DNA of 64,000 nt from Caulobacter endophyticus (GTDB taxonomy: Bacteria > Pseudomonadota > Alphaproteobacteria > Caulobacterales > Caulobacteraceae): contig NZ_QDKQ01000052.1 of the NCBI RefSeq assembly GCF_003116815.1, positions 62,001-126,000 of the forward strand. The letters are read 5' to 3'. Shown here in pieces: positions 1 through 64,000 of this stretch. The position numbers and the translations under genes were made by a program. Below the pieces are notes generated by a model. The model was given only the letters and a program-made list of their open reading frames with translations, had not been told where the DNA came from and made no database searches. The stretch's first letter is position 1; the number at the start of each line of letters is the position of its first letter.

Positions 1-634
1 GGCCCTGGCCGCTGATCCAGTCCTGGATGATCGAGCCGCCCCACGTGGCGTCGATCAGGCCGATCGGCGCATGGGTGCTGTTGCGGATGTCGCGGCCCAT
101 GAAATAGCAGGCGGCCGAGAAGTTGTTGGCGCTCTCGTAGGCCGAGACCTTCCAGGCGGCCTGGGCGGGCAGCGTGTCGGTCGGGTTGGGCAGGCTGGTG
201 CGGCCGGTCTGCAGCAGGCGCACGTGCGGGTCGGTGGCGGCGGCCGCCTCGGCCTCGCCGTTGAGGGCGCGGCGCAGCGGATACTCCATGTTCGACTGGC
301 CCGAGCACAGCCAGACGTCGCCCATCAGGAGGTCGGAGACGGTCTGCGTTTCGGCGCCAGCCTTGACCGTCAGGGTCAGGGGCTCGCCCGACGCGGGACG
401 CGCGTTCAGCAGGGCGACCCAGCGGCCCTTGGCGTCGGCGGTGGCCAGGCCCTGCTCGCCGGAAAGATCAAGGGCGACCACGGCGTTGGGCGCGGCCACG
501 CCCCAAATCCGGATCGGCTGGTCGCGCTGCAGTACGGCATGGTCGGTGAACACCGAGGCCAGCAGCGGAGCGGCGGTCGCCGGAGCGGCGAAGGCCAGGG
601 CGGCCCCGGCGAGCAGGTGACGGGTCAGGCGCAC
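1..634 (-). CDS. Sialate O-acetylesterase-like SGNH esterase, N-terminal part (cut by window edge)
   Basis: Reading leftward from a GTG at 634 gives 211 residues that run off the window edge. A GGAG ribosome-binding site precedes this start. A hydrophobic signal peptide with AxA-type ends spans about residues 1-22. The SGQSNMEYP block, with candidate nucleophile Ser114, is the hallmark of sialate O-acetylesterase-like SGNH enzymes, and a GLIDATWGGS block follows near residues 197-206. Family members remove O-acetyl groups from sugars. CE20-type relatives act on acetylated xyloglucan side chains in Xanthomonas xyloglucan loci (established knowledge). The GH3, GH97 and GH29 neighbours make a plant-polysaccharide acetylesterase more likely than a sialic-acid enzyme (inference). 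The catalytic His/Asp block lies outside the window. Confidence 0.85.
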   Translation of the reverse strand, partial: MRLTRHLLAGAALAFAAPATAAPLLASVFTDHAVLQRDQPIRIWGVAAPNAVVALDLSGEQGLATADAKGRWVALLNARPASGEPLTLTVKAGAETQTVSDLLMGDVWLCSGQSNMEYPLRRALNGEAEAAAATDPHVRLLQTGRTSLPNPTDTLPAQAAWKVSAYESANNFSAACYFMGRDIRNSTHAPIGLIDATWGGSIIQDWISGQG

Positions 635-679
635 GCGAGGTCTCCGCTGCTTCAAGCTTACAATACCCCCTCCCTCGAC

Positions 680-759
680 GTCATCGCCCGGCTTGTCCGG
701 GCGACCCAAGCGACATCGGCGGATCCAGCTTGGGTCGCCCGCATGAAGCGGGCGATGAC
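680..759. repeat. 80-bp inverted repeat built of two hairpin arms
   Basis: Arms 680-710 and 729-759 are 31 nt each and are reverse complements except for a few central bases. Each arm is itself a small hairpin (GCCCGG-CTTGT-CCGGGC on the left, GCCCGC-ATGAA-GCGGGC on the right), so the element could form a cruciform. It fills the gap between the GH3 stop and the esterase start. It looks like a REP/BIME-type dispersed element and could act as a processing or termination signal for GH3 mRNA. No other copy was seen in the window. Confidence 0.7.
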
Positions 760-785
760 TTTCTTATGGGGGGAGCGAGAGTGAG

Positions 786-3242
<2,457 letters not shown>

Positions 3243-3378
3243 GCTCCCCCGCTCTTCCTTGCTTTGGGCGGTCTGGAAGCCGCCTGGATGTTACCGGTAT
3301 CGAAAGCTCGACGCCGATGCATACACGGTCTAATTAATACGACAAACACTGAGACAACGAATTTTAGGGAGACGTTGC
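3243..3378. promoter_or_regulatory. Divergent GH3/GH97 promoter region with LacI-like operator at 3289-3302
   Basis: This is the only gap between the divergent GH3 and GH97 starts. TGTTACCGGTATCG at 3289-3302 is an imperfect palindrome with a central CG, the usual layout of LacI-family operators. It shares 10 of 12 core bases with GTTACCGCTACC upstream of GH35 (about 36333-36344). The AT-rich stretch TAATTAATACG at 3331-3341 is a possible GH97 promoter element. A strong AGGGAGA ribosome-binding site stands about 7 nt before the GH97 ATG. The operator call rests on motif similarity only. Confidence 0.45.
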
Positions 3379-5346
3379 ATGGGGGTCGTTCGGAGCGCCT
3401 TTCTGGCTGGAGCCGCATTGACAGCGCTGTATGGCGCGAAAGCCTCCGCCGAAACCCGCACCCTTTCCTCCCCAGATGGCGCTGTCTCGATCCAAGTCTC
3501 CGACGAGTCGGGACAGGCGCGCTATGCAGTCGCTTACCGGGGCAAGACCCTGATCGCCCCCTCGGGCCTGGGCCTTGAGCTCTCCAAGGGTGGTCGCTTT
3601 TCATACGGCGTGAAGATCGTCGGCGCGCAGACGTCGAGCGGCGAGGACGCCTACGACCTGCCGGCCGCCAAGGTCAGCCACGTGGCTCAAAAACGAAACG
3701 AACTGGCCGTCGACTTCCAGGAGGAAGGCGGCCGCAAGCTGCGGGTGATCTTCCGGGCCTACGACCAGGGGGCAGCCTTCCGCTATGTGCTGCCCGAGCA
3801 GGAGACGACCGCCGCCACGAACATCAACGACGAAGTGACCGGCTTTTCCTTCCCCAGGGACTACGGCTGCTGGGGGCTCAATCTCGGCAAGTTCGGCACC
3901 AGCCATGAAGGCGAGTTCGACGCCGTGCAGGCCTCGAAATTCCGCGAGCACAACCTGTTCGACGCTCCGCTGGTCTGCCAGGGCGACAACGCCGCCTTCG
4001 CCATCGCCGAGGCCGATCTGAAGGACTGGGCCGGCATGTACCTGACCGGCCGCGGCGACGGGCGCCTGGGCCTGTCGGTCAAGCTGTCGCCGCGCCTCGA
4101 CGGTTCGGGCACGGCGGTGAAGACCCGGCTGGGCGCCGACGTGATCTCGCCCTGGCGGGTGATCATGATCGCGCCCAAGGCCGGCCAGCTGGTCGAGAAC
4201 ACGCTGCTGACCACGCTGAGCGCGCCGTCGGTGGTCGAGGACACAAGCTGGATCAAGCCGGGCAAGGCCGCCTGGGACTGGTGGAACGGCCCGGCGCTGA
4301 AGGCCGTGCCCGACGCCGGCATGAACCCACAGACCATCAAGGCCTATATCGACTTCGCCGCCGCCAACGGCCTGGAATACATGCTGATCGACGAGGGCTG
4401 GAACGTCGGGGCCGGCGGCGCCTCGGTGGTGCGTCCGGGCGTCGACGTCACCCGCCCCAAGCCCGAACTCGACCTGCCCGGCCTGATCGCCTACGGCCAG
4501 GACAGAAAGGTCGGCGTCTGGCTGTGGCTGAACTGGAAGGCCCTGGACGCCCAGATGGACGAGGCCCTGGCCCTCTACGAGCGGTGGGGCGTCAAGGGGA
4601 TCAAGGTCGACTTCATGGACCGTGACGACCAGCAGATGGTCGACTTCTACCATCGCCTGCTGAAGAAGGCCGCCCAGCACCACCTGATGGTCGACCTGCA
4701 CGGGGCCTATCACCCAACCGGCCTGATCCGCACCTATCCCCACTACCTGACCCAGGAAGGCGTGCTGGGGGCCGAATACAACAAGTGGAGCGCGCGGATC
4801 ACCGCGAGCCACAACGTGATGCTGGCCTATACGCGGATGCTGCTGGGGCCGATGGACTACACGCCGGGCGGCTTCCGAAACGTGACGCCCGAGGCGTTCG
4901 AGCCGCGCGACCGCCTGCCGTTCGTGCAGACGACCCGCGGCCAGGCCCTGGCGATGTTCGTGGTCTACGACAGCCCCTTCACCATCGTCGCCGACAGCCC
5001 CGACACCTATGCCGAAAGCCCGGCGGGCCTGGACTTCGCCGCCGCCGTGCCGACTGCGTGGGACGAGGTGCGCTATGTGACCGGCGAGATCGGCCAGTCG
5101 ATCGTGATCGCCCGCCGCAAGGGCTCTGAATGGTGGATCGGCGCGCTCAACAACGAGACCGCCCGGACGTTGAAGGTCCCGCTCGGCTTCCTGGGCAAGG
5201 GCGCGTGGAAGGCCGACGTCCGCCAGGACGGGGCGACGCCGACCTCTATCGAGGGTTCGACTCCATCCGTCTCCGCCACCTCGACCCTGACCCTGAAACT
5301 CGCCGCCAGCGGCGGCGCGGCCGTGCGCCTGACGCCGGTCCAGTAG
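3379..5346 (+). CDS. GH97 family glycoside hydrolase (alpha-glucosidase/alpha-galactosidase)
   Basis: The 655-residue protein starts at an ATG behind an AGGGAGA site and has a signal peptide ending near AKASAE (about residue 24). An N-terminal beta-sandwich (about 25-290) precedes the catalytic barrel (about 295-560) and a C-terminal sheet domain, as in SusB-type GH97 enzymes. GIKVDFMDRDDQ places an acidic residue at Asp411, the position used as nucleophile by retaining GH97 alpha-galactosidases. Glu460 and Glu466, in QEGVLGAEYNKW, are acid/base candidates. The Asp suggests a retaining enzyme rather than an inverting SusB-like one (inference). The GH29 gene begins one base after its stop, so they form one operon. 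Substrate is probably an alpha-linked galactose or glucose residue of a plant oligosaccharide. Confidence 0.92.
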   Translation: MGVVRSAFLAGAALTALYGAKASAETRTLSSPDGAVSIQVSDESGQARYAVAYRGKTLIAPSGLGLELSKGGRFSYGVKIVGAQTSSGEDAYDLPAAKVSHVAQKRNELAVDFQEEGGRKLRVIFRAYDQGAAFRYVLPEQETTAATNINDEVTGFSFPRDYGCWGLNLGKFGTSHEGEFDAVQASKFREHNLFDAPLVCQGDNAAFAIAEADLKDWAGMYLTGRGDGRLGLSVKLSPRLDGSGTAVKTRLGADVISPWRVIMIAPKAGQLVENTLLTTLSAPSVVEDTSWIKPGKAAWDWWNGPALKAVPDAGMNPQTIKAYIDFAAANGLEYMLIDEGWNVGAGGASVVRPGVDVTRPKPELDLPGLIAYGQDRKVGVWLWLNWKALDAQMDEALALYERWGVKGIKVDFMDRDDQQMVDFYHRLLKKAAQHHLMVDLHGAYHPTGLIRTYPHYLTQEGVLGAEYNKWSARITASHNVMLAYTRMLLGPMDYTPGGFRNVTPEAFEPRDRLPFVQTTRGQALAMFVVYDSPFTIVADSPDTYAESPAGLDFAAAVPTAWDEVRYVTGEIGQSIVIARRKGSEWWIGALNNETARTLKVPLGFLGKGAWKADVRQDGATPTSIEGSTPSVSATSTLTLKLAASGGAAVRLTPVQ

Positions 5347-5347
5347 A

Positions 5348-6988
5348 ATGAGCCTGTCCATGCCCTTCACCCGCCGCGCCCTTCTGGGCGCGACCGCCGG
5401 CCTCGCCGCCTCGCCCGCCCTGGCCGCGCCCCAAAGCGGAACGGGACGCGGTCCCTTCAAGGCTTCCTGGGAGTCGCTGGCGGCCGGCTACAGGACGCCG
5501 GACTGGTTCCGCGACGCCAAGCTCGGCATCTGGTCGCACTGGGGTCCGCAGTGCGTGCCAGAATACGGCGACTGGTACGGCCGCCAGATGTACCAGCAGG
5601 GCAACCCCTTCTACGAACACCACGTGAAGACCTACGGGCACCCGACGCAGTTCGGCTTCATGGAGTTCATTCCACGCTGGAAGGCCGACGCCTGGGATTC
5701 CGAAGCCCTGATGAAGTCCTATGTCGCCGCCGGCGCGAAGTTCTTCATGTCGATGGCCAACCACCACGACAATCTCGACCTGTTCGACAGCCGCCACCAC
5801 GCCTGGAACTCGACGCGGGTGGGGCCCAGGCGCGACATCGTCGGGACCTGGGAAAAGGTCGCTCGCCGTCACGGGATGAAGTTCGCCGTCTCCAACCACG
5901 CCGCCCACGCCTGGCACTGGTGGCAGACCGCCTATGGCTATGATGCAGAAGGCCCGCTGAAGGGCCAGCGCTACGACGCCTTCCGCCTGAAGAAGGCCGA
6001 CGGCAAGGGCAAGTGGTGGGAGGGCCTGGATCCGCAGGAGCTCTATACCGGCCCGAACATGGTGATCCCCGATGGGATCAATTCCATCGCGCAGGCCAAC
6101 GCCTGGCACGACAAGCACGACGGCGAGTGGATCGAGACCCCGCCGCCCAACAACCCCGCATTCGTGCGCAACTGGCTGCTGCGTCAGAACGACCTCGTCG
6201 ACCGCTACAGGCCCGACATGGTCTATTTCGACAACTACGCCCTGCCGCTGGGCCAGGCGGGGCTGGAGGCGACTGCGCACTTCTACAACAACGCCATGCG
6301 CCAGTTCGGCAGGACAGACGTGGTGGTGACCGGCAAGAAGCTGACGCCTTTCCAGCGCAAGGCCATCGTGGAAGACGTCGAGCGCGGCTTCTCCGACCGC
6401 CTGCGCGACGAGCCCTGGCAGACCGACACCTGCATCGGCAACTGGCACTACGATCGCGGGCTCTACGAGCGCAACGGCTACAAGACCGCCAAGGACGTGA
6501 TCCAGCGCCTGACCGACGTGGTCAGCAAGAACGGCACGCTGATGCTGTCGATCCCCCAGCGCGGCGACGGCTCGATCGACGACAAGGAGGCCAAGGTGCT
6601 GGCCGACATGGCCGGCTGGATCGCCGTCAACGGCGAGGCGATCTACTCGACCCGTCCGTGGAAGATCTACGGCGAGGGCCCGACGCGTCTCGTCGAGGGC
6701 ATGCAGAACGAGGGCGACGCCAAGCCGTTCGAGGCTCGCGACATCCGCTTCACCACCAAGGCCGGCGCGCTCTACGCCCTGCCGCTGGTCGAGCCGGGCC
6801 GCGAGATGGTGATCGAGAGCCTGGCCGTGGGCGCGCCGCATGCGAGCGGCGAGGTGCGCAGGGTCTCGCTGCTGGGCGGCGATCCCCTCCCCTTCACCCG
6901 AGACGCCAAGGGCCTGCGCATCACCCTGCCCGAACGCCGCCCGGCCTTCACCCCGGTGGTGAAGATCGAAGGACCGGGGCTGGCCTAA
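5348..6988 (+). CDS. GH29 alpha-L-fucosidase
   Basis: The 546-residue protein has a twin-arginine-type leader (TRRALLGATAG, cleavage near ALAA), so it is probably exported folded by Tat. The start could also be the ATG four codons later, at 5360. Family features include LGIWSHWGPQCVPEYGDWYG near residues 58-77, SMANHHDN near residues 135-142, and DMVYFDNYALP with the likely nucleophile Asp295. GTLMLSIPQRGDG near residue 400 is the usual LLN-P-DG-like block. The enzyme would cleave terminal alpha-L-fucose, for example from fucosylated xyloglucan. It sits one base after GH97 and 48 bp before an SDR that could oxidize the released sugar. Confidence 0.92.
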   Translation: MSLSMPFTRRALLGATAGLAASPALAAPQSGTGRGPFKASWESLAAGYRTPDWFRDAKLGIWSHWGPQCVPEYGDWYGRQMYQQGNPFYEHHVKTYGHPTQFGFMEFIPRWKADAWDSEALMKSYVAAGAKFFMSMANHHDNLDLFDSRHHAWNSTRVGPRRDIVGTWEKVARRHGMKFAVSNHAAHAWHWWQTAYGYDAEGPLKGQRYDAFRLKKADGKGKWWEGLDPQELYTGPNMVIPDGINSIAQANAWHDKHDGEWIETPPPNNPAFVRNWLLRQNDLVDRYRPDMVYFDNYALPLGQAGLEATAHFYNNAMRQFGRTDVVVTGKKLTPFQRKAIVEDVERGFSDRLRDEPWQTDTCIGNWHYDRGLYERNGYKTAKDVIQRLTDVVSKNGTLMLSIPQRGDGSIDDKEAKVLADMAGWIAVNGEAIYSTRPWKIYGEGPTRLVEGMQNEGDAKPFEARDIRFTTKAGALYALPLVEPGREMVIESLAVGAPHASGEVRRVSLLGGDPLPFTRDAKGLRITLPERRPAFTPVVKIEGPGLA

Positions 6989-7004
6989 GTCTTTCAAACG
7001 CCCG

Positions 7005-7032
7005 TATGCTCCCTCCGGAACGAGGGAGCATA
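7005..7032 (+). promoter_or_regulatory. Hairpin that would mask the SDR ribosome-binding site
   Basis: TATGCTCCCTC at 7005-7015 and GAGGGAGCATA at 7022-7032 form a perfect 11-bp stem with a 6-nt loop. The right arm contains the only Shine-Dalgarno-like sequence (GAGGGAG) for the SDR ATG at 7037, so folding would block translation initiation. There is no T-tract, so it is not a standard terminator. It may hold SDR output below that of GH29 or respond to a regulator. Confidence 0.6.
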
Positions 7033-7036
7033 AGCC

Positions 7037-7792
7037 ATGACCGATCTTTCCGGCCGCACCGTGCTGATCACCGGAGCCTCATCGGGCATCGGCGCGAACC
7101 TGGCGCTCGCCGCCGCCAAGGCCGGCGCGCGGGTGGCGGTCGCGGCGCGGCGGGCCGACCGGCTGGCGGCGCTGGTCGGCGAGATCGAGGCGGCCGGCGG
7201 CGCGGCCCTCGCCGTCTCCATGGACGTCGAGGACGAGGCCTCGGTGATCTCCGCCTACGACGCTTTGGAAGCCGCCTGGGGCCCGCCCAACTCGGTAATC
7301 GCCAACGCCGGGATCAACGTCCGGGCCTCGGCTCTGGATATCGCCATCGAGGACTTCGACAAGATCCTCGGGGTCAACACCCGCGGCGTGTTCCTGACCG
7401 CACGCGAGGGCGCGCGGCGGATGATCAAGGCCGGCGTCGAGGCGCGCGGCCGGGTGCTGCTGGTGGCCTCGATCGGGGCGCACAAGGTCCTGCCGGGCAT
7501 CACCGCCTATTGCGCGTCCAAGGCCGCCACGGCCCACATGGGCAAGAGTCTGGCTCGCGAGTGGGCGAAGGCGGGCATCAACGTCAACGTCCTGTGCCCC
7601 GGCTACATCCGCACCGAACTCAACGACGAATGGTTCGACAGCGAGGGCGGTAAGAAGCTGGTCTCGGGCTTCCCGAGGAAGCGGCTGATGGACACCTCCG
7701 ACCTGGAGGCGACGGCGCTGTACCTGTCCTCGGACGCCTCGCGCTCGGTGACGGGGTCGGTATTCACCGTGGACGACGGGCAGTCGCTATAA
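7037..7792 (+). CDS. Short-chain dehydrogenase/reductase, possible sugar (L-fucose) dehydrogenase
   Basis: This 251-residue classical SDR has the TGASSGIG cofactor motif near residues 13-20, NAG at about residues 91-93, the catalytic Tyr-Lys pair in YCASKAA (about 157-163), and a C-terminal GSVFTVDDGQS block. It has no signal peptide, so it is cytoplasmic and uses NAD(P). Position behind GH97 and GH29 suggests oxidation of a released monosaccharide such as L-fucose, but SDR substrates cannot be read from sequence. The GAGGGAG ribosome-binding site lies inside a perfect hairpin. Confidence 0.85.
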   Translation: MTDLSGRTVLITGASSGIGANLALAAAKAGARVAVAARRADRLAALVGEIEAAGGAALAVSMDVEDEASVISAYDALEAAWGPPNSVIANAGINVRASALDIAIEDFDKILGVNTRGVFLTAREGARRMIKAGVEARGRVLLVASIGAHKVLPGITAYCASKAATAHMGKSLAREWAKAGINVNVLCPGYIRTELNDEWFDSEGGKKLVSGFPRKRLMDTSDLEATALYLSSDASRSVTGSVFTVDDGQSL

Positions 7793-7793
7793 A

Positions 7794-7926
7794 GACCCCC
7801 CCTGAAGGGGGAGGAGATCGCGTAGCGATCGGTGGGGGGAGTTGGTGCGAAGCCGGCCAACGCAGCGGCAGCTGAAAACGTCCCCCACCGGCCTTCGGCC
7901 GCCTCCCCCACAGGGGGAGGTTCCAA
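7794..7926. repeat. Convergent-junction palindromic repeat, copy A
   Basis: This region fills most of the gap between the convergent SDR and TonB-receptor genes. It starts 2 bp after the SDR stop with CCCCCTGAAGGGGGAGG and ends with CCTCCCCCACAGGGGGAGG. Internal hairpins include GGCCTTCGGCC. Related copies lie at 30361-30480 and 55701-55838. Copies A and C share AGCTGAAAAC followed by a TCCCCC run. No ORF fits here. Confidence 0.75.
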
Positions 7927-7960
7927 GAAAAACGCCCCCCGAACCGAAGTTCGGAGGGCG
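7926..7960 (-). terminator. Rho-independent terminator of the TonB-receptor gene
   Basis: Read on the minus strand, CGCCCTCCGAAC-TTCG-GTTCGGGGGGCG forms a 12-bp stem with one G-U pair and a stable UUCG tetraloop, followed directly by TTTTT. It lies 25 bp beyond the receptor stop codon. Confidence 0.88.
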
Positions 7961-7984
7961 CTCTTTCAGTTCAGAAGCTCAAGA

Positions 7985-10291
7985 TCAACGCAGTTTGGCG
8001 CTGAGCGAGATCCCGACGATGCGCGGCTCGTTGTAGACGGCCGCCATGTAGTTCTCGATCACGCCCTTGAGGTTCTTCTCGTTGGTGATGTTGCGACCGA
8101 AGAGAGCGATCTCGTAGGCGCCGTCGCCGCCTTCGTAGCCGAGCTTCAGCCCGCCTTCGAAGTTGCCCTTCGAGTAGAACTCGGCCGTGTCGTACAGCAC
8201 GAAGTTCGTATAGCCCTGCTTGTTCCAGTCGGTGGCGGCGAACAGCTTGCCGTCGGCGCCCACCGGCAGCTCATAGCGCGCCGTGAAGCTGAGGTTGTAC
8301 TCGGGCGCGTTGGGCAGCGGCTGGCCGTCGATCTGGGTGAAGTAGTTCGTGCCGAAGGCGCCCGGGATCGCGATCGTCGGCGTCTTGACGGTGCAGACCA
8401 CCACGCTGTTGAGCGCGCAGACCTGGGCGTAGACCCGCTTGTCGTTGATCTCGCTGTGCAGCAGGCTCAGGCCCGCCGTCAGGGTCAGGTTGGCGATCGG
8501 GCGCCACTCGGCGTCGGCTTCCATGCCATAGGCCTTGGCCTCGTCGGCGTTGAACAGCACGCCGTTGCCGTTGGCGTCGTTGCCGTTCAGCTGGATGTCG
8601 CTGACCTTGTAGGTGAAGGCCGAGGCGTTCAGGCGCAGGCTGTTGTCGAGCAGGACGCTCTTGAAGCCGGCTTCCCACGACAGGATCGTCTCGGAGTCGG
8701 CGGTCGTGAAGTCGGAGTTGAACACCGCCGAACGGCCCTGGATGGTCGGACCGCGGAAGCCCTTGGCCACCCGCGCATAGACGCTGAGGTCGGGGTTCAC
8801 TTCATAGAGGGCGCTCAGGTCCCAGCTGGGCTGCTCGTCCGACAGGCGCACGAAGCGACGACCCGTATAGGTGTCGGCGCCGGCGGCGGTCAGCGAGGTC
8901 TTGGCCAGGCGGGTCTTCTTGGCGTCGTAGGTGTCGCGCGCACCGGCCGTGATGGTCAGGGCGTCGGTCACCTTGTAACTGACCTGGCCGAACAGGGCCC
9001 ACGAGGTGTTGAGGTTGTCTAGGCGCACCCAGTTGTTGGGATTGCGCGCCGCCACGCCGGTGTTGAGGAAGTAGCCGCGCTGGTAGAAGTCGGTGGTGTC
9101 GCGCGAGTCGAAGTACAGCGCGCCGACCTGCCATTTCAGGCGGTCCTCGCCATTGCTGGCCAGGCGGATTTCCTGGGTCAGCTGGTCAAGGTCGCGGATC
9201 TGGCCCATCGACTGGCCAAAGCCGTTGGCCACGCCGCCGACCGGGAAGTTGGCGCCGGCGCCGCCGTCGGTGTCGCCGCGGCTGTAGCCGCTGGTCGTCT
9301 CGTAGGCGCTGATCGAGGTCAGGGTCATGCCGCCGAAGTCGTAGGCGACGTTCAGCGAGGCGCCTTTGGTGTCATAGGCCTGCGGATTGTCGTGCGCCTC
9401 GTCGTAGGCGACGCTGTCGCGCGGGGCGTTGACGACGTTCGAGCCCTTCTTGATGGCGTTGCGCAGGAAGAGGGTCGAGGTCCCCTCGTAGTTGCGCACG
9501 TGGGCCGCGGCCAGGACCGTCAGCTGCTCGGTCGGCTTGGCCAGGATCTGCAGACGCGCGTCCTTCTCGTCGAAGCCGCCCATGGCGTTCTTGCGCGGGG
9601 TGACGGTGCCGTCGAGACTCGTGCCGGCGAAGGTGTTGTCCACCCAATCGTCGCGGTGCTGGTACAGGGCCGAGACGCGGAACATCAGCTTGTCGCCGGC
9701 GATCGGGCCGCCGATGCCGCCGTCGAAGGTGGTCGTGCCGTAGGTGCCGTACGAGGCGCTGGCGCGGCCCTGGAAGGTCTCGCTGGGGCGGATGGTGTCG
9801 AACTTGACGATGCCGGCGGTGGTGTTGCGGCCGAACAGCGAGCCCTGCGGACCGCGCAGCACTTCAACCTGCTGGACGTCGAACACCGGGTTCGACTTCA
9901 GCACCACGTGCTCGAGGACGACGTCGTCTTGGATGATCGACACCGGCTGGGAAGCGCCGAGGTAGAAGTCGATATTGCCCAGGCCCCGGATGTAGAAGCG
10001 CGGGAAGATGCGGCCCGTGGTGGTCTCGGCGTAGAAGCTCGGAACCTTGCCCGACAGCGAGATGATATCGTCGCCGCCGCCCTGGATGGCGCGCAGCTGG
10101 TCGCCGGCGACCACGCCGACCGACACCGGCGTGTCCTGCAGGTTCACAGAGCGGCGCTCGGCGGTGACGATGATCTCTTCGAGGCTGGTGGAGTCGTTGG
10201 CTTCCTGGGCGTTGGCGGCGGCGGCGAACGCGAGCGCGCCGAGCGCGCTGGTCAGCATCAGCGCCGACCGGCCGAGGGTGGTCTTGAACAC
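7985..10291 (-). CDS. TonB-dependent outer-membrane receptor
   Basis: The 768-residue protein starts at a GTG with GGGGA about 8 nt upstream, which decides the start. A signal peptide ends near AANAQ (about residue 28). EEIIVTAERR at about residues 37-46 is the TonB box/plug entry, and the plug follows with RFYIRGLG and VEVLRGPQGSLFGRNTTAG. The rest is the 22-strand barrel, ending in an amphipathic strand (VGISLSAKLR) without the usual terminal Phe. It would import a ligand across the outer membrane using TonB-ExbBD. Its place beside the GH3/GH97/GH29 genes suggests an oligosaccharide ligand, but a siderophore cannot be excluded. A strong terminator follows. Confidence 0.93.
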   Translation of the reverse strand: MFKTTLGRSALMLTSALGALAFAAAANAQEANDSTSLEEIIVTAERRSVNLQDTPVSVGVVAGDQLRAIQGGGDDIISLSGKVPSFYAETTTGRIFPRFYIRGLGNIDFYLGASQPVSIIQDDVVLEHVVLKSNPVFDVQQVEVLRGPQGSLFGRNTTAGIVKFDTIRPSETFQGRASASYGTYGTTTFDGGIGGPIAGDKLMFRVSALYQHRDDWVDNTFAGTSLDGTVTPRKNAMGGFDEKDARLQILAKPTEQLTVLAAAHVRNYEGTSTLFLRNAIKKGSNVVNAPRDSVAYDEAHDNPQAYDTKGASLNVAYDFGGMTLTSISAYETTSGYSRGDTDGGAGANFPVGGVANGFGQSMGQIRDLDQLTQEIRLASNGEDRLKWQVGALYFDSRDTTDFYQRGYFLNTGVAARNPNNWVRLDNLNTSWALFGQVSYKVTDALTITAGARDTYDAKKTRLAKTSLTAAGADTYTGRRFVRLSDEQPSWDLSALYEVNPDLSVYARVAKGFRGPTIQGRSAVFNSDFTTADSETILSWEAGFKSVLLDNSLRLNASAFTYKVSDIQLNGNDANGNGVLFNADEAKAYGMEADAEWRPIANLTLTAGLSLLHSEINDKRVYAQVCALNSVVVCTVKTPTIAIPGAFGTNYFTQIDGQPLPNAPEYNLSFTARYELPVGADGKLFAATDWNKQGYTNFVLYDTAEFYSKGNFEGGLKLGYEGGDGAYEIALFGRNITNEKNLKGVIENYMAAVYNEPRIVGISLSAKLR

Positions 10292-10635
10292 GAAGTAATC
10301 CCCTTTTTACGTGGAAGTGTCTGCGGTTGTTGATTATTTCCGCAACACGCCGTTCGGATAACAGCCGCTTGCAAAGCTGTCATGACACCCGCCGCGGACA
10401 GACGGGGATAAAGTCCGCCCGCGAACAATAAATCGGCAGAACGCCGTCAGATCTGCGACAGCCCCAGCCACAGCACGCCGGCCAGCACGAACACGAAGGC
10501 CAGCTGGGGGTGAACCAGACGATCGTGGTCTTCGCAGCGCGCCGAACAGGTTGGAGGCGTAGACGCGCACTTGGTCCCGGGCGGCGGCGCGGCATGGGCC
10601 GAGCGGTCGACGCGAGGCGCCTGAAAGACCGCGCC
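10292..10635. other. Intergenic region: TonB-receptor promoter side and a short unassigned frame
   Basis: This 344-bp region lies upstream of the TonB receptor and downstream of hutC, and no complete gene is convincing. TGTCATGACA at 10378-10387 is a perfect 10-bp palindrome of unknown role. On the minus strand, a frame ending at 10447 reads HPQLAFVFVLAGVLWLGLSQI, like a membrane helix, but it lacks an ATG. It could be a remnant or a very small membrane protein with an unusual start. A 7-bp stem (10614-10620 with 10631-10637) overlaps the hutC stop and has no T-tract. Confidence 0.35.
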
Positions 10636-11340
10636 TCAGCGCGCCGGGCCGAACCGCGCGATCAGGTCGTAGGCTTCGCCGGGGAACAGCTGGCGCACGC
10701 GGGTGACCGGCTCGCCGGCCCTCCAGGTGCGGCGCTCGACGGCCAGCAGGGCCGCGCCGACGTCCAGGGCCAGCAGCTCGGCGACGGCGGGCTCGGCGCC
10801 GATGGCGCTGATGCGGCTTTCCGCTTCCGTCCACGGCACGTGGTGCAGCAGCCAGGCGCCGGGCGGCTCGGCGGCGAAGTCGGCGGCGGCGGCCTCGGGC
10901 ACGGCCGCGAGGCTGATCAGCCGATCCTCCAGGGCAAACGGCCGGCCGCCGGCTACATGCAGGCCGCGCAGCGCGACCAGGTCGCCCTCCCCCGCCAGCT
11001 CGACCTCGTCGCCGTCATCAGGATCGGCGGGACGGCGCTCGGCCGCCAGCAGCACGAAGCCATAGGTCTCGCCCCGGGCGGTGATCTCGGCCTGGATGTC
11101 GGGAATGTCGAGGACGGTGGAGTGCACCCTTGGCCGGGCGACGAACGAGCCGGCCCGGCGGCGACGGACGATCAGCCCGGCCTCGGCCAGGGCCGACATC
11201 GCCTTGTTCACCGTCATCCGCGAACAGCCGTACTGGGCCATCAACTCGGTCTCGGAGGGCGCGCGATGACCCGGCGCCCAGGCGCCGGAACGGATCAGCC
11301 CCTCGATCTCGTCGCGAATGCGCTGGTGCAGCGGGATCAC
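10636..11340 (-). CDS. hutC: HutC, GntR-family histidine-utilization repressor
   Basis: The 234-residue protein starts at the GTG that overlaps the hutF stop by 4 bp (GTGA); an upstream in-frame extension lies inside hutF and is rejected. An N-terminal winged helix (PLHQRIRDEIEGLI, then PSETELMAQYGCSRMTVNKAM, about residues 28-48) is followed by a UTRA effector domain (about 90-230), ending in the family-typical LFPGEAYDLIARF. Known HutC proteins repress hut genes and are released by urocanate. A perfect HutC-subfamily operator stands between hutF and hutI. Translational coupling to hutF suggests autoregulation. Confidence 0.93.
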   Translation of the reverse strand: MIPLHQRIRDEIEGLIRSGAWAPGHRAPSETELMAQYGCSRMTVNKAMSALAEAGLIVRRRRAGSFVARPRVHSTVLDIPDIQAEITARGETYGFVLLAAERRPADPDDGDEVELAGEGDLVALRGLHVAGGRPFALEDRLISLAAVPEAAAADFAAEPPGAWLLHHVPWTEAESRISAIGAEPAVAELLALDVGAALLAVERRTWRAGEPVTRVRQLFPGEAYDLIARFGPAR

Positions 11341-12803
11341 GACAGCAGGTCCTTCAGAACCCGGCGATAGCGCTCGGCGATGGCCTCGCGATGCCGGTGG
11401 CGACCGCCCGAAACCACGGGTCGACCCGCACGCCAGACGCTGTCGATCGCCCCGAAGCGACCGGCGAAGACGAGGCTGTCGATCAGGGCGTCGCCGTTGC
11501 GACCGACGATGGCCGGATGCTCGCGATCGAGGGTGACGAAGTCGGCCGGCGCGCCCCGGCGCAGGCCCGGTCGGCCAGCGCCCAGGGCCTGGCTGCCGCC
11601 CGCCACGGCCGCGCGCCACAGCTCGCCGCCGGTCGAGCGCCTGGGGCCGCCGGCCAGCACGTTGCGGGCCCGGCGGGTCAGGCGCTGGGAATATTCCAGC
11701 ACCCGCAATTCCTCGGCCGCGTCGATCAGCACGTTGCTGTCCGAGCCGATCCCGAAGGCGCCGCCGGCGGCCTGGTAGTCGTGCGCCGGAAAGACGCCGT
11801 CGCCGAGATTGGCCTCGGTGATGGGGCAAAGACCCGCGACGGCGCCGCTCTTGGCCAGACGCTCGGTCTCCACCGCGTTCATATGGGTGGCGTGGACCAG
11901 GCACCACTGCTTGCCGACCTCGGCGTGGTTCATCAGCCAGCGCACCGGACGCTGACCGGTGGCGGCCAGGCAGTCGTCGACCTCCCTGGTCTGCTCGGCG
12001 ATGTGGATGTGGATCGGTCCGCCGGCCGCCAACGGCGTGATGGCGGTCAGCTCGTCGGCGGTGATGGCGCGCAGGCTGTGCGGCGCGATCCCGACAACCG
12101 CGTCGGGCAAGCCGGCGATGGCGGCGCGGCTGGCCTCCATCAGGCGGGCATAGCCGTCGACATCGGTGACGAAGCGCTTCTGGCCCTCGCCGGGCGCGGC
12201 GCCGCCGAAGCTCGAGTGGGCGTAGAACACCGGCAGCAGGGTCAGGCCGATGCCCGTCTCCTGCGCCGCCGCAGCGATCTTCGCCCCCATCTCGGCCGGG
12301 TTGTCAAAGGTCGCGCCGTCCCTGTCGTGGTGCAGGTAGTGGAACTCGCCGACGCGGGTGAAGCCGCTTTCCAGCATCTCGACCTGACCCATGGCCGCGA
12401 TGGCCTGCAGGGCGTCGGGATCCAGCCGCTCGACGAAGCGGTACATAAGCTCACGCCAGGTCCAGAAGCTGTCGCCCCCCTCTCCGCGCGCCTCGGTCAG
12501 GCCGGCCATGGCCCGCTGGAAGGCGTGGCTGTGCAGGTTGGGCATGCCCGGCAGGGCCGCGCCCAGGCGAGGTTCGCTGCCGGCCGCGACGTCGGTGTCG
12601 ATGCGGGCGATGCGGCCCTCGGAGAGGGTCAGGCGCACACCCTTGGCCCAGCCGTCGGCCAGCAAGGCGCTTTCGCACCAGACGACGACGTCCTTTGGAG
12701 CGGCCTCGGTTGCGACGGGCTGCGGAGCCGGGTCGCAGGCGGTCTCGATGACGACCTCTTCCGGCGCGTCGTCGGGGCCTTCAAGATTCTCGGCGTCGCT
12801 CAC
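11337..12803 (-). CDS. hutF: HutF, formimidoylglutamate deiminase
   Basis: The 488-residue amidohydrolase converts N-formimidoyl-L-glutamate to N-formyl-L-glutamate and ammonia. Motifs are [14 protein letters not shown] (metal site), HIHIAEQ (about residues 255-261), VHATHM and [11 protein letters not shown]. The GTG at 12803, behind GAGGA, is the best start. It gives an acidic, Ala/Pro-rich leader of about 40 residues before the usual N-terminus near [10 protein letters not shown], so a later GTG is possible. It is the first gene of the leftward hut arm and overlaps hutC by 4 bp. With HutG on the other arm it defines the five-step histidine route. Confidence 0.93.
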
Positions 12804-12825
12804 TGGACAATCCTCGTCGCTCGCG

Positions 12826-12843
12826 AATATGTCTATACATATT
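12826..12843. promoter_or_regulatory. HutC operator between hutF and hutI
   Basis: AATATGTCTATACATATT is a 7-bp perfect inverted repeat around a 4-bp centre. It contains GTCTATAC, which fits the GT-N-TA-N-AC core known for HutC-subfamily GntR regulators. It lies 22 bp from the hutF start and 57 bp from the hutI start, well placed to control both arms. Confidence 0.8.
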
Positions 12844-12900
12844 GAACCGCGCCGCAAGGGTCGCGGAGCACGACTCAGGACGTCACGGGAGGCGCTGGCG

Positions 12901-14109
12901 ATGCGGTGCGATCGGGTTTGGATCAAGGCCCGGCTTGCGACCCTGGCCGAAGGCGCGCCTGGACTGGGCATCGTCGAGGACGGGTTGATCGCCGCCATGG
13001 ACGGCCGGATCGTCTATGCTGGCCCCGCCGATGAGGCCCCCGCCTTCGACGCGGCCGAGACTGTCGATTGCGAAGGCCGCTGGATCACGCCGGGCCTGAT
13101 CGACCCCCACACCCACCTGGTCTTCGGCGGCGACCGCGCCCACGAGTTCGAACTGCGGCTGGCCGGCGCCAGCTACGAAGAGATCGCCCGGGCTGGCGGC
13201 GGCATCGTCTCGACCATGAAGGCCACCCGCGAAGCGAGCCAGGACCAGTTGGTCGCCGCCGCCTTGCCCCGCCTGGACGCCCTGATCGCCGAGGGCCTGA
13301 CGACCATCGAGGTCAAATCCGGCTATGGCCTGTCGCTGGAGCACGAACTGAAGAGCCTGCGCGCCGCCCGGGCCCTGGCCACGGCCCGCCCGGTGTCGGT
13401 CAAAACCACCTTCCTCGGCGCCCACGCCCTGCCGCCGGAATTCAAGGGCGACGCCGACGGCTATATCGACCTGATCTGCAACGAGATGATCCCCGCCGTG
13501 GCCGCCGAGCGGCTGGCCGACGCGGTGGACGGCTTCTGCGAAGGCATCGGCTTCTCGCCCGCCCAGATCCGCCGCGTGTTTACGACCGCCCGCGCCCACG
13601 GCCTGCCAGTGAAGCTGCACGCCGAGCAGTTGTCGAACCTGCATGGCGCCGCGCTCGCAGCCGAGTTCGGAGCGCTGTCGGCCGATCACCTGGAGCATCT
13701 GGACGGGTCGGGCGTCGCCGCCATGGCCAAGGCCGGCACGACGGCGGTGCTGCTGCCCGGCGCCTACTACTTCGTCCGTGAGACCAAGCCGCCGCCCATC
13801 GACGCCCTGCGCGCGGCCGGCGTGCCGCTGGCCCTGGCGACCGACTGCAACCCCGGCACCTCGCCGCTGACCAGCCTGCTGCTGACCCTGAACATGGCCG
13901 CCACCCTCTTCCGCCTGACTGTGGACGAGTGCCTGGCCGGCGTCACCCGCGAGGCCGCCCGCGCTCTGGGCGTGCTCGCCGATCGCGGCACGCTGGAGGC
14001 CGGCAAGGCCTGCGACCTTTCCATCTGGGACGTCGAGCGTCCCGCCGAACTTGTCTACCGCATGGGCCTCAACCCGCTCCATGCGCGCGTCTGGAGCGCC
14101 CAATCGTGA
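12901..14109 (+). CDS. hutI: HutI, imidazolonepropionase
   Basis: The 402-residue cytoplasmic amidohydrolase hydrolyses 4-imidazolone-5-propionate to formimidoylglutamate. The metal-binding motif is [20 protein letters not shown], near residues 64-83. Further family blocks are [32 protein letters not shown] (about residues 239-250) and [10 protein letters not shown]. The ATG at 12901 is chosen because GGGAGG stands 8 nt upstream; longer frames run through the operator. It is the first gene of the rightward arm, and its stop overlaps the hutH GTG. Confidence 0.95.
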
Positions 14110-15644
14110 CCGAAGTCGTCGTCCTCAATCCCGGCGAGGTCAGCCTTGCCCAATGGAAGTCGGTCTATCGGGGCGCGGCCGCGCGGCTGTCGGATCAGGC
14201 CTGGCCGGTAATCGCCGAAAGCGCCGCGGCGGTGACCCGCATCCTGGCCAAGGGCGAGCCGGTCTACGGCATCAATACGGGCTTTGGAAAACTGGCCAGC
14301 GTGCGCATCGGCGACGAGGACCTGGCCACGCTCCAGCGCAATATCGTGCTGTCCCACGCCGCCGGCACGGGCGAGCCCTCGCCGGTCGCGGTGATCCGCC
14401 TGATGATGGCCCTGAAGCTGGCGAGCCTGGCTCAAGGCGCCTCGGGCGTGCGGGTCGAGACGGTGAAGCTCCTGGAGGCCATGCTGGCCCTGGGCCTGAC
14501 GCCGGTAGTGCCCGGCCAGGGCTCGGTCGGCGCCTCGGGGGACCTCGCGCCGCTGTCGCACATGGCCGCGACCATGATCGGGGTCGGCGAGATCGACGTC
14601 GGCGGCGTCAGGAAACCGGCTCTCGAAGCGCTTAGCCGAGCCGGCCTCGCGCCCGTCGAGCTGGGTCCCAAGGAGGGCCTGGCCCTGTTGAACGGCACCC
14701 AGTTCTCGACCGCCAACGCCCTGGCCGGCCTGTTCGAGGCCGAGGTGCTGTTCCAGTCGGCCCTGGTCACCGGCGCGCTTTCGACCGAGGCCGCCAAGGG
14801 CTCGGACACCCCCTTCGACCCGCGCATCCACGCCCTGCGCCGCCACGCCGGCCAGATCGAGACCGCCGCCGCCCTGCGAAGCCTGATGGCGGCCTCAGAC
14901 ATCCGCGCCTCGCACCTGAAGCAGGACGAGCGGGTTCAGGACCCCTACTGCCTGCGCTGCCAGCCGCAGGTGATGGGCGCCGCGCTCGACGTCCTGCGCC
15001 AGGCGGCGTCGACACTGGCCACCGAGGCCAACGGCGTGTCGGACAATCCCCTGATCTTCCCGGAGGCGGACGAAGCCCTGTCCGGCGGCAACTTCCACGC
15101 CGAGCCCGTGGCCTTCGCCGCCGACATGATCGCCCTGGCGGTCTGCGAGATCGGCTCGATCGCCGAGCGCCGCATCGCCATGCTGGTCGACCCCGCGCTG
15201 TCGGGCCTGCCGGCGTTCCTGACGCCCAAGCCCGGCCTCAACTCCGGCTTCATGATCCCGCAGGTCACGGCCGCGGCCCTGGTCTCGGAGAACAAGCAGA
15301 AGGCCTATCCGGCCAGCGTCGACTCCATCCCGACCTCGGCCAACCAGGAAGACCACGTGTCGATGGCCGCCCACGGGGCGCGCCGCCTGCTGTCGATGGT
15401 GGAGAACGCGACGGCGGTGATCGGCATTGAACTCCTGGCCGCCGCGCAGGGCTGCGACTTCCACGCGCCGCTGACCTCCGGCATCGCTCTCGAGGCGGTG
15501 CGCAAGGCGGTGCGCGAGAAGGTGCCGCATCTGTCGGACGACCGCCACTTCCATCCCGACATGGAAGCGGCCAACATCCTTGTGCGGACCGGTGCGATCG
15601 TGAGCGCGGCGGCCGGCGTTCCCTTGCCCGGAGCGACCACATGA
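14106..15644 (+). CDS. hutH: HutH, histidine ammonia-lyase
   Basis: The 512-residue enzyme deaminates L-histidine to trans-urocanate. [14 protein letters not shown] carries Ala143-Ser144-Gly145, which cyclize into the MIO electrophile. [11 protein letters not shown] (about residues 53-63) contains the conserved active-site Tyr, and [14 protein letters not shown] near 278-291 is another signature. The GTG at 14106 overlaps the hutI stop by 4 bp, and the hutG ATG overlaps its own stop by 4 bp, so hutI-H-G are translationally coupled. Length matches the bacterial family. Confidence 0.96.
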
Positions 15645-16459
15645 ACGACTGGCTGGAAGTCTGGCGCGGCGACGCGCCCCTGATCGTCAGCATTCCCCAC
15701 TCGGGATCGTACATCCCCGACGAGATCGAAAAGCGCCTGGTTTCGCCCTGGCTGGCCCGCAAGGACGCCGACTGGTGGGTGGAGCGGCTCTACAACTTCG
15801 CCGACGACCTGGGCGCGACGACGGTGCGCACCTGCCTGTCGCGCACGGTGATCGACGTCAATCGCGACCCGTCGGGCGCCTCGCTCTATCCCGGCATGGC
15901 GACCACCGCCCTTTGCCCCACCGACACCTTCGACGGCGAGCGGCTCTACGCCGAGGGCCAGGAGCCGGACGCAGCCGAGATCGCCGCCCGCCGCGAGCGC
16001 TGGTTTGTGCCCTATCATGACGCCCTGCGGACCGAGATCGATCGGCTGCTGGCGCAGCACGGCAAGGTCGTGCTCTACGACGCGCACTCGATCCGTTCAC
16101 GGGCGCCCAGGCTGTTCCCCGGCGAGCTGCCGGTGTTCAACATCGGCACCAACAGCGGGGCCAGCTGCGACCCGGCGCTGGCGGCGGCGGTCGAAGCCGC
16201 CTGCGAAAGCTCCGGCCAGCCGTTAGTCACCAACGGCCGCTTCAAGGGCGGCTGGATCACCCGCCACTACGGCAAGCCGGAGCGCGGCATCCACGCCGTG
16301 CAGATGGAACTGGCCTGCCGAGGCTATATCGACGACCCCTCGCCCCGCATCACCCCGCAATCCTGGCCCTCGCCCTACCGCCCGCTGAAGGCCGCGCCGA
16401 TGCGCAGCGTTCTGGGCGACGTGCTGAAGGCCTGCGTGGACTTCGCTTTCAAGGCCTGA
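15641..16459 (+). CDS. hutG: HutG, N-formylglutamate deformylase
   Basis: The 272-residue zinc hydrolase converts N-formylglutamate to glutamate and formate. Family motifs are [11 protein letters not shown] (about residues 18-28), [30 protein letters not shown] and GGWITRHYG. The ATG overlaps the hutH stop by 4 bp. Its presence with HutF shows that the formate-yielding route is used rather than the formiminoglutamase route. Confidence 0.94.
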
Positions 16460-16480
16460 CGGCTGCGCCGAAAGATCTGA

Positions 16481-18144
<1,664 letters not shown>

Positions 18145-18145
<1 letters not shown>

Positions 18146-18687
18146 TGCGCCACCTGCCCGCCGCCGATCGCACACCCGCGCAGTGGAAGAACGGCGGTGG
18201 GACGACCTGGGAGATCGCCGCCCAGCCGCCGGGGGCGGACCTATCCGCCTTCGACTGGCGGCTGAGCGTCGCGCAGGTCGCTAAGGCCGGTCCGTTCTCG
18301 GTCTTTCCCGGCGTCGACCGGGTGCTGACGGTGATCGCCGGAACCGGCCTGCGGCTGACCATCGAGGGACAGGGCGAGGTCGTGCTGGACGAGACCTCGC
18401 CCCCCATGCCCTTCCCCGGCGACGCGGCGGCGTCCGCAACGCTGGACGCGGGCCCGATCCGCGATCTGAACCTGATGGTCCGACGCGGCGCCTGGCGGGG
18501 CTCGGTCCGGCGCATCGACGGCGCAGCGACGGTCACCGCCGAAGCACAGATCACCGTGCTGGTGGCGCTGGCCCCGGCGCGGGTCGGCGACCAGATCCTG
18601 GAGGCCGAGGACGCGCTGATTGTCGATACCGATGCAACCTTGACCATGAACGGGCGTTTGCTGCTGATCGGCCTCGATCCGGCCTGA
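18145..18687 (+). CDS. hutD: HutD/Ves family protein
   Basis: The 180-residue cupin-like protein starts at a GTG sharing one base with the hutU stop. WKNGGGTTWEIA near residues 13-24 and FDWRLSVAQVAKAGPFS near 36-52 are typical of HutD. The family is conserved in hut operons and is thought to limit excess pathway flux, possibly by binding an intermediate, but no reaction is established. It is the last gene of the rightward arm. No clear terminator is seen before cheW. Confidence 0.88.
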
Positions 18688-18726
18688 CTCGCGGGCAGGC
18701 AGGATCGATCCGTTGCGGAGCCTAGA

Positions 18727-19227
18727 ATGACCAGCAGTCTCTATGTGACCTTCCGCGCCGGCGCGCTGGAAGCGGCCCTGCCGCAGGCCGCGGTAGCCGA
18801 GATCCTGCCTGTGCCGGAGCTGGTCGCCGCGCCCGGCGCGCCGCGCGTGCTGGCGGGCTTCGTCAATCTGGGCGGCGAGGCCGTCGCGGCCCTGGCGCTC
18901 GACCGCCTTCTGGAGTCGGAGGGCGGCGACCCCGCCCCCGCCCTTTACCGCCACCTGATCCGTCTGCGCCCACTGGCAGGGGCGCCGGCCGTGACCCTGC
19001 TGGTCGACCGCGTCACCGACGCCGCCGCTCATGCGCCCGACACCCACCCCGTCGAGGAGGCCGACAGCCTGGGCGGCTGCGTAGCCGAAACCGCCCTGAT
19101 CGACGGCCGCCTGACGCCGGTCCTGTCGCCTGAGCACCTGCTGCTGGCCGAAGAGAAGGCCCGCCTGGACGAGTTCGCCCGCCGCGCGCAGGAGCGCCTG
19201 GCCCAGTGGGAAAGCACCCCCGCGTGA
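18727..19227 (+). CDS. CheW-like coupling protein (first copy)
   Basis: The 166-residue protein has one CheW fold: FRAGALEAALPQAAVAEILP at the N-terminus and VLAGFVNLGGEAVAALALDRLL near residues 39-60. It ends in a charged helix. It should link the MCP at 21220-22890 to the CheA kinase. Two CheW copies flanking a CheR-TPR is the order seen in Wsp and Che3 systems. The stop overlaps the cheR GTG. A GCGGAG site precedes the ATG. Confidence 0.88.
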   Translation: MTSSLYVTFRAGALEAALPQAAVAEILPVPELVAAPGAPRVLAGFVNLGGEAVAALALDRLLESEGGDPAPALYRHLIRLRPLAGAPAVTLLVDRVTDAAAHAPDTHPVEEADSLGGCVAETALIDGRLTPVLSPEHLLLAEEKARLDEFARRAQERLAQWESTPA

Positions 19228-20639
19228 AACCGCCACGGGCGGCGCCCCTCGCTCTCGCCGCCGACGAGCCGTTCCAGCGCCTGAAGCGAGCGGTGATCGC
19301 GCGCACCGGCCACCACTATTACGCCGACAAGGACGACGTGCTGTGGGACCGCGTACAGCGTCGTCTGCTGGCCAACCGCGACCGCGACGTCACGGCCTAT
19401 CTGCGACGACTGGACGGCGACGACGGCGAGGCGGAGTGGGCCGCGCTCGAGACCGAGATCACGATCGGGGAAACGTTCTTCTTCCGCTACGCCGAGCAGT
19501 TCACGGCGCTGCGCGAAACGATCCTGCCCGACATCCTGGAGCGTAAGGCGCAGGACAGGCGGATCCGGATCTGGAGCGCCGGCTGCGCCACGGGCGCCGA
19601 ACCCTATTCGATCGCCATCCTGCTGTCGCAGATGCTGGGCGAGGCGATCAGCGACTGGCGGATTTCGATCCTCGGCGGCGACATCAACGCCGCCTTCCTC
19701 GACACCGCGCGCAAGGGCCAGTTCGGCCGCTGGGCGCTGCGGGCGGTCAGCGACGCCGATCGCGGCAAGTGGTTCACCGAGACCGCCCGCAACACCTGGA
19801 CGCTGAAGAGCGCCTATCGCGGCCTCGTCCGCTTCGAGCGCCAGAACCTGCTCGACCTCCTGGGCCCCGCCCCGCCGCTGGAGCTGACCGAGTTCGACCT
19901 GATCCTGTGCCGCAACGTGCTGATCTACTTCCACCACGATGTGGTCGAGCAGTTGGTGGGCGCGCTGGGCGGCCGGCTGGCGGCCGACGGCTGGCTGCTG
20001 CTGGGCCATGCCGAACCCAACCCAGCCTTCGGCAAGCTGCTGGACGTCACCCAGCTGCCGGGCACGGTGGCCTATCGCCCGCCAAATCCCGAACGACCGC
20101 TCCAGCCGGGCCCCAGCTTCGAGGCCTTCGCCGCGCCGGAGCCCGAGCCCGCGCAGCATCTCCCCCCGGCGGAGGCTCCGTTGCCCCCGTGGCGGCCCGC
20201 GCCGATCCCGACGTCCGTCCCTACGCCCGCCCCGCCGGCCACCGATCTGGTGGAAACCGTTCGACGCCTGGCCGACGGCGGCGACTATCCCGCCGCCGAA
20301 GCCGCCTGCCGCCAGGCCCTGGCGGTCGCGCCCGAGGATCCGGCCCTGCACCTGCACGACGGCCTGGTGCTGCGCGCGCTGGGACGTCCGGCTTCGGCCG
20401 AGGCGGCGTTCAAGCGGGCGATCTATCTCGATCGCGGCTTCGCCATGGCCCACTATCACCTGGGGCTGCTGCTGCTCGACCAAGGAAGGGCCAAGGCCGC
20501 CGCCCGCTCGCTGAAGACCGCCGCGCAGATCGCGGGAACCGTTCCTGCCGACACGCGTTTGGCCCACGGCGCAGGTCTGGACGCCGGCCAGCTGCGCAAG
20601 AGCGTCCGTCTGCTGCTGCAGTCGCTCGTGGGGGTTTGA
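19224..20639 (+). CDS. CheR methyltransferase with C-terminal TPR domain (WspC/CheR3 type)
   Basis: The 471-residue protein uses S-adenosylmethionine to methylate chemoreceptor glutamates. The CheR core covers about residues 10-270: an all-alpha N-terminal domain, IWSAGCATGAEPYSIA for SAM binding, and LILCRNVLIYF near residue 228. A Pro-rich linker (about 285-340) leads to two or three TPR units (about 345-450), used in WspC-type enzymes for protein contacts. The GTG at 19224 overlaps the cheW stop by 4 bp; an in-frame ATG at 19206 would add six residues. The MCP lacks a CheR-tethering C-terminal pentapeptide, so the TPR may do the docking. Confidence 0.92.
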   Translation: MKPPRAAPLALAADEPFQRLKRAVIARTGHHYYADKDDVLWDRVQRRLLANRDRDVTAYLRRLDGDDGEAEWAALETEITIGETFFFRYAEQFTALRETILPDILERKAQDRRIRIWSAGCATGAEPYSIAILLSQMLGEAISDWRISILGGDINAAFLDTARKGQFGRWALRAVSDADRGKWFTETARNTWTLKSAYRGLVRFERQNLLDLLGPAPPLELTEFDLILCRNVLIYFHHDVVEQLVGALGGRLAADGWLLLGHAEPNPAFGKLLDVTQLPGTVAYRPPNPERPLQPGPSFEAFAAPEPEPAQHLPPAEAPLPPWRPAPIPTSVPTPAPPATDLVETVRRLADGGDYPAAEAACRQALAVAPEDPALHLHDGLVLRALGRPASAEAAFKRAIYLDRGFAMAHYHLGLLLLDQGRAKAAARSLKTAAQIAGTVPADTRLAHGAGLDAGQLRKSVRLLLQSLVGV

Positions 20640-20647
20640 AGAACGAC

Positions 20648-21220
20648 ATGAGTAAGGCCGACGCCTCAGGCGGCGACGGAACGGGGGGACTTTTGGACGA
20701 TGCGCGCGCCCGGGCGATCCTGGCGGCGCGCACCCGTCGGCTTGCCGAACGCCGGACCGCGCCCGAACCCGAAACGGCCCTCGAAGACGTGATGCTGTGC
20801 CAGGCCGGAGCGGGCCTACTAGCGCTGCCCCTGGCCGCTATCGAGCGCGTCACCCCGTTCGAGCCCCGCCGCCTGACGCCGACCGGCGGCCGGCCCGGCC
20901 TGCTGGGCCTGGCCAGCGTCAACGGCCGCCTGCGCCGCGTGCTCGACCTTTCCCGCCTCACCGGCTCGGCGCCGGCCGCGCCAGACGCCCTGGGCTTCGT
21001 AGTCGCCCTGCGCGGCGCGGGGAACCTCGCCCTGCGCGTCGACGCCGCGCCCGGCGCCGCCAAGATCGCTCGCGAGGCCTCCGGCGACGCCTTCGAGGGC
21101 GGCGTGCGGGGCGTCGTCGCGCAAGGCCCCGGCGATCTCGCCGGGCGCACCGTCACCCTTCTCGATCTCGACGACCTCGTCGCCGACCACGTTTCCGCCG
21201 CCTTGGGGGCAAGAGCCTAG
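20648..21220 (+). CDS. CheW-like coupling protein (second copy, N-terminal extension)
   Basis: The 190-residue protein starts at the ATG 8 bp after cheR; the longer upstream frame overlaps cheR and is rejected. An N-terminal tail of about 45 residues (Gly-rich, then RARAILAARTRRLAERR) precedes one CheW domain with LLALPLAAIERVTPF and PGLLGLASVNGRLRRVLDLS. The sequence differs clearly from the first CheW. By analogy with WspB/WspD, the two copies may play different roles in receptor-kinase arrays. Its stop shares one base with the MCP start. Confidence 0.87.
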   Translation: MSKADASGGDGTGGLLDDARARAILAARTRRLAERRTAPEPETALEDVMLCQAGAGLLALPLAAIERVTPFEPRRLTPTGGRPGLLGLASVNGRLRRVLDLSRLTGSAPAAPDALGFVVALRGAGNLALRVDAAPGAAKIAREASGDAFEGGVRGVVAQGPGDLAGRTVTLLDLDDLVADHVSAALGARA

Positions 21221-22890
21221 TGACCATCGCCAACCGCATCATCCTCGGCTTCGCGGCCGTCACCGTCCTGCTGCTGGGGGTGGGCCTGTTCGGCCTCGTC
21301 CAGATCGGCGTGGTCAAGGACACCACCGAGACCATCGTCACCCGCGACATGGCCGTGGTCCGTCAGATCGCCCAGATCCGCACCACCGCCAACGAGATGC
21401 GCGCGGCGAGCGACGCGGTGATCACCAGCTACCTGTCGCGCTCGGCCGGCGGCGTGGGCGGCAACGAGGAAGACCCCGTCACCCGCTGGCGTCAGCGCGG
21501 CGTCGACATGGACACGGCGCTGGAAAAGGCCGCCTCGGCCGCCCGCGACTATCGCCAGGGCGCCCTGTCGGCCGAGCGCGCCGACGCCTGGCGCCGGATC
21601 GAGGATTACCTGAACCAGACCGCCGCCTCTTCGCGCCAGGGTCGCACCGACACCGAGAACCTGTTCAGCGCCATTCGCCGCAACGACAGCGCCGGCGTGG
21701 CCGCCGCCCAGACCGCCCTCGTCCAGCGTCGCGGCGAGTTCGGCCGCGGCATCCAGGGCGCGGAAGACGTGCTGGACGACGCCATCCTGTCGGGCCAGCG
21801 CCGCATCAACGACGTCTACAAGGTCAGCCAGGTGTCGATCATCGTCGCCCTGATCGTGGCTTCGATCGTCGCGGGCGCCATCACCTGGGCCATCCGCGGC
21901 TCGATCGTCGGGCCGCTGGGCGCCTTCATGGGCTTCGTGGCCAAGGTGGGCGAAGGCGACCTGACCGGCCGCGCCGCCGCCGTCAGCACAGACGAGATCG
22001 GCAAGCTGGGCGGCACGCTGAACACCATGGTCGACGGCCTGATCGTGCTGGCCCGCCAGAGCCGCGAGGCCACCGAGAACCTCAACGCCGCCACCGCCGA
22101 GATCCGCGCCTCGACCCAGGAGCAAGCCGCCAGCGTCGAGGAGCAGTTGGCCGCCGTGCAGGAGACCGCCGCCACCGTCGACGAGATCACCCACTCCGGC
22201 GCCCAGATCGGCAAGCGCGCCCAGGAGGTCATCGCCTCGGCCCAGGCCACCGCCCACACCAGCAACGAGGGCCTGCGCGCCGTCGACGAGACCGCCAAGG
22301 CCATGGACGCCATCCGCGAGCAGGCCGAGGCCGTGGCCGAGAACATCGTCGCCCTGTCGGAGAAGACCCAGGCGATCGGCGACATCATCGCCACCGTCAA
22401 CGATATCTCCGAGCGCTCGCACCTCCTGGCCCTGAACGCCGCCATCGAGGCCGCCTCGGCCGGCGAGAATGGGCGCAGCTTCGCGGTCGTGGCCTCGGAG
22501 ATGAAGATGCTGGCCGACCAGGCCAAGGAAGCCACCACCCAGGTGCGCTCGATCCTCGGCGACATCCAGCGTGGCATCAACGCCTCGGTGATGCTGACCG
22601 AGGAGGCCGTCAAGCGCGTGGCCGCCGGCAAGGAGCGTACCGACACCACCCAGCGCACGATCACCGAGATCACCGGCCGGGTGCAGGAAAGCGTCCAGAC
22701 CTTCCAGCAGATCGTCGCCTCGACCAACCAGCAGCAGCTGGGCATCGAGCAGGTGATGGGCGCGCTGCAGAACATCCGCCAGGCCAGCCAGCAGACCGCC
22801 GCGGGCACCCGTCAGCTTGACGAGGCCGCCGCCAATCTGTCGGACCTGTCGCGCCAGCTGCTCGCCCTGTCCGAGCGCTACCGGACCTGA
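21220..22890 (+). CDS. Methyl-accepting chemotaxis protein
   Basis: The 556-residue receptor starts at the GTG sharing a base with the cheW stop. One membrane helix lies at about residues 7-28, then an extracytoplasmic helical sensor of about 175 residues, and a second membrane helix at about 206-226. HAMP follows (about 227-280), then the signalling coiled coil with the hairpin tip ERSHLLALNAAIEAASAGE, near residues 404-422. The tail ends in LALSERYRT with no CheR-binding pentapeptide. The ligand is unknown. As the only receptor in the operon it is the likely dedicated input. Confidence 0.94.
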   Translation: MTIANRIILGFAAVTVLLLGVGLFGLVQIGVVKDTTETIVTRDMAVVRQIAQIRTTANEMRAASDAVITSYLSRSAGGVGGNEEDPVTRWRQRGVDMDTALEKAASAARDYRQGALSAERADAWRRIEDYLNQTAASSRQGRTDTENLFSAIRRNDSAGVAAAQTALVQRRGEFGRGIQGAEDVLDDAILSGQRRINDVYKVSQVSIIVALIVASIVAGAITWAIRGSIVGPLGAFMGFVAKVGEGDLTGRAAAVSTDEIGKLGGTLNTMVDGLIVLARQSREATENLNAATAEIRASTQEQAASVEEQLAAVQETAATVDEITHSGAQIGKRAQEVIASAQATAHTSNEGLRAVDETAKAMDAIREQAEAVAENIVALSEKTQAIGDIIATVNDISERSHLLALNAAIEAASAGENGRSFAVVASEMKMLADQAKEATTQVRSILGDIQRGINASVMLTEEAVKRVAAGKERTDTTQRTITEITGRVQESVQTFQQIVASTNQQQLGIEQVMGALQNIRQASQQTAAGTRQLDEAAANLSDLSRQLLALSERYRT

Positions 22891-22897
22891 TCGCGAC

Positions 22898-24994
22898 GTG
22901 CCCGACATCCGGCGACAGCTTCTGGCGGCGTTCGACCTCGAACACCGCGAGCACCTGCAGGCGATCCGCCAGGCCATAGCGGCCGGCGGCGAGGCAGACG
23001 CGCGCGAGATCTTTCGCCGCGCCCATAGCCTGAAGGGCGCGGCCCGGGCCGTCGACCTGCCGGTCGTCGAGGAGCAGGCCCACGCGCTGGAAAGCCTGTG
23101 CGCCGAACTTATGGACGGCGCGCGCATGCTCGACGCGGCCACGGCCGCGACGCTGGAAGGGCTGCTCGACGCGGTCGAGGACGCCGCCGCAGCAGCCTAC
23201 GCCCCACCCGCGCCCAAGCCCGCCGAGACGACCGCCGCGGCTCCCGCGCCCGAGGAGGCGGTCGAGCTGGTGCGCATCGACGTCGAGGCCGTGGCCGGCC
23301 TGTCGCGCGCCATGCAGACCCTGTCGGGCGACGTGCTCGACCACGGGGCCATCGACGAGGACCTGCGCCGCCTGGCGTCCGACGCCCGCAAGCTGGAGCG
23401 TCGCTGGCGCGACGCCCGCTCCGCCGCCGGCCGCGTGCGCGAGGTCGAGCAAGGCCTGAAGGACCTGTCGCGCGCCCTCAACGAGCTGTCGGTGCGCCGG
23501 GTGAGGGCCGGCTGGGCGCTGGACCAGGGCCTGTCGGACCTGCGCGGCCGCGTGGAGGAGATCAGCCAGGCCCCGGCCGAGACCGTGTTCGGCGGCTTTT
23601 CCTCGATGGTCCGCGACATCGCCCGCGAGGCCGGGGTTCCCGTCGACGTGCGCGTCAGCGGCCTGGAGACCCGGGCCGATCGCCGGGTGCTGCAGGCGCT
23701 GAAGGACCCGGTGATGCACCTGCTGCGCAACGCCGTCAGCCATGGTCGCGAGGCGCCCGAAGCCCGCGCGGCGGCGGGCAAGCCCGATCGCCTGACCGTG
23801 GTCATGGCCGTCTCGGCCGCGTCGGGACGCCTGCGCATCGAGATCGCCGACGACGGCCCCGGCCCCGACCTCGCCCGGCTGGAAGCCGCCGCCGTCGACA
23901 AGGGCCTGATGCAGCCCCGCCCCGAAGGCGCGCCCGCGCCCACGCCCGAGGAACTTCTGGCCCACGCCTTCGCGCCGGGCGTCTCAACCGCACAAGGGAT
24001 CGACCGCCTGGCTGGACGCGGCATGGGCCTGTCGGTTGTCGCCGAGGCCGTCCGCAAGCTGCGCGGCGAACTGCGCCTCACCGCCGGCCGCCCCTGGGGC
24101 GCGCGGGTGGTGCTGTCGACCCCACTGTCGGCGGCGCGACAGTCGCTGCTGTTCGTCGACATCCAGGGTCGCCAGGCCGCCCTGCCCTCGCTGGGCGTGC
24201 GCCGATTGTTGCGCCTGGACGCCACCACGCTGGAAACCGTGGAAGGACACCCGGCCGCACGGATCGCCATCGATGGGGACGACGTTATCGTCCCAATGGT
24301 TCCGCTTTCCGCTCTCCTGACCGGCGTCGCCGCCGAAGTTCCCGTTCACGCCGGCGCGGTGTCGGCCGTGCTGCTCAGCCACGGCCGCCGCCACGTGGCC
24401 ATGGCTGTCGACGCCCTGTGCGACGTCCGCTCGGCCCTGGTCGAGGACCTGGACGCCGACGATCTCGACGCTGACTTGATCGCCGGCGCGGTGCAGCTCG
24501 ACGACCAGGCCCCGGCCCTGGCGCTCGATCCTGACGCCCTGGTGCGCCGCTGGCTGCGCGACCAGCGCCATCTGGCCGCGGGGGGCCTCGGCTTCGCCGA
24601 GAGCGCCGACGACGCCGACGAGACGGCCCGCACCATCCTGGTGGTCGACGACTCCATCACCACCCGGACGCTGGAGAAGAGCATACTGGAGGCTCAGGGC
24701 TATCGCGTGCTGCTGGCCGTCGATGGCCTGGACGCCCTGAACCTGCTGCGCTCGGGCCAGGCGATTATCGACCTGGTGGTCGCCGACATCGAGATGCCGC
24801 GCATGGACGGCTTCTCGCTGCTGCAGGCGGTGAAGGCCGACGCGGCCCTGGCCGCCACGCCGGTGATCCTGATGACCTCGCGCGCCGACGCCGCCGACGT
24901 GCGCCGGGGCCTCGACCTGGGCGCCGAGGCCTACATCACCAAGCAGAAGTTCGACCAGCGCGAGCTGCTGGCCGCCATCGGGCAGTTGCTGTGA
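22898..24994 (+). CDS. Hybrid CheA histidine kinase with C-terminal receiver (WspE/CheA3 type)
   Basis: The 698-residue protein starts at a GTG 7 bp after the MCP. It has an HPt domain with RRAHSLKGAARAV (phosphorylated His43), a dimerization region at about 110-240, and a HATPase domain with LLRNAVSHGREAP, IADDGPGPD and GRGMGLSVVAE. A CheW-like regulatory domain covers about 420-545. The receiver, at about 575-698, contains LVVDDSITTRTLEKS and acceptor Asp630. A receiver fused to CheA is typical of alternative-function chemosensory systems. No separate CheY follows, so the receiver may be a phosphate sink or internal relay. Confidence 0.93.
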   Translation: MPDIRRQLLAAFDLEHREHLQAIRQAIAAGGEADAREIFRRAHSLKGAARAVDLPVVEEQAHALESLCAELMDGARMLDAATAATLEGLLDAVEDAAAAAYAPPAPKPAETTAAAPAPEEAVELVRIDVEAVAGLSRAMQTLSGDVLDHGAIDEDLRRLASDARKLERRWRDARSAAGRVREVEQGLKDLSRALNELSVRRVRAGWALDQGLSDLRGRVEEISQAPAETVFGGFSSMVRDIAREAGVPVDVRVSGLETRADRRVLQALKDPVMHLLRNAVSHGREAPEARAAAGKPDRLTVVMAVSAASGRLRIEIADDGPGPDLARLEAAAVDKGLMQPRPEGAPAPTPEELLAHAFAPGVSTAQGIDRLAGRGMGLSVVAEAVRKLRGELRLTAGRPWGARVVLSTPLSAARQSLLFVDIQGRQAALPSLGVRRLLRLDATTLETVEGHPAARIAIDGDDVIVPMVPLSALLTGVAAEVPVHAGAVSAVLLSHGRRHVAMAVDALCDVRSALVEDLDADDLDADLIAGAVQLDDQAPALALDPDALVRRWLRDQRHLAAGGLGFAESADDADETARTILVVDDSITTRTLEKSILEAQGYRVLLAVDGLDALNLLRSGQAIIDLVVADIEMPRMDGFSLLQAVKADAALAATPVILMTSRADAADVRRGLDLGAEAYITKQKFDQRELLAAIGQLL

Positions 24995-26060
24995 AGGCGT
25001 CGGGCAAGCCCGTGCGGGTGATGATCGTCGAGGATTCGACGGTGGTGCGCACCCTGCTGACCCACATCGTCGAGCGCGACCCGCGCCTGACCGTGGCCGC
25101 CGCCGTCGCCTCGGCCGAAGAGGCCCAGGCCTGCATCGGCCAGGTGAAGCCCGACGTCATCTCGATGGACATCCGCCTGCCCGGCATGGACGGGCTGGAG
25201 GCCACCGCGCGGATCATGTCGGACCACCCGACCCCGATCGTCGTTATCGCCGATGCGGTCGAGGACGCCTCGCTGAAGATCTCGATGAACGCGCTGCGGG
25301 CCGGCGCCTTGACGGTGGTGGAAAAGCCCGTGGGCCTGGCCACCGACGGCTATGAACGGCTGGCCGACACCATCTGCACCCAGCTCTTCATCATGAGCAG
25401 CGTGCCGGTGATACGCCGCCGGGCGATCGGCGGAGCCGCCCGCGCGCCGCGCGAAGCCACGCCGCCTTCGCCCTCCGCCGACTTCCAGGACCTAGGCTAT
25501 CTGGCCCTGGCCGCCTCGACCGGTGGGCCGCCGGCCCTGGCCCGGGTGCTTGACGCCCTGCCGGCCGACTTCCCCGCCCCGATCCTGATCGTCCAGCACA
25601 TGGGCGCGGCCTTCATGGAAGGGTTCGCCGGCTGGCTGGACGGGCTGTCGCCGATCCGCGTCGCCGTGGCCAGGGACGGCGAGCTGGCCTTGCCCGGCCG
25701 AGCCTATGTCGCGCCCGGCGACCGCCACCTGACCCTGACGCCAGGCGGCGTGCTGCGCCTGTCGGGGGCTACGCCGATCAGCGGCCAGCGGCCGTCGGCC
25801 ACGGTGCTCTTTCAGTCGCTGGCGCGATCTGTGGGCTCGCGTACCGTCGCGGCCCTGCTGACCGGCATGGGCGAGGACGGCGCCAAGGGCCTGTCCGAAC
25901 TGCGCGCGGCCGGCGGCTTCACCATCGCCGAGCATGAGAGCAGCGCCGTGGTCTACGGCATGCCCGCCGCCGCCGTGAAGCTGGGCGCGGCCCGCGCCGT
26001 GCTCGGCCTCGACCTGATCGGCCCGCGCATCGCTCAGTTGGCTCGGCGGAGGGAGGACGC

Positions 26061-26064
<4 letters not shown>
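24991..26064 (+). CDS. CheB protein-glutamate methylesterase
   Basis: The 357-residue enzyme has a receiver (about residues 8-125, acceptor Asp60 in SMDIRLPGMDG) and a catalytic domain (about 165-350). The Ser-His-Asp set is visible in AASTGGPPA, IVQHMG and GMGEDGAKG. It would demethylate the operon's MCP and so counteract the CheR-TPR. The GTG overlaps the cheA stop by 4 bp, and its own stop overlaps the next gene by 4 bp. Confidence 0.94.
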
Positions 26065-27706
<1,642 letters not shown>

Positions 27707-27710
<4 letters not shown>

Positions 27711-29521
27711 TCGCTTCCGGGAGCGAACGCCCGACGATCCTCGTCGTCGACGACGAGCCCGACATCCTCGTCGCCCTGGAGGACCTGCTGGAGGACCGCT
27801 ACCGGGTCCTGACCAGCAACGCCCCGGGCAAGGCCCTGGACATACTGGCCCAGGAGCCTTCGGTCGCCCTGATCCTGTCGGACCAGCGTATGCCCGGCCT
27901 GACCGGCGACCAGTTCCTAGCCGCCGCCCGGTCGATCAGCGACGCCGACTCCATCCTGCTGACCGGCTACGCCGACCTGTCGGCCGTGGTCTCGGCCCTG
28001 AACCTGGGCGGCGTCAGCGGCTATGTCGCCAAGCCGTGGGAGCCCGAAGCCCTGCGTGCGGCCGTGGCCGCAGGGGTCGAGCGCACGCGGCTGCGCCGCG
28101 CCCTGCGCACCGAGCAGGCCCTGCTGCGGGGCCTCATGGACAGCATCCCCGCCGTCATCGCCTTTAAGGACGCCCAGGGCCGGGTTGTGCGCACCAACGC
28201 CTCGGCCGATCATCCCTTCGCCGACGCGCCCCAGGCCGCCGAAGCCCTGGCGGCCGGCCAGCCGGTGCAGGTGGTCGAGGAAGAGGCCACCCTGGCCGGC
28301 CCGGTCTGGACCGAGCGCCAGTACGTGCCGCTGCGCGACGAGGCCGGGCACCTGCTGGTCATCGAGCGCGACGTCACCGACCAGAAGATGGCCGAGATCC
28401 GCCTGCGCCAGGCCGACAAGCTGCAGGCGCTGGGCACCCTGGCCGGCGGCGTGGCCCACGACTTCAACAACCTGCTGACCGCCATCCTGGGCAGCCTGGA
28501 GCTGGCCGGTCGTCGCCTGCCCGACCCCGACAAGGTGCGGCGCTATCTCGACAACGCCAGCCTGGCGGCGCGCAAGGGCGCGGCCCTGACCCACCGCCTG
28601 CTCGGCTTCAGCCGCCAGCAGGAAAGCCAGCCCAAGGTCGTCGACGTGGCCGACACCCTGATGGGCATGGACGCCATCCTCGTGCGCACCCTGGGCGGCT
28701 CGGCCCGGATCACCTGGGACCTGCCCAAGGACCTGTGGTCGGCGCATGTCGAGCCCGACCAGCTGGAGCTGGCGGTGCTGAACCTGTCGGTCAACGCCCG
28801 CGACGCCATGCCCGACGGCGGGGTCATCACGATCAGCGCCCGCAACCTGGCCATGGCCGGCGCGACCTCGCGCCACGACCTGCCCGACGGCGACTACGTG
28901 CTGGTTACGGTGCGAGACACCGGCGAGGGCATTTCGCCCGAACTGATGGCCCGCATCTTCGAGCCGTTCTTCACCACCAAGCCTGTTGGCAAGGGCACGG
29001 GCCTGGGCCTGTCGATGGTCTACGGCTTCGCCCAGCGCTCGGGCGGGGCGATCGACATCGACAGCCAGCCCGGCGAAGGCACGGCCGTGAACCTCTACCT
29101 GCCCCGCGGCCTGGGCGACTGCGGGCCGAGCCAGGACTGCGCGCCGGTCGAGCAGGCCCTCGACAGGCAGCCCTCGCGCAGCGTGCTGGTGGTCGATGAC
29201 GACCCCACCGTGCGCGCCGTCACCGTGGCCATGGTCCGCGACCTGGGCCACCGGGTGATCGAGGCCGAGGACGGCGAGCAGGCCCTGCGCAAGGTGGCCG
29301 ACGTCCGCCCAGACCTGATGATCGCCGACTTCGCCATGCCCGGCATGACCGGCGTGGAACTGGCCCGCGCGGCCAAGGACCTGTCGCCCGGCATCCGGGT
29401 GATCCTGGTCACCGGCCACGCCGACGTCACGCCCGAGCGGACGGACCTTTCGCTGGTGCGCAAGCCCTTCGAGAACAGGGAACTGGCCGACCGTATCCGC
29501 TCAGTCCTGGCCGGCGCGTAG
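27707..29521 (+). CDS. REC-PAS-histidine kinase-REC hybrid kinase
   Basis: The 604-residue cytoplasmic protein overlaps the previous stop by 4 bp (ATGA). REC1 (about residues 10-125) has LVVDDEPD and acceptor Asp59, with a DQRMPG block as in RpfG/HD-type receivers. A PAS-like segment (about 140-225) precedes HisKA with [11 protein letters not shown] (His251) and HATPase with [11 protein letters not shown] and [13 protein letters not shown]-terminal receiver (about 485-604) carries LVVDDDPT and acceptor Asp541. It could receive phosphate at either receiver and relay it on. It ends the operon, and no terminator with a T-tract is obvious after it. Confidence 0.9.
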
Positions 29522-29697
29522 GCCTGCTTTCGATCAATGTTCGATTGAATCTCGAGTGCTTAGCTTGAGCATATCCAAGCACATGCGCGTCGTCCTGACG
29601 CAGTAGGCCTGCCTTTTCATCGCCTTATCTGAATGGTTAACGACGCCCGTGGCGCGCTGAACGCCCCACGACGTGAAACGATCCATAGGATGGCGAA
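29522..29697. promoter_or_regulatory. M23 peptidase upstream region with CtrA half-site and CcrM site
   Basis: ATGGTTAA at 29633-29640 reads TTAACCAT on the minus strand, the half-site known for CtrA in Caulobacter. GAATC at 29547-29551 fits the GANTC sequence methylated by CcrM. Both lie within 150 bp of the peptidase ATG, which has an AGGATGG-like ribosome-binding site. Each motif is short and can occur by chance. Confidence 0.35.
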
Positions 29698-30360
29698 ATG
29701 CATTTTCCGGCGCTGAAGAAGCTTCCTCCCCAGGCGCGGATCGCCCTGGGTCTGACGGTGCTCTTCGCGCCGATGGCGGGTCTGGCGATGGAAAGCCCGC
29801 ACGTGAACCGCGGCGCCCGGCCGGCGGTTCAGACCTTGCTCAACAAGCTGGACGAGGCGCCGCCGCAGCCCGTACGCATGGAGACGGTCTGGAAAGGCGC
29901 CGACGTCGACGGCGACGGCGCGCCAGACTTCGCCAACCCCACGGGCGCGGCCCCGCGTGAGCATGACGACTTCGGCGACGGCGCCTTCGGCGCCCGCCGC
30001 GACGGCGGCTCGCGAAAGCACGAGGGCGTCGACTACGTCGCTGTCGCCGGCCAGGCCGCCAAGGCCCCGATGTCGGGCTACGTGACCAAGATCGGTTACG
30101 CCTATGCCGACGCGCCGGACCTGCGCTTCGTCGAGATCACCAACCCGGCCCTGGGCTACGTCGCCCGCGCCTTCTACGTCGATCCCGACGTCGAGGTCGG
30201 CCAGACCATCCGCCTGGGCCAGGTGATCGGCCACGTGGCCAGCCTGCAGAAGCACTATCCAGGCATCACCGACCACGTGCACCTGGAAGTCATCAAGCCT
30301 GGCGGCCGGCGGATCAACGCCGCCGCGCTGATCCAGCCGAAGCTGGTGGCGGCGGCTTAA
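29698..30360 (+). CDS. M23 family (LytM-type) metallopeptidase
   Basis: The 220-residue protein has an N-terminal signal or anchor segment (LGLTVLFAPMAGLA, about residues 17-30) and one M23 domain. Zinc ligands are visible in KHEGVDYVA (His and Asp, about residues 107-113) and in DHVHLEV (second His). A complete ligand set suggests an active endopeptidase that cuts peptidoglycan cross-links, rather than an EnvC-like regulator. A DVDGDGAPDF block near residue 70 resembles a calcium-binding loop. It stands alone, convergent with the isoaspartyl peptidase, and the two stops are separated only by repeat copy B. Confidence 0.9.
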   Translation: MHFPALKKLPPQARIALGLTVLFAPMAGLAMESPHVNRGARPAVQTLLNKLDEAPPQPVRMETVWKGADVDGDGAPDFANPTGAAPREHDDFGDGAFGARRDGGSRKHEGVDYVAVAGQAAKAPMSGYVTKIGYAYADAPDLRFVEITNPALGYVARAFYVDPDVEVGQTIRLGQVIGHVASLQKHYPGITDHVHLEVIKPGGRRINAAALIQPKLVAAA

Positions 30361-30480
30361 AAAATCCCCCCCCCGAAGAGGGAGGTGGCCGCGAAGCGGT
30401 CGGAGCGGGAAGTCATCCCCCTCGGCAGCCACTTCCCCCTCCGTCGCCTTTGGCGACACCTCCCCCTTCAGGGGGAGGAT
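30361..30480. repeat. Convergent-junction palindromic repeat, copy B
   Basis: The element fills the whole gap between the stop codons of the convergent M23 peptidase and isoaspartyl peptidase. It contains GAGGGAGGTGGCC at one end, CACCTCCCCCTTCAGGGGGA at the other, and the internal hairpin GTCGCCTTTGGCGAC. G/C-rich arms could form hairpins on either strand, so it may act as a two-way transcription end. It is related to 7794-7926 and 55701-55838. Confidence 0.72.
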
Positions 30481-31463
30481 CACTTTCCCTCGTCCGCGTA
30501 GATCGCCGTGCCCCGGCCCTTGGCGCTGGCCCAGCCGCGGTACATGCCCGAGCTGTTCATCGGGAAGGCGACCTCGCCCCTGGCGTTCATGGTGATCATG
30601 CCGCCGTCGCCGCCGATATCGCCGATGGCCTTGATCGTCGCCTCGCCGGCGGTCTTGAGGTCCTCGCCCTTCCAGGCGATGCGGGCGCAGACCTGGTGGG
30701 CGGCGCTGGTGCGGATGAAGTATTCGCCAGAGCCCGTGGCCGAGACCGCGCAGACGCCGTCCTGGGCATAGGTTCCCGCGCCGATGATCGGGCTGTCGCC
30801 GATACGGCCCCACTTCTTGCCGACCATGCCGCCGGTCGAGGTGGCGGCCGCCAGATGGCCCTTGGCGTCGATCGCCACGGCGCCGACCGTGCCGTAGAGG
30901 TGGGTCGGGTCCAGCGCCGCCTTCTGCTTGGCGCGCCAGGACTCCAGTTGCTTCCACCGCTCCTCGGTTCGGAAGTAGGACGGATCGACCTGCTCCAGGC
31001 CCTGCTCGACCGAGAACTTGTCGGCGCCCTCGCGAGCCAGCATCACGTGCGGCGACTTCTCCATCACAGTCCGCGCCAGGCTGATCGGATGCTTCGTACG
31101 GGTCACGCCCGCCACCGCGCCGGCCTTCAGGGTCGCGCCGTCCATGATCGAGGCGTCCAGCTCGTTCCTGCCGTCGGCGGTGAAGACCGCGCCGCGGCCG
31201 GCGTTGAACAGCGGATTGTCCTCCAGCACCTTCACCGCCGCCTCGACCGCGTCGAGGCTGGAGCCGCCCTTTTCCAGCACTTCCGAGCCGGCCTTCAGCG
31301 CCGCGTCGAGACCGGCGCGATAGGCCGCGTCCTTCTCGGGCGTCAGGCTGCCGCGATTGATCACCCCCGCCCCGCCATGAATGGCCAGCGACCAGTCGCC
31401 CGCGAAGGCGGCGGGCGCGGCGGCGAGCGAAGCCGCGAGCGCGGCGGCGGCGATGAACTTGGA
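30480..31463 (-). CDS. Isoaspartyl peptidase/L-asparaginase (plant-type Ntn hydrolase)
   Basis: The 327-residue precursor starts at the ATG at 31463, behind AGAGGGC; a longer frame has no family similarity. A signal peptide ends near AAFAG (about residue 22), so the enzyme is periplasmic, unlike the cytoplasmic IaaA of E. coli. WSLAIHGGAG and NPLFNAGRGAVF are family motifs. Autocleavage is expected before Thr in HLYGTVGAVAID (about residue 189), making it the N-terminal nucleophile. GGMVGKKWGRIGDSPIIGAG completes the active site. It would release Asp from isoaspartyl dipeptides or asparagine. Confidence 0.93.
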   Translation of the reverse strand, partial: SKFIAAAALAASLAAAPAAFAGDWSLAIHGGAGVINRGSLTPEKDAAYRAGLDAALKAGSEVLEKGGSSLDAVEAAVKVLEDNPLFNAGRGAVFTADGRNELDASIMDGATLKAGAVAGVTRTKHPISLARTVMEKSPHVMLAREGADKFSVEQGLEQVDPSYFRTEERWKQLESWRAKQKAALDPTHLYGTVGAVAIDAKGHLAAATSTGGMVGKKWGRIGDSPIIGAGTYAQDGVCAVSATGSGEYFIRTSAAHQVCARIAWKGEDLKTAGEATIKAIGDIGGDGGMITMNARGEVAFPMNSSGMYRGWASAKGRGTAIYADEGK

Positions 31464-31521
31464 CATGGAGCGGCCCTCTTCGGATTCGTCGCCGCCAAGG
31501 TGGACCGCCCTTCCCCGCAAA

Positions 31522-31552
31522 GCAAAGCCCCGGCGCTTGCGGCGCCGGGGCT
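31522..31552 (-). terminator. Terminator of the GH35-GH31 transcript
   Basis: On the minus strand AGCCCCGGCGC and GCGCCGGGGCT form a perfect 11-bp stem with a 5-nt loop, followed by TTGCTTTGC. It lies 24 bp after the GH31 stop. The T-tract is interrupted, so efficiency may be moderate. Confidence 0.75.
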
Positions 31553-31575
31553 CCACGATCGCAGGTGGAGACCGC

Positions 31576-34404
31576 CTACTTGCGGGTCAGCACCACCGGC
31601 TTGCCGTCGTACTCCACCGTCAGGTCGGCCGCAGCGTCGAAGTCGGTCGGCTTTGCGCCCTTGCCGATGAAGCGGACGTTGAAGGTGCGCTTTTCCACCA
31701 GGCCCTTGAAGCCGCCCGAGCGAGCGCCGATCGTCACCCGGCCAGTGGCGTCGTCATAGGAGATCGGCGTGCGGGCCCAGGCGCCGCGGGCGTAGCCGTT
31801 GGACAGGCCGTCGTCTTCGTAGAGCTCGTACCTGCCGTCCTTGCCGGTGAACACCAGCAGGGTGATCGGAGCGTCGGGCTTCTCGCCGACATACTGCTGG
31901 ACGACCGTGGTCGGCACGATGGCGCCGGCCTTCACGAACAGCGGCATGCGGGCCAGCGGCGCGTCGGCCTTGACCGTCTGGCCGCCCTTGAAGGCCTTGC
32001 CCGTCTCGAAGTCGTACCAGGTTCCCGCCGGCAGGTAGACGCCGCGCGAGCGGGCCTTGAAGGCGGTGACCGGCGCGACCAGGAAGTCCTGGCCGAACAG
32101 GTACTGGTCGTCGACGTTCCGGGCCTTGGCGTCGGTCGGATAGTCCATCACCAGGCCGCGCATCATGCTGCCGTCGCGGTGATAGGTGTCGGCCGCCAGG
32201 GTGTAGACGTAGGGCATCAGCCGGTAGCGCAGCTCGTCGTACCAGGCCAGCGACTTGTAGATATCGCTGCCCTCGTCGGCGAGTTCGTAGATTTCGCGGA
32301 ACGGCAGCTCGCCGTGGCTGCGGAACAGCGGGCTGAAGGCGCCGAACTGGAACCAGCGCAGGTTCAGTTCCTGCCACTCGGCCCAGTGGGCGGGGTCCTT
32401 GGTCTCGTAGCGCTTCTCGACGGAGAAGCCGCCGATGTCGGTGGTCCAGTTGGGAATGCCCGACATCGACAGGTTCACGCCCGCCGAGATCTGGTCGCGG
32501 AAGTCGTCCCAGCGCGCCACCACGTCGCCGCTCCAGACCGCCGAGGCGTTGCGCTGCAAGCCGCCGAAGCCCGAGCGGGTCAGGATGAACGGGCGAACGT
32601 CCGGATTGTCCTTGATCTCACCTTCATAGACGCCGCGGGTGTGCTCCAGCGCATAGCTGTTGAAATACTCCGCGCCCGGGCCCAGCGCCGTCGGGCTCAT
32701 GCGCAGGGTGCGCTCTGGCACGTCGACGTTGGAGTGCAGGTCGGGCTCGGAGGCGTCCATCCACCAGGCGTCGACACCGTAAACCTTGAGGTCGCGCTTG
32801 ACCTGCTTCCAGTAGATGTCACGGGCTTCTTGGCTGTAGGGATCGTAGAACGAGTTCAGGTAGCCCGGGCCGACCCAGTCAAGCGCGCCCTGCTCGATAT
32901 TGCGCTTGTACATGTGGCCCTTGGCGTCCAGCTCCTTGAAGTTGTCCGTGGTCGGATAGAACTTCGGCCAGATCGAGATCATGAAGTGGGCGTTCATCCC
33001 GTGGATGTCGTCCACCATCTTCTGCGGGCTGGGGAAACGCGTTTCGTCGAACTTGTGCGTGCCCCACTCAGGGTCCTTCCAGTAGCGCCAGTCCATGACG
33101 ATGTTGTCGAGCGGCAGGCCGCGCCTGCGGTACTCCTTCACCACGCCGACGATCTGGTCCTGGGTCTCGTAGCGCTGGCGCGACTGCCAGAAGCCGTAGG
33201 CCCAGCGCGGCATCATCACCGCCGAGCCGGTCAGGTCGCGGTAGCCCGAGACGACCTGATCGAGGTCCTCGCCGCCGATATAGTAGTAGTCGATGGCCTT
33301 GCCGACTTCCGACGTCAGTTGCAGCGAGTGACGGTCCAGCGCCGGCATCGGGTCGTTGTGCAGCAGGCCGATATAGCCGTCGTCGGGCGTCCACTCGACG
33401 CGCACCTTGTGCTTCTTGCCCGGCGTCAGCTTGGCGTCGAAGTTGTGATACCAGGGGTTCCAGTTCTGCCGCCAGCGGTCGATGACCAGCTGGCCGTCCA
33501 GCCAAACCTTGGCGTAGCCGCTGGAATAGAGCTTGAAGTTGTGCTCGCCGGCCTTGTCGGTCTGGACGAAGCCCTCCCATGTCACGGTCTGGCCCGGCAG
33601 GTTCTTCTTGGCCGCGTCCTGCAACTCTCTCGGCCAGTTCGGCAGGTCTTTCAGGAAGCGGTAGTCGATGTCCTTCTCGACCCGCGTAACCTTCAGCTGG
33701 CCGTTCTGGTAATATTTGGCTGTGAAGCCGCCAACCTTGCCGTCGGCGTCGAAGATCTTCAGGTCGCGCGAGGCGACGTCGTAGGGGATCGGATTGCCGA
33801 AGCGGGTGATCGAGTTGTTGTCCCACAAGAGGCCGTAGCCCTTGGACGACAGCAGCATCGGCACGGCGATGGCGCGGTTGTACTGCAGCAGCTCCACGTC
33901 GCGGCCATTGTAGTTCATCTGGCCGTTCTGGTGCTGGCCAAGGCCGTAGAAGGCCTCGTCCGTGCCCGGATTGAATTGCTGGCGGACGGCGTAGAAGTCC
34001 TGCCCCTCGACCTTGACCGGCGTGAAGGCGCCGCGGTCGCGCTCGGCCAGCACCTTGGCGCCCTTGGCGTCGAGGAAGTCGACCGTGCCGTCCTTCAGCG
34101 AGACTTGCGCCGTGGCCTTGGCGGTTTTCAGCGTCAGCACCCCGCCCTTCTCGTCGACCGTGAAGCCGGTCGACACCGGCCTGGCCGTGACCATCAGGCT
34201 GGGCGGCGCGTCGAAGCTGTCGGTCGGCGAGGCGGTGACGTGGATGATCCGCTCGCCCATCACCTGCAGCCGCACCTTCCTGGCCGGACCCGAGGCGGGG
34301 GTCACGACCACGCCGTCGGCGGTCTTCTCGAAGCCGCCGTCGAGGGCGAAGGCGCTGGTCGAGGCCAGCAGGGCCAGGGCGAGGCCGGCGTAAAGACTGC
34401 GCAT
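31576..34404 (-). CDS. GH31 alpha-xylosidase-like glycosidase with inserted PA14 domain
   Basis: The 942-residue protein has a signal peptide ending near TSAFA (about residue 20). The N-terminal GH31 sandwich is interrupted by a PA14 domain at about residues 225-365 (FTAKYYQNGQ through YIGLLHNDPMP). The barrel contains LDNIVMDWRYW, and the nucleophile is Asp550 in AWWMDASEPD. ILTRSGFGG and WSGDVVARWDDFRDQ follow, then C-terminal sheet domains. A PA14-bearing GH31 is the layout of the xyloglucan alpha-xylosidase Xyl31A of Cellvibrio japonicus. Together with GH35 directly upstream, this favours removal of xylose from xyloglucan oligosaccharides (inference); alpha-glucosidase activity is the main alternative. 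Confidence 0.92.
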   Translation of the reverse strand: MRSLYAGLALALLASTSAFALDGGFEKTADGVVVTPASGPARKVRLQVMGERIIHVTASPTDSFDAPPSLMVTARPVSTGFTVDEKGGVLTLKTAKATAQVSLKDGTVDFLDAKGAKVLAERDRGAFTPVKVEGQDFYAVRQQFNPGTDEAFYGLGQHQNGQMNYNGRDVELLQYNRAIAVPMLLSSKGYGLLWDNNSITRFGNPIPYDVASRDLKIFDADGKVGGFTAKYYQNGQLKVTRVEKDIDYRFLKDLPNWPRELQDAAKKNLPGQTVTWEGFVQTDKAGEHNFKLYSSGYAKVWLDGQLVIDRWRQNWNPWYHNFDAKLTPGKKHKVRVEWTPDDGYIGLLHNDPMPALDRHSLQLTSEVGKAIDYYYIGGEDLDQVVSGYRDLTGSAVMMPRWAYGFWQSRQRYETQDQIVGVVKEYRRRGLPLDNIVMDWRYWKDPEWGTHKFDETRFPSPQKMVDDIHGMNAHFMISIWPKFYPTTDNFKELDAKGHMYKRNIEQGALDWVGPGYLNSFYDPYSQEARDIYWKQVKRDLKVYGVDAWWMDASEPDLHSNVDVPERTLRMSPTALGPGAEYFNSYALEHTRGVYEGEIKDNPDVRPFILTRSGFGGLQRNASAVWSGDVVARWDDFRDQISAGVNLSMSGIPNWTTDIGGFSVEKRYETKDPAHWAEWQELNLRWFQFGAFSPLFRSHGELPFREIYELADEGSDIYKSLAWYDELRYRLMPYVYTLAADTYHRDGSMMRGLVMDYPTDAKARNVDDQYLFGQDFLVAPVTAFKARSRGVYLPAGTWYDFETGKAFKGGQTVKADAPLARMPLFVKAGAIVPTTVVQQYVGEKPDAPITLLVFTGKDGRYELYEDDGLSNGYARGAWARTPISYDDATGRVTIGARSGGFKGLVEKRTFNVRFIGKGAKPTDFDAAADLTVEYDGKPVVLTRK

Positions 34405-34533
34405 GTCGTTCTTCTTCCCTGTTGTCTTTAGTTCTAGCCGCGGCCCTTGGACGGACCGACGTTACTCTTGAGAGTCTCGCGTCCCTCGTCCTCCGACACG
34501 CTCGGGACAAGGGGCGCGCGCGCCGCCGGCGAC

Positions 34534-36183
34534 TTAGTAGGTCGCCAGTTTCACCTTCAGGATCTGGGGCAAGGTGGTCAGGTTCAGGCCGTAGTCGACC
34601 TGGTCGCCGTTCCACACCCGGTCGAACACCCACTGGCCCGCCTCATCGAAGTGGCCTTCCTCGACCCGCGAGACCATGAACCGCTCGCCCTTGGCCGAGC
34701 CGAAGGTCAGGCGCGCGCGATAGCCGGTGACCAGGAACTCGTCGGGCGACAGCTGGGCGATCAGGGCGCCGGCGTCGGGGATCTCGCGGTCGGGCTGCTT
34801 CTCGGCCTTGGCCATCCACGGGGCCTCGATCGAGCCGAACTGCCACTCGCCATAGGTGACGCGTACGTTCCAGCGGCCGCCCAGATCGATGGTCTCCGGC
34901 TTGCCACCCTCCTGCTCGCCCACGCCCCAGACCTTGCCCTCGTAGGACAGACGCGCCCACTCGCGGGCCATCGGCGACAGCAGGCGGTAGTGGACGGCGA
35001 AGTTCTCCAGCGTCTTGGCGTCGACCGTCTTGGCGCCCAGCGGGTAGTTGGAATAGCCGGTGAAATCGAGGCCGAACGGGGCGAAGCCGATGCCCTGATG
35101 GCCCAGCACGTCGTAGATGTAGCGGGCATAGGCCTTGTCGCTGCCGATCTCGGGCACGAACAGGGCGTTGTCGGGACGGCCGTACTGCTCCAGCGTTTTG
35201 CGGACCTTCTCGCTCTCGCGCATGTAGATGTCGGGCGCCAGGGCGTCGATCGACGGCGCGGCGGCCTTCCAGACGTCGAGCACGTTCCAGGTCGGGCCGC
35301 CCGACGAATAGGTGAACGGGTCCTGGTCGTTGAAGGGGTCGCGCAGAGCGGCGTTGACGTACATCGGCAGCGGCAGCACCTGCTTGCCGGCGGCGGCGAT
35401 CTCGTCGACGTAGCGGCCGATCGACCAGGCGTAGAAGAACTCGTCGGCGTCCTTGCCGAACACATCCTTCCAGGTCCCCGGCTTCCTGTTCATCGCCTTG
35501 ACGAGCTCTTTCGGAACCGGGCCGTTGAAGATCTTCTGGGCGGTCGGCGAATAGTCGCGGACGGCGCTGTAGGCGCCGACCTCGTTCTCGGGCTGGACCA
35601 TGATCACGGTGTGGTCCGGATCGTTGGCCTTGATGAAGCGCATCAGCTCGACGAAGGCCTTCTTGTCGGCCTCCAGGGTCGCGCGGAAGTGCGGCGACAG
35701 CGAATTCTTGACCTCGCCCTTGCCGTTGATCAGGCGCGGGAAACGCTTGTTGTCGAGCTTGACCCATTCGGGCGCGTACTGCGGGCCGTTGTTCTTCCAG
35801 GTGGCGAACCACAGGATGACCAGCTTGGTGTCGTTCTCGCGGGCCTGCTTCAGCAGCAGGTCGAGATAGGAGAAGTCGAACTTGCCCTCGACCGGCTCGA
35901 TCTGCTCCCAGGCGATCGGGATCTCCAGGGTGTTGGCGTGCAGGGCCTTCACGGCCGGCCACACCTTGGGCATCTGCGAGGGATAGTTGGCGGCGTTGTT
36001 GGCCTGGACGCCCAGCATCAGGAACGGCTTGCCGTCGACCATCAGGGCGTGCCTGCCGTCCTTGGTCACCAGCCTCGGCAGTTGGCCTTGCGCGAACGAC
36101 GGCGCGGCGACGGCCAGGCTGAGGATCGCCCCCAGGGCGGCGAAGCCCTGCCGACCCCAGTTGGGCTTCCGAGAAGACGTCAC
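34534..36183 (-). CDS. GH35 beta-galactosidase (Bgl35A-like, with DUF5597)
   Basis: The 549-residue protein has a signal peptide ending near SFAQG (about residue 32). The GH35 barrel carries the acid/base Glu201 in VQPENEVGAY and the likely nucleophile Glu345 in FVPEIGSD. IPIAWEQIEPVEGKFDF near residue 90 is a family block. The C-terminal part (about 400-549) corresponds to DUF5597. Such enzymes remove galactose side chains from xyloglucan in Cellvibrio. GH31 follows after 129 bp and is probably cotranscribed. The released galactose could feed the nearby dgo operon. Confidence 0.92.
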   Translation of the reverse strand: MTSSRKPNWGRQGFAALGAILSLAVAAPSFAQGQLPRLVTKDGRHALMVDGKPFLMLGVQANNAANYPSQMPKVWPAVKALHANTLEIPIAWEQIEPVEGKFDFSYLDLLLKQARENDTKLVILWFATWKNNGPQYAPEWVKLDNKRFPRLINGKGEVKNSLSPHFRATLEADKKAFVELMRFIKANDPDHTVIMVQPENEVGAYSAVRDYSPTAQKIFNGPVPKELVKAMNRKPGTWKDVFGKDADEFFYAWSIGRYVDEIAAAGKQVLPLPMYVNAALRDPFNDQDPFTYSSGGPTWNVLDVWKAAAPSIDALAPDIYMRESEKVRKTLEQYGRPDNALFVPEIGSDKAYARYIYDVLGHQGIGFAPFGLDFTGYSNYPLGAKTVDAKTLENFAVHYRLLSPMAREWARLSYEGKVWGVGEQEGGKPETIDLGGRWNVRVTYGEWQFGSIEAPWMAKAEKQPDREIPDAGALIAQLSPDEFLVTGYRARLTFGSAKGERFMVSRVEEGHFDEAGQWVFDRVWNGDQVDYGLNLTTLPQILKVKLATY

Positions 36184-36454
36184 GCGAGAACCTCCATGCT
36201 GGCGAACCGGTCGGAACCTATGCCTGCATCGATCGCCCTCGGCGGAAAGTAAGCGCTGTCAATCAGGATGGACATCCGTTCGCCTCCTCCCCATTCCGGC
36301 GGACGCGCGAGAGACTTCAGCCCCGCCAACTCGTTACCGCTACCATTCTTATAAATAGGACAATTAGCCGAGGCGGCCGCGATTGCAACCGGTTTTCACG
36401 GTGCGGCCTGGACGCATGAACGCCGGCAAACCTTTGTAACGATTGCGAAAAGGC
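36184..36454 (-). promoter_or_regulatory. GH35 promoter region with two LacI-like operator sequences
   Basis: CGTTACCGCTACC at 36332-36344 matches the GH3/GH97 operator at 10 of 12 core bases. AGTAAGCGCTGTCA at 36248-36261 is a weaker match to the TGATAGCGCTATCA motif found at the TonB receptor. Between them lies TTATAAATAG (36349-36358), which could hold a -10 element on the minus strand. The region is bounded upstream by the terminator at 36455-36494. Binding is inferred only from motif similarity. Confidence 0.4.
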
Positions 36455-36494
36455 AAAAAAAATCCGCGCATCGCCCGCAGGAGGCGATGCGCGG
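36455..36494 (-). terminator. Strong rho-independent terminator (candidate sRNA / halogenase 3' end)
   Basis: On the minus strand CCGCGCATCGCC and GGCGATGCGCGG form a perfect 12-bp stem with a 7-nt loop, followed by ATTTTTTTT. On the plus strand the tail is only TTGAAAA, so the minus direction is the functional one. It lies 272 bp after the halogenase stop, too far for a simple terminator of that gene alone. Confidence 0.88.
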
Positions 36495-36602
36495 TTGAAA
36501 AGACTCGCGCGGAACCGGGGAGGTGGTTCGCGCGGCGCGCTGGCAAACCTCGCAAGAGGATCGCACGGCCGGACAGTCGCTTTCGCGACCCCGGCGCCAC
36601 GG
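36455..36602 (-). ncRNA. Candidate small RNA with CCUCCCC loop
   Basis: No convincing ORF covers this interval. On the minus strand a plausible promoter (TTGCGT at 36631-36636, TATACA at 36610-36615) would start a transcript near 36602. It would hold a GTCGC-GAAA-GCGAC hairpin (36576-36589) and a second hairpin (36506-36534) whose loop reads ACCUCCCC, complementary to Shine-Dalgarno sequences. It ends in a 12-bp terminator with eight Us. This layout matches alphaproteobacterial trans-acting sRNAs with anti-SD loops. A LacI-like operator is just upstream of the promoter. The alternative is a long structured 3' UTR of the halogenase mRNA. Confidence 0.42.
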
Positions 36603-36609
36603 TCAGATA

Positions 36610-36656
36610 TGTATAATCATACAAATGAATACGCAAGGGACTTGATAGCGTTGTCA
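36610..36656 (-). promoter_or_regulatory. Candidate sRNA promoter with LacI-like operator
   Basis: TGATAGCGTTGTCA at 36643-36656 differs from the perfect palindrome at the TonB receptor (TGATAGCGCTATCA, 41373-41386) at two positions. Downstream on the minus strand lie TTGCGT (36631-36636) and TATACA (36610-36615) with a 15-bp spacer. TGTATAATCATACA at 36610-36623 is a further small palindrome over the -10. The promoter boxes follow general sigma-70 rather than Caulobacter-specific consensus, which weakens the call. Confidence 0.4.
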
Positions 36657-36765
36657 GCCCATTTTTTGCGCCTTCCCGCCTCAGCGCGGCAATCTTGGGC
36701 GATGAAGCCCTCACCAGCGGGCATGGCCTCGGCGGAGGGGCGTCACTCCCCCTGCCCCGCCCGGC
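36657..36765. other. Short gap after the halogenase gene
   Basis: This is the first 109 bp beyond the halogenase stop on the minus strand. It holds no gene that I can support and no T-tailed hairpin. The possible frames read as arginine-rich shadows. Confidence 0.4.
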
Positions 36766-38280
36766 TCAGCCCAGCGGCGCGGCGGCGCAGTGGCGGGCGA
36801 TGAAGGCCGCCTGCGTGGGCATGGACTGGGCCGTATGCCGGATCAGCGCCCGGCGATGCTCCATCAGGCGGCGCAGCTCGGCCTCGGGAATGCGGTCGGC
36901 CAGCGGGTCGTAGGCCTCGGGCACGACGCCCAGGCCGTTGTAGATCGAGATCCAGCTGGGCCGCGCGAAGCCATCGCCCTCCAGGATCGCCACATGGCCG
37001 CGGGCCTTGTAGAGCGCGATCTTGGCCTGCAGGCTGTCGGGCAGCTCGACCTCGCGCACCTGCCGCCACATCGGCTCGTCCCGCTGGTTGATGCAGTAGT
37101 GCAGGATGATGAAGTCGCGGATGCGCTCGTACTCCTGGGCCGAGACACGGTTGAATTCATCGGCCAGAAGCGGGTCGCAACGGCGGTCGGGGAAGAATTC
37201 CAGAAGCCGGGCTATGCCGTTCTGGATCAGGGCGATCGAGGTCGATTCCAGCGGCTCCAGGAAGCCGCCCGACAGGCCCACGGCCACGACGTTGCGGTCC
37301 CAGAACTTCCTGCGGCGTCCGGCCAGGAAGCGCAGCGGGCGCGGATCGTCCAGCGCCTCGCCGTCGAGGTTTTCCATCAGGGTGCGGGCGGCGCGCTCGT
37401 CGTCGACGAAGGCGCTTGAATAGACATAGCCGTTGCCGGTGCGGTGCTGCAGCGGAATGCGCCACTGCCAGCCGGCCTCGCGCGCGGTCGAGCGGGTGTA
37501 GGGCGTCAGGCCGTCGCCGCCCGTCCGGCACGGCACGGCCAGGGCGCGGTCGCAGGGCAGCCAGCGCGACCAGTCCTCGAAGCCGGCCTTCAGCGTCCCC
37601 TCGATCAGCAGGGCGCGGAAGCCCGAGCAGTCGACGAAGAGGTCGCCCTCCACGCGGCGACCGTCCTCCAGCACCACCGCCTCGACGAAGCCGTCCTGCC
37701 CGCGCACGGCGACGTCGACGATCTTGCCCTCGGTGCGCGTCACGCCCTGCGCCTCGGCATAGCGGCGCAGGAAGGCCGCGTAGAGCCCGGCGTCGAAATG
37801 GTAGGCGTAGGCGTAGTCGTGCAGCGGCGAGCGCGGGTCGGGGCTCGGCGGGATGAAGCGGTTCAGCATCGCCGCCGCCGTCGGCAGAGACCAGTCCTCC
37901 AGGCCGCCGGTCTCGCCCAGGGTCCGCAGGCGGCCCCACAGCTGATGCGCCTGGACGGCCGCGTGGTCGGCGCCGAAGTCGCCGAAGCCGTGGAAGTATC
38001 GATGGCCCACCCGCCCCCAGTCGCGGAAGTCGATGCCCAGCTTGAAGCTGGCCTGGGTGGCGCGGATGAACTCGACCTCGTCGAGGCCCAGCTTTTCGTT
38101 GAAGTTGCGGATGGTCGGGATGGTGGCCTCGCCGACGCCGACCGTACCGATGGCCTCGGACTCGACAACCTCGACGCTTACCGCGTCACTGACCAGCAGC
38201 CGGCTGAACGCCGCCGCCGTCATCCAGCCGGCGGAGCCGCCGCCCACGACTACGACCTTGCGAATGCGCTGGTCCACCAC
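36766..38280 (-). CDS. Tryptophan-halogenase-like flavin-dependent protein (TonB-linked type)
   Basis: The 504-residue protein begins with the FAD motif VVVGGGSAGWMTAA. It has GVGEATIP near residue 49, catalytic-type Lys80 in SFKLGIDF, GWQWRIPLQHRTGNGYVYSS near residue 269, and Glu345 in LEPLESTSIA, matching Lys79 and Glu346 of PrnA. The key residues for halogenation are therefore present. Such genes recur beside TonB receptors in Caulobacterales, and a relative from Brevundimonas brominates indole, but the natural substrate is unknown. Two GTG codons compete for the start (38280 and 38277); GGAGG fits the second better. It lies 115 bp after the TonB receptor, beyond a strong terminator. Confidence 0.88.
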   Translation of the reverse strand: MVDQRIRKVVVVGGGSAGWMTAAAFSRLLVSDAVSVEVVESEAIGTVGVGEATIPTIRNFNEKLGLDEVEFIRATQASFKLGIDFRDWGRVGHRYFHGFGDFGADHAAVQAHQLWGRLRTLGETGGLEDWSLPTAAAMLNRFIPPSPDPRSPLHDYAYAYHFDAGLYAAFLRRYAEAQGVTRTEGKIVDVAVRGQDGFVEAVVLEDGRRVEGDLFVDCSGFRALLIEGTLKAGFEDWSRWLPCDRALAVPCRTGGDGLTPYTRSTAREAGWQWRIPLQHRTGNGYVYSSAFVDDERAARTLMENLDGEALDDPRPLRFLAGRRRKFWDRNVVAVGLSGGFLEPLESTSIALIQNGIARLLEFFPDRRCDPLLADEFNRVSAQEYERIRDFIILHYCINQRDEPMWRQVREVELPDSLQAKIALYKARGHVAILEGDGFARPSWISIYNGLGVVPEAYDPLADRIPEAELRRLMEHRRALIRHTAQSMPTQAAFIARHCAAAPLG

Positions 38281-38312
38281 GTCCCTCCCCGGGGGCTTTT
38301 CGTATGCCGCCC

Positions 38313-38370
38313 CAAAAACAGAAAAGCCCTCCGACGGCCCGACCAGCCTGTGGTCGGATCGTCGGAGGGC
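38313..38370 (-). terminator. Terminator of the 948-residue TonB-receptor gene
   Basis: On the minus strand GCCCTCCGACG (38360-38370) pairs perfectly with CGTCGGAGGGC (38326-38336). Inside it GACCAC pairs with a TGGTC arm. The stem is followed by TTTTCTGTTTTT. It lies 26 bp after the receptor stop. It should separate the receptor from the halogenase unless read-through occurs. Confidence 0.9.
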
Positions 38371-38395
38371 CCTCGTCTTCGTCAGTCAGACCAGC

Positions 38396-41242
38396 TTAGA
38401 AGCTGGCGCGCAACGCCACGGCGACGCGACGGTCGGTCTCCACCCAGTTGTAGGGGGCGACGCGGTCGGGGTTGCCGACCTCGAGCACGGTGCGTTCCTT
38501 GAGGATGTTGGTCGCCTGGACGCCGACCTTGTACTGCTTGTTGATGCTGTAGAAGATCGAGCCGTCCAGCTGGCCGTAGTCACGCGACCAGACCGGGGCG
38601 TTGACGTTGGCGGCCGAGCTGGTCAGCAGGTAGCGCTGGCGCCAGTTGTAGGCCAGGCGGGCCGAGATGCCATACTTCTCGTACATCACGGCCACGTTGT
38701 AGCTGCGCGACGACATGCCTTCGAGCGGCAGGGCGGCGTTGTCGGCGCCCCCCGTCTGGTTGGTGTCGTCCACGTCGACGGCGGTGTTGCGGCCGCCCTC
38801 GTTGTCGATGAACGTGTAGTTGGCCTGCACGCCCAGGCCCGACAGCGCGCCCGGCAGGAAGTCGTAGAACTGCTGGTAGCCGATCTCGAAGCCCTGCACC
38901 GAACCCTTGTCACCGTTGTAGTAACGCATGACTTCGAAGTCGAAGGTCTGGCCGTTCGAGGTGTAACGCTCGGTGGCCGTGTCGGTGAAGATGTAGTCCT
39001 TGATGTTCTTGCGGAAGACCGCGAACGTCAGGCTGCCCGTGGGGGCGAAGTACCACTCTGCGCTGAGGTCGAACTGGTTGGCCTTGATCGGGCGCAGGTT
39101 CGGGTTGCCGCCGGTGCCGTTGGCGCCGTTGTAGACCGTGGTCGTGCCCGAGGTCGTGAAGTCGAAGCCCAGGGCCGTATACGGCTGCAACTGCGACAGG
39201 GTCGGACGGACGATGGCCTTCGACGCGGCGAAGCGCAGTTGCAGCTGCGGCGTGACGTGCAGGCGCAGGTTCAGGCTGGGCAGCACGTCGGTGTAGTCGG
39301 ACTTGGTGCTGCCGGAGACGATCGTGCCGCCGGCGGCGAAGGCCTTGGCGGCCGCGCAGGTGGCGTTGGTGAGTTCATCGCAGGTAGGCGACGAAGGCAC
39401 GATGCTGCCGCCGTCGGCCGAGGCCTCGGTCTTGACCACGCGGATGCCGATGTTGCCGTCCAGCGGCATGTCGCCGAACAGGTTGTCCGAGCCGAAGCGC
39501 AGCAGGCCGTAGCCGGCGTAGGTCTTCTCGTTCTGGGTGTTGTCGTTGGCGTCCAGGAACGAGGTCACCGGCGACCAGCCCCAGCCGGCCGTCTCGGTGT
39601 CCTTCAGCAGGTCGTAGGCGTGCTGCGAGCCGTTGGTGACCACCGCGGCGGTCGGGAACCAGGCCACGCCGGGCACGCGCACGTCGCCGCCGAAGAAGTT
39701 CTTGAAGGTATAGAGCTCGGTGAGGTTCGCCGTCTTGCTGTCAGTCAGGTAGACCGGCGTGCCGCCGCCCCAGTACTGGGCGCTCAGCAGGCTCCAGTTC
39801 CAACCGGACTCTCGGGTCTCGAAGTCCTTGTCGGTGGCGCGGACGCCGAAGCGGAAGCTCTTGAGCCAGCCATCCTCGGGGAACTCATAGGTCACGTCCA
39901 GGCGGGCGACCTTCTCGGTGGCTTCGCTCTGGTCGATGTGATCCATCGCCGCGCCCCAGTAGTACTGGTCCTTGACGTAGGTGTTGTTGGCGCCGATCGT
40001 CGTGACCGTGGGCACGCTGGTGCCAAGGTTCCAGTTGACGTCCGGCAGGTCGCCGTCGACGCCGGCGACGTCCTGCAGCTGGGTGAAGACCGTCAGGCTC
40101 GAGGTCTTCGAGGTCGACTTCACATATTGCAGGTCGCCCGAGATGGTCAGGGCGTCGTTGACGTACCACTTGCCGTTCAGGGCGATGTCGCCCGTCTTCT
40201 TGTGGCCTTCGCCGGCGCGGGTGTCGGCGGTGTACTGGGCGTCATAGACGGTGCCGCCGGTGAACACGCCGGCCGAGTTGTAGGTGTAGCCGTCGGCGTT
40301 CGACTGGTTCATCGTGTTTTCGACGAGGGCGGCGCGCTCCAGATCCTTGGGATCGGCCTTGGAGCCCATGGCCTGCAGCGAGAACTCGAACTTGTCGTTC
40401 GGACGCCATTGGGCGGCGAAGGCCAGCGACTGGCGCTTCTGCTCCCAGTCCACCGAACGCCAGCCCATGGCCTTGGGCACATAGACGGTCTTGCCGTTCA
40501 CGGTCATCGGGTCGTAGCGGTCGACCGAGATGCTGTTGGTGCGGTTGCCGACGCTGCCGTAGCTGTAGGCGATCAGGGCGCCGAACTCGCCGAGCTTGGT
40601 GTCCCAGCGGTCGCTGGCGATCACGTTGCCCGAGTAATAGCCCTTCTTCTGCAGTTCGCCGTAGTTGTAGTCGCCCGAGAAGGCCAGCAGGCGCCCCTTC
40701 TGGTCGAACGGCAGGCGGGTGCGCAGGTTGACCGTGCCGCCGATGCCGCCTTCGATCATGTCCGACGACGGGTTCTTGTAGACGTCGACGCCGGCCAGCA
40801 GGTCGGCAGACACGTCTTCGAAGCTCAGGCCGCGGCCGTTCTTGGCCGAGAAGATGTCACGGCCATTGGTCTCGGAACGCACCCACGACAGGCCGCGAAT
40901 GGCCACGCCGCCGCCTTCCGCGGCCATCCGGGCCGGGTCGCGCGCTTCGTTGGTGCGTTGCAGGGTGATGCCCGAGATGCGCTGCAGGGCCTCGGAAACC
41001 GAGCGGTCCGGCAGGGCGCCGATATCGACCGCGGTGATCGAGTCGACGATCACTTCGGCGCTCTGCTTGATCTTCTGCGCGGACTGGATCTGGGCCCGCT
41101 GACCGGTGACCACGACCTCTTCGACGGTCGTGTCGGCGGGCGCTTGAGCGCCCTGCGCCAGCGCTGTCAACGGAGCCACGGCGCAGAGCGCCAGGACCGA
41201 AGCGCCGAACATGAAACGATGTGAGTTATGAAGGCGTCGCAT
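38396..41242 (-). CDS. TonB-dependent receptor, large carbohydrate-type
   Basis: The 948-residue protein starts at an ATG with GGAAGGA upstream and has a signal peptide ending near TALAQ (about residue 30). EEVVVTGQRAQIQSAQKIK (about 41-59) is the TonB box and linker. The plug contains LPDRSVSEALQRISGITLQR and IEGGIGGTVNLRTRLPF. The barrel ends in RRVAVALRASF with a terminal Phe, as needed for Bam insertion. Long receptors of this type import oligosaccharides in Caulobacter and Xanthomonas, such as maltodextrins via MalA. The GH35/GH31 context suggests xyloglucan fragments. The promoter region carries a perfect LacI-like palindrome. Confidence 0.94.
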   Translation of the reverse strand: MRRLHNSHRFMFGASVLALCAVAPLTALAQGAQAPADTTVEEVVVTGQRAQIQSAQKIKQSAEVIVDSITAVDIGALPDRSVSEALQRISGITLQRTNEARDPARMAAEGGGVAIRGLSWVRSETNGRDIFSAKNGRGLSFEDVSADLLAGVDVYKNPSSDMIEGGIGGTVNLRTRLPFDQKGRLLAFSGDYNYGELQKKGYYSGNVIASDRWDTKLGEFGALIAYSYGSVGNRTNSISVDRYDPMTVNGKTVYVPKAMGWRSVDWEQKRQSLAFAAQWRPNDKFEFSLQAMGSKADPKDLERAALVENTMNQSNADGYTYNSAGVFTGGTVYDAQYTADTRAGEGHKKTGDIALNGKWYVNDALTISGDLQYVKSTSKTSSLTVFTQLQDVAGVDGDLPDVNWNLGTSVPTVTTIGANNTYVKDQYYWGAAMDHIDQSEATEKVARLDVTYEFPEDGWLKSFRFGVRATDKDFETRESGWNWSLLSAQYWGGGTPVYLTDSKTANLTELYTFKNFFGGDVRVPGVAWFPTAAVVTNGSQHAYDLLKDTETAGWGWSPVTSFLDANDNTQNEKTYAGYGLLRFGSDNLFGDMPLDGNIGIRVVKTEASADGGSIVPSSPTCDELTNATCAAAKAFAAGGTIVSGSTKSDYTDVLPSLNLRLHVTPQLQLRFAASKAIVRPTLSQLQPYTALGFDFTTSGTTTVYNGANGTGGNPNLRPIKANQFDLSAEWYFAPTGSLTFAVFRKNIKDYIFTDTATERYTSNGQTFDFEVMRYYNGDKGSVQGFEIGYQQFYDFLPGALSGLGVQANYTFIDNEGGRNTAVDVDDTNQTGGADNAALPLEGMSSRSYNVAVMYEKYGISARLAYNWRQRYLLTSSAANVNAPVWSRDYGQLDGSIFYSINKQYKVGVQATNILKERTVLEVGNPDRVAPYNWVETDRRVAVALRASF

Positions 41243-41336
41243 GCCTGTTTCCTTCCCCCGTGAGTGAAAACCGCCCCGGCGTTCTCATCGGCGCCGGTGA
41301 CGTGCGGGACCAGGGCCCCACACAATCTGATTGGTA

Positions 41337-41386
41337 GCTATAGTCATATAATTGTGGTCATCAAGATAAAATTGATAGCGCTATCA
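41337..41386 (-). promoter_or_regulatory. TonB-receptor promoter with perfect LacI-type operator
   Basis: TGATAGCGCTATCA at 41373-41386 is a perfect 14-bp palindrome with a central CG, typical of LacI-family operators. Nine bases further on the minus strand is TTGATG (41359-41364), then TATAGC (41337-41342) with a 16-bp spacer. The operator upstream of the -35 box is the same layout as at the candidate sRNA promoter. Confidence 0.6.
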
Positions 41387-41578
41387 TTTCCGCTAATGGC
41401 CGCGCTTTTTCCGCCACAGGCGGGGTCTTGCAAACCCTAAACCCCTAGGCGAAACAATGGTCTGACCACACTTGCAAGAGGCTGGACCACCCTGTCGTTT
41501 GCACCGGTCATTATTATATTATAAATGCCTTGCGACCCGGTCTGGAGCCTCCGGCCGGGCGCGCGTTTAGGGACGAAC
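41387..41578. promoter_or_regulatory. dgo operon upstream region with GntR/FadR-type operator at 41458-41468
   Basis: TGGTCTGACCA at 41458-41468 is a perfect palindrome fitting the TNGTNNNACNA consensus of FadR-subfamily GntR regulators. The last gene of the operon encodes such a regulator. ATTATTATATTATAAATG, ending at 41526, is strikingly AT-rich for this genome and is the likely core promoter. CTTGCAAG at 41471-41478 is a small extra palindrome. Confidence 0.6.
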
Positions 41579-41644
41579 ATGACGCAGGCTGAAAGCTCCG
41601 GACGGCTTCACGTGGGAAGCGCTGGCGACGGAGGAACCTGCTGA
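41579..41644 (+). CDS. Possible 21-residue leader peptide coupled to dgoK
   Basis: The ATG at 41579 has AGGGA 5-9 nt upstream and opens a 21-codon frame (MTQAESSGRLHV start). It ends in a TGA that overlaps the dgoK ATG as TGATG. The dgoK ribosome-binding site (GGAGGA) lies inside this frame. The peptide has no recognizable motif. Translational coupling or attenuation is possible; chance occurrence is also realistic at this length. Confidence 0.35.
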   Translation: MTQAESSGRLHVGSAGDGGTC

Positions 41645-42585
41645 TGGTCGCGTCCGATCCCTCGATCACGATCTTCGGCGACTGGGGCACCTCGCGCCTT
41701 CGCCTCTACCTGCGCCAGGGCAAGAGCGTGCTGGACCGCCGCGACGGCCCCGGCATCGGTTCGCTGAGCGCCTCGCCCGAGCAGACCTTCCTCGATCTGG
41801 TGGGCGACTGGCGCGAGGCCGGTCCCGAGACGATCCTGCTGTGCGGCATGGTCGGCTCGCGCAACGGCTGGGTCGAAGCGCCCTACGCCCCCTGCCCCGC
41901 CGACGCCGCCGCGATCAGCGAACGGCTCGTGAAGGTCGAGGCCCGGGGCCTGACCGTCTCGATCGTGCCAGGCCTTTCCTGCACCAACCCCCTGGGCGGC
42001 CCCGACGTCATGCGCGGCGAAGAGACCCAGATTCTCGGCGCCCTGGCCTTGAACCCCGAACTGAAGACCGGCCGCCACCTGCTGGCCATGCCGGGCACCC
42101 ACACCAAGTGGGTCGTGGTCGAGGACGGCGCGATCACGAGCTTCCTCACCGCCCCGGTCGGCGAGATCTTCGCGGTGCTGCGCGAGCATTCGATCCTGGC
42201 CAAGGCCGCAGCCGGCGACGCGCCGGCGACGCCCGAAGGCTTCGACCTGGGTCTCTCGCGGATCACCGAAAAGGGCGCGGCCCTGCTGCCCCACATGCTG
42301 TTCGAGACCCGCAGCCGCCAGCTGATCGACGACCTGCCCAAGGCCGACGCCATGGGCTTCCTGTCGGGCCTGCTGATCGGCGCCGACGCCGCCGGCGCTG
42401 CCGGGTGGTTTGGCCAGCTGGGCAAGGTCGCCCTGATCGGCGCCCCCGCCCTCAACGCCCTCTACGCCAAGGCCATCAAGGCCGCCGGCGGCGACAGCTT
42501 CGAGATCGACGGCGACGCCGCCGTGCTCGCCGGCCTGTCTTCCCTTTCCTCCTCAATCACGCGTGATGCCCATGTCCTTGCCTGA
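41644..42585 (+). CDS. dgoK: DgoK, 2-dehydro-3-deoxygalactonokinase
   Basis: The 313-residue sugar kinase phosphorylates 2-dehydro-3-deoxy-D-galactonate at C6 using ATP. Family features are FGDWGTSRLRLYL (about residues 11-23), LCGMVGSRNGWVEAPY, VMRGEETQILGAL and AMPGTHTKWVVVEDG (about 150-164). GGAGG stands about 8 nt before the ATG. The gene is first of five colinear genes, with the aldolase start overlapping its end. A galactonate dehydratase and a galactose dehydrogenase are not in the window. Confidence 0.94.
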   Translation: MVASDPSITIFGDWGTSRLRLYLRQGKSVLDRRDGPGIGSLSASPEQTFLDLVGDWREAGPETILLCGMVGSRNGWVEAPYAPCPADAAAISERLVKVEARGLTVSIVPGLSCTNPLGGPDVMRGEETQILGALALNPELKTGRHLLAMPGTHTKWVVVEDGAITSFLTAPVGEIFAVLREHSILAKAAAGDAPATPEGFDLGLSRITEKGAALLPHMLFETRSRQLIDDLPKADAMGFLSGLLIGADAAGAAGWFGQLGKVALIGAPALNALYAKAIKAAGGDSFEIDGDAAVLAGLSSLSSSITRDAHVLA

Positions 42586-43192
42586 CGCCCCGCCCATCGT
42601 CGCCATCCTGCGTGGCGTGAAGCCCGACGAGATCGTCGAAATCGCCGGCGCCCTCGTCGACGCCGGCATCGGCTACATCGAGATCCCGCTGAACTCGCCC
42701 GAGCCGCTGGTCAGCATCGGCAAGCTCTGCGAAGCCTACGGCGACAAGGCCCTGTGCGGCGCCGGCACCGTCCTGACCCCGCAAGCGGTCGACGACGTGG
42801 CCGCGGTCGGCGGCAAGCTGATCGTCACCCCCAATATCGATGCCGACGTCATCTCGCGCGCCGTCGAGCTGGGCCTGACCGTCATGCCCGGCTTCTCGAC
42901 CCCGACCGAGGCGTTCGTCGCCGTGAAGGCGGGCGCCAAGGCCCTGAAGCTCTATCCGGCCGGCTCGTTCGGCCCGGGCCACCTGAAGGCCGTGCGCGAC
43001 GTGCTGCCCAAGGACATCGCGATCTATGCCGTCGGCGGCGTCGGCGCGGCCAACCTCAAGCCCTGGCTCGATATCGGCGTGGCCGGCATCGGCGTGGGCG
43101 GCGAGCTCTACCGCCCCGGCTACACCGCCGCCGAAGTCGGCGAACGGGCCCGCGCCCTGGTCGCGGCCTGGACCGCGCAGACCGCCGGCTGA
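42572..43192 (+). CDS. dgoA: DgoA, 2-dehydro-3-deoxy-6-phosphogalactonate aldolase
   Basis: This class I aldolase splits KDPGal to pyruvate and glyceraldehyde 3-phosphate. IVAILRG near the N-terminus, EIPLNSP with the general acid/base Glu, GAGTVLTP and the Schiff-base Lys in LKLYPAG identify the Eda/DgoA family. The ATG at 42572 is preferred because it gives eight residues before VAILRG, as in E. coli DgoA; GTG 42563 and ATG 42566 are alternatives. All overlap the end of dgoK. Final length is 206 residues. Confidence 0.93.
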   Translation: MSLPDAPPIVAILRGVKPDEIVEIAGALVDAGIGYIEIPLNSPEPLVSIGKLCEAYGDKALCGAGTVLTPQAVDDVAAVGGKLIVTPNIDADVISRAVELGLTVMPGFSTPTEAFVAVKAGAKALKLYPAGSFGPGHLKAVRDVLPKDIAIYAVGGVGAANLKPWLDIGVAGIGVGGELYRPGYTAAEVGERARALVAAWTAQTAG

Positions 43193-43241
43193 GCCGTCTT
43201 ACCGTCATAACGAAGAGCAGCCCTAAAGGGGGGAAGCCCAC

Positions 43242-44804
43242 GTGACACTAGCAACCATCGACCTCGCGATCCTAGCGATCTATGCCGTGGCGATCTTCGC
43301 CCTGGCGCAGTGGGTTTCCCGCGACAAGGGCGGACACAAGAAGAACTCGACCGACTACTTCCTCGCGTCGAAGGCCCTGCCCTGGTGGGCGATCGGCGCC
43401 TCGCTGATCGCCGCCAACATCTCGGCCGAGCAGATCATCGGCATGTCGGGTTCGGGTTATGCGATCGGCCTGGCCATCGCCTCCTACGAGTGGATGGCGG
43501 CCCTGACCCTGCTGATCGTCGGCAAGTTCTTCCTGCCGATCTTCCTCAAGAACGGCATCGTCACCATGCCGCAGTTCCTTGAGCAGCGGTACGGTTCGAG
43601 CGTTCGCACGCTGATGGCGCTGTTCTGGCTCGCGCTCTACGTCTTCGTGAACCTGACCTCGATCCTGTGGCTCGGCTCGATCGCCGTCCACACCGTGACG
43701 GGCATGGACCAGATGTGGGCCCTGGTCGCCATCGGCGTCTTCGCCCTGGCCTATCAGCTGTGGGGCGGCCTCAAGGCCGTGGCCCTGACCGACATCGTGC
43801 AGGTCACCCTGCTGGTGCTCGGCGGCCTGATCATCGTCTTCCTGTCGCTGAACAAGATCGGCGACGGCGGCGGCGTGGTCGCCGGCTTCAACCAGCTGAC
43901 CACGAAGTTCCCCGAGCACTTCCACATGATCCTCGACAAGGCCAGCCCGCACTACAAGGAGCTGCCCGGCCTGTCCGTCCTGTTCGGCGGCCTGTGGGTC
44001 ATGAACGTCAGCTACTGGGGCTTCAACCAGTACATCATCCAGCGCGCCCTCGGCGCCAAGGACCTGCCGGAAGCCCAGAAGGGCATCGCCTTCGCGGCCT
44101 ACCTGAAGCTGCTGATGCCGGTCATCGTGGTGATCCCGGGCCTGGCCGCCCTGATCCTGGCGCCGAACCTCGCCAAGCCCGACCAGGCCTATCCGGAGAT
44201 GATGAAGCTGCTGCCGCCCGGCCTGCTGGGCTTGGTGTTCGCCGCCCTCGTGGCCGCGATCGTCGCGTCGCTGGCGGCCAAGATCAACTCGATCGCCACC
44301 ATCTTCACCCTCGATCTCTACGCCAAGGCCAAGCCGGGTTCGAGCGAGCAGCACCTGGTGCTGGTCGGCCGCATCACCGCCGTCCTGGCCGTGATCGTCG
44401 GCATCCTGACCGCCAAGCCGCTGCTGGGCGCCGCCGATCAGGTGTTCCAGCTGATCCAGGAATACACCGGCTTCTTCACCCCGGGCATCGTGGTGATCTT
44501 CATGCTGGGCCTGTTCTGGAAGCGCGCCACCACCGCCAGCGCCCTGGTCGCCACGGCCGGTTCGGTGATCCTGTCGCTGGCCCTCAAGTTCGCCCTGCCG
44601 GACATGCCGTTCATGAACCGCGTGGGCCTGGTCTTCGTCCTGGCGCTCGTCGCGGCGGTGATCGTCTCGCTGGTCTTCCCGCAGAAGAAGGAAGTGAACG
44701 TCGTCAGCCTCGAAGGAGTCAGCTACCAGACCAAGACCACCTTCAACATCGCCGGCCTGGGCGTGATCCTGATCCTGATCGCGCTGTACGCCACGTGGTG
44801 GTGA
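43242..44804 (+). CDS. Sodium/solute symporter (SLC5/SGLT type), likely sugar importer
   Basis: The 520-residue inner-membrane protein has about 14 hydrophobic segments and starts at a GTG behind AAGGGGGGAA. STDYFLASKALPWWAIGASL near residue 36 and ANISAEQIIGMSGSGY are SSS signatures. GGLWVMNVSYWGFNQYIIQR (about residues 247-266) is characteristic of the vSGLT-like sugar branch. Placement between galactonate-pathway genes suggests Na+-driven uptake of galactose or a similar hexose. The stop overlaps the lactonase GTG. Confidence 0.92.
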   Translation: MTLATIDLAILAIYAVAIFALAQWVSRDKGGHKKNSTDYFLASKALPWWAIGASLIAANISAEQIIGMSGSGYAIGLAIASYEWMAALTLLIVGKFFLPIFLKNGIVTMPQFLEQRYGSSVRTLMALFWLALYVFVNLTSILWLGSIAVHTVTGMDQMWALVAIGVFALAYQLWGGLKAVALTDIVQVTLLVLGGLIIVFLSLNKIGDGGGVVAGFNQLTTKFPEHFHMILDKASPHYKELPGLSVLFGGLWVMNVSYWGFNQYIIQRALGAKDLPEAQKGIAFAAYLKLLMPVIVVIPGLAALILAPNLAKPDQAYPEMMKLLPPGLLGLVFAALVAAIVASLAAKINSIATIFTLDLYAKAKPGSSEQHLVLVGRITAVLAVIVGILTAKPLLGAADQVFQLIQEYTGFFTPGIVVIFMLGLFWKRATTASALVATAGSVILSLALKFALPDMPFMNRVGLVFVLALVAAVIVSLVFPQKKEVNVVSLEGVSYQTKTTFNIAGLGVILILIALYATWW

Positions 44805-45706
44805 TCGCAAACCAAACGCCGGCCGCGATCATCGCGGCCGGCGACGTGCTCGGCGAGGGGCCGGTGTGGGACGCCGGCCGCCTGCTGTGGACCGACATCC
44901 AGAGCCGCCGCCTGCGCGCCTTCGACCCCGCCAGCGGCGTGGTCGAGACCTTCGCCGCCCCCGAGCGCATCGGCTCGATCGCCCTGCTGCCCGATGAGAG
45001 CCGCCGCGTGATCGCCGCCTTCGAGACCGGCCTTGGCCTGTTCGACCTGGCCTCGGGCCAGGTCGAGTGGCTGCACCGCGTGGAAGCAGAGGCCAACGGC
45101 CGCCGCTTCAACGACGGCCGTGTCGACCGCGCCGGGCGCTTCTGGGCGGGCACCATGGTCGAGGACGAAGCCATCCGCCATCGCGCGGAAGCCAGCGTCT
45201 GGCGCCTGGACCACGCCGGCGGCTTCGCGCCCCACTTCGGCGGCGTGCAGATCGCCAACGGCCTGGCGTTCAGCCCCGACGGCAAGACCGCCTATTTCTC
45301 CGACAGCCCGCTGCAGACCATCTTCGCCTTCGACCTGGACGAGGACGGGACCCTGAGCAACCGCCGGGTCTTCGCCGAAGTGACCGAGGGCTATCCCGAC
45401 GGCGCCACGGTGGATTCCGAAGGCTGCCTGTGGAGCGCCCGCTGGGCGGCCGGGACCGTGGTTCGCCACGCCCCCGACGGCGCGGTGCTGGAAACCCTGC
45501 GCGTTCCGGCCAGCCAGCCCACCTGCGTGGCGTTCGGCGGCGACGACCTGCGCACGCTTTACGTCACTTCGGCGCGCGACGAGCTCTCCGACGACGAATT
45601 GGTCAGACAACCACACGCAGGCGATGTATTCGCTTATGACGTGACCGTTCCGGGCATGCCCGAACCACGTTACACAGGGGTGATTCCCTCCGCGTCCGAC
45701 GTATAG
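44801..45706 (+). CDS. SMP-30/gluconolactonase family sugar lactonase
   Basis: The 301-residue beta-propeller enzyme starts at the GTG overlapping the symporter stop by 4 bp; GTG at 44798 is possible. Metal ligands expected in the family are visible: Glu in LGEGPVWD, Asn in GGVQIANGLAFSPD, and Asp in YPDGATVDSEG. RRFNDGRVDRAGRFWAGTM is the other diagnostic block. It would hydrolyse an aldonolactone, here probably galactonolactone made by a galactose dehydrogenase. No signal peptide is present. Confidence 0.92.
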   Translation: MIANQTPAAIIAAGDVLGEGPVWDAGRLLWTDIQSRRLRAFDPASGVVETFAAPERIGSIALLPDESRRVIAAFETGLGLFDLASGQVEWLHRVEAEANGRRFNDGRVDRAGRFWAGTMVEDEAIRHRAEASVWRLDHAGGFAPHFGGVQIANGLAFSPDGKTAYFSDSPLQTIFAFDLDEDGTLSNRRVFAEVTEGYPDGATVDSEGCLWSARWAAGTVVRHAPDGAVLETLRVPASQPTCVAFGGDDLRTLYVTSARDELSDDELVRQPHAGDVFAYDVTVPGMPEPRYTGVIPSASDV

Positions 45707-45722
45707 AAAAGAAGACTTGGCG

Positions 45723-46448
45723 ATGCGCACCCAGCCCGGACTGAGTTTGACTTACGGCCTCGTGGAATCGCTTGGTCAGTCCATCGTCACGGGCGAGTAC
45801 GCCGAAGTTGGCTTCCCCACAGAGGGCGAGCTGTCCAAGAAGTTCGGCGCCAGCCGCACGGTCACGCGCGAAGCGGTGAAGATGCTCACCGCCAAGGGCC
45901 TGCTCAGCGCCCGCCCCCGCCACGGCACGGTGGTCGAGCCGGAAGCCAACTGGAATCTGCTCGATCCCGACGTCCTGCGCTGGCTGCTGGAACGCAAGTT
46001 CTCGCTGAAGCTGCTATCGGACTTCACCGAGATGCGCCTGGGCATCGAGCCGGTGGCCGCGGCCCTGGCCGCCCGCAACGCCGACGAGGACGGCCTCAAC
46101 GGCATCCGCAAGGGCCTGGCCCGCATGAAGGCCGCCGGTGAGGGCGAGGACGATCCGCTGGCAGCCGACATCGCCTTCCACATCGCCATCCTCAGCGCGA
46201 CAAAGAACCCGTTCTACAGCGAGCTGCACGAGCTGGTGAACACCGCCCTGCGGATCTCGATCCGCTTCACCAACCGCATCAAGGGCCGCACCGCCTCGAT
46301 CCCGTCGCACGAGGACGTGGCCAACGCGATCATCGCCCGCGACGCCGTAGCCGCCCAGAGCGCCATGCAGGCGATCATCGTCGACGTGCTGGAGCTGATC
46401 CGCGCGGCCTCGGCCAGCGACACGCAAGGCGTCCGCAAGGAGGCCTGA
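45723..46448 (+). CDS. dgoR: GntR/FadR-family regulator, DgoR-like
   Basis: The 241-residue regulator has an N-terminal winged helix (LPTEGELSKKFG-like block FPTEGELSKKFGASRTVTREA) and an FCD effector domain (about residues 95-230). Its metal-binding His residues lie in DIAFHIAILSAT and PSHEDVANAI. NWNLLDPDVLRWLLE is characteristic of the UxuR/DgoR branch. The ATG at 45723 is chosen over an upstream TTG. As last gene of the galactonate operon it likely represses it through TGGTCTGACCA at 41458-41468 and responds to a pathway aldonate (inference). Confidence 0.88.
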   Translation: MRTQPGLSLTYGLVESLGQSIVTGEYAEVGFPTEGELSKKFGASRTVTREAVKMLTAKGLLSARPRHGTVVEPEANWNLLDPDVLRWLLERKFSLKLLSDFTEMRLGIEPVAAALAARNADEDGLNGIRKGLARMKAAGEGEDDPLAADIAFHIAILSATKNPFYSELHELVNTALRISIRFTNRIKGRTASIPSHEDVANAIIARDAVAAQSAMQAIIVDVLELIRAASASDTQGVRKEA

Positions 46449-46543
46449 CCCGCCTCTGCGCGCCTTACCCCGATTTAACTCGTCGAACCCCGTTTCTCGT
46501 CTAGAAGTCGCAGCTGGGAATCTGACGAAAAAGGGGCGATGTC

Positions 46544-47680
46544 GTGGGTTACGGGTTCAAGGGGTCCTTCGGGCGCACAACGGCGCTGGCCCTGGTTCTG
46601 ACGGTCTCGGCCGCCGGTCTTTCCGCTTGCGGCAAGGACAAGAATGCGCAGGCCAAGGACAAGAAGCCCGTCGCCGCCCAGACCGTCAGCGTCGCCCCGG
46701 TCGCCGTGCTGCCGCTGCCGCGCGTGATCAACGCCTCGGGCACCATCTCGGCCTGGGAAGAGGTGCCGGTCGGCGCCGAGACCGGCGGCCTGACCGCCAC
46801 GGCCGTCAACGCCGAGGAAGGCCAGTTCGTCCGCCAGGGCCAGGTGCTGGTCGCGCTGAACGACACCCTGCTGCGCGCCCAGCTGCGCCAGCAGGAGGCC
46901 TCGGTGACCAGCGCCCGCGCCACCCTCGCCGAGGCCGAGGCCTCGCTGAAGCGCTCGCGCGAACTGCTGGCCAAGGGGTTCCTGTCGCAGGCCTCGCTCG
47001 ACACCGCCACCGCCCGCCAGGCCACCGCCGCCGCCCAGGTGGCCGCCGCCGAGGCCGCCCGGGGCGAGACCGCCGCCCGCGTGGCCCAGGCCTCGATCCG
47101 CGCGCCGGTCTCGGGCCTGATCGTCCGCCGCAGCGTCACCAAGGGCCAGATCGTCAGCGCCGGCAGCGAACTCTTCCGCATCGTCCGCGACGGCCGCATG
47201 GAACTGGACGCCGAACTGCCAGAGACCGACCTCGGCGTGGTCAAGGCCGGCATGCCCGCCAGCGTCACCTCCGAACAGGTCGGCCAGGCCGACGGCGCGG
47301 TCCGTATCGTAACCTCGGAGGTCGATCCGCAGACCCGCCTGGGCGTGGCCCGCATCGCCCTGACCTCGATGGGCGCCTTCCGCCCGGGGATGTTCGCCCG
47401 CGCCCAGATCAAGGCCGGCGACCAGGCCTCGCCCGTGGTGCCGAGCGCCGCGATCCTCTACCGCCAGAACCAGCCGGGCGTGTTCATGGTCGACCGCAAT
47501 AGGAAGGCCCAGTTCCGCAAGATCGGCATCGTCGCCCGCACCGGCGACATCACCGCCGTCTCCGGCGTCTCGGCCGGCGAAGAAGTGGTCGTGGACGGCG
47601 CCGGCTTCCTGGGCGACGGCGACGCGGTCCGGGTGACGGTGCACAAGCCCGCTCCCACCCTGTCCTCCGCCAAGCGCTAG
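46544..47680 (+). CDS. RND efflux periplasmic adaptor, lipoprotein
   Basis: The 378-residue adaptor starts at a GTG behind AAGGGGCG. A signal segment leads to the lipobox LSAC (Cys near residue 29), so it is anchored in the inner membrane. Biotinyl-lipoyl halves flank an alpha hairpin (VLVALNDTLLRAQLRQQEAS through RAPVSGLIVRRSVTKG), followed by the beta-barrel and membrane-proximal domains. It would join the RND pump 9 bp downstream to a TolC-type channel encoded elsewhere. The 95-bp upstream gap holds no clear operator. Confidence 0.92.
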   Translation: MGYGFKGSFGRTTALALVLTVSAAGLSACGKDKNAQAKDKKPVAAQTVSVAPVAVLPLPRVINASGTISAWEEVPVGAETGGLTATAVNAEEGQFVRQGQVLVALNDTLLRAQLRQQEASVTSARATLAEAEASLKRSRELLAKGFLSQASLDTATARQATAAAQVAAAEAARGETAARVAQASIRAPVSGLIVRRSVTKGQIVSAGSELFRIVRDGRMELDAELPETDLGVVKAGMPASVTSEQVGQADGAVRIVTSEVDPQTRLGVARIALTSMGAFRPGMFARAQIKAGDQASPVVPSAAILYRQNQPGVFMVDRNRKAQFRKIGIVARTGDITAVSGVSAGEEVVVDGAGFLGDGDAVRVTVHKPAPTLSSAKR

Positions 47681-47689
47681 GCCCTGGCC

Positions 47690-50600
47690 ATGGACACCAA
47701 CAACATCTCGCGCTGGGCGATCAAGAACCCGATCCCCGTCCTCATGCTGTTCGTCATGCTGACCCTGGCCGGCATCGTCGGCTTCAACAGCATGCGGATC
47801 AACAACAACCCCGACGTCGACCTGCCCCTGGTGGTGGTGTCGGCCTCGCGTCCGGGCGCGGCCCCCAGCGAGCTGGAGACCCAGGTCACCCGCCTGATCG
47901 AGGACTCGATCGCGGGCCTTGGCCAGGTGCGCCACATCACCTCGACCGTGGGCGACGGCTTCTCCTCGACCTTCATCGAGTTCGAGCTGGGCGTCGACCA
48001 CGAGCGCGTCACCAACGACGTGCGCAACGCCATGTCGAACCTGCAGTCCGCCCTGCCGCAGGACATGCAGATCCCCAACGTCACCCGCATCGACATCTCG
48101 GGCGACCCGCTGATCACCTATGTCGTCCAGGCGCCCGGCCTGACACCCGAGCAGCGCAGCTGGTTCGTCGACAACGACGTGGCCCGCACCCTGCTGGCGA
48201 TCCGCGGCATCGGGGAGGTCAACCGCCTGGGCGGCGTCAGCCGCGAGATCCAGGTGGCCCTGGATCCCGACCGCCTGTCCTCGCGCGGCGTCACCGCCGC
48301 CTCCGTCAGCCAGGCCCTGGCCAGCACCAACGCCGACCTGCCCGGCGGCCGGGTGACGGTCTCGGGCTCCGAGCGCGCCATCCGCACCCTGGGCGCGGCC
48401 GGCTCGGTGGAGCAGTTGCGCGAGACCCGCATTCCGCTGCCTTCCGGCGGCGCCGTGCGCCTGGGCGACCTGGGCGAGGTCACCGACCGCTGGGCCGAGC
48501 CGCGCAACCGCGCCCGCTTCGACAACCAGGAAGTCGTCACCTTCAACATGGTCCGCTCGCGCGGGGCCAGCGAGGTCAAGGTCGCCGAGAAGGTTCGCCA
48601 GGCGATCGAGAAGCTCGACAAGGAGCACCCCGAGCTGACGATCCAGGAGATCACCTCCAACGTGAAGTACATCGAGGAGAGCTACTGGGCCTCGATGGAA
48701 GCGCTGATCCTGGGCGCCGTGCTGGCCGTGCTGGTGGTGCTGTTGTTCCTGCGCGACTGGCGGGCCACCTTCCTGGCGGCCGTGGCCATCCCGCTGTCGC
48801 TGCTGCCGACCTTCGCGATCATGGCGCCGCTGGGCCAGTCGCTGAACGGCGTCACCCTGCTGGCCCTGTCGCTGACCGTGGGCATCCTGGTCGACGACGC
48901 CATCGTCGAGATCGAGAACATCGTCCGCCACATGCGCGGCGGCAAGTCGCCCTACAATGCGGCGATGGAGGCCGCCGACGAGATCGGCCTGGCCGTGGTG
49001 GCCACCACCTTCACCATCGTGGCGGTGTTCGCGCCGACCGGCTTCATGCCCGGGATCATCGGCCAGTTCTTCAAGGCCTTCGCCCTGGCCGCCTGCGTCT
49101 CGGTGCTGTTCTCGCTGCTGGTCGCCCGCATGCTGACGCCGCTGATGGGCGCCTACATGCTCAAGCCCCACCACAAGCCCGACACCGACCCGTTCTGGAT
49201 GGACGGCTATCTGAAGAGCTTGGGCTGGGCGCTGAACAACAGGTGGAAGGTCGCCCTGATGGCGATCCCGATCCTGGTCGGCTCGGTGCTGCTGGCCAAG
49301 AGCCTGCCGTTCGAGTTCCAGCCGGCGGCAGACCGCGGCCGCGCGCCGTTCTCGATCGAGCTGCCGCCCGGCGCCACGCTGGACGAGACCGACGCCATCG
49401 CCGAGCGCGTCACCCGCGAACTGAAGGCCCGTCCGGAGGTCAAGAGCGTCTACGCCTCGGTCGGCAACGACGGGGTCAACAAGGCGCGGATCACCGCCGA
49501 CCTCGTGCCGAAGGGCGAGCGGATGAACCAGCAGCAGTTCAGCCGCCTGATGGTCGACCAGTTCAAGGCCATCCCCGGCGCGCGCATCGGCGCGGGCAAC
49601 AACAGCGGCGGCGGCCCCGGCGACGGCGGCAGTTACACCCTGCGCCTAGTCGGCGACGACGGCCCAGAACTCGAAGCCGCCGCCCGCAAGGTCGAGGCGC
49701 AGATGCGGACGGTCCCGGGCCTGGCCAACGTGGTCAACACCGCCTCGATCGCCCGTCCGGAGATCATCGTCACCCCGCGTCCCGACCAGGCCGCACGCAT
49801 GGGCGTCTCGGCCGGCGCGATCTCGCAGGCCGTGCGGGTGGCGACCATCGGCGACATCGACCAGTCCCTGCCCAAGTACAATCTGGGCGACCGCCAGGTG
49901 CCTATCCGCCTGCGCCTGACGCAGAACGCTCTCGAGGACCTGTCGGTGCTGGAGACCCTGAAGGTGCCGTCGGCCACCGGCGCCTCCGTGCCGCTGAACG
50001 CGGTGGCCGACATCCGCTTCGGCGCCGGCCCCTCGCAGATCAGCCGCCAGGACCGCTCGCGCGTGGCCGAGATCACCGCCGAACTCGACGGCATCGTGGT
50101 CGGCGAGGCGGGCAAGCGCGTCCACGCCCTGGACTCGGTCAAGAGCCTGCCCAACGGCGTCAAGGAAGTGGCCGCCGGCGACGCCGAGTTCATGGCTGAG
50201 ATGGCCGCCGGCTTCGCCATGGCGCTCTTCACCGGCCTGCTGCTGATGTACGTCGTGCTGGTGCTGCTGTTCCGCAGCTTCGCCCATCCGGTGACCATCA
50301 TGGCCGCCCTGCCGCTCGCCATCGGCGGCGCTTTCGCCCTGCTGAAGCTGGTCAACAGCAGCTTCTCGATGTCGAGCCTGATCGGCATCCTGATGCTGAT
50401 GGGCATCGCCGCCAAGAACTCGATCCTGCTGGTCGAGTACGCGATCATGGCGATGAAGGACGGCAAGATGACCCGGCGCGAGGCCCTGCTCGACGCTGCT
50501 CACAAGCGGGCCCGCCCGATCCTGATGACCACCGTGGCCATGGGCGCGGGCATGGTGCCGGTGGCCGTCGGCTTCGGCGCCGACGTCGAGTTCCGGGCCC

Positions 50601-50797
50601 CGATGGCGATCACCGTCATCGGCGGCCTGATCACCTCGACCTTCCTGTCGCTGCTCTACATCCCGGTGGTGTTCGTGTTCATGGACCAGATCAAGAACTG
50701 GTCGACCAGAATGCTGGGAAAGGTCTTCGGCCACTCCCACCACCATCCGGGCCACGGAACGCAGCAGGACGAACCGGTGCTGGTCAGCCGGGACTAG
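47690..50797 (+). CDS. RND multidrug efflux permease (AcrB/MdtB-like)
   Basis: The 1035-residue inner-membrane transporter has the RND layout: TM1 near residues 15-30, a porter domain, TM2-6, a second porter loop and TM7-12. The proton-relay aspartates are in [17 protein letters not shown] (about residues 398-414). [20 protein letters not shown] is the typical TM3-4 region, and [22 protein letters not shown] is the mirrored motif in the second half. Substrates cannot be predicted. There is no TolC gene or local repressor in the operon. A terminator follows at once. Confidence 0.94.
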
Positions 50798-50803
50798 AGA
50801 TCG

Positions 50804-50836
50804 AGGGGCGGGCTTTCGGGTCCGCCCCTTTTTCTT
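50804..50836 (+). terminator. Terminator of the RND efflux operon
   Basis: AGGGGCGG at 50804-50811 pairs with CCGCCCCT at 50822-50829, followed by TTTTTCTT. It starts 6 bp after the permease stop and lies between the convergent RND and MocR-type genes. Confidence 0.85.
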
Positions 50837-50840
50837 GATC

Positions 50841-52184
50841 TCAGGCCAGCGAGGCCGCCACCCGCCGCAGGGCCGAGGCCAGCACGGCCCGCTTGCCCGG
50901 CGCCCCCAGCGACAACCTCGCGCCCTGCGCCGACACGCCCGGCGCGGCGAACAGGGACGCCGGCGCAAGCGACAGGCCCTCGGCCGAACCGCCGGCGGCG
51001 CACTCCAGCCAGACATGCAGGCAGCCCTCCGGTCCCAGCGCACGGGGCAGCAGTTCGGCGGCCAGCGCCCGACGGGCGGCCGCCTCGCCCCGGACCCCGG
51101 CCAGGATGGCCTGGGCCGTTCCATCGCGGATCCACGCCGCAGCCACGGCCGCCATCAGCGGCGCGGGCATCTGGCACAGGGCATGGCCTGCGGCGGCCAG
51201 GCTCTGGGCCGCTCCGGCGTCGGGCGCGGCGACATAGGCGATGCGCAGGCCAGGCGTCAGGGCCTTGGCCAGGGTCGCCACGTGCCAGGTCCGCTCGGGC
51301 GCGAGGCGGGCCAGTGCAGCGGGCGCAGGGTCGGGCAGCCGGCCATAGGCGTCGTCCTCGACGATGCGGGCGCCCGCCGCCGCGCAGGCCTCGACCACCG
51401 CCGCCCGGCGCGCCGGGCCCATGGTCGCCGTGGTCGGATTCTGCCAGGTGGGCGTGACCACCACCAGCCGCGCGCGGCTGGCCGCCAGACGCTCCGCCAG
51501 GGCTTCGGGGACGATCCCTTCCCCGTCCATCGGACAGGGCAGCGCGCGGAGGCCGCGTGCCGCCAGGGCCGCCAGCAGGCCGGGATAGGTCAGGGCCTCG
51601 ACGATCACGGCGTCGCCAGGCTGGGTCTCGATCGCCAGGATCGCCGACAGCGCCGCCTGGGCGCCGGCGCAGACCGCCACGCGCTCGGGATTCACCGCGC
51701 CCAGCCCCGGCGCCAGCCAGGCCGCTCCCGCCGCCCGCTGCGCCAGGGATCCGGGGCCGGCATGATAGGCCATCAGCGTCGCCGGATCGGTGCGGGCCAG
51801 CACCCCGGCCGTCGCCTCGCGCAGCAGGGCGGCCAAAGACAGTCCCTCCGGCGGCGGCGGCAGGTTCATGGACAGGTCGATCAGCCCGGCCTCTTCCTCG
51901 CCCGCCCGCCGGCGCACGAAGGTGCCGCGCCCGGTCGCGCCCTCCACCAGCCCCTGCTCGCGGGCCAGGGCGTAGGCGCGGGTCACGGTGGTGAAGTCCA
52001 CGCCCAGCAAAGCCGCCACCGTCCGCTGCGGCGGCAGCTGTTCGCCGGCCGACAGCTCGCCGTCGGCGATCGCCGCGCGCAGGGCCTCGAACACCCGGCG
52101 ATAGATCGGACCTTCGCCCGCGGCCACCCGCCGCAGCCACCCAGCGCCCGCCGGAAGAACACCGTCTCTTGCGTCGCCCATCAT
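50841..52184 (-). CDS. MocR-type PLP-dependent GntR transcriptional regulator
   Basis: The 447-residue protein joins an N-terminal GntR winged helix (about residues 20-90, PPQRTVAALLGVDFTTVTRAYALA) to a fold-type-I aminotransferase domain (about 110-440). VVVTPTWQNPTTATM, IVEDDAYG and the PLP-Lys motif LAKALTPGLRIAY are visible. MocR proteins sense PLP or amino compounds and often control a neighbouring gene. ATG 52184 is chosen; 52181 and 52196 are in frame. None has a Shine-Dalgarno sequence, so leaderless translation is possible. The start abuts a perfect 13-bp inverted repeat. Confidence 0.9.
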   Translation of the reverse strand: MMGDARDGVLPAGAGWLRRVAAGEGPIYRRVFEALRAAIADGELSAGEQLPPQRTVAALLGVDFTTVTRAYALAREQGLVEGATGRGTFVRRRAGEEEAGLIDLSMNLPPPPEGLSLAALLREATAGVLARTDPATLMAYHAGPGSLAQRAAGAAWLAPGLGAVNPERVAVCAGAQAALSAILAIETQPGDAVIVEALTYPGLLAALAARGLRALPCPMDGEGIVPEALAERLAASRARLVVVTPTWQNPTTATMGPARRAAVVEACAAAGARIVEDDAYGRLPDPAPAALARLAPERTWHVATLAKALTPGLRIAYVAAPDAGAAQSLAAAGHALCQMPAPLMAAVAAAWIRDGTAQAILAGVRGEAAARRALAAELLPRALGPEGCLHVWLECAAGGSAEGLSLAPASLFAAPGVSAQGARLSLGAPGKRAVLASALRRVAASLA

Positions 52185-52218
52185 TGATCCATACATTTGT
52201 CGATGAATGTATGGATCA
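52185..52218. promoter_or_regulatory. Perfect 13-bp inverted repeat at the MocR/DUF983 divergent start
   Basis: TGATCCATACATT (52185-52197) and AATGTATGGATCA (52206-52218) are exact reverse complements around an 8-bp centre. The element touches the MocR-type ATG and lies 25 bp before the DUF983 ATG, so one dimer could control both. It is a probable autoregulatory operator. Confidence 0.7.
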
Positions 52219-52242
52219 GTTTTGGGATTGTAGGTAGGGGTC

Positions 52243-52656
52243 ATGACGCCCGGACACGAGTTTTTCGATCCGCCCTCGCCCGTGGTCAGCGGCTTTCGCC
52301 AGCGCTGCCCGCGCTGCGGCCAGGGCAAGCTGTTCAAGGGCTTCCTGGCGCTGGCCCCCGCGTGTGACCAGTGCGGCCTCGACTACGGCTTCGCCGAGCC
52401 GGCCGACGGCCCGGCCTTCTTCGTGATGAGCGGCGTCGGCATCCTGGTGACCTTCGTCTTCGCCTGGGTCGAGGTGGTCTACCGCCCGCCGATCTGGGTG
52501 CACTTCGTCACCGTGTTCCCGGCCTTGATCCTCGGGTGCCTGGCCACCCTCCGGCCGGTGAAGGCGTGGCTGGTGGCCTCGCAGTTCGTCAACAAGGCCG
52601 AGGAAGGCAAGTTCGAGAGCCTGGGCCGCCACGACCACGATCCGCGGCGGCTCTAG
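52243..52656 (+). CDS. DUF983 family membrane protein
   Basis: This 137-residue protein has a zinc-ribbon-like N-terminus (CPRCGQGKLFKG near residues 22-33, then CDQCGLDYGF) followed by two membrane helices (about 62-82 and 88-106). DUF983 proteins are common in alphaproteobacteria and often lie near cytochrome oxidase genes, but no function is proven. Here it is divergent from the MocR-type regulator and could be its target. AGGGGT precedes the ATG. Confidence 0.88.
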   Translation: MTPGHEFFDPPSPVVSGFRQRCPRCGQGKLFKGFLALAPACDQCGLDYGFAEPADGPAFFVMSGVGILVTFVFAWVEVVYRPPIWVHFVTVFPALILGCLATLRPVKAWLVASQFVNKAEEGKFESLGRHDHDPRRL

Positions 52657-52667
52657 AGGCTCCTCGC

Positions 52668-52979
52668 CTACTTCTTTTCGAGCAGCAGCGTGCCCTGCTT
52701 CTTGACCTGGCCGGTGATCTTGCCGGCGATCATGCCCAACAGGCCTGGCAGCACGACCTCGACGATCACCACGTTGGCGGCGACGTTCAGTTTGCCGGTG
52801 ATGGTCTGGCCCATGACCAGGGCCGAGAAGTCCAGCACGTCGTCGCGCCAGGCCTTGGTGACGTTGGCGAGGCCACCGGGGATCTGCGCGCCCAGTTGCT
52901 CGAAGCCGTTCTCGATCCGTCGCTTGGCCTCGGCCGCGCCGAGTTCGTGCGGGATGTTGATGGTGACAGGCTTCGACAT
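52668..52979 (-). CDS. Polyhydroxyalkanoic acid system (PHA_gran_rgn) family protein
   Basis: The 103-residue protein starts at ATG 52979 behind GGAG. The sequence (KPVTINIPHELGAAEAKRRI start, DVLDFSALVMGQTITGKLNV middle, GLLGMIAGKITGQVKKQG end) matches the small family found near PHA granule genes. No PHA synthase is in the window, so the role is open. It converges on DUF983 with an 11-bp gap. Confidence 0.78.
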   Translation of the reverse strand: MSKPVTINIPHELGAAEAKRRIENGFEQLGAQIPGGLANVTKAWRDDVLDFSALVMGQTITGKLNVAANVVIVEVVLPGLLGMIAGKITGQVKKQGTLLLEKK

Positions 52980-53093
52980 GGGAACTCCAAAGGCGTGTTG
53001 CGCCCCTGACATAAGGATGCGCGAGGCTTTCGGCTATACGTCCGGTTATGACGCACCCAAGGCGCAGGGTCGCAAGCGTCCACGGAGGAAGCC

Positions 53094-53315
53094 ATGACCG
53101 ACATCGCCATGACCCAGTTCTTCGACGCGCCCGTCCGCAGCGCCGCCGTCCGTCGGGCCCGTCCGGGCCGCCCGACCGGGGTCTGGGGTTCGATCAGCTA
53201 CGCCGGCGTGCTGCTGGTCTGGGCCGGCCTGTTCGTGATCCGCCCGCGCCTGGCGCTGCGGGTCATGGCCGAGCGCCGCGCGGACTCGCCGATCCCGCGC
53301 CTGGGCAAGCGCTGA
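53094..53315 (+). CDS. Small single-helix membrane protein, unknown function
   Basis: The 73-residue frame has a good GGAGGAA ribosome-binding site. It contains one hydrophobic helix (YAGVLLVWAGLFVI, about residues 36-49) flanked by Arg-rich ends. No family is recognized. It lies 40 bp upstream of the dipeptide epimerase on the same strand and may share its promoter. Confidence 0.6.
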   Translation: MTDIAMTQFFDAPVRSAAVRRARPGRPTGVWGSISYAGVLLVWAGLFVIRPRLALRVMAERRADSPIPRLGKR

Positions 53316-53355
53316 TCCCCTCGCCAAATACCTCGAACGGCGCCAAGCCTGGGGC

Positions 53356-54369
53356 ATGAGCCGCCTCATCGCCGTCCGCCCCGTCAGCTATCCGCTCGCA
53401 GCCCCATTCCGCATCTCGCGCGGGGTCAAGACCGCCGCCGACGTGGTGGTGGTCGAGATCGCCGACGGCGGCCACATCGGTCGCGGCGAAAGCGTGCCCT
53501 ACGCCCGCTACGGCGAAACGGTCGCGGGCGTCGAGGCCCAGCTGGCCCCCGCCGCCCGCCTAATCGCCAGGGGCGGCGAGCTTTCAGAGGCTCTGGCTCT
53601 GCTGCCGGCCGGGGCCGCGCGCAACGCCCTGGACTGCGCCATCTGGGACCTGCGGGCCAAGACCTCCGGCGTCAGCGTTGCCGCCGCCACGGGCCTGGCC
53701 GTTCCGCCCTCGCTGGTCACCGCTGTCACCGTCAGCCTCGATACGCCCGACGCCATGGCCGATGCCGCCCGCAAGGTCGCCGACGCGCCGCTGATCAAGA
53801 TCAAGCTCTCCTCGGAAGACCCCGCCGCCCGCCTGACCGCGGTTGCCGAAGCCGCCCCCGACGCCGCTCTGATCGTCGATCCCAACGAGGGCTGGACCTT
53901 CGACATCCTGCGCGGCCTGGAAGACCAGCTGTCGCGCCTGAACATCGCCCTGGTCGAACAGCCCCTGCCGGCCGGCGAGGACGCCGCGCTGGAGGGCTAT
54001 ACGCCGCCCTTCCCGATCTGCGCCGACGAGTCGGTGCACACCGCCGCCGACCTGCCGGCCCTGCGCGCGCGCTACCAGGCGGTGAACCTCAAGCTCGACA
54101 AGTCGGGCGGCCTGACCGAGGCCCTGGAAATGCTGCGCGCGGCCAAGGACCTGGGTTTCACCCTGATGACCGGCTGCATGGTCGCCTCGTCCCTCGCCAT
54201 CGCCCCGGCCCTGCACCTGGCCGCCGAATGCGCCTTCGCCGACCTAGACGGCCCCTGGTGGCTGAAGGCCGACCACCCCGGCGGCCTGCGGGTGGAGTCG
54301 GGCCGCATCAGCCCGCCGGCGGCCGGATTCTGGGGCGATGGCGTCGACGCCGAGGGGCTGTGGCTCTGA
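53356..54369 (+). CDS. L-Ala-D/L-Glu (dipeptide) epimerase, enolase superfamily
   Basis: The 337-residue enzyme has the muconate-lactonizing-type capping domain and barrel. Catalytic Lys is in LIKIKLSS (about residue 152), metal ligands are in IVDPNEGW, VEQPLP and CADESVHT, and the second catalytic Lys is in NLKLDKSGG. The GCMV and DLDGPWWL blocks match YcjG-type epimerases that act on L-Ala-D-Glu released from peptidoglycan. murB and murC lie 1.5 kb away, but on the other strand. Other dipeptide substrates are possible. Confidence 0.88.
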   Translation: MSRLIAVRPVSYPLAAPFRISRGVKTAADVVVVEIADGGHIGRGESVPYARYGETVAGVEAQLAPAARLIARGGELSEALALLPAGAARNALDCAIWDLRAKTSGVSVAAATGLAVPPSLVTAVTVSLDTPDAMADAARKVADAPLIKIKLSSEDPAARLTAVAEAAPDAALIVDPNEGWTFDILRGLEDQLSRLNIALVEQPLPAGEDAALEGYTPPFPICADESVHTAADLPALRARYQAVNLKLDKSGGLTEALEMLRAAKDLGFTLMTGCMVASSLAIAPALHLAAECAFADLDGPWWLKADHPGGLRVESGRISPPAAGFWGDGVDAEGLWL

Positions 54370-54409
54370 GGGCTTGACCGACCTTGCATAACGCCGTGCT
54401 CTGAGCGGC

Positions 54410-55699
54410 ATGACCGACGCCCTCGCCGACGCGCCGCCCCCGCCTCGCAAGAACCCGCTGCAGGTCTGGTTCGGCATCTCGCTGTGGAAACGCATCCTGG
54501 CCGCGCTCGTGCTCGGGGCCGTGGTCGGCTACTTGTGGGGCGAAGGCGCGACCAGCCTCAAATGGATGGGCGACATCTTCGTGCGGCTGATCCGCATGAT
54601 GGTGGCCCCGCTGGTGTTCGTGATCATCGCCTCGGGCGTGGCCCAACTGGGCGACGCCAGGCGGCTGGGCGGCATCGGCGTCAAGACCATCGGCATGTAC
54701 GTGCTGACCACGCTGGTGGCGGTCTGCATCGGCCTGGCCATCGCCACCGTGCTTGGCCCCGGCGTCGGCGCCGACCTGCACAATGCAGCGCCCCAGGCCG
54801 TGGCAACGCCCAAGTCGCCGGCCGAGCTCTTCATCGGCATCGTGCCGCTCAATCCGATCAAGGCGTTGGCCGAAGGCGAGACCCTGGCGATCATCTTCTT
54901 CGCGGTGCTGGTCGGGGCCGGGGTGATCGTGGCGGGCAAGGACGGCGAGCCGGTCGCGCGCCTGCTGGCCAGCGCCAGCGAGGTGATGCTGCGCATCGTC
55001 GGCTTCGTGATGGAGGCCGCGCCGTTCGGGGTGTTCGCCCTGATCGCCGTGGTCATGGGCACGAACGGCCCCGAGACCTTCCTGCATGTGGCCAAGCTGG
55101 GCGTGTGCGTGATCATCGGCGCAGCCATCCAGACCTTCGTCACCCACGCCGCCGTGGTGCGCCTTGGGGCCTGGCTGCCGCTGCTGCCGTTCTACCGGGG
55201 CTGCATGGACGCGATCCTGGTCGGCTTCTCCACCTCGTCCAGCTCAGCCACCCTCCCGGTGGCGATCCGGGTGGCGGAAGAGAACCTCGGCGTGAAGCCC
55301 TCGATCTCATCGACCGTCCTGCCCCTGGGAGCCACGATCGGCATGGACGGCACGGCGATGTACGTGGCCATGCTGACCCTGTTCGCCGCCCAGGCCTTCG
55401 GTGTGCCGCTGACGCTCGCCGACTACGTGCTGGTGGCGGTGACGACCACCATCGTGGCCATGGGCGTGGCGCCGGTGCCGTCAGGCTCGCTGTTCGTTCT
55501 GGCCGCGGTTCTGGCCACCATCGGCATCGGCCCGACCCAGACGGCGATCATCGTCGGCTTCATACTGCCCTTCGACCGCATCCTCGACATGATCCGCACC
55601 GTGCCGAACGTGACCTGCGACCTGTCGATCGCCACGGCCGTGGCGCGGTGGGAGAAGGAGATCGACGTGCAGGAGTATCTGTCGAAGAAGGATGTGTAG
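54410..55699 (+). CDS. DAACS family dicarboxylate/amino acid:cation symporter
   Basis: This 429-residue inner-membrane carrier has SLC1-type features. STSSSSATLPVAIRVAEENL (about residues 275-294) forms hairpin loop 1, and PLGATIGMDGTAMYVAMLTLF carries the substrate/cation site. PVPSGSLFVLAAVLATIG is a divergent hairpin 2. It would import glutamate, aspartate or C4-dicarboxylates with Na+ or H+. It is colinear with the epimerase after 40 bp, suggesting a shared amino-acid or dipeptide-salvage theme (inference). Confidence 0.92.
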   Translation: MTDALADAPPPPRKNPLQVWFGISLWKRILAALVLGAVVGYLWGEGATSLKWMGDIFVRLIRMMVAPLVFVIIASGVAQLGDARRLGGIGVKTIGMYVLTTLVAVCIGLAIATVLGPGVGADLHNAAPQAVATPKSPAELFIGIVPLNPIKALAEGETLAIIFFAVLVGAGVIVAGKDGEPVARLLASASEVMLRIVGFVMEAAPFGVFALIAVVMGTNGPETFLHVAKLGVCVIIGAAIQTFVTHAAVVRLGAWLPLLPFYRGCMDAILVGFSTSSSSATLPVAIRVAEENLGVKPSISSTVLPLGATIGMDGTAMYVAMLTLFAAQAFGVPLTLADYVLVAVTTTIVAMGVAPVPSGSLFVLAAVLATIGIGPTQTAIIVGFILPFDRILDMIRTVPNVTCDLSIATAVARWEKEIDVQEYLSKKDV

Positions 55700-55700
55700 G

Positions 55701-55838
55701 CCCAGACCCTCTCCCTGAAGGGAGAGGTGTCGGCGAAGCCGACGGAGAGGGAAGTTTCGGCGAAACCGGCCGCATCAGCGAAAGCTGAAAACTTCCCCCC
55801 TCCGGCCCTATGGGCCACCTCCCCCAGAGGGGGAGGAT
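55701..55838. repeat. Convergent-junction palindromic repeat, copy C
   Basis: The element occupies the whole gap between the convergent DAACS symporter and murB stops. It carries CCTCTCCCTGAAGGGAGAGG at the left and CCTCCCCCAGAGGGGGAGG at the right. In between are GGCCCTATGGGCC and AGCTGAAAACTTCCCCCC, which is shared with copy A. It is likely a mobile or amplified palindromic unit used as a two-way transcription end. Confidence 0.75.
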
Positions 55839-56744
55839 TTAGGCCGTGCGCCCGATCCGCTTGATTTCCCAGTCCAGCTGGACGCCGGTCTTGGCCAGAA
55901 CATCGGCGCGAACTGTGTCGCCCAGGCCTTCGAGGTCGGCCGCCGTGGCTTCGCCCGTATTGATCAGGAAGTTGCTGTGCAGCGGCGAGAACATTGCCCC
56001 GCCGAACAGCTTGCCGCGCCAGCCGGCCTCGTCGACCAGCTTCCACGACGAATGGCCCGGCGGGTTCTTGAAGGTCGAGCCGCCAGTCTTCTCGCGGATC
56101 GGCTGGGTGGTCTCCCGACGCGATGTGATCTCGGACATGCGGGCCTTGATCGCGGCCGGCTCGTCGGCAGTCCCCTCGTAGGTCGCGTCGAGCACGATCA
56201 CCATCTCGCCGTCCTGCAGGGCGCTGTGGCGGTAGGTGTAGTGCAGGTCCTCGACGGCCAGTTCGCGCACCACGCCCGCGCGGTCCATGACGCGCACGGA
56301 CTTCACGACATTGACGGTCTCGGAGCCGTAGCAGCCGGCGTTCATGATCACCGCGCCGCCGATCGTGCCGGGAATGCCGGCGTAGAACTCAAGGCCCGCG
56401 ATGCCGGCCTCGGCCGCCTTGCGCGCCAGGATGGCGTCGGGCACGGCGCTGCCGGCCTTGATGCGATTGCCGCCCAGGGCTTCGACGGTGTTGAAACCCT
56501 TGCCCAGGCGGATGATCACCCCCTCGACGCCGCCGTCGCGGACCAGCAGGTTGGAGCCGACCCCAATGGCCATCACCGGCACGGCCGGGTCCAGGGCCTT
56601 CAGGAAGTCGGAAAGATCCTGCTCGTCGGCCGGCAGGAACACCACGTCGGCCGGCCCGCCGACGCGGAACCAGGTGAACGGGGCCAGCGCCTCGTCGATC
56701 AGCAGCTTGCCGCGCACGGCGGGGAGATTGGTCTTCCAGGTCAT
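55839..56744 (-). CDS. murB: MurB, UDP-N-acetylenolpyruvoylglucosamine reductase
   Basis: The 301-residue FAD enzyme reduces UDP-GlcNAc-enolpyruvate to UDP-MurNAc with [35 protein letters not shown] and [18 protein letters not shown] are FAD-site blocks. YRHS and GGSTFKNP provide the family Tyr/Ser residues. The ATG at 56744 is 5 bp after the murC stop; the longer frame overlaps murC. It is essential cell-wall synthesis, presumably part of a dcw-type group. Confidence 0.96.
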
Positions 56745-56749
56745 CGGTG

Positions 56750-58168
56750 CTACTTCGCCAGCGCTTCCAGCTGTCCCGGCAAGGCGTAGGCCCACGAGGT
56801 GATGTCCCCTGCGCCCAGCAGCACCACGAGATCGCCGCTGGTCGCCTCGGCCGCGATCAGCGCCGGCAGGGCCGCCGGGCTTTCCAGCGGCAGGGCGCGG
56901 CGGTGGCCGAACTTCTTGAGGCCCTCCACCAAGTGATCCCGGTCGACGCCCTCGATCGGCTGCTCGCCGGCCGTGTAGACGTCGGCGACGACCACGGTGT
57001 CGGCGTCGTTGAAGCAGCTGGAGAACTCGGTCATCAGGTCGCGCAGGCGGGTGTAGCGGTGCGGCTGCACCACGGCGATCACCTTGCCCTGGCTGACGGC
57101 GCGAGCGGCCTTGAGCACCGCGGCAATCTCCACCGGGTGGTGGCCGTAGTCGTCGACCACGCGGACGCCATTGGCCACGCCCGTGGTGGTGAAGCGGCGC
57201 TTGACGCCGCCGAAAGCCGCCAGGCCGGCGCGGATGGCCTCGGCGTCGACGCCCAGCTCGCGGGCCACGGCCACGGCGGCGGTGGCGTTGAGCACGTTGT
57301 GGTGGCCCGCCATCGGCATCTTCAGGCCTTCGTAGCGGATGATCTCGCCTTCCAGCGGCGAGATGGCGATGTCGAAGCTGGCGCCCTCGGGGCCCATCTC
57401 GACGTTCTGCACGCGCACCTCGGCCTGCGGATTGGTGCCGTAGGTCACCAGGCGGCGGTTCTCGATGCGAGAGGTCAGGGCCTGCACCTCGGGATGGTCG
57501 GTGCAGACGGCGGCGAAGCCGTAGAACGGAATGTTCTCGATGAAGTCCTGGAAGCCCTTCTTCACCGCGTCGAAGTCGCCCCAGTGGTCCAGGTGCTCGG
57601 CGTCGATGTTGGTGACGATGGCCACCGTCGACTTCAGCTTCAGGAACGAGCCGTCGCTTTCGTCGGCCTCGACGACGATCCAGTCGCCTTCGCCGACCTT
57701 GGCGTTGGTGCCGTAGGCGTTGATGATGCCGCCGTTGACCACCGTGGGGTCCAGGCCGCCGGCGTCCAGCAGGGCCGCGACCATCGAGGTGGTGGTGGTC
57801 TTGCCGTGGGTGCCGCCCACGGCGACCGAAAACTGCAGGCGCATCAGCTCGGCCAGCATCTCGGCGCGGCGCACCAGCGGCAGGCGCTTGTCACGGCCGG
57901 CGATCATCTCGGGGTTATCGGCCTTCACCGCCGTCGAATAGACGATGGCCGAGGCGCCTTCGACATTGGCCGCGTCGTGGCCCACGAAGATGCGCGCGCC
58001 CAGCTTCTCGAGCCGTTCGGTGTTGGCGCTGGCCTTCGCATCGCTGCCCTGCACGGTGTAGCCGATGCGGATCATGATCTCGGCGATGCCGGACATGCCG
58101 ATGCCGCCGATGCCGATGAAGTGCACGGGGCCGAGTTCGAAGGGGACGGGTCGTCGACGCTGGATCAT
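56750..58168 (-). CDS. murC: MurC, UDP-N-acetylmuramate--L-alanine ligase
   Basis: The 472-residue ATP-dependent ligase adds L-Ala to UDP-MurNAc. [18 protein letters not shown] is the UDP-binding N-terminus, [15 protein letters not shown] the P-loop (about residues 114-128), [12 protein letters not shown] a Mg site, and [11 protein letters not shown] the Mur ligase signature. [14 protein letters not shown] lies in the C-terminal domain. It is the first gene of a murC-murB pair here; murG and ddl are not present on either side in the window. It is divergent from lepA across 102 bp. Confidence 0.96.
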
Positions 58169-58270
58169 CGCGTCGGATTAGACGATTTGAGGCCCGTCGT
58201 GAACGGGGTCGATGACGCAAACCCGTCACGCCCCCTCGCGAAGCGGTTCAAATGTGATAGACGCACGCGC
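58169..58270. promoter_or_regulatory. Divergent murC/lepA promoter region
   Basis: The 102-bp gap must hold both promoters. No Shine-Dalgarno sequence precedes the lepA ATG (ACGCACGCGC is immediately upstream), so lepA may be leaderless or weakly initiated. GTTCAAATGTGATAG, 20-35 bp before lepA, is the only AT-richer segment. No palindromic operator was found. Confidence 0.4.
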
Positions 58271-60079
58271 ATGAGCTCTACGCCCCTGGATAAAATCCGC
58301 AATTTCTCGATCGTGGCCCACATCGACCACGGCAAGTCGACCCTGTCCGACCGCCTGATCCAGACCACGGGCGGCCTGACCGCGCGCGAGATGAGCGCCC
58401 AGGTCCTCGACAACATGGACATCGAGAAGGAGCGGGGCATCACCATCAAGGCGCAGACCGTGCGCCTGAACTACAAGGCCGCCGACGGTGAGACCTATGT
58501 TCTGAACCTGATGGACACCCCCGGGCACGTCGACTTCGCCTATGAGGTGTCGCGCTCGCTGGCCGCCTGCGAAGGCTCGATCCTGGTCGTGGACGCCTCG
58601 CAGGGCGTGGAAGCCCAGACCCTGGCCAACGTCTACCAGGCCATCGACAACAACCACGAGATCGTTCCGGTCCTCAACAAGGTCGACCTGCCGGCCGCCG
58701 ACGTCGATCGGGTGAAGGCCCAGATCGAGGACGTCATCGGCCTGGACGCGTCGGACGCCGTCGAATGCTCGGCCAAGACCGGCATCGGCATCCCCGACGT
58801 GCTGGAAGCCATCGTCACCCGCCTGCCCGCCCCCAAGGGCGACCGCAGCGCGCCGCTGAAGGCCCTGCTGGTCGACGCCTGGTACGACGCCTATCTGGGC
58901 GTGGTCGTGCTGGTGCGCATCTTCGACGGCACGCTGAAGGCCGGCCAGCAGGTTCGCATGATGCAGACCGGCGCCACCCACCGCATCGACAAGGTCGGGG
59001 TGTTCACGCCCAAGGCCACCGACGTGGCCGAACTGGGTCCGGGCGAAGTCGGCTTCTTCACCGCCTCGATCAAGGAAGTGGCCGACGCGGCCGTCGGCGA
59101 CACCATCACCGATGAGAAGAAGCAGACGGCCGAGCCGCTGAAGGGCTTCAAGGAAGTCGTGCCGGTGGTGTTCTGCGGCCTGTTCCCGGTCGACGCCGCC
59201 GACTTCGAGGACCTGCGCGCCGCCGTCGGCAAGCTGCGCCTGAACGACGCCAGCTTCACTTTCGAAATGGAAAGCTCGGCCGCGCTTGGCTTCGGCTTCC
59301 GCTGCGGGTTCCTTGGCCTGCTGCACCTGGAAATCATCCAGGAGCGCCTGAGCCGGGAATTCGACCTCGACCTGATCGCAACCGCCCCGTCGGTGGTCTA
59401 CAAGATCAAGATGCGCAACGGCGAGGAGATCGAGCTGCACAATCCGGCCGACCTGCCGGACGTCATGCAGATCGAGGAGATCGCCGAGCCCTGGATCAAG
59501 GCGACGATCTTCACCCCGGACGAATATCTGGGCGGCGTCATCAAGCTCTGCCAGGACCGTCGCGGCATGCAGCGCGAACTGTCCTATGTCGGCAACCGCG
59601 CCATGGTGATCTATGACCTGCCGCTGAACGAGGTGGTGTTCGACTTCTACGACCGCCTGAAGTCGATCTCGAAGGGCTATGCCAGCTTCGACTACCAGCT
59701 CGAGGACTACCGCGCCGGCGACCTGGTGAAGATGTCGATCTTGGTCAACAGCGAGCCGGTCGACGCCCTGTCTATGCTGGTCCACCGCAGCCGCGCCGAA
59801 AGCCGCGGCCGCGGCATGTGCGAGAAGATGAAGGAGCTCATCCCGCAGCACATGTTCGTCATCCCGATCCAGGCGGCCATCGGCGGCCGGATCATCGCCC
59901 GCGAAACTGTGAGAGCTTTGCGAAAGGACGTCACGGCGAAGTGCTACGGCGGCGACGCCTCGCGTAAGCGCAAACTTCTGGACAAGCAGAAGGAAGGCAA
60001 GAAGCGGATGCGCCAGTTCGGCAAGGTCGAGATTCCGCAGGAAGCCTTCATCGCCGCCCTCAAGATGGACGAGGATTGA
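58271..60079 (+). CDS. lepA: LepA (EF4), ribosome-associated elongation GTPase
   Basis: The 602-residue protein is colinear with EF4: G1 [10 protein letters not shown], switch [25 protein letters not shown] and the SAKTG block. Domains II, III and V follow, and the unique C-terminal domain has [20 protein letters not shown]. It acts on the ribosome in translation initiation and elongation fidelity under stress. The ATG at 58271 fits the family N-terminus; the longer upstream frame is antisense to murC. A terminator follows at 60127. Confidence 0.97.
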
Positions 60080-60126
60080 CGTTCGGGGCCGCGCGCCCCT
60101 CCCGTTGTGCGAAATTTCCTATTCCG

Positions 60127-60164
60127 AAAGCCGCGGCCATTCATAGTGGATGAGCCGCGGTTTT
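60127..60164 (+). terminator. lepA terminator
   Basis: AAAGCCGCGGC at 60127-60137 pairs with GCCGCGGTTTT at 60154-60164 (11 bp with one G-U), extended inward by CAT/ATG. The T-run is built into the right arm and followed by CATTTGG. It is 48 bp after the lepA stop and ends before the rebB ribosome-binding site. Confidence 0.75.
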
Positions 60165-60200
60165 CATTTGGAGGCCGCCGGATCCAGCACGGAGACGACC

Positions 60201-60689
60201 ATGGCCTTCCCGACCAACGTCAACGACCAGATCACCGACTCCGTCAGCCAGGTGAACACCAAGGTGCTGGGCGACGCGCCCGCCATCGCCATGGGCAACC
60301 TGTTCCAAGCGACCTCCCAGGCCCTGTCGAACGCCGCCCACAACGCGACTGAAAGCCAGCAGCAGTCCAACGTGACGATGCAGGCCTCGACGACGCAGGG
60401 CGTCTCGACGCTGCTCTCGGTCGACACCGCCAGCGCTGGCGAGGCGACCCGGAATATCTTCGCCGCCGCCCCACCTGCACCGCCGAGCGAACCTTCCGAG
60501 GCGACGGCGATGGAACGGGCGCGCCAAGCCGCCCTGGCGGCGCAGGAGGCGGCGATACAGGCGGCGACGGAACAGGTCGACCAAGCTGTCCGAGCCGCCT
60601 TGGCGCCGCAGGAGGCGGCGATACGGGCGGCGATGGAACAGGCCGATGCCGCCATCGCCGCGTCGGCGGGGTACGCTTCGGAAGACTAG
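60201..60689 (+). CDS. rebB: RebB family R-body protein with repeated C-terminal tail
   Basis: The 162-residue protein has the RebB core at about residues 1-90: VNDQITDSVSQVNTKVLGDA, then PAIAMGNLFQATSQALSNAA and HNATESQQQ. R-bodies are coiled protein ribbons that extend on pH change in Caedibacter and some free-living bacteria. After a Pro-rich linker (about 90-103) come two copies of an AALA-QEAAI-AA-EQ-D unit (about 110-155), seen also as a 63-nt DNA repeat. RebB is usually about 105 residues, so the tail is unusual. No RebA, RebC or RebD is present. A GGAGAC site precedes the ATG. The stop overlaps the opposing gene's stop in CTAG. Confidence 0.8.
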   Translation: MAFPTNVNDQITDSVSQVNTKVLGDAPAIAMGNLFQATSQALSNAAHNATESQQQSNVTMQASTTQGVSTLLSVDTASAGEATRNIFAAAPPAPPSEPSEATAMERARQAALAAQEAAIQAATEQVDQAVRAALAPQEAAIRAAMEQADAAIAASAGYASED

Positions 60690-61702
60690 GGCCCGCACCC
60701 AGGCTTGGGCAGGGAAAACCGCGAATCGGTGACGAAGGCCTCGTCGGTCAGCGTACCCAGAAACGCGACGAGCTCCGCCACTTGGCGATCCCCCAGCCGC
60801 ATCGCCGCGCGATGCCGGCGGATCGCCGTCTCCAGAGTCGGCGCCGAGCCGTCGTGCAGGTAGGGCGCGCTCAGCGCTGCGTTGCGCAACGACGGCGTAC
60901 GGAAGCGCCCCGCATCGGCCGCATCGCCGGTGACGTCGGCGAGGCCCTGGTCGCCGGTGAACGGCGCGTCGATGCGGTGGAAGCGGGCCTTGTCGGCGTC
61001 GGTGAACAGCGGGCCGGCGTGGCAGCTCGCGCAACCGGCCTTGAACAGCCGCTCGCCGCGCTCGGCTCCGGCCGACACAGCGACAGCCTCGCCCCGCCGA
61101 CGCCGATCATAAGGACTATCGAACGAAACGAGCGTGCGCTGGAAGGCGGCCAGGGCCTTGGCGACCGTCACCATGCTGACCTCGCCCCCCGCCTCGGGAA
61201 ACGCCTCACCGAACATCCTGCGATAGCAGGTCTGGCCCGCCAGGCGCGCGGTCAGCACCGCCTCCTGGCCAGCAAACCCCATCTCGACCGGCTTGGTCCC
61301 GGCGATCGGGATCAGGGCCTGGGTCTCTAGCGTCTTCATGCCCGGATCGCCCCAGGTCAGGGCGCGGAAGTAGCCGACATTGGCCAGGGTCTGGATGTTG
61401 CGACGGCCAGGATCGCCGTGCACGCCCGGACGGGTGCGGTTGCTGTCGGTGAAGCCGCGCCGCTGCTCGTGGCAGGTGGCGCAAGACATCGTGCCGTCGA
61501 TGGAGAGGTCGGCGTCGTAGAACAGCTTGCGGCCCAGCGCGACCTTGGCGTCCGACATCGGATTGTCGGCCGGAACCGGCGGCGGGCTCACGCCCGCCGG
61601 CAGCGTCCAGTGGAAGCTTGAGACGGTGGCGGGCGCGAAGGCGGCGCTTAGCAGCAGGCCGGCCGCCAGGGCCAGCGCCTTGCCGTAGACCTCCAGCTTC
61701 AC
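60686..61702 (-). CDS. Di-haem cytochrome c peroxidase family protein, MbnH-like
   Basis: The 338-residue protein has a signal peptide (about residues 1-27) and two c-haem sites: Cys74-Ala-Thr-Cys77-His78 and Cys224-Ala-Ser-Cys227-His228. FHWTLPAGVSPPPVPADNPM, KVALGRKLFYDADLS, NVGYFRALTWGDPG and ALAAFQRTLVSFDSPYDR resemble the MbnH (MXAN_0977-type) branch rather than classical CcpA. MbnH oxidizes a Trp of partner MbnP in methanobactin clusters. Here a different small secreted protein and a TonB receptor lie directly upstream on the same strand. Simple hydrogen-peroxide reduction is the alternative. Confidence 0.85.
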   Translation of the reverse strand: MKLEVYGKALALAAGLLLSAAFAPATVSSFHWTLPAGVSPPPVPADNPMSDAKVALGRKLFYDADLSIDGTMSCATCHEQRRGFTDSNRTRPGVHGDPGRRNIQTLANVGYFRALTWGDPGMKTLETQALIPIAGTKPVEMGFAGQEAVLTARLAGQTCYRRMFGEAFPEAGGEVSMVTVAKALAAFQRTLVSFDSPYDRRRRGEAVAVSAGAERGERLFKAGCASCHAGPLFTDADKARFHRIDAPFTGDQGLADVTGDAADAGRFRTPSLRNAALSAPYLHDGSAPTLETAIRRHRAAMRLGDRQVAELVAFLGTLTDEAFVTDSRFSLPKPGCGP

Positions 61703-61721
61703 GCCCCCGCCCCCCGCCGCG

Positions 61722-62246
61722 TCAGGGCTTGCGCGCGACCATGATCGGCAGCTCGGCCTGGGCGTTGGCCGAGATCTGGATCAGGTAGTCGCCGGGCGTC
61801 AGATCGAAGGTCACCATCTTGCGCACGGTGGAGCAGGCCGGGCCGCGACCGTGGGCGGTGGAGCGCTGGGCTGCGCCGTCCTTCAGCACGTCGATCCAGG
61901 CGCCGGTCCCGAGCGCGATCACATAGGAACCGGCCGTCTCGACCTTCAGCGAGAACAGCCCGCCCTTGCTCACCGTGCCGCCGGGCTTTTCCGGCTGCAC
62001 GGCATAGGCGACGTCGGGAGTCGGCGACAGGGTCGCCGTATAGGCTTGGCCGGGCGCCAGCGCGGCCTTGGGCAGGCTGACGACCGAGGTCGCCGCCGCC
62101 AGCGGGGCCTTCGTACCCCAGGCGGCCAGCTCCGCCGGCAGGCCGGCCTCGACGCCCGGCGCGCAGGCCACGTCGGGTTGCACCTGGGCCAAGGCGGCGG
62201 GCGCGGCCAGGGCGAGGCCGACGGCGAGGATCAGGGCAAGACGCAT
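61722..62246 (-). CDS. Small secreted protein of the TonB/di-haem cluster, unknown function
   Basis: The 174-residue protein has a signal peptide cleaved near PAALAQ (residue 21). The mature part is mostly beta-strand with two cysteines (Cys28 and one in GPACSTVRK, about 139) that may form a disulfide. FDLTPGDYLIQISANAQAEL near the C-terminus resembles a jelly-roll or pre-peptidase-like domain. It is too short in Cys to be a four-Cys MbnP. It lies between the TonB receptor (10 bp) and the di-haem gene (19 bp), so the three are almost certainly one operon. Confidence 0.75.
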   Translation of the reverse strand: MRLALILAVGLALAAPAALAQVQPDVACAPGVEAGLPAELAAWGTKAPLAAATSVVSLPKAALAPGQAYTATLSPTPDVAYAVQPEKPGGTVSKGGLFSLKVETAGSYVIALGTGAWIDVLKDGAAQRSTAHGRGPACSTVRKMVTFDLTPGDYLIQISANAQAELPIMVARKP

Positions 62247-62256
62247 GGGGAACTCC

Positions 62257-64000
62257 TCAGAACTTGACCCGCAGGTCGGCGCGGAAGCTGCGGCCTTCCT
62301 CGGGGAAGCCGTCGACCAGTTGGTACGTCTGGTCCAGCAGGTTGCGGGCCCCGACGATGACGTCGATCTTCGGCGTCACCGTCACCTGGGCGGTCAGATT
62401 GGCCAGCACGTAGCCGCCAGTGCGGTAGTAGCGGACGGGCGTCACCAGCGAGCTGGAGGTCACCGTCCAGCGCCTGGACGCCGCCTCGACGCTGGGCGTC
62501 AGCGACAGGCGGTCGTTCAGCGTCCAGTCGGCATAGACGAACAGCTTGTGGTCGGGCGTGCCGGTCGGGCGGAAGGCGGCGTTGGTCGGGTCGGTCAGCT
62601 TGCGGTGCAGATAGGTATAGTTGCCGCCCAGGGTCAGGCGGTCGCCGGCCTTGAACCTCGCCGCGCCTTCCAGGCCGTAATACTCGCCGTCGCCGGCGTT
62701 CCTGGTCTGGTTGACCGTGCCATAGGGCGGGCCCAGCGCGACCGGGATCAGGATCAGGGCGTCGCGCACGTCGCTGTAGAACACCGCCCCCTCGATCTTC
62801 AGCAGCGGCGTGAAGTCGACCGAACCACCCAGCTCGTAGTTGATCGCCCGCTCGGCCTTGACGTCCGGGTTGGGAACGGCCTGGCCCATGCGGGCGCTGT
62901 AGCGCTCGAACAGGGTCGGAAAGCGGGCGCGCGACGAGACGCTGCCGTGCAGTTGCACGTCGGGCAGCGGCCGCCAGGCCAGCGCCGCCTGGCCGTTCCA
63001 GGCCACGTCGTCGGTCAGCGGATAGAAGACGAAGGCGTTCGAGTTGTAGTCCTGGGCCTGGTTCAGGTCGCGCCGATCGCGCGACACGCCGATCACCAGA
63101 TCCACCTTGTCGCCAAAGCGCTGGGTGTCCTCCAGGGCGACCGAGGTGGTGTCCTCGATCACCGTCTGGCGCGGCTCGGTCACGGCAGGGGCGAAGCTCT
63201 GCTGCCACTCCACATGCTTGTCGCGGCGATAGAAGGCGGCGGCCTTCAGGGTGTTGGACGCGGTGACGTCGACGTCCAGCTCCAGGTTCCCGCCATAGGC
63301 CACGTCGTCATAATAGGAGCGGAAGGCCCGCCCCAGGGTCTGGCTGTTCTGGCGAGCGTTGTCGAACGAGTAGAGCGCGTTCTCGAAGGTGTTGCGATAG
63401 ATGCGCGCCTTGAGCACCGCGTTGTCGGCGATCTTCGTCCGGGTCAGCAGGGCCAGGCTGTCGATGTTCCAGTAGGGCCAGGACCAGTAGCGCGTGCTGG
63501 CCGTGTCGGTGACGTGATAGGGCGCGTTCTTCTCGCCCTCCTGGCGGGTGTAGGTGATCGAGTATTCGTCGGTGGCGTTGGGCGTGAAGCCGGCCTTCAG
63601 GTTGACGCGCCAGTCCTCGCTTTCCGAGTGATCGCGGGCGCCGCCGTTCTCCAGCGCTGTGGCCTTGTAGTCGTCAGGCAGCTTCCAGTGGGTGCGCTCG
63701 CTGCGCGCGCCGCTGGCCTGGACGTAGAAGCGGTCGGTCTTGCCGCCGATGCGGCCCGACACGGTGTTGCTGTTCAGCGAGCCGTCGCCGTCGAAGCCCG
63801 CACCCAGGCGGATCTCGCCCTCGAACGGCCGCGACGGCTTGCGGGTGACGAGATTGATCGCTCCGCCCAGTCCGCCCGGACCATCCAGCACCGAGACGTA
63901 GCCCTTGGAAACCTGCACCTCCGAGAGGTCGGCGGTGAGGAAGCGCGCGAAGTCGATGCGGTTGTCGGCCGGCAGGAACACCCGCACGCCGTCGATCGAC
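62257..64000 (-). CDS. TonB-dependent receptor, C-terminal part (start beyond window edge)
   Basis: The open frame continues past 64000, so signal peptide, TonB box and the first part of the plug are outside. Visible are the plug end (SIDGVRVFLPADN, then EVQVSKGYVSVLDGPGGLGG and AINLVTRKP) and the barrel, ending in RADLRVKF with a terminal Phe. Its ligand is unknown. Cotranscription with a small secreted protein and a MbnH-like di-haem protein suggests metal or metal-complex handling rather than sugar uptake (inference). Confidence 0.92.
   Translation of the reverse strand, partial: SIDGVRVFLPADNRIDFARFLTADLSEVQVSKGYVSVLDGPGGLGGAINLVTRKPSRPFEGEIRLGAGFDGDGSLNSNTVSGRIGGKTDRFYVQASGARSERTHWKLPDDYKATALENGGARDHSESEDWRVNLKAGFTPNATDEYSITYTRQEGEKNAPYHVTDTASTRYWSWPYWNIDSLALLTRTKIADNAVLKARIYRNTFENALYSFDNARQNSQTLGRAFRSYYDDVAYGGNLELDVDVTASNTLKAAAFYRRDKHVEWQQSFAPAVTEPRQTVIEDTTSVALEDTQRFGDKVDLVIGVSRDRRDLNQAQDYNSNAFVFYPLTDDVAWNGQAALAWRPLPDVQLHGSVSSRARFPTLFERYSARMGQAVPNPDVKAERAINYELGGSVDFTPLLKIEGAVFYSDVRDALILIPVALGPPYGTVNQTRNAGDGEYYGLEGAARFKAGDRLTLGGNYTYLHRKLTDPTNAAFRPTGTPDHKLFVYADWTLNDRLSLTPSVEAASRRWTVTSSSLVTPVRYYRTGGYVLANLTAQVTVTPKIDVIVGARNLLDQTYQLVDGFPEEGRSFRADLRVKF

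Follow-up and report, generated by a model that had tools for sequence, protein, structure and literature searches.

The locus raises the question of whether the gap between a halogenase gene and a beta-galactosidase gene of Caulobacter endophyticus encodes a regulatory RNA of its own. We call the window the whole stretch of 64,000 nt of DNA that was analyzed. The genes that surround the gap are as follows.

31576–34404 (−): GH31 glycosidase with a PA14 domain (domain search)
34534–36183 (−): GH35/GH42-like beta-galactosidase with DUF5597 (DUF5597 3.9e-36, GH42 8e-9, GH35 3e-6)
36180–36275 (−): 31-codon upstream ORF, ending in a TGA that overlaps the GTG with which the GH35-like gene starts
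36766–38280 (−): FAD-dependent ‘tryptophan halogenase’ (PF04820), directly upstream of the RNA
38396–41242 (−): TonB-dependent receptor (PF00593 and PF07715), upstream of the halogenase and the RNA

The sequence-only reading had placed an operator, promoter boxes, a hairpin displaying ACCUCCCC and a terminator with eight Ts at 36455–36656 on the minus strand. All of these elements were found there, and in related genomes they form one conserved unit with the following layout.

36643–36656 (−): TGACAACGCTATCA, an operator of the LacI-family type located ahead of the −35 box (pattern counts and copies in relatives)
36610–36636 (−): promoter, TTGCGT (36636–36631), 15-nt spacer and TATACA (36615–36610), within the conserved motif TATGATTATAC
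36455–36602 (−): predicted small RNA of ∼148 nt (start placed from the promoter, fold z-score, matches to covariance model R1)
36576–36589 (−): GAAA-capped 5′ hairpin, present in near relatives only and missing in more distant copies
36543–36564 (−): another 5′ hairpin, in which near relatives show two-sided changes
36503–36536 (−): hairpin displaying ACCUCCCC (loop 36524–36517), a conserved anti-Shine-Dalgarno element with invariant UCCC and a covarying stem
36455–36494 (−): intrinsic terminator, 13-bp stem (36494–36464) followed by A and T8 (sequence, terminator scan, modeled pairs)

Judging by the promoter boxes, the RNA would be expected to start near 36602. Two details of the earlier description needed correction: the terminator, with its eight Ts, has a stem of 13 pairs rather than 12, and the GAAA-capped hairpin, though present, is a property of the near relatives of the window (seven sequences, one of them with GAGA). 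The 148-nt RNA was predicted to fold at −76.4 kcal/mol (z = −3.9), better than 200 of 200 shuffled sequences. A terminator scanner applied to positions 36200–36800 found one terminator, with 0.8 expected from shuffles; thus the terminator taken alone is not significant. A generic sigma-70 scanner found no promoter at the RNA unit; therefore, the promoter call rests on conservation. It is conservation that makes the strong evidence for the unit, because 21 of 75 genomes of the genus score 72 bits or more with R1, a covariance model of the 3′ module of the RNA built from 14 sequences (we call matches at this level strong).

That its stems and loop should be conserved had been named beforehand as one of the points on which the RNA would stand or fall. 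In the alignment the stems covary and all 14 sequences have the same loop core, UCCC; the longer CUCCCCG is nearly invariant, and the flank of the loop changes from ACCUCCCCGG to CUCUCCCCGA. Standard pairs fill 96.6% of the stem cells (93.2% in shuffles). There are 10 cells with two-sided changes versus 4.5 in shuffles, and the covariation score is 0.175 versus 0.121; for both measures none of 500 shuffles was as high. Neither the tally of pairs that show a two-sided change (4 versus 2.9; 104 of 500 shuffles) nor that of further pair types in the stems (67 of 500) was significant. In the stem of the ACCUCCCC hairpin four pairs have changed on both sides among the 14 sequences, while the modeled terminator pairs are standard in 100% of cells. 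Within the second 5′ hairpin, pairs 43–58 and 46–55 each show two-sided changes in two of the seven near-relative sequences. Conservation along the unit peaks at the operator, the promoter, the hairpin and the terminator; it is low in the 5′ half of the RNA, which differs in the more distant copies.

The 21 genomes with strong R1 matches, own genome included, are accompanied by 27 further matches in the genus that score below 50 bits. A blastn search with the region gave matches in 23 of 150 genomes, a count that includes the own genome; the 23 belong to one genus. In the own genome the region was found at one place. Over 390 genomes of the family, R1 gave four weak matches outside the genus, none of them convincing among the three that were read: these three (L332–L334) have chance-like terminators and do not recognizably follow a receptor gene (the fourth, in G190, was left out of the reading). 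No match to the RNA region was seen in the plasmid collection. Scanning named genomes with a DNA pattern proved too loose to be of use; among the matches listed, most were chance-like and came from unrelated phyla. As far as searched, then, the predicted RNA appears to be confined to Caulobacter.

An orthologue of the GH35 gene (62% identity or more) was found in 30 genomes, with the RNA at the locus in 23 of them (20 strong forms, two 3′-UTR forms and one diverged copy). In the seven loci that lack the unit, the distance from the halogenase end to the start of the GH35 match is 143–208 nt, compared with 582 nt in the window, and neither the operator nor the −10 motif of the RNA was found in that gap. 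Among the 45 genomes with no GH35 orthologue, the RNA was seen at the locus in one (G045), adjoining GH31 and the halogenase. We annotated 20 loci from 20 of the 23 genomes matched by blastn (the own locus is represented by the window, and G056 and G072 were excluded). Every one of the 20 has a TonB-dependent receptor on one side of the RNA and GH35 and/or GH31 on the other, and the halogenase is present in 16. L153 has GH31 only, L159 and L160 have GH35 only; there are also a few loci for which the crude gene caller gives GH31 alone though the GH35 orthologue search finds GH35 there. Genes of the galactonate pathway (DgoK, KDPGal aldolase, sodium:solute symporter, GntR) are usually located divergently beyond the receptor. 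Genome G063 has the RNA type of the window and a GH35 protein 91% identical; its receptor is 50% identical to that of the window and 79% identical to that of L148. By such sequence comparison, receptor types appear to have been swapped between species while the putative RNA stayed. The synteny supports a view of the RNA as a discrete, conserved unit tied to a carbohydrate-uptake locus.

The operator connects the predicted RNA with the receptor. The operator pattern TGNTANCGNTNNCA occurs in the 64-kb window at two places (three matches when strands are counted) versus 0.10 expected, and none of 100 shuffles of the window reached three matches; a looser search, with up to three mismatches, gave five matches, a weak signal, as 3 of 100 shuffles had as many. 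Among stand-alone copies, TGAYARCGCTATCA was found in 19 of 21, and in 19 of these 19 it is positioned 35–37 nt ahead of the −10 motif; the diverged copy in G031 has TGAYARCGCTATCA 37 nt ahead of this motif. The separate promoter motif is kept in 21 of 21 stand-alone copies, while G020 and G022 have kept the promoter and the RNA and miss the operator. One of the two places in the window is the following site.

41373–41386 (−): TGATAGCGCTATCA, a perfect palindrome within the TonB-dependent receptor's promoter region, with a layout resembling that of the RNA promoter

This palindrome is present at the receptor promoter in 18 of 20 loci of relatives as well as in the window, and a TATAYGAYTATAG-like motif follows it at a similar distance (altered in L153, L154, L159 and L160). 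Since operator and layout are common to the RNA and receptor promoters, one LacI-family protein probably controls both, that is, the predicted RNA is probably co-regulated with the receptor. The operator is rare: the own genome has it at four distinct places, two of them in the RNA/receptor locus, with none for the reversed pattern, and the seven genomes searched have two to four distinct places each, one in G020, with no place for the reversed pattern in any of the seven. Among the places read, five outside the locus precede ORFs that we take to encode GH43 or GH39 glycosidases; the place on G000:C7, in the own genome, is among unrelated genes. There are 11 LacI-family genes in the own genome, none of them on the contig of the RNA, and the regulator may be encoded by one of the 11. 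An operator upstream of the −35 box does not, by position alone, imply repression. The GH35 gene of the window has its own promoter-like boxes, TTGTCC...TATAAG, located after the RNA terminator, and next to them is another site.

36332–36345 (−): LacI-type operator-like site TGGTAGCGGTAACG, different from the first and positioned shortly after the −10 box of the GH35 promoter, with three mismatches to TGGTAGCGCTACCA

DNA looping between the RNA operator and the GH35 operator was considered and set aside; start-to-start distances vary from 233 to 311 bp with no common helical phase.

The RNA module does not always stand alone. In genomes G002 and G012 it follows the receptor stop codon, the halogenase is absent, and neither the promoter motif nor the operator pattern was matched in the 400 nt before the module; by this arrangement the module in these two genomes is the predicted tail (3′ UTR) of a receptor mRNA. 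In G020 and G022 the receptor that precedes the RNA has an extra module, with a CCUCCCCGA loop and a terminator. We inspected 20 of the 27 weak R1 matches: 18 come right after the stop codon of a receptor gene, one is unrelated, and the remaining match is the diverged stand-alone copy in G031. The receptors upstream of the 18 matches were recognized by C-terminal sequence or by locus annotation, and the two in the own genome were confirmed by PF00593. By reading of their C-termini they make up only four or five lineages; therefore, the 18 matches are not 18 independent events, and the score of such weak matches comes partly from the terminator. The own genome (5.4 Mb) has 114 PF00593 matches, corresponding to about 112 TonB-dependent receptors. 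Hairpin loops with CUCC or CUUCC within 130 nt after the stop codon were found at 16 of 112 receptor ends versus 7 of 191 non-receptor genes (p = 0.0012), several of the 16 being unconvincing by eye; Shine-Dalgarno-like loops, too, are slightly more frequent at receptors (5 of 112 versus 4 of 191). This enrichment is suggestive only, a lead rather than a result. One could speculate that Caulobacter receptor mRNAs carry anti-Shine-Dalgarno modules at their 3′ ends, that these would act as sRNAs silencing competing receptors or other Shine-Dalgarno-led genes, and that the RNA of the window would be an autonomous version placed under the LacI-type control of the receptor, the two states interchanging between species; we hold this idea tentatively, with the odds against it.

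An Rfam search and a covariation analysis had been proposed as checks on the unit. Along with the covariation described above, the search gave no match in the window at gathering score. The best match was to RF02344 ar14, an alphaproteobacterial sRNA, with 25.6 bits and E-value 0.006 (gathering score 58.8); the two RNAs are alike in CU-rich loops and a terminator, but the score is far below gathering and the alignment contains several mismatched pairs. The predicted RNA resembles SisA–D/alphaR8 (the MmgR family) in two respects, as its 3′ end is formed by an intrinsic terminator and its anti-Shine-Dalgarno core is CU-rich. Still, identity with this family was rejected as the 10-nt core UUUCCUCCCU is absent; that core is single-stranded in the family, whereas CUCCCCG is located here in a hairpin loop, and the genomic place is different, the RNA here sharing its operator with the receptor operon. 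In the own genome UUUCCUCCCU is found at four other places (two for the reversed control), followed in two cases by a terminator-like hairpin, and members of the alphaR8/Sis family likely sit elsewhere in the genome. SisA of C. crescentus carries an anti-Shine-Dalgarno core, likely its means of repression, and a receptor mRNA and xylX are among the targets that it represses (PMC12559287). CrfA, the carbon-starvation sRNA, comes from the same genus and is also carbon-linked; it is described as having a G/A-rich loop with which it sponges Sis RNAs by pairing with their CU-rich cores (PMC12559287), whereas the loop of the RNA here is the C-rich ACCUCCCC, not a G/A-rich loop complementary to the Sis core.

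A likeness in the way of working, with no relation claimed, can be drawn to RsaI, an RNA of another organism. CcpA, its regulator, is a member of the LacI family. RsaI of Staphylococcus aureus is sugar-responsive and CcpA-controlled and pairs with Shine-Dalgarno sequences, including that of a glucose-uptake gene; it differs in being repressed in glucose excess (PMC9266662). In the part of the open-access literature covered, mostly titles and the beginnings of abstracts, we found no description of the RNA; an orthologue in C. crescentus may already be annotated as an uncharacterized transcript. The unit does have the sequence features of a trans-acting base-pairing sRNA, namely its own promoter, an intrinsic terminator and a conserved exposed seed, and we judge it to be a real, new family of putative anti-Shine-Dalgarno sRNAs.

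Target prediction used leaders with crudely assigned gene starts (longest ORF, in-frame starts scanned). Among 219 leaders of the own genome, 42 of them of receptors, the one predicted to pair best with the loop belongs to the halogenase in the same operon (CCGGGGAGG, −24.4 kcal/mol), and receptor leaders took ranks 3 and 4. Taken as a class, receptors were not better predicted targets than other genes (p = 0.72). Only some near relatives of the window keep the halogenase pairing, at equal strength in G005 and over a shorter stretch in G010; the more distant loci that were read do not show it. Over 20 loci, the leaders of the receptor, halogenase, GH35 and symporter families of the locus average −13.2 to −14.3, compared with −11.6 (sd 4.0) over all 230 leaders. 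The sequence CGGGGAGG precedes ATG at 44 places in the own genome versus 9 for the reversed pattern, though at least 5 of the 30 matches read represent one element at contig ends. No conserved target was found among the leaders of the 20 loci, the 219 own-genome leaders, the halogenase leaders and the genome-wide CGGGGAGG matches, and we therefore claim none. Thus, of the earlier interpretation, the discrete conserved RNA unit, the LacI-type operator, the anti-Shine-Dalgarno loop and the carbohydrate locus hold, while repression of uptake or hydrolase genes received no support from target prediction. Pairing between the terminator loop and the GH35 leader was dropped from consideration, as it would require an opened terminator stem. 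One of the dozens of CGGGGAGG leaders is at G000:C37:13469 (L355), where the sequence is 5 nt before ATG and complementary to the RNA loop; the gene there is presumably ctrA.

The reading that we favor, with a probability of about 0.62, is that of an independent, trans-acting sRNA of ∼148 nt that is controlled by a LacI-family protein together with the receptor operon and whose loop blocks Shine-Dalgarno sites. In the mechanism that we infer, the operator adjoining the −35 box on its upstream side would be bound by a LacI-family regulator, which would control transcription of the RNA and of the TonB-dependent receptor operon together, so that the RNA would appear when the sugar of the receptor is available, probably a galactoside-containing plant oligosaccharide. 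The exposed loop, with its core CUCCCCG, would pair with G-rich Shine-Dalgarno sequences and block translation of a set of mRNAs, which may be those of competing uptake genes or, as feedback, of genes of the own locus. A Shine-Dalgarno site is reported in only 24.6% of C. crescentus coding sequences (PMC4117421); thus, an anti-Shine-Dalgarno loop could be selective. Which of the ∼112 TonB-dependent receptors to make is a regulatory choice for the cell. A sugar-controlled, receptor-linked RNA that reaches Shine-Dalgarno-led mRNAs would, if true, couple choosing one nutrient to repressing others. Within one genus, the locus also offers three states for comparison: the RNA carried in a receptor 3′ UTR, the RNA as an autonomous gene equipped with a regulator site, and loci that lack the RNA.

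Could the module be mainly a terminator, an insulating 3′ end of the receptor–halogenase operon with hairpins that serve termination and stability of the mRNA 3′ end and have no action in trans? The copies behind the receptor stop codon in G002 and G012, where neither promoter motif nor operator pattern was matched in the preceding 400 nt, agree with such a role, as do the similar modules that end other receptor mRNAs; however, it would leave without explanation why stand-alone copies keep a promoter motif in 21 of 21 cases and an operator in 19, why an invariant loop core and a covarying stem, which a terminator does not need, are found upstream of it, and how seven loci manage with no module. 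We consider this role rather unlikely. A cis-acting leader or attenuator for the downstream GH35/GH31 genes would fit the position of the RNA, upstream of GH35 on the same strand, and also the Shine-Dalgarno sequence of the GH35 upstream ORF, GGGGAGG, which in the window is complementary to the RNA loop (the match is shorter in relatives). Yet this explanation is very improbable given that, past the terminator, the window shows promoter-like boxes for GH35 itself together with a different operator, and that seven relatives have GH35 behind the halogenase with no RNA between.

The CU-rich loop might alternatively make the RNA a sponge or decoy that titrates a G/A-rich RNA such as CrfA rather than mRNAs. 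CrfA does pair with CU-rich cores through its G/A-rich loop (PMC12559287), but the RNA here lacks the 10-nt core UUUCCUCCCU, and this 10-mer is found elsewhere in the genome; we see the sponge as improbable. As for a chance array of GC-rich hairpins in an intergenic gap, the empty generic promoter scan and a terminator count close to expectation are what one would see in such a case; conservation in 21 genomes, near-fixed spacing and covariation contradict it, and it is hardly credible. The independent, trans-acting sRNA remains our preferred reading.

Several features of the locus and of the genome are worth recording in their own right. The upstream ORF before GH35 has 31 or 32 codons in the window and four relatives and 18 codons in G004 and G063; its stop overlaps the GH35 start in near relatives as well, and translational coupling of the two genes is possible. 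The receptor/halogenase cassettes of L148–L167 look exchanged between species (receptors 37–97% identical), and the GH35 pattern differs from this. The Shine-Dalgarno region of the receptor, 41247–41260 (−), contains GGGGAAGGRA in almost every locus that was read, loci with diverged receptors included (L157 and L158 were left out of this survey); it is positioned behind a 5′ UTR with conserved-looking hairpins.

Elsewhere in the own genome, a likely alphaR8/Sis paralogue at G000:C71:200982 (L367, around 1500) has TTTCCTCCCT and a terminator, with a LacI-operator-like TGGTAGCGCTAACT ∼40 nt upstream of the core, and is located behind an ORF resembling a GH2 glycosidase; it is perhaps a second sugar-controlled anti-Shine-Dalgarno RNA. 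A likely alphaR8 copy at G000:C33:67776 (L365) has a palindromic GACAACGCTGTC upstream of TTGC...TATAAG, an arrangement like the operator–promoter layout of the RNA in the window.
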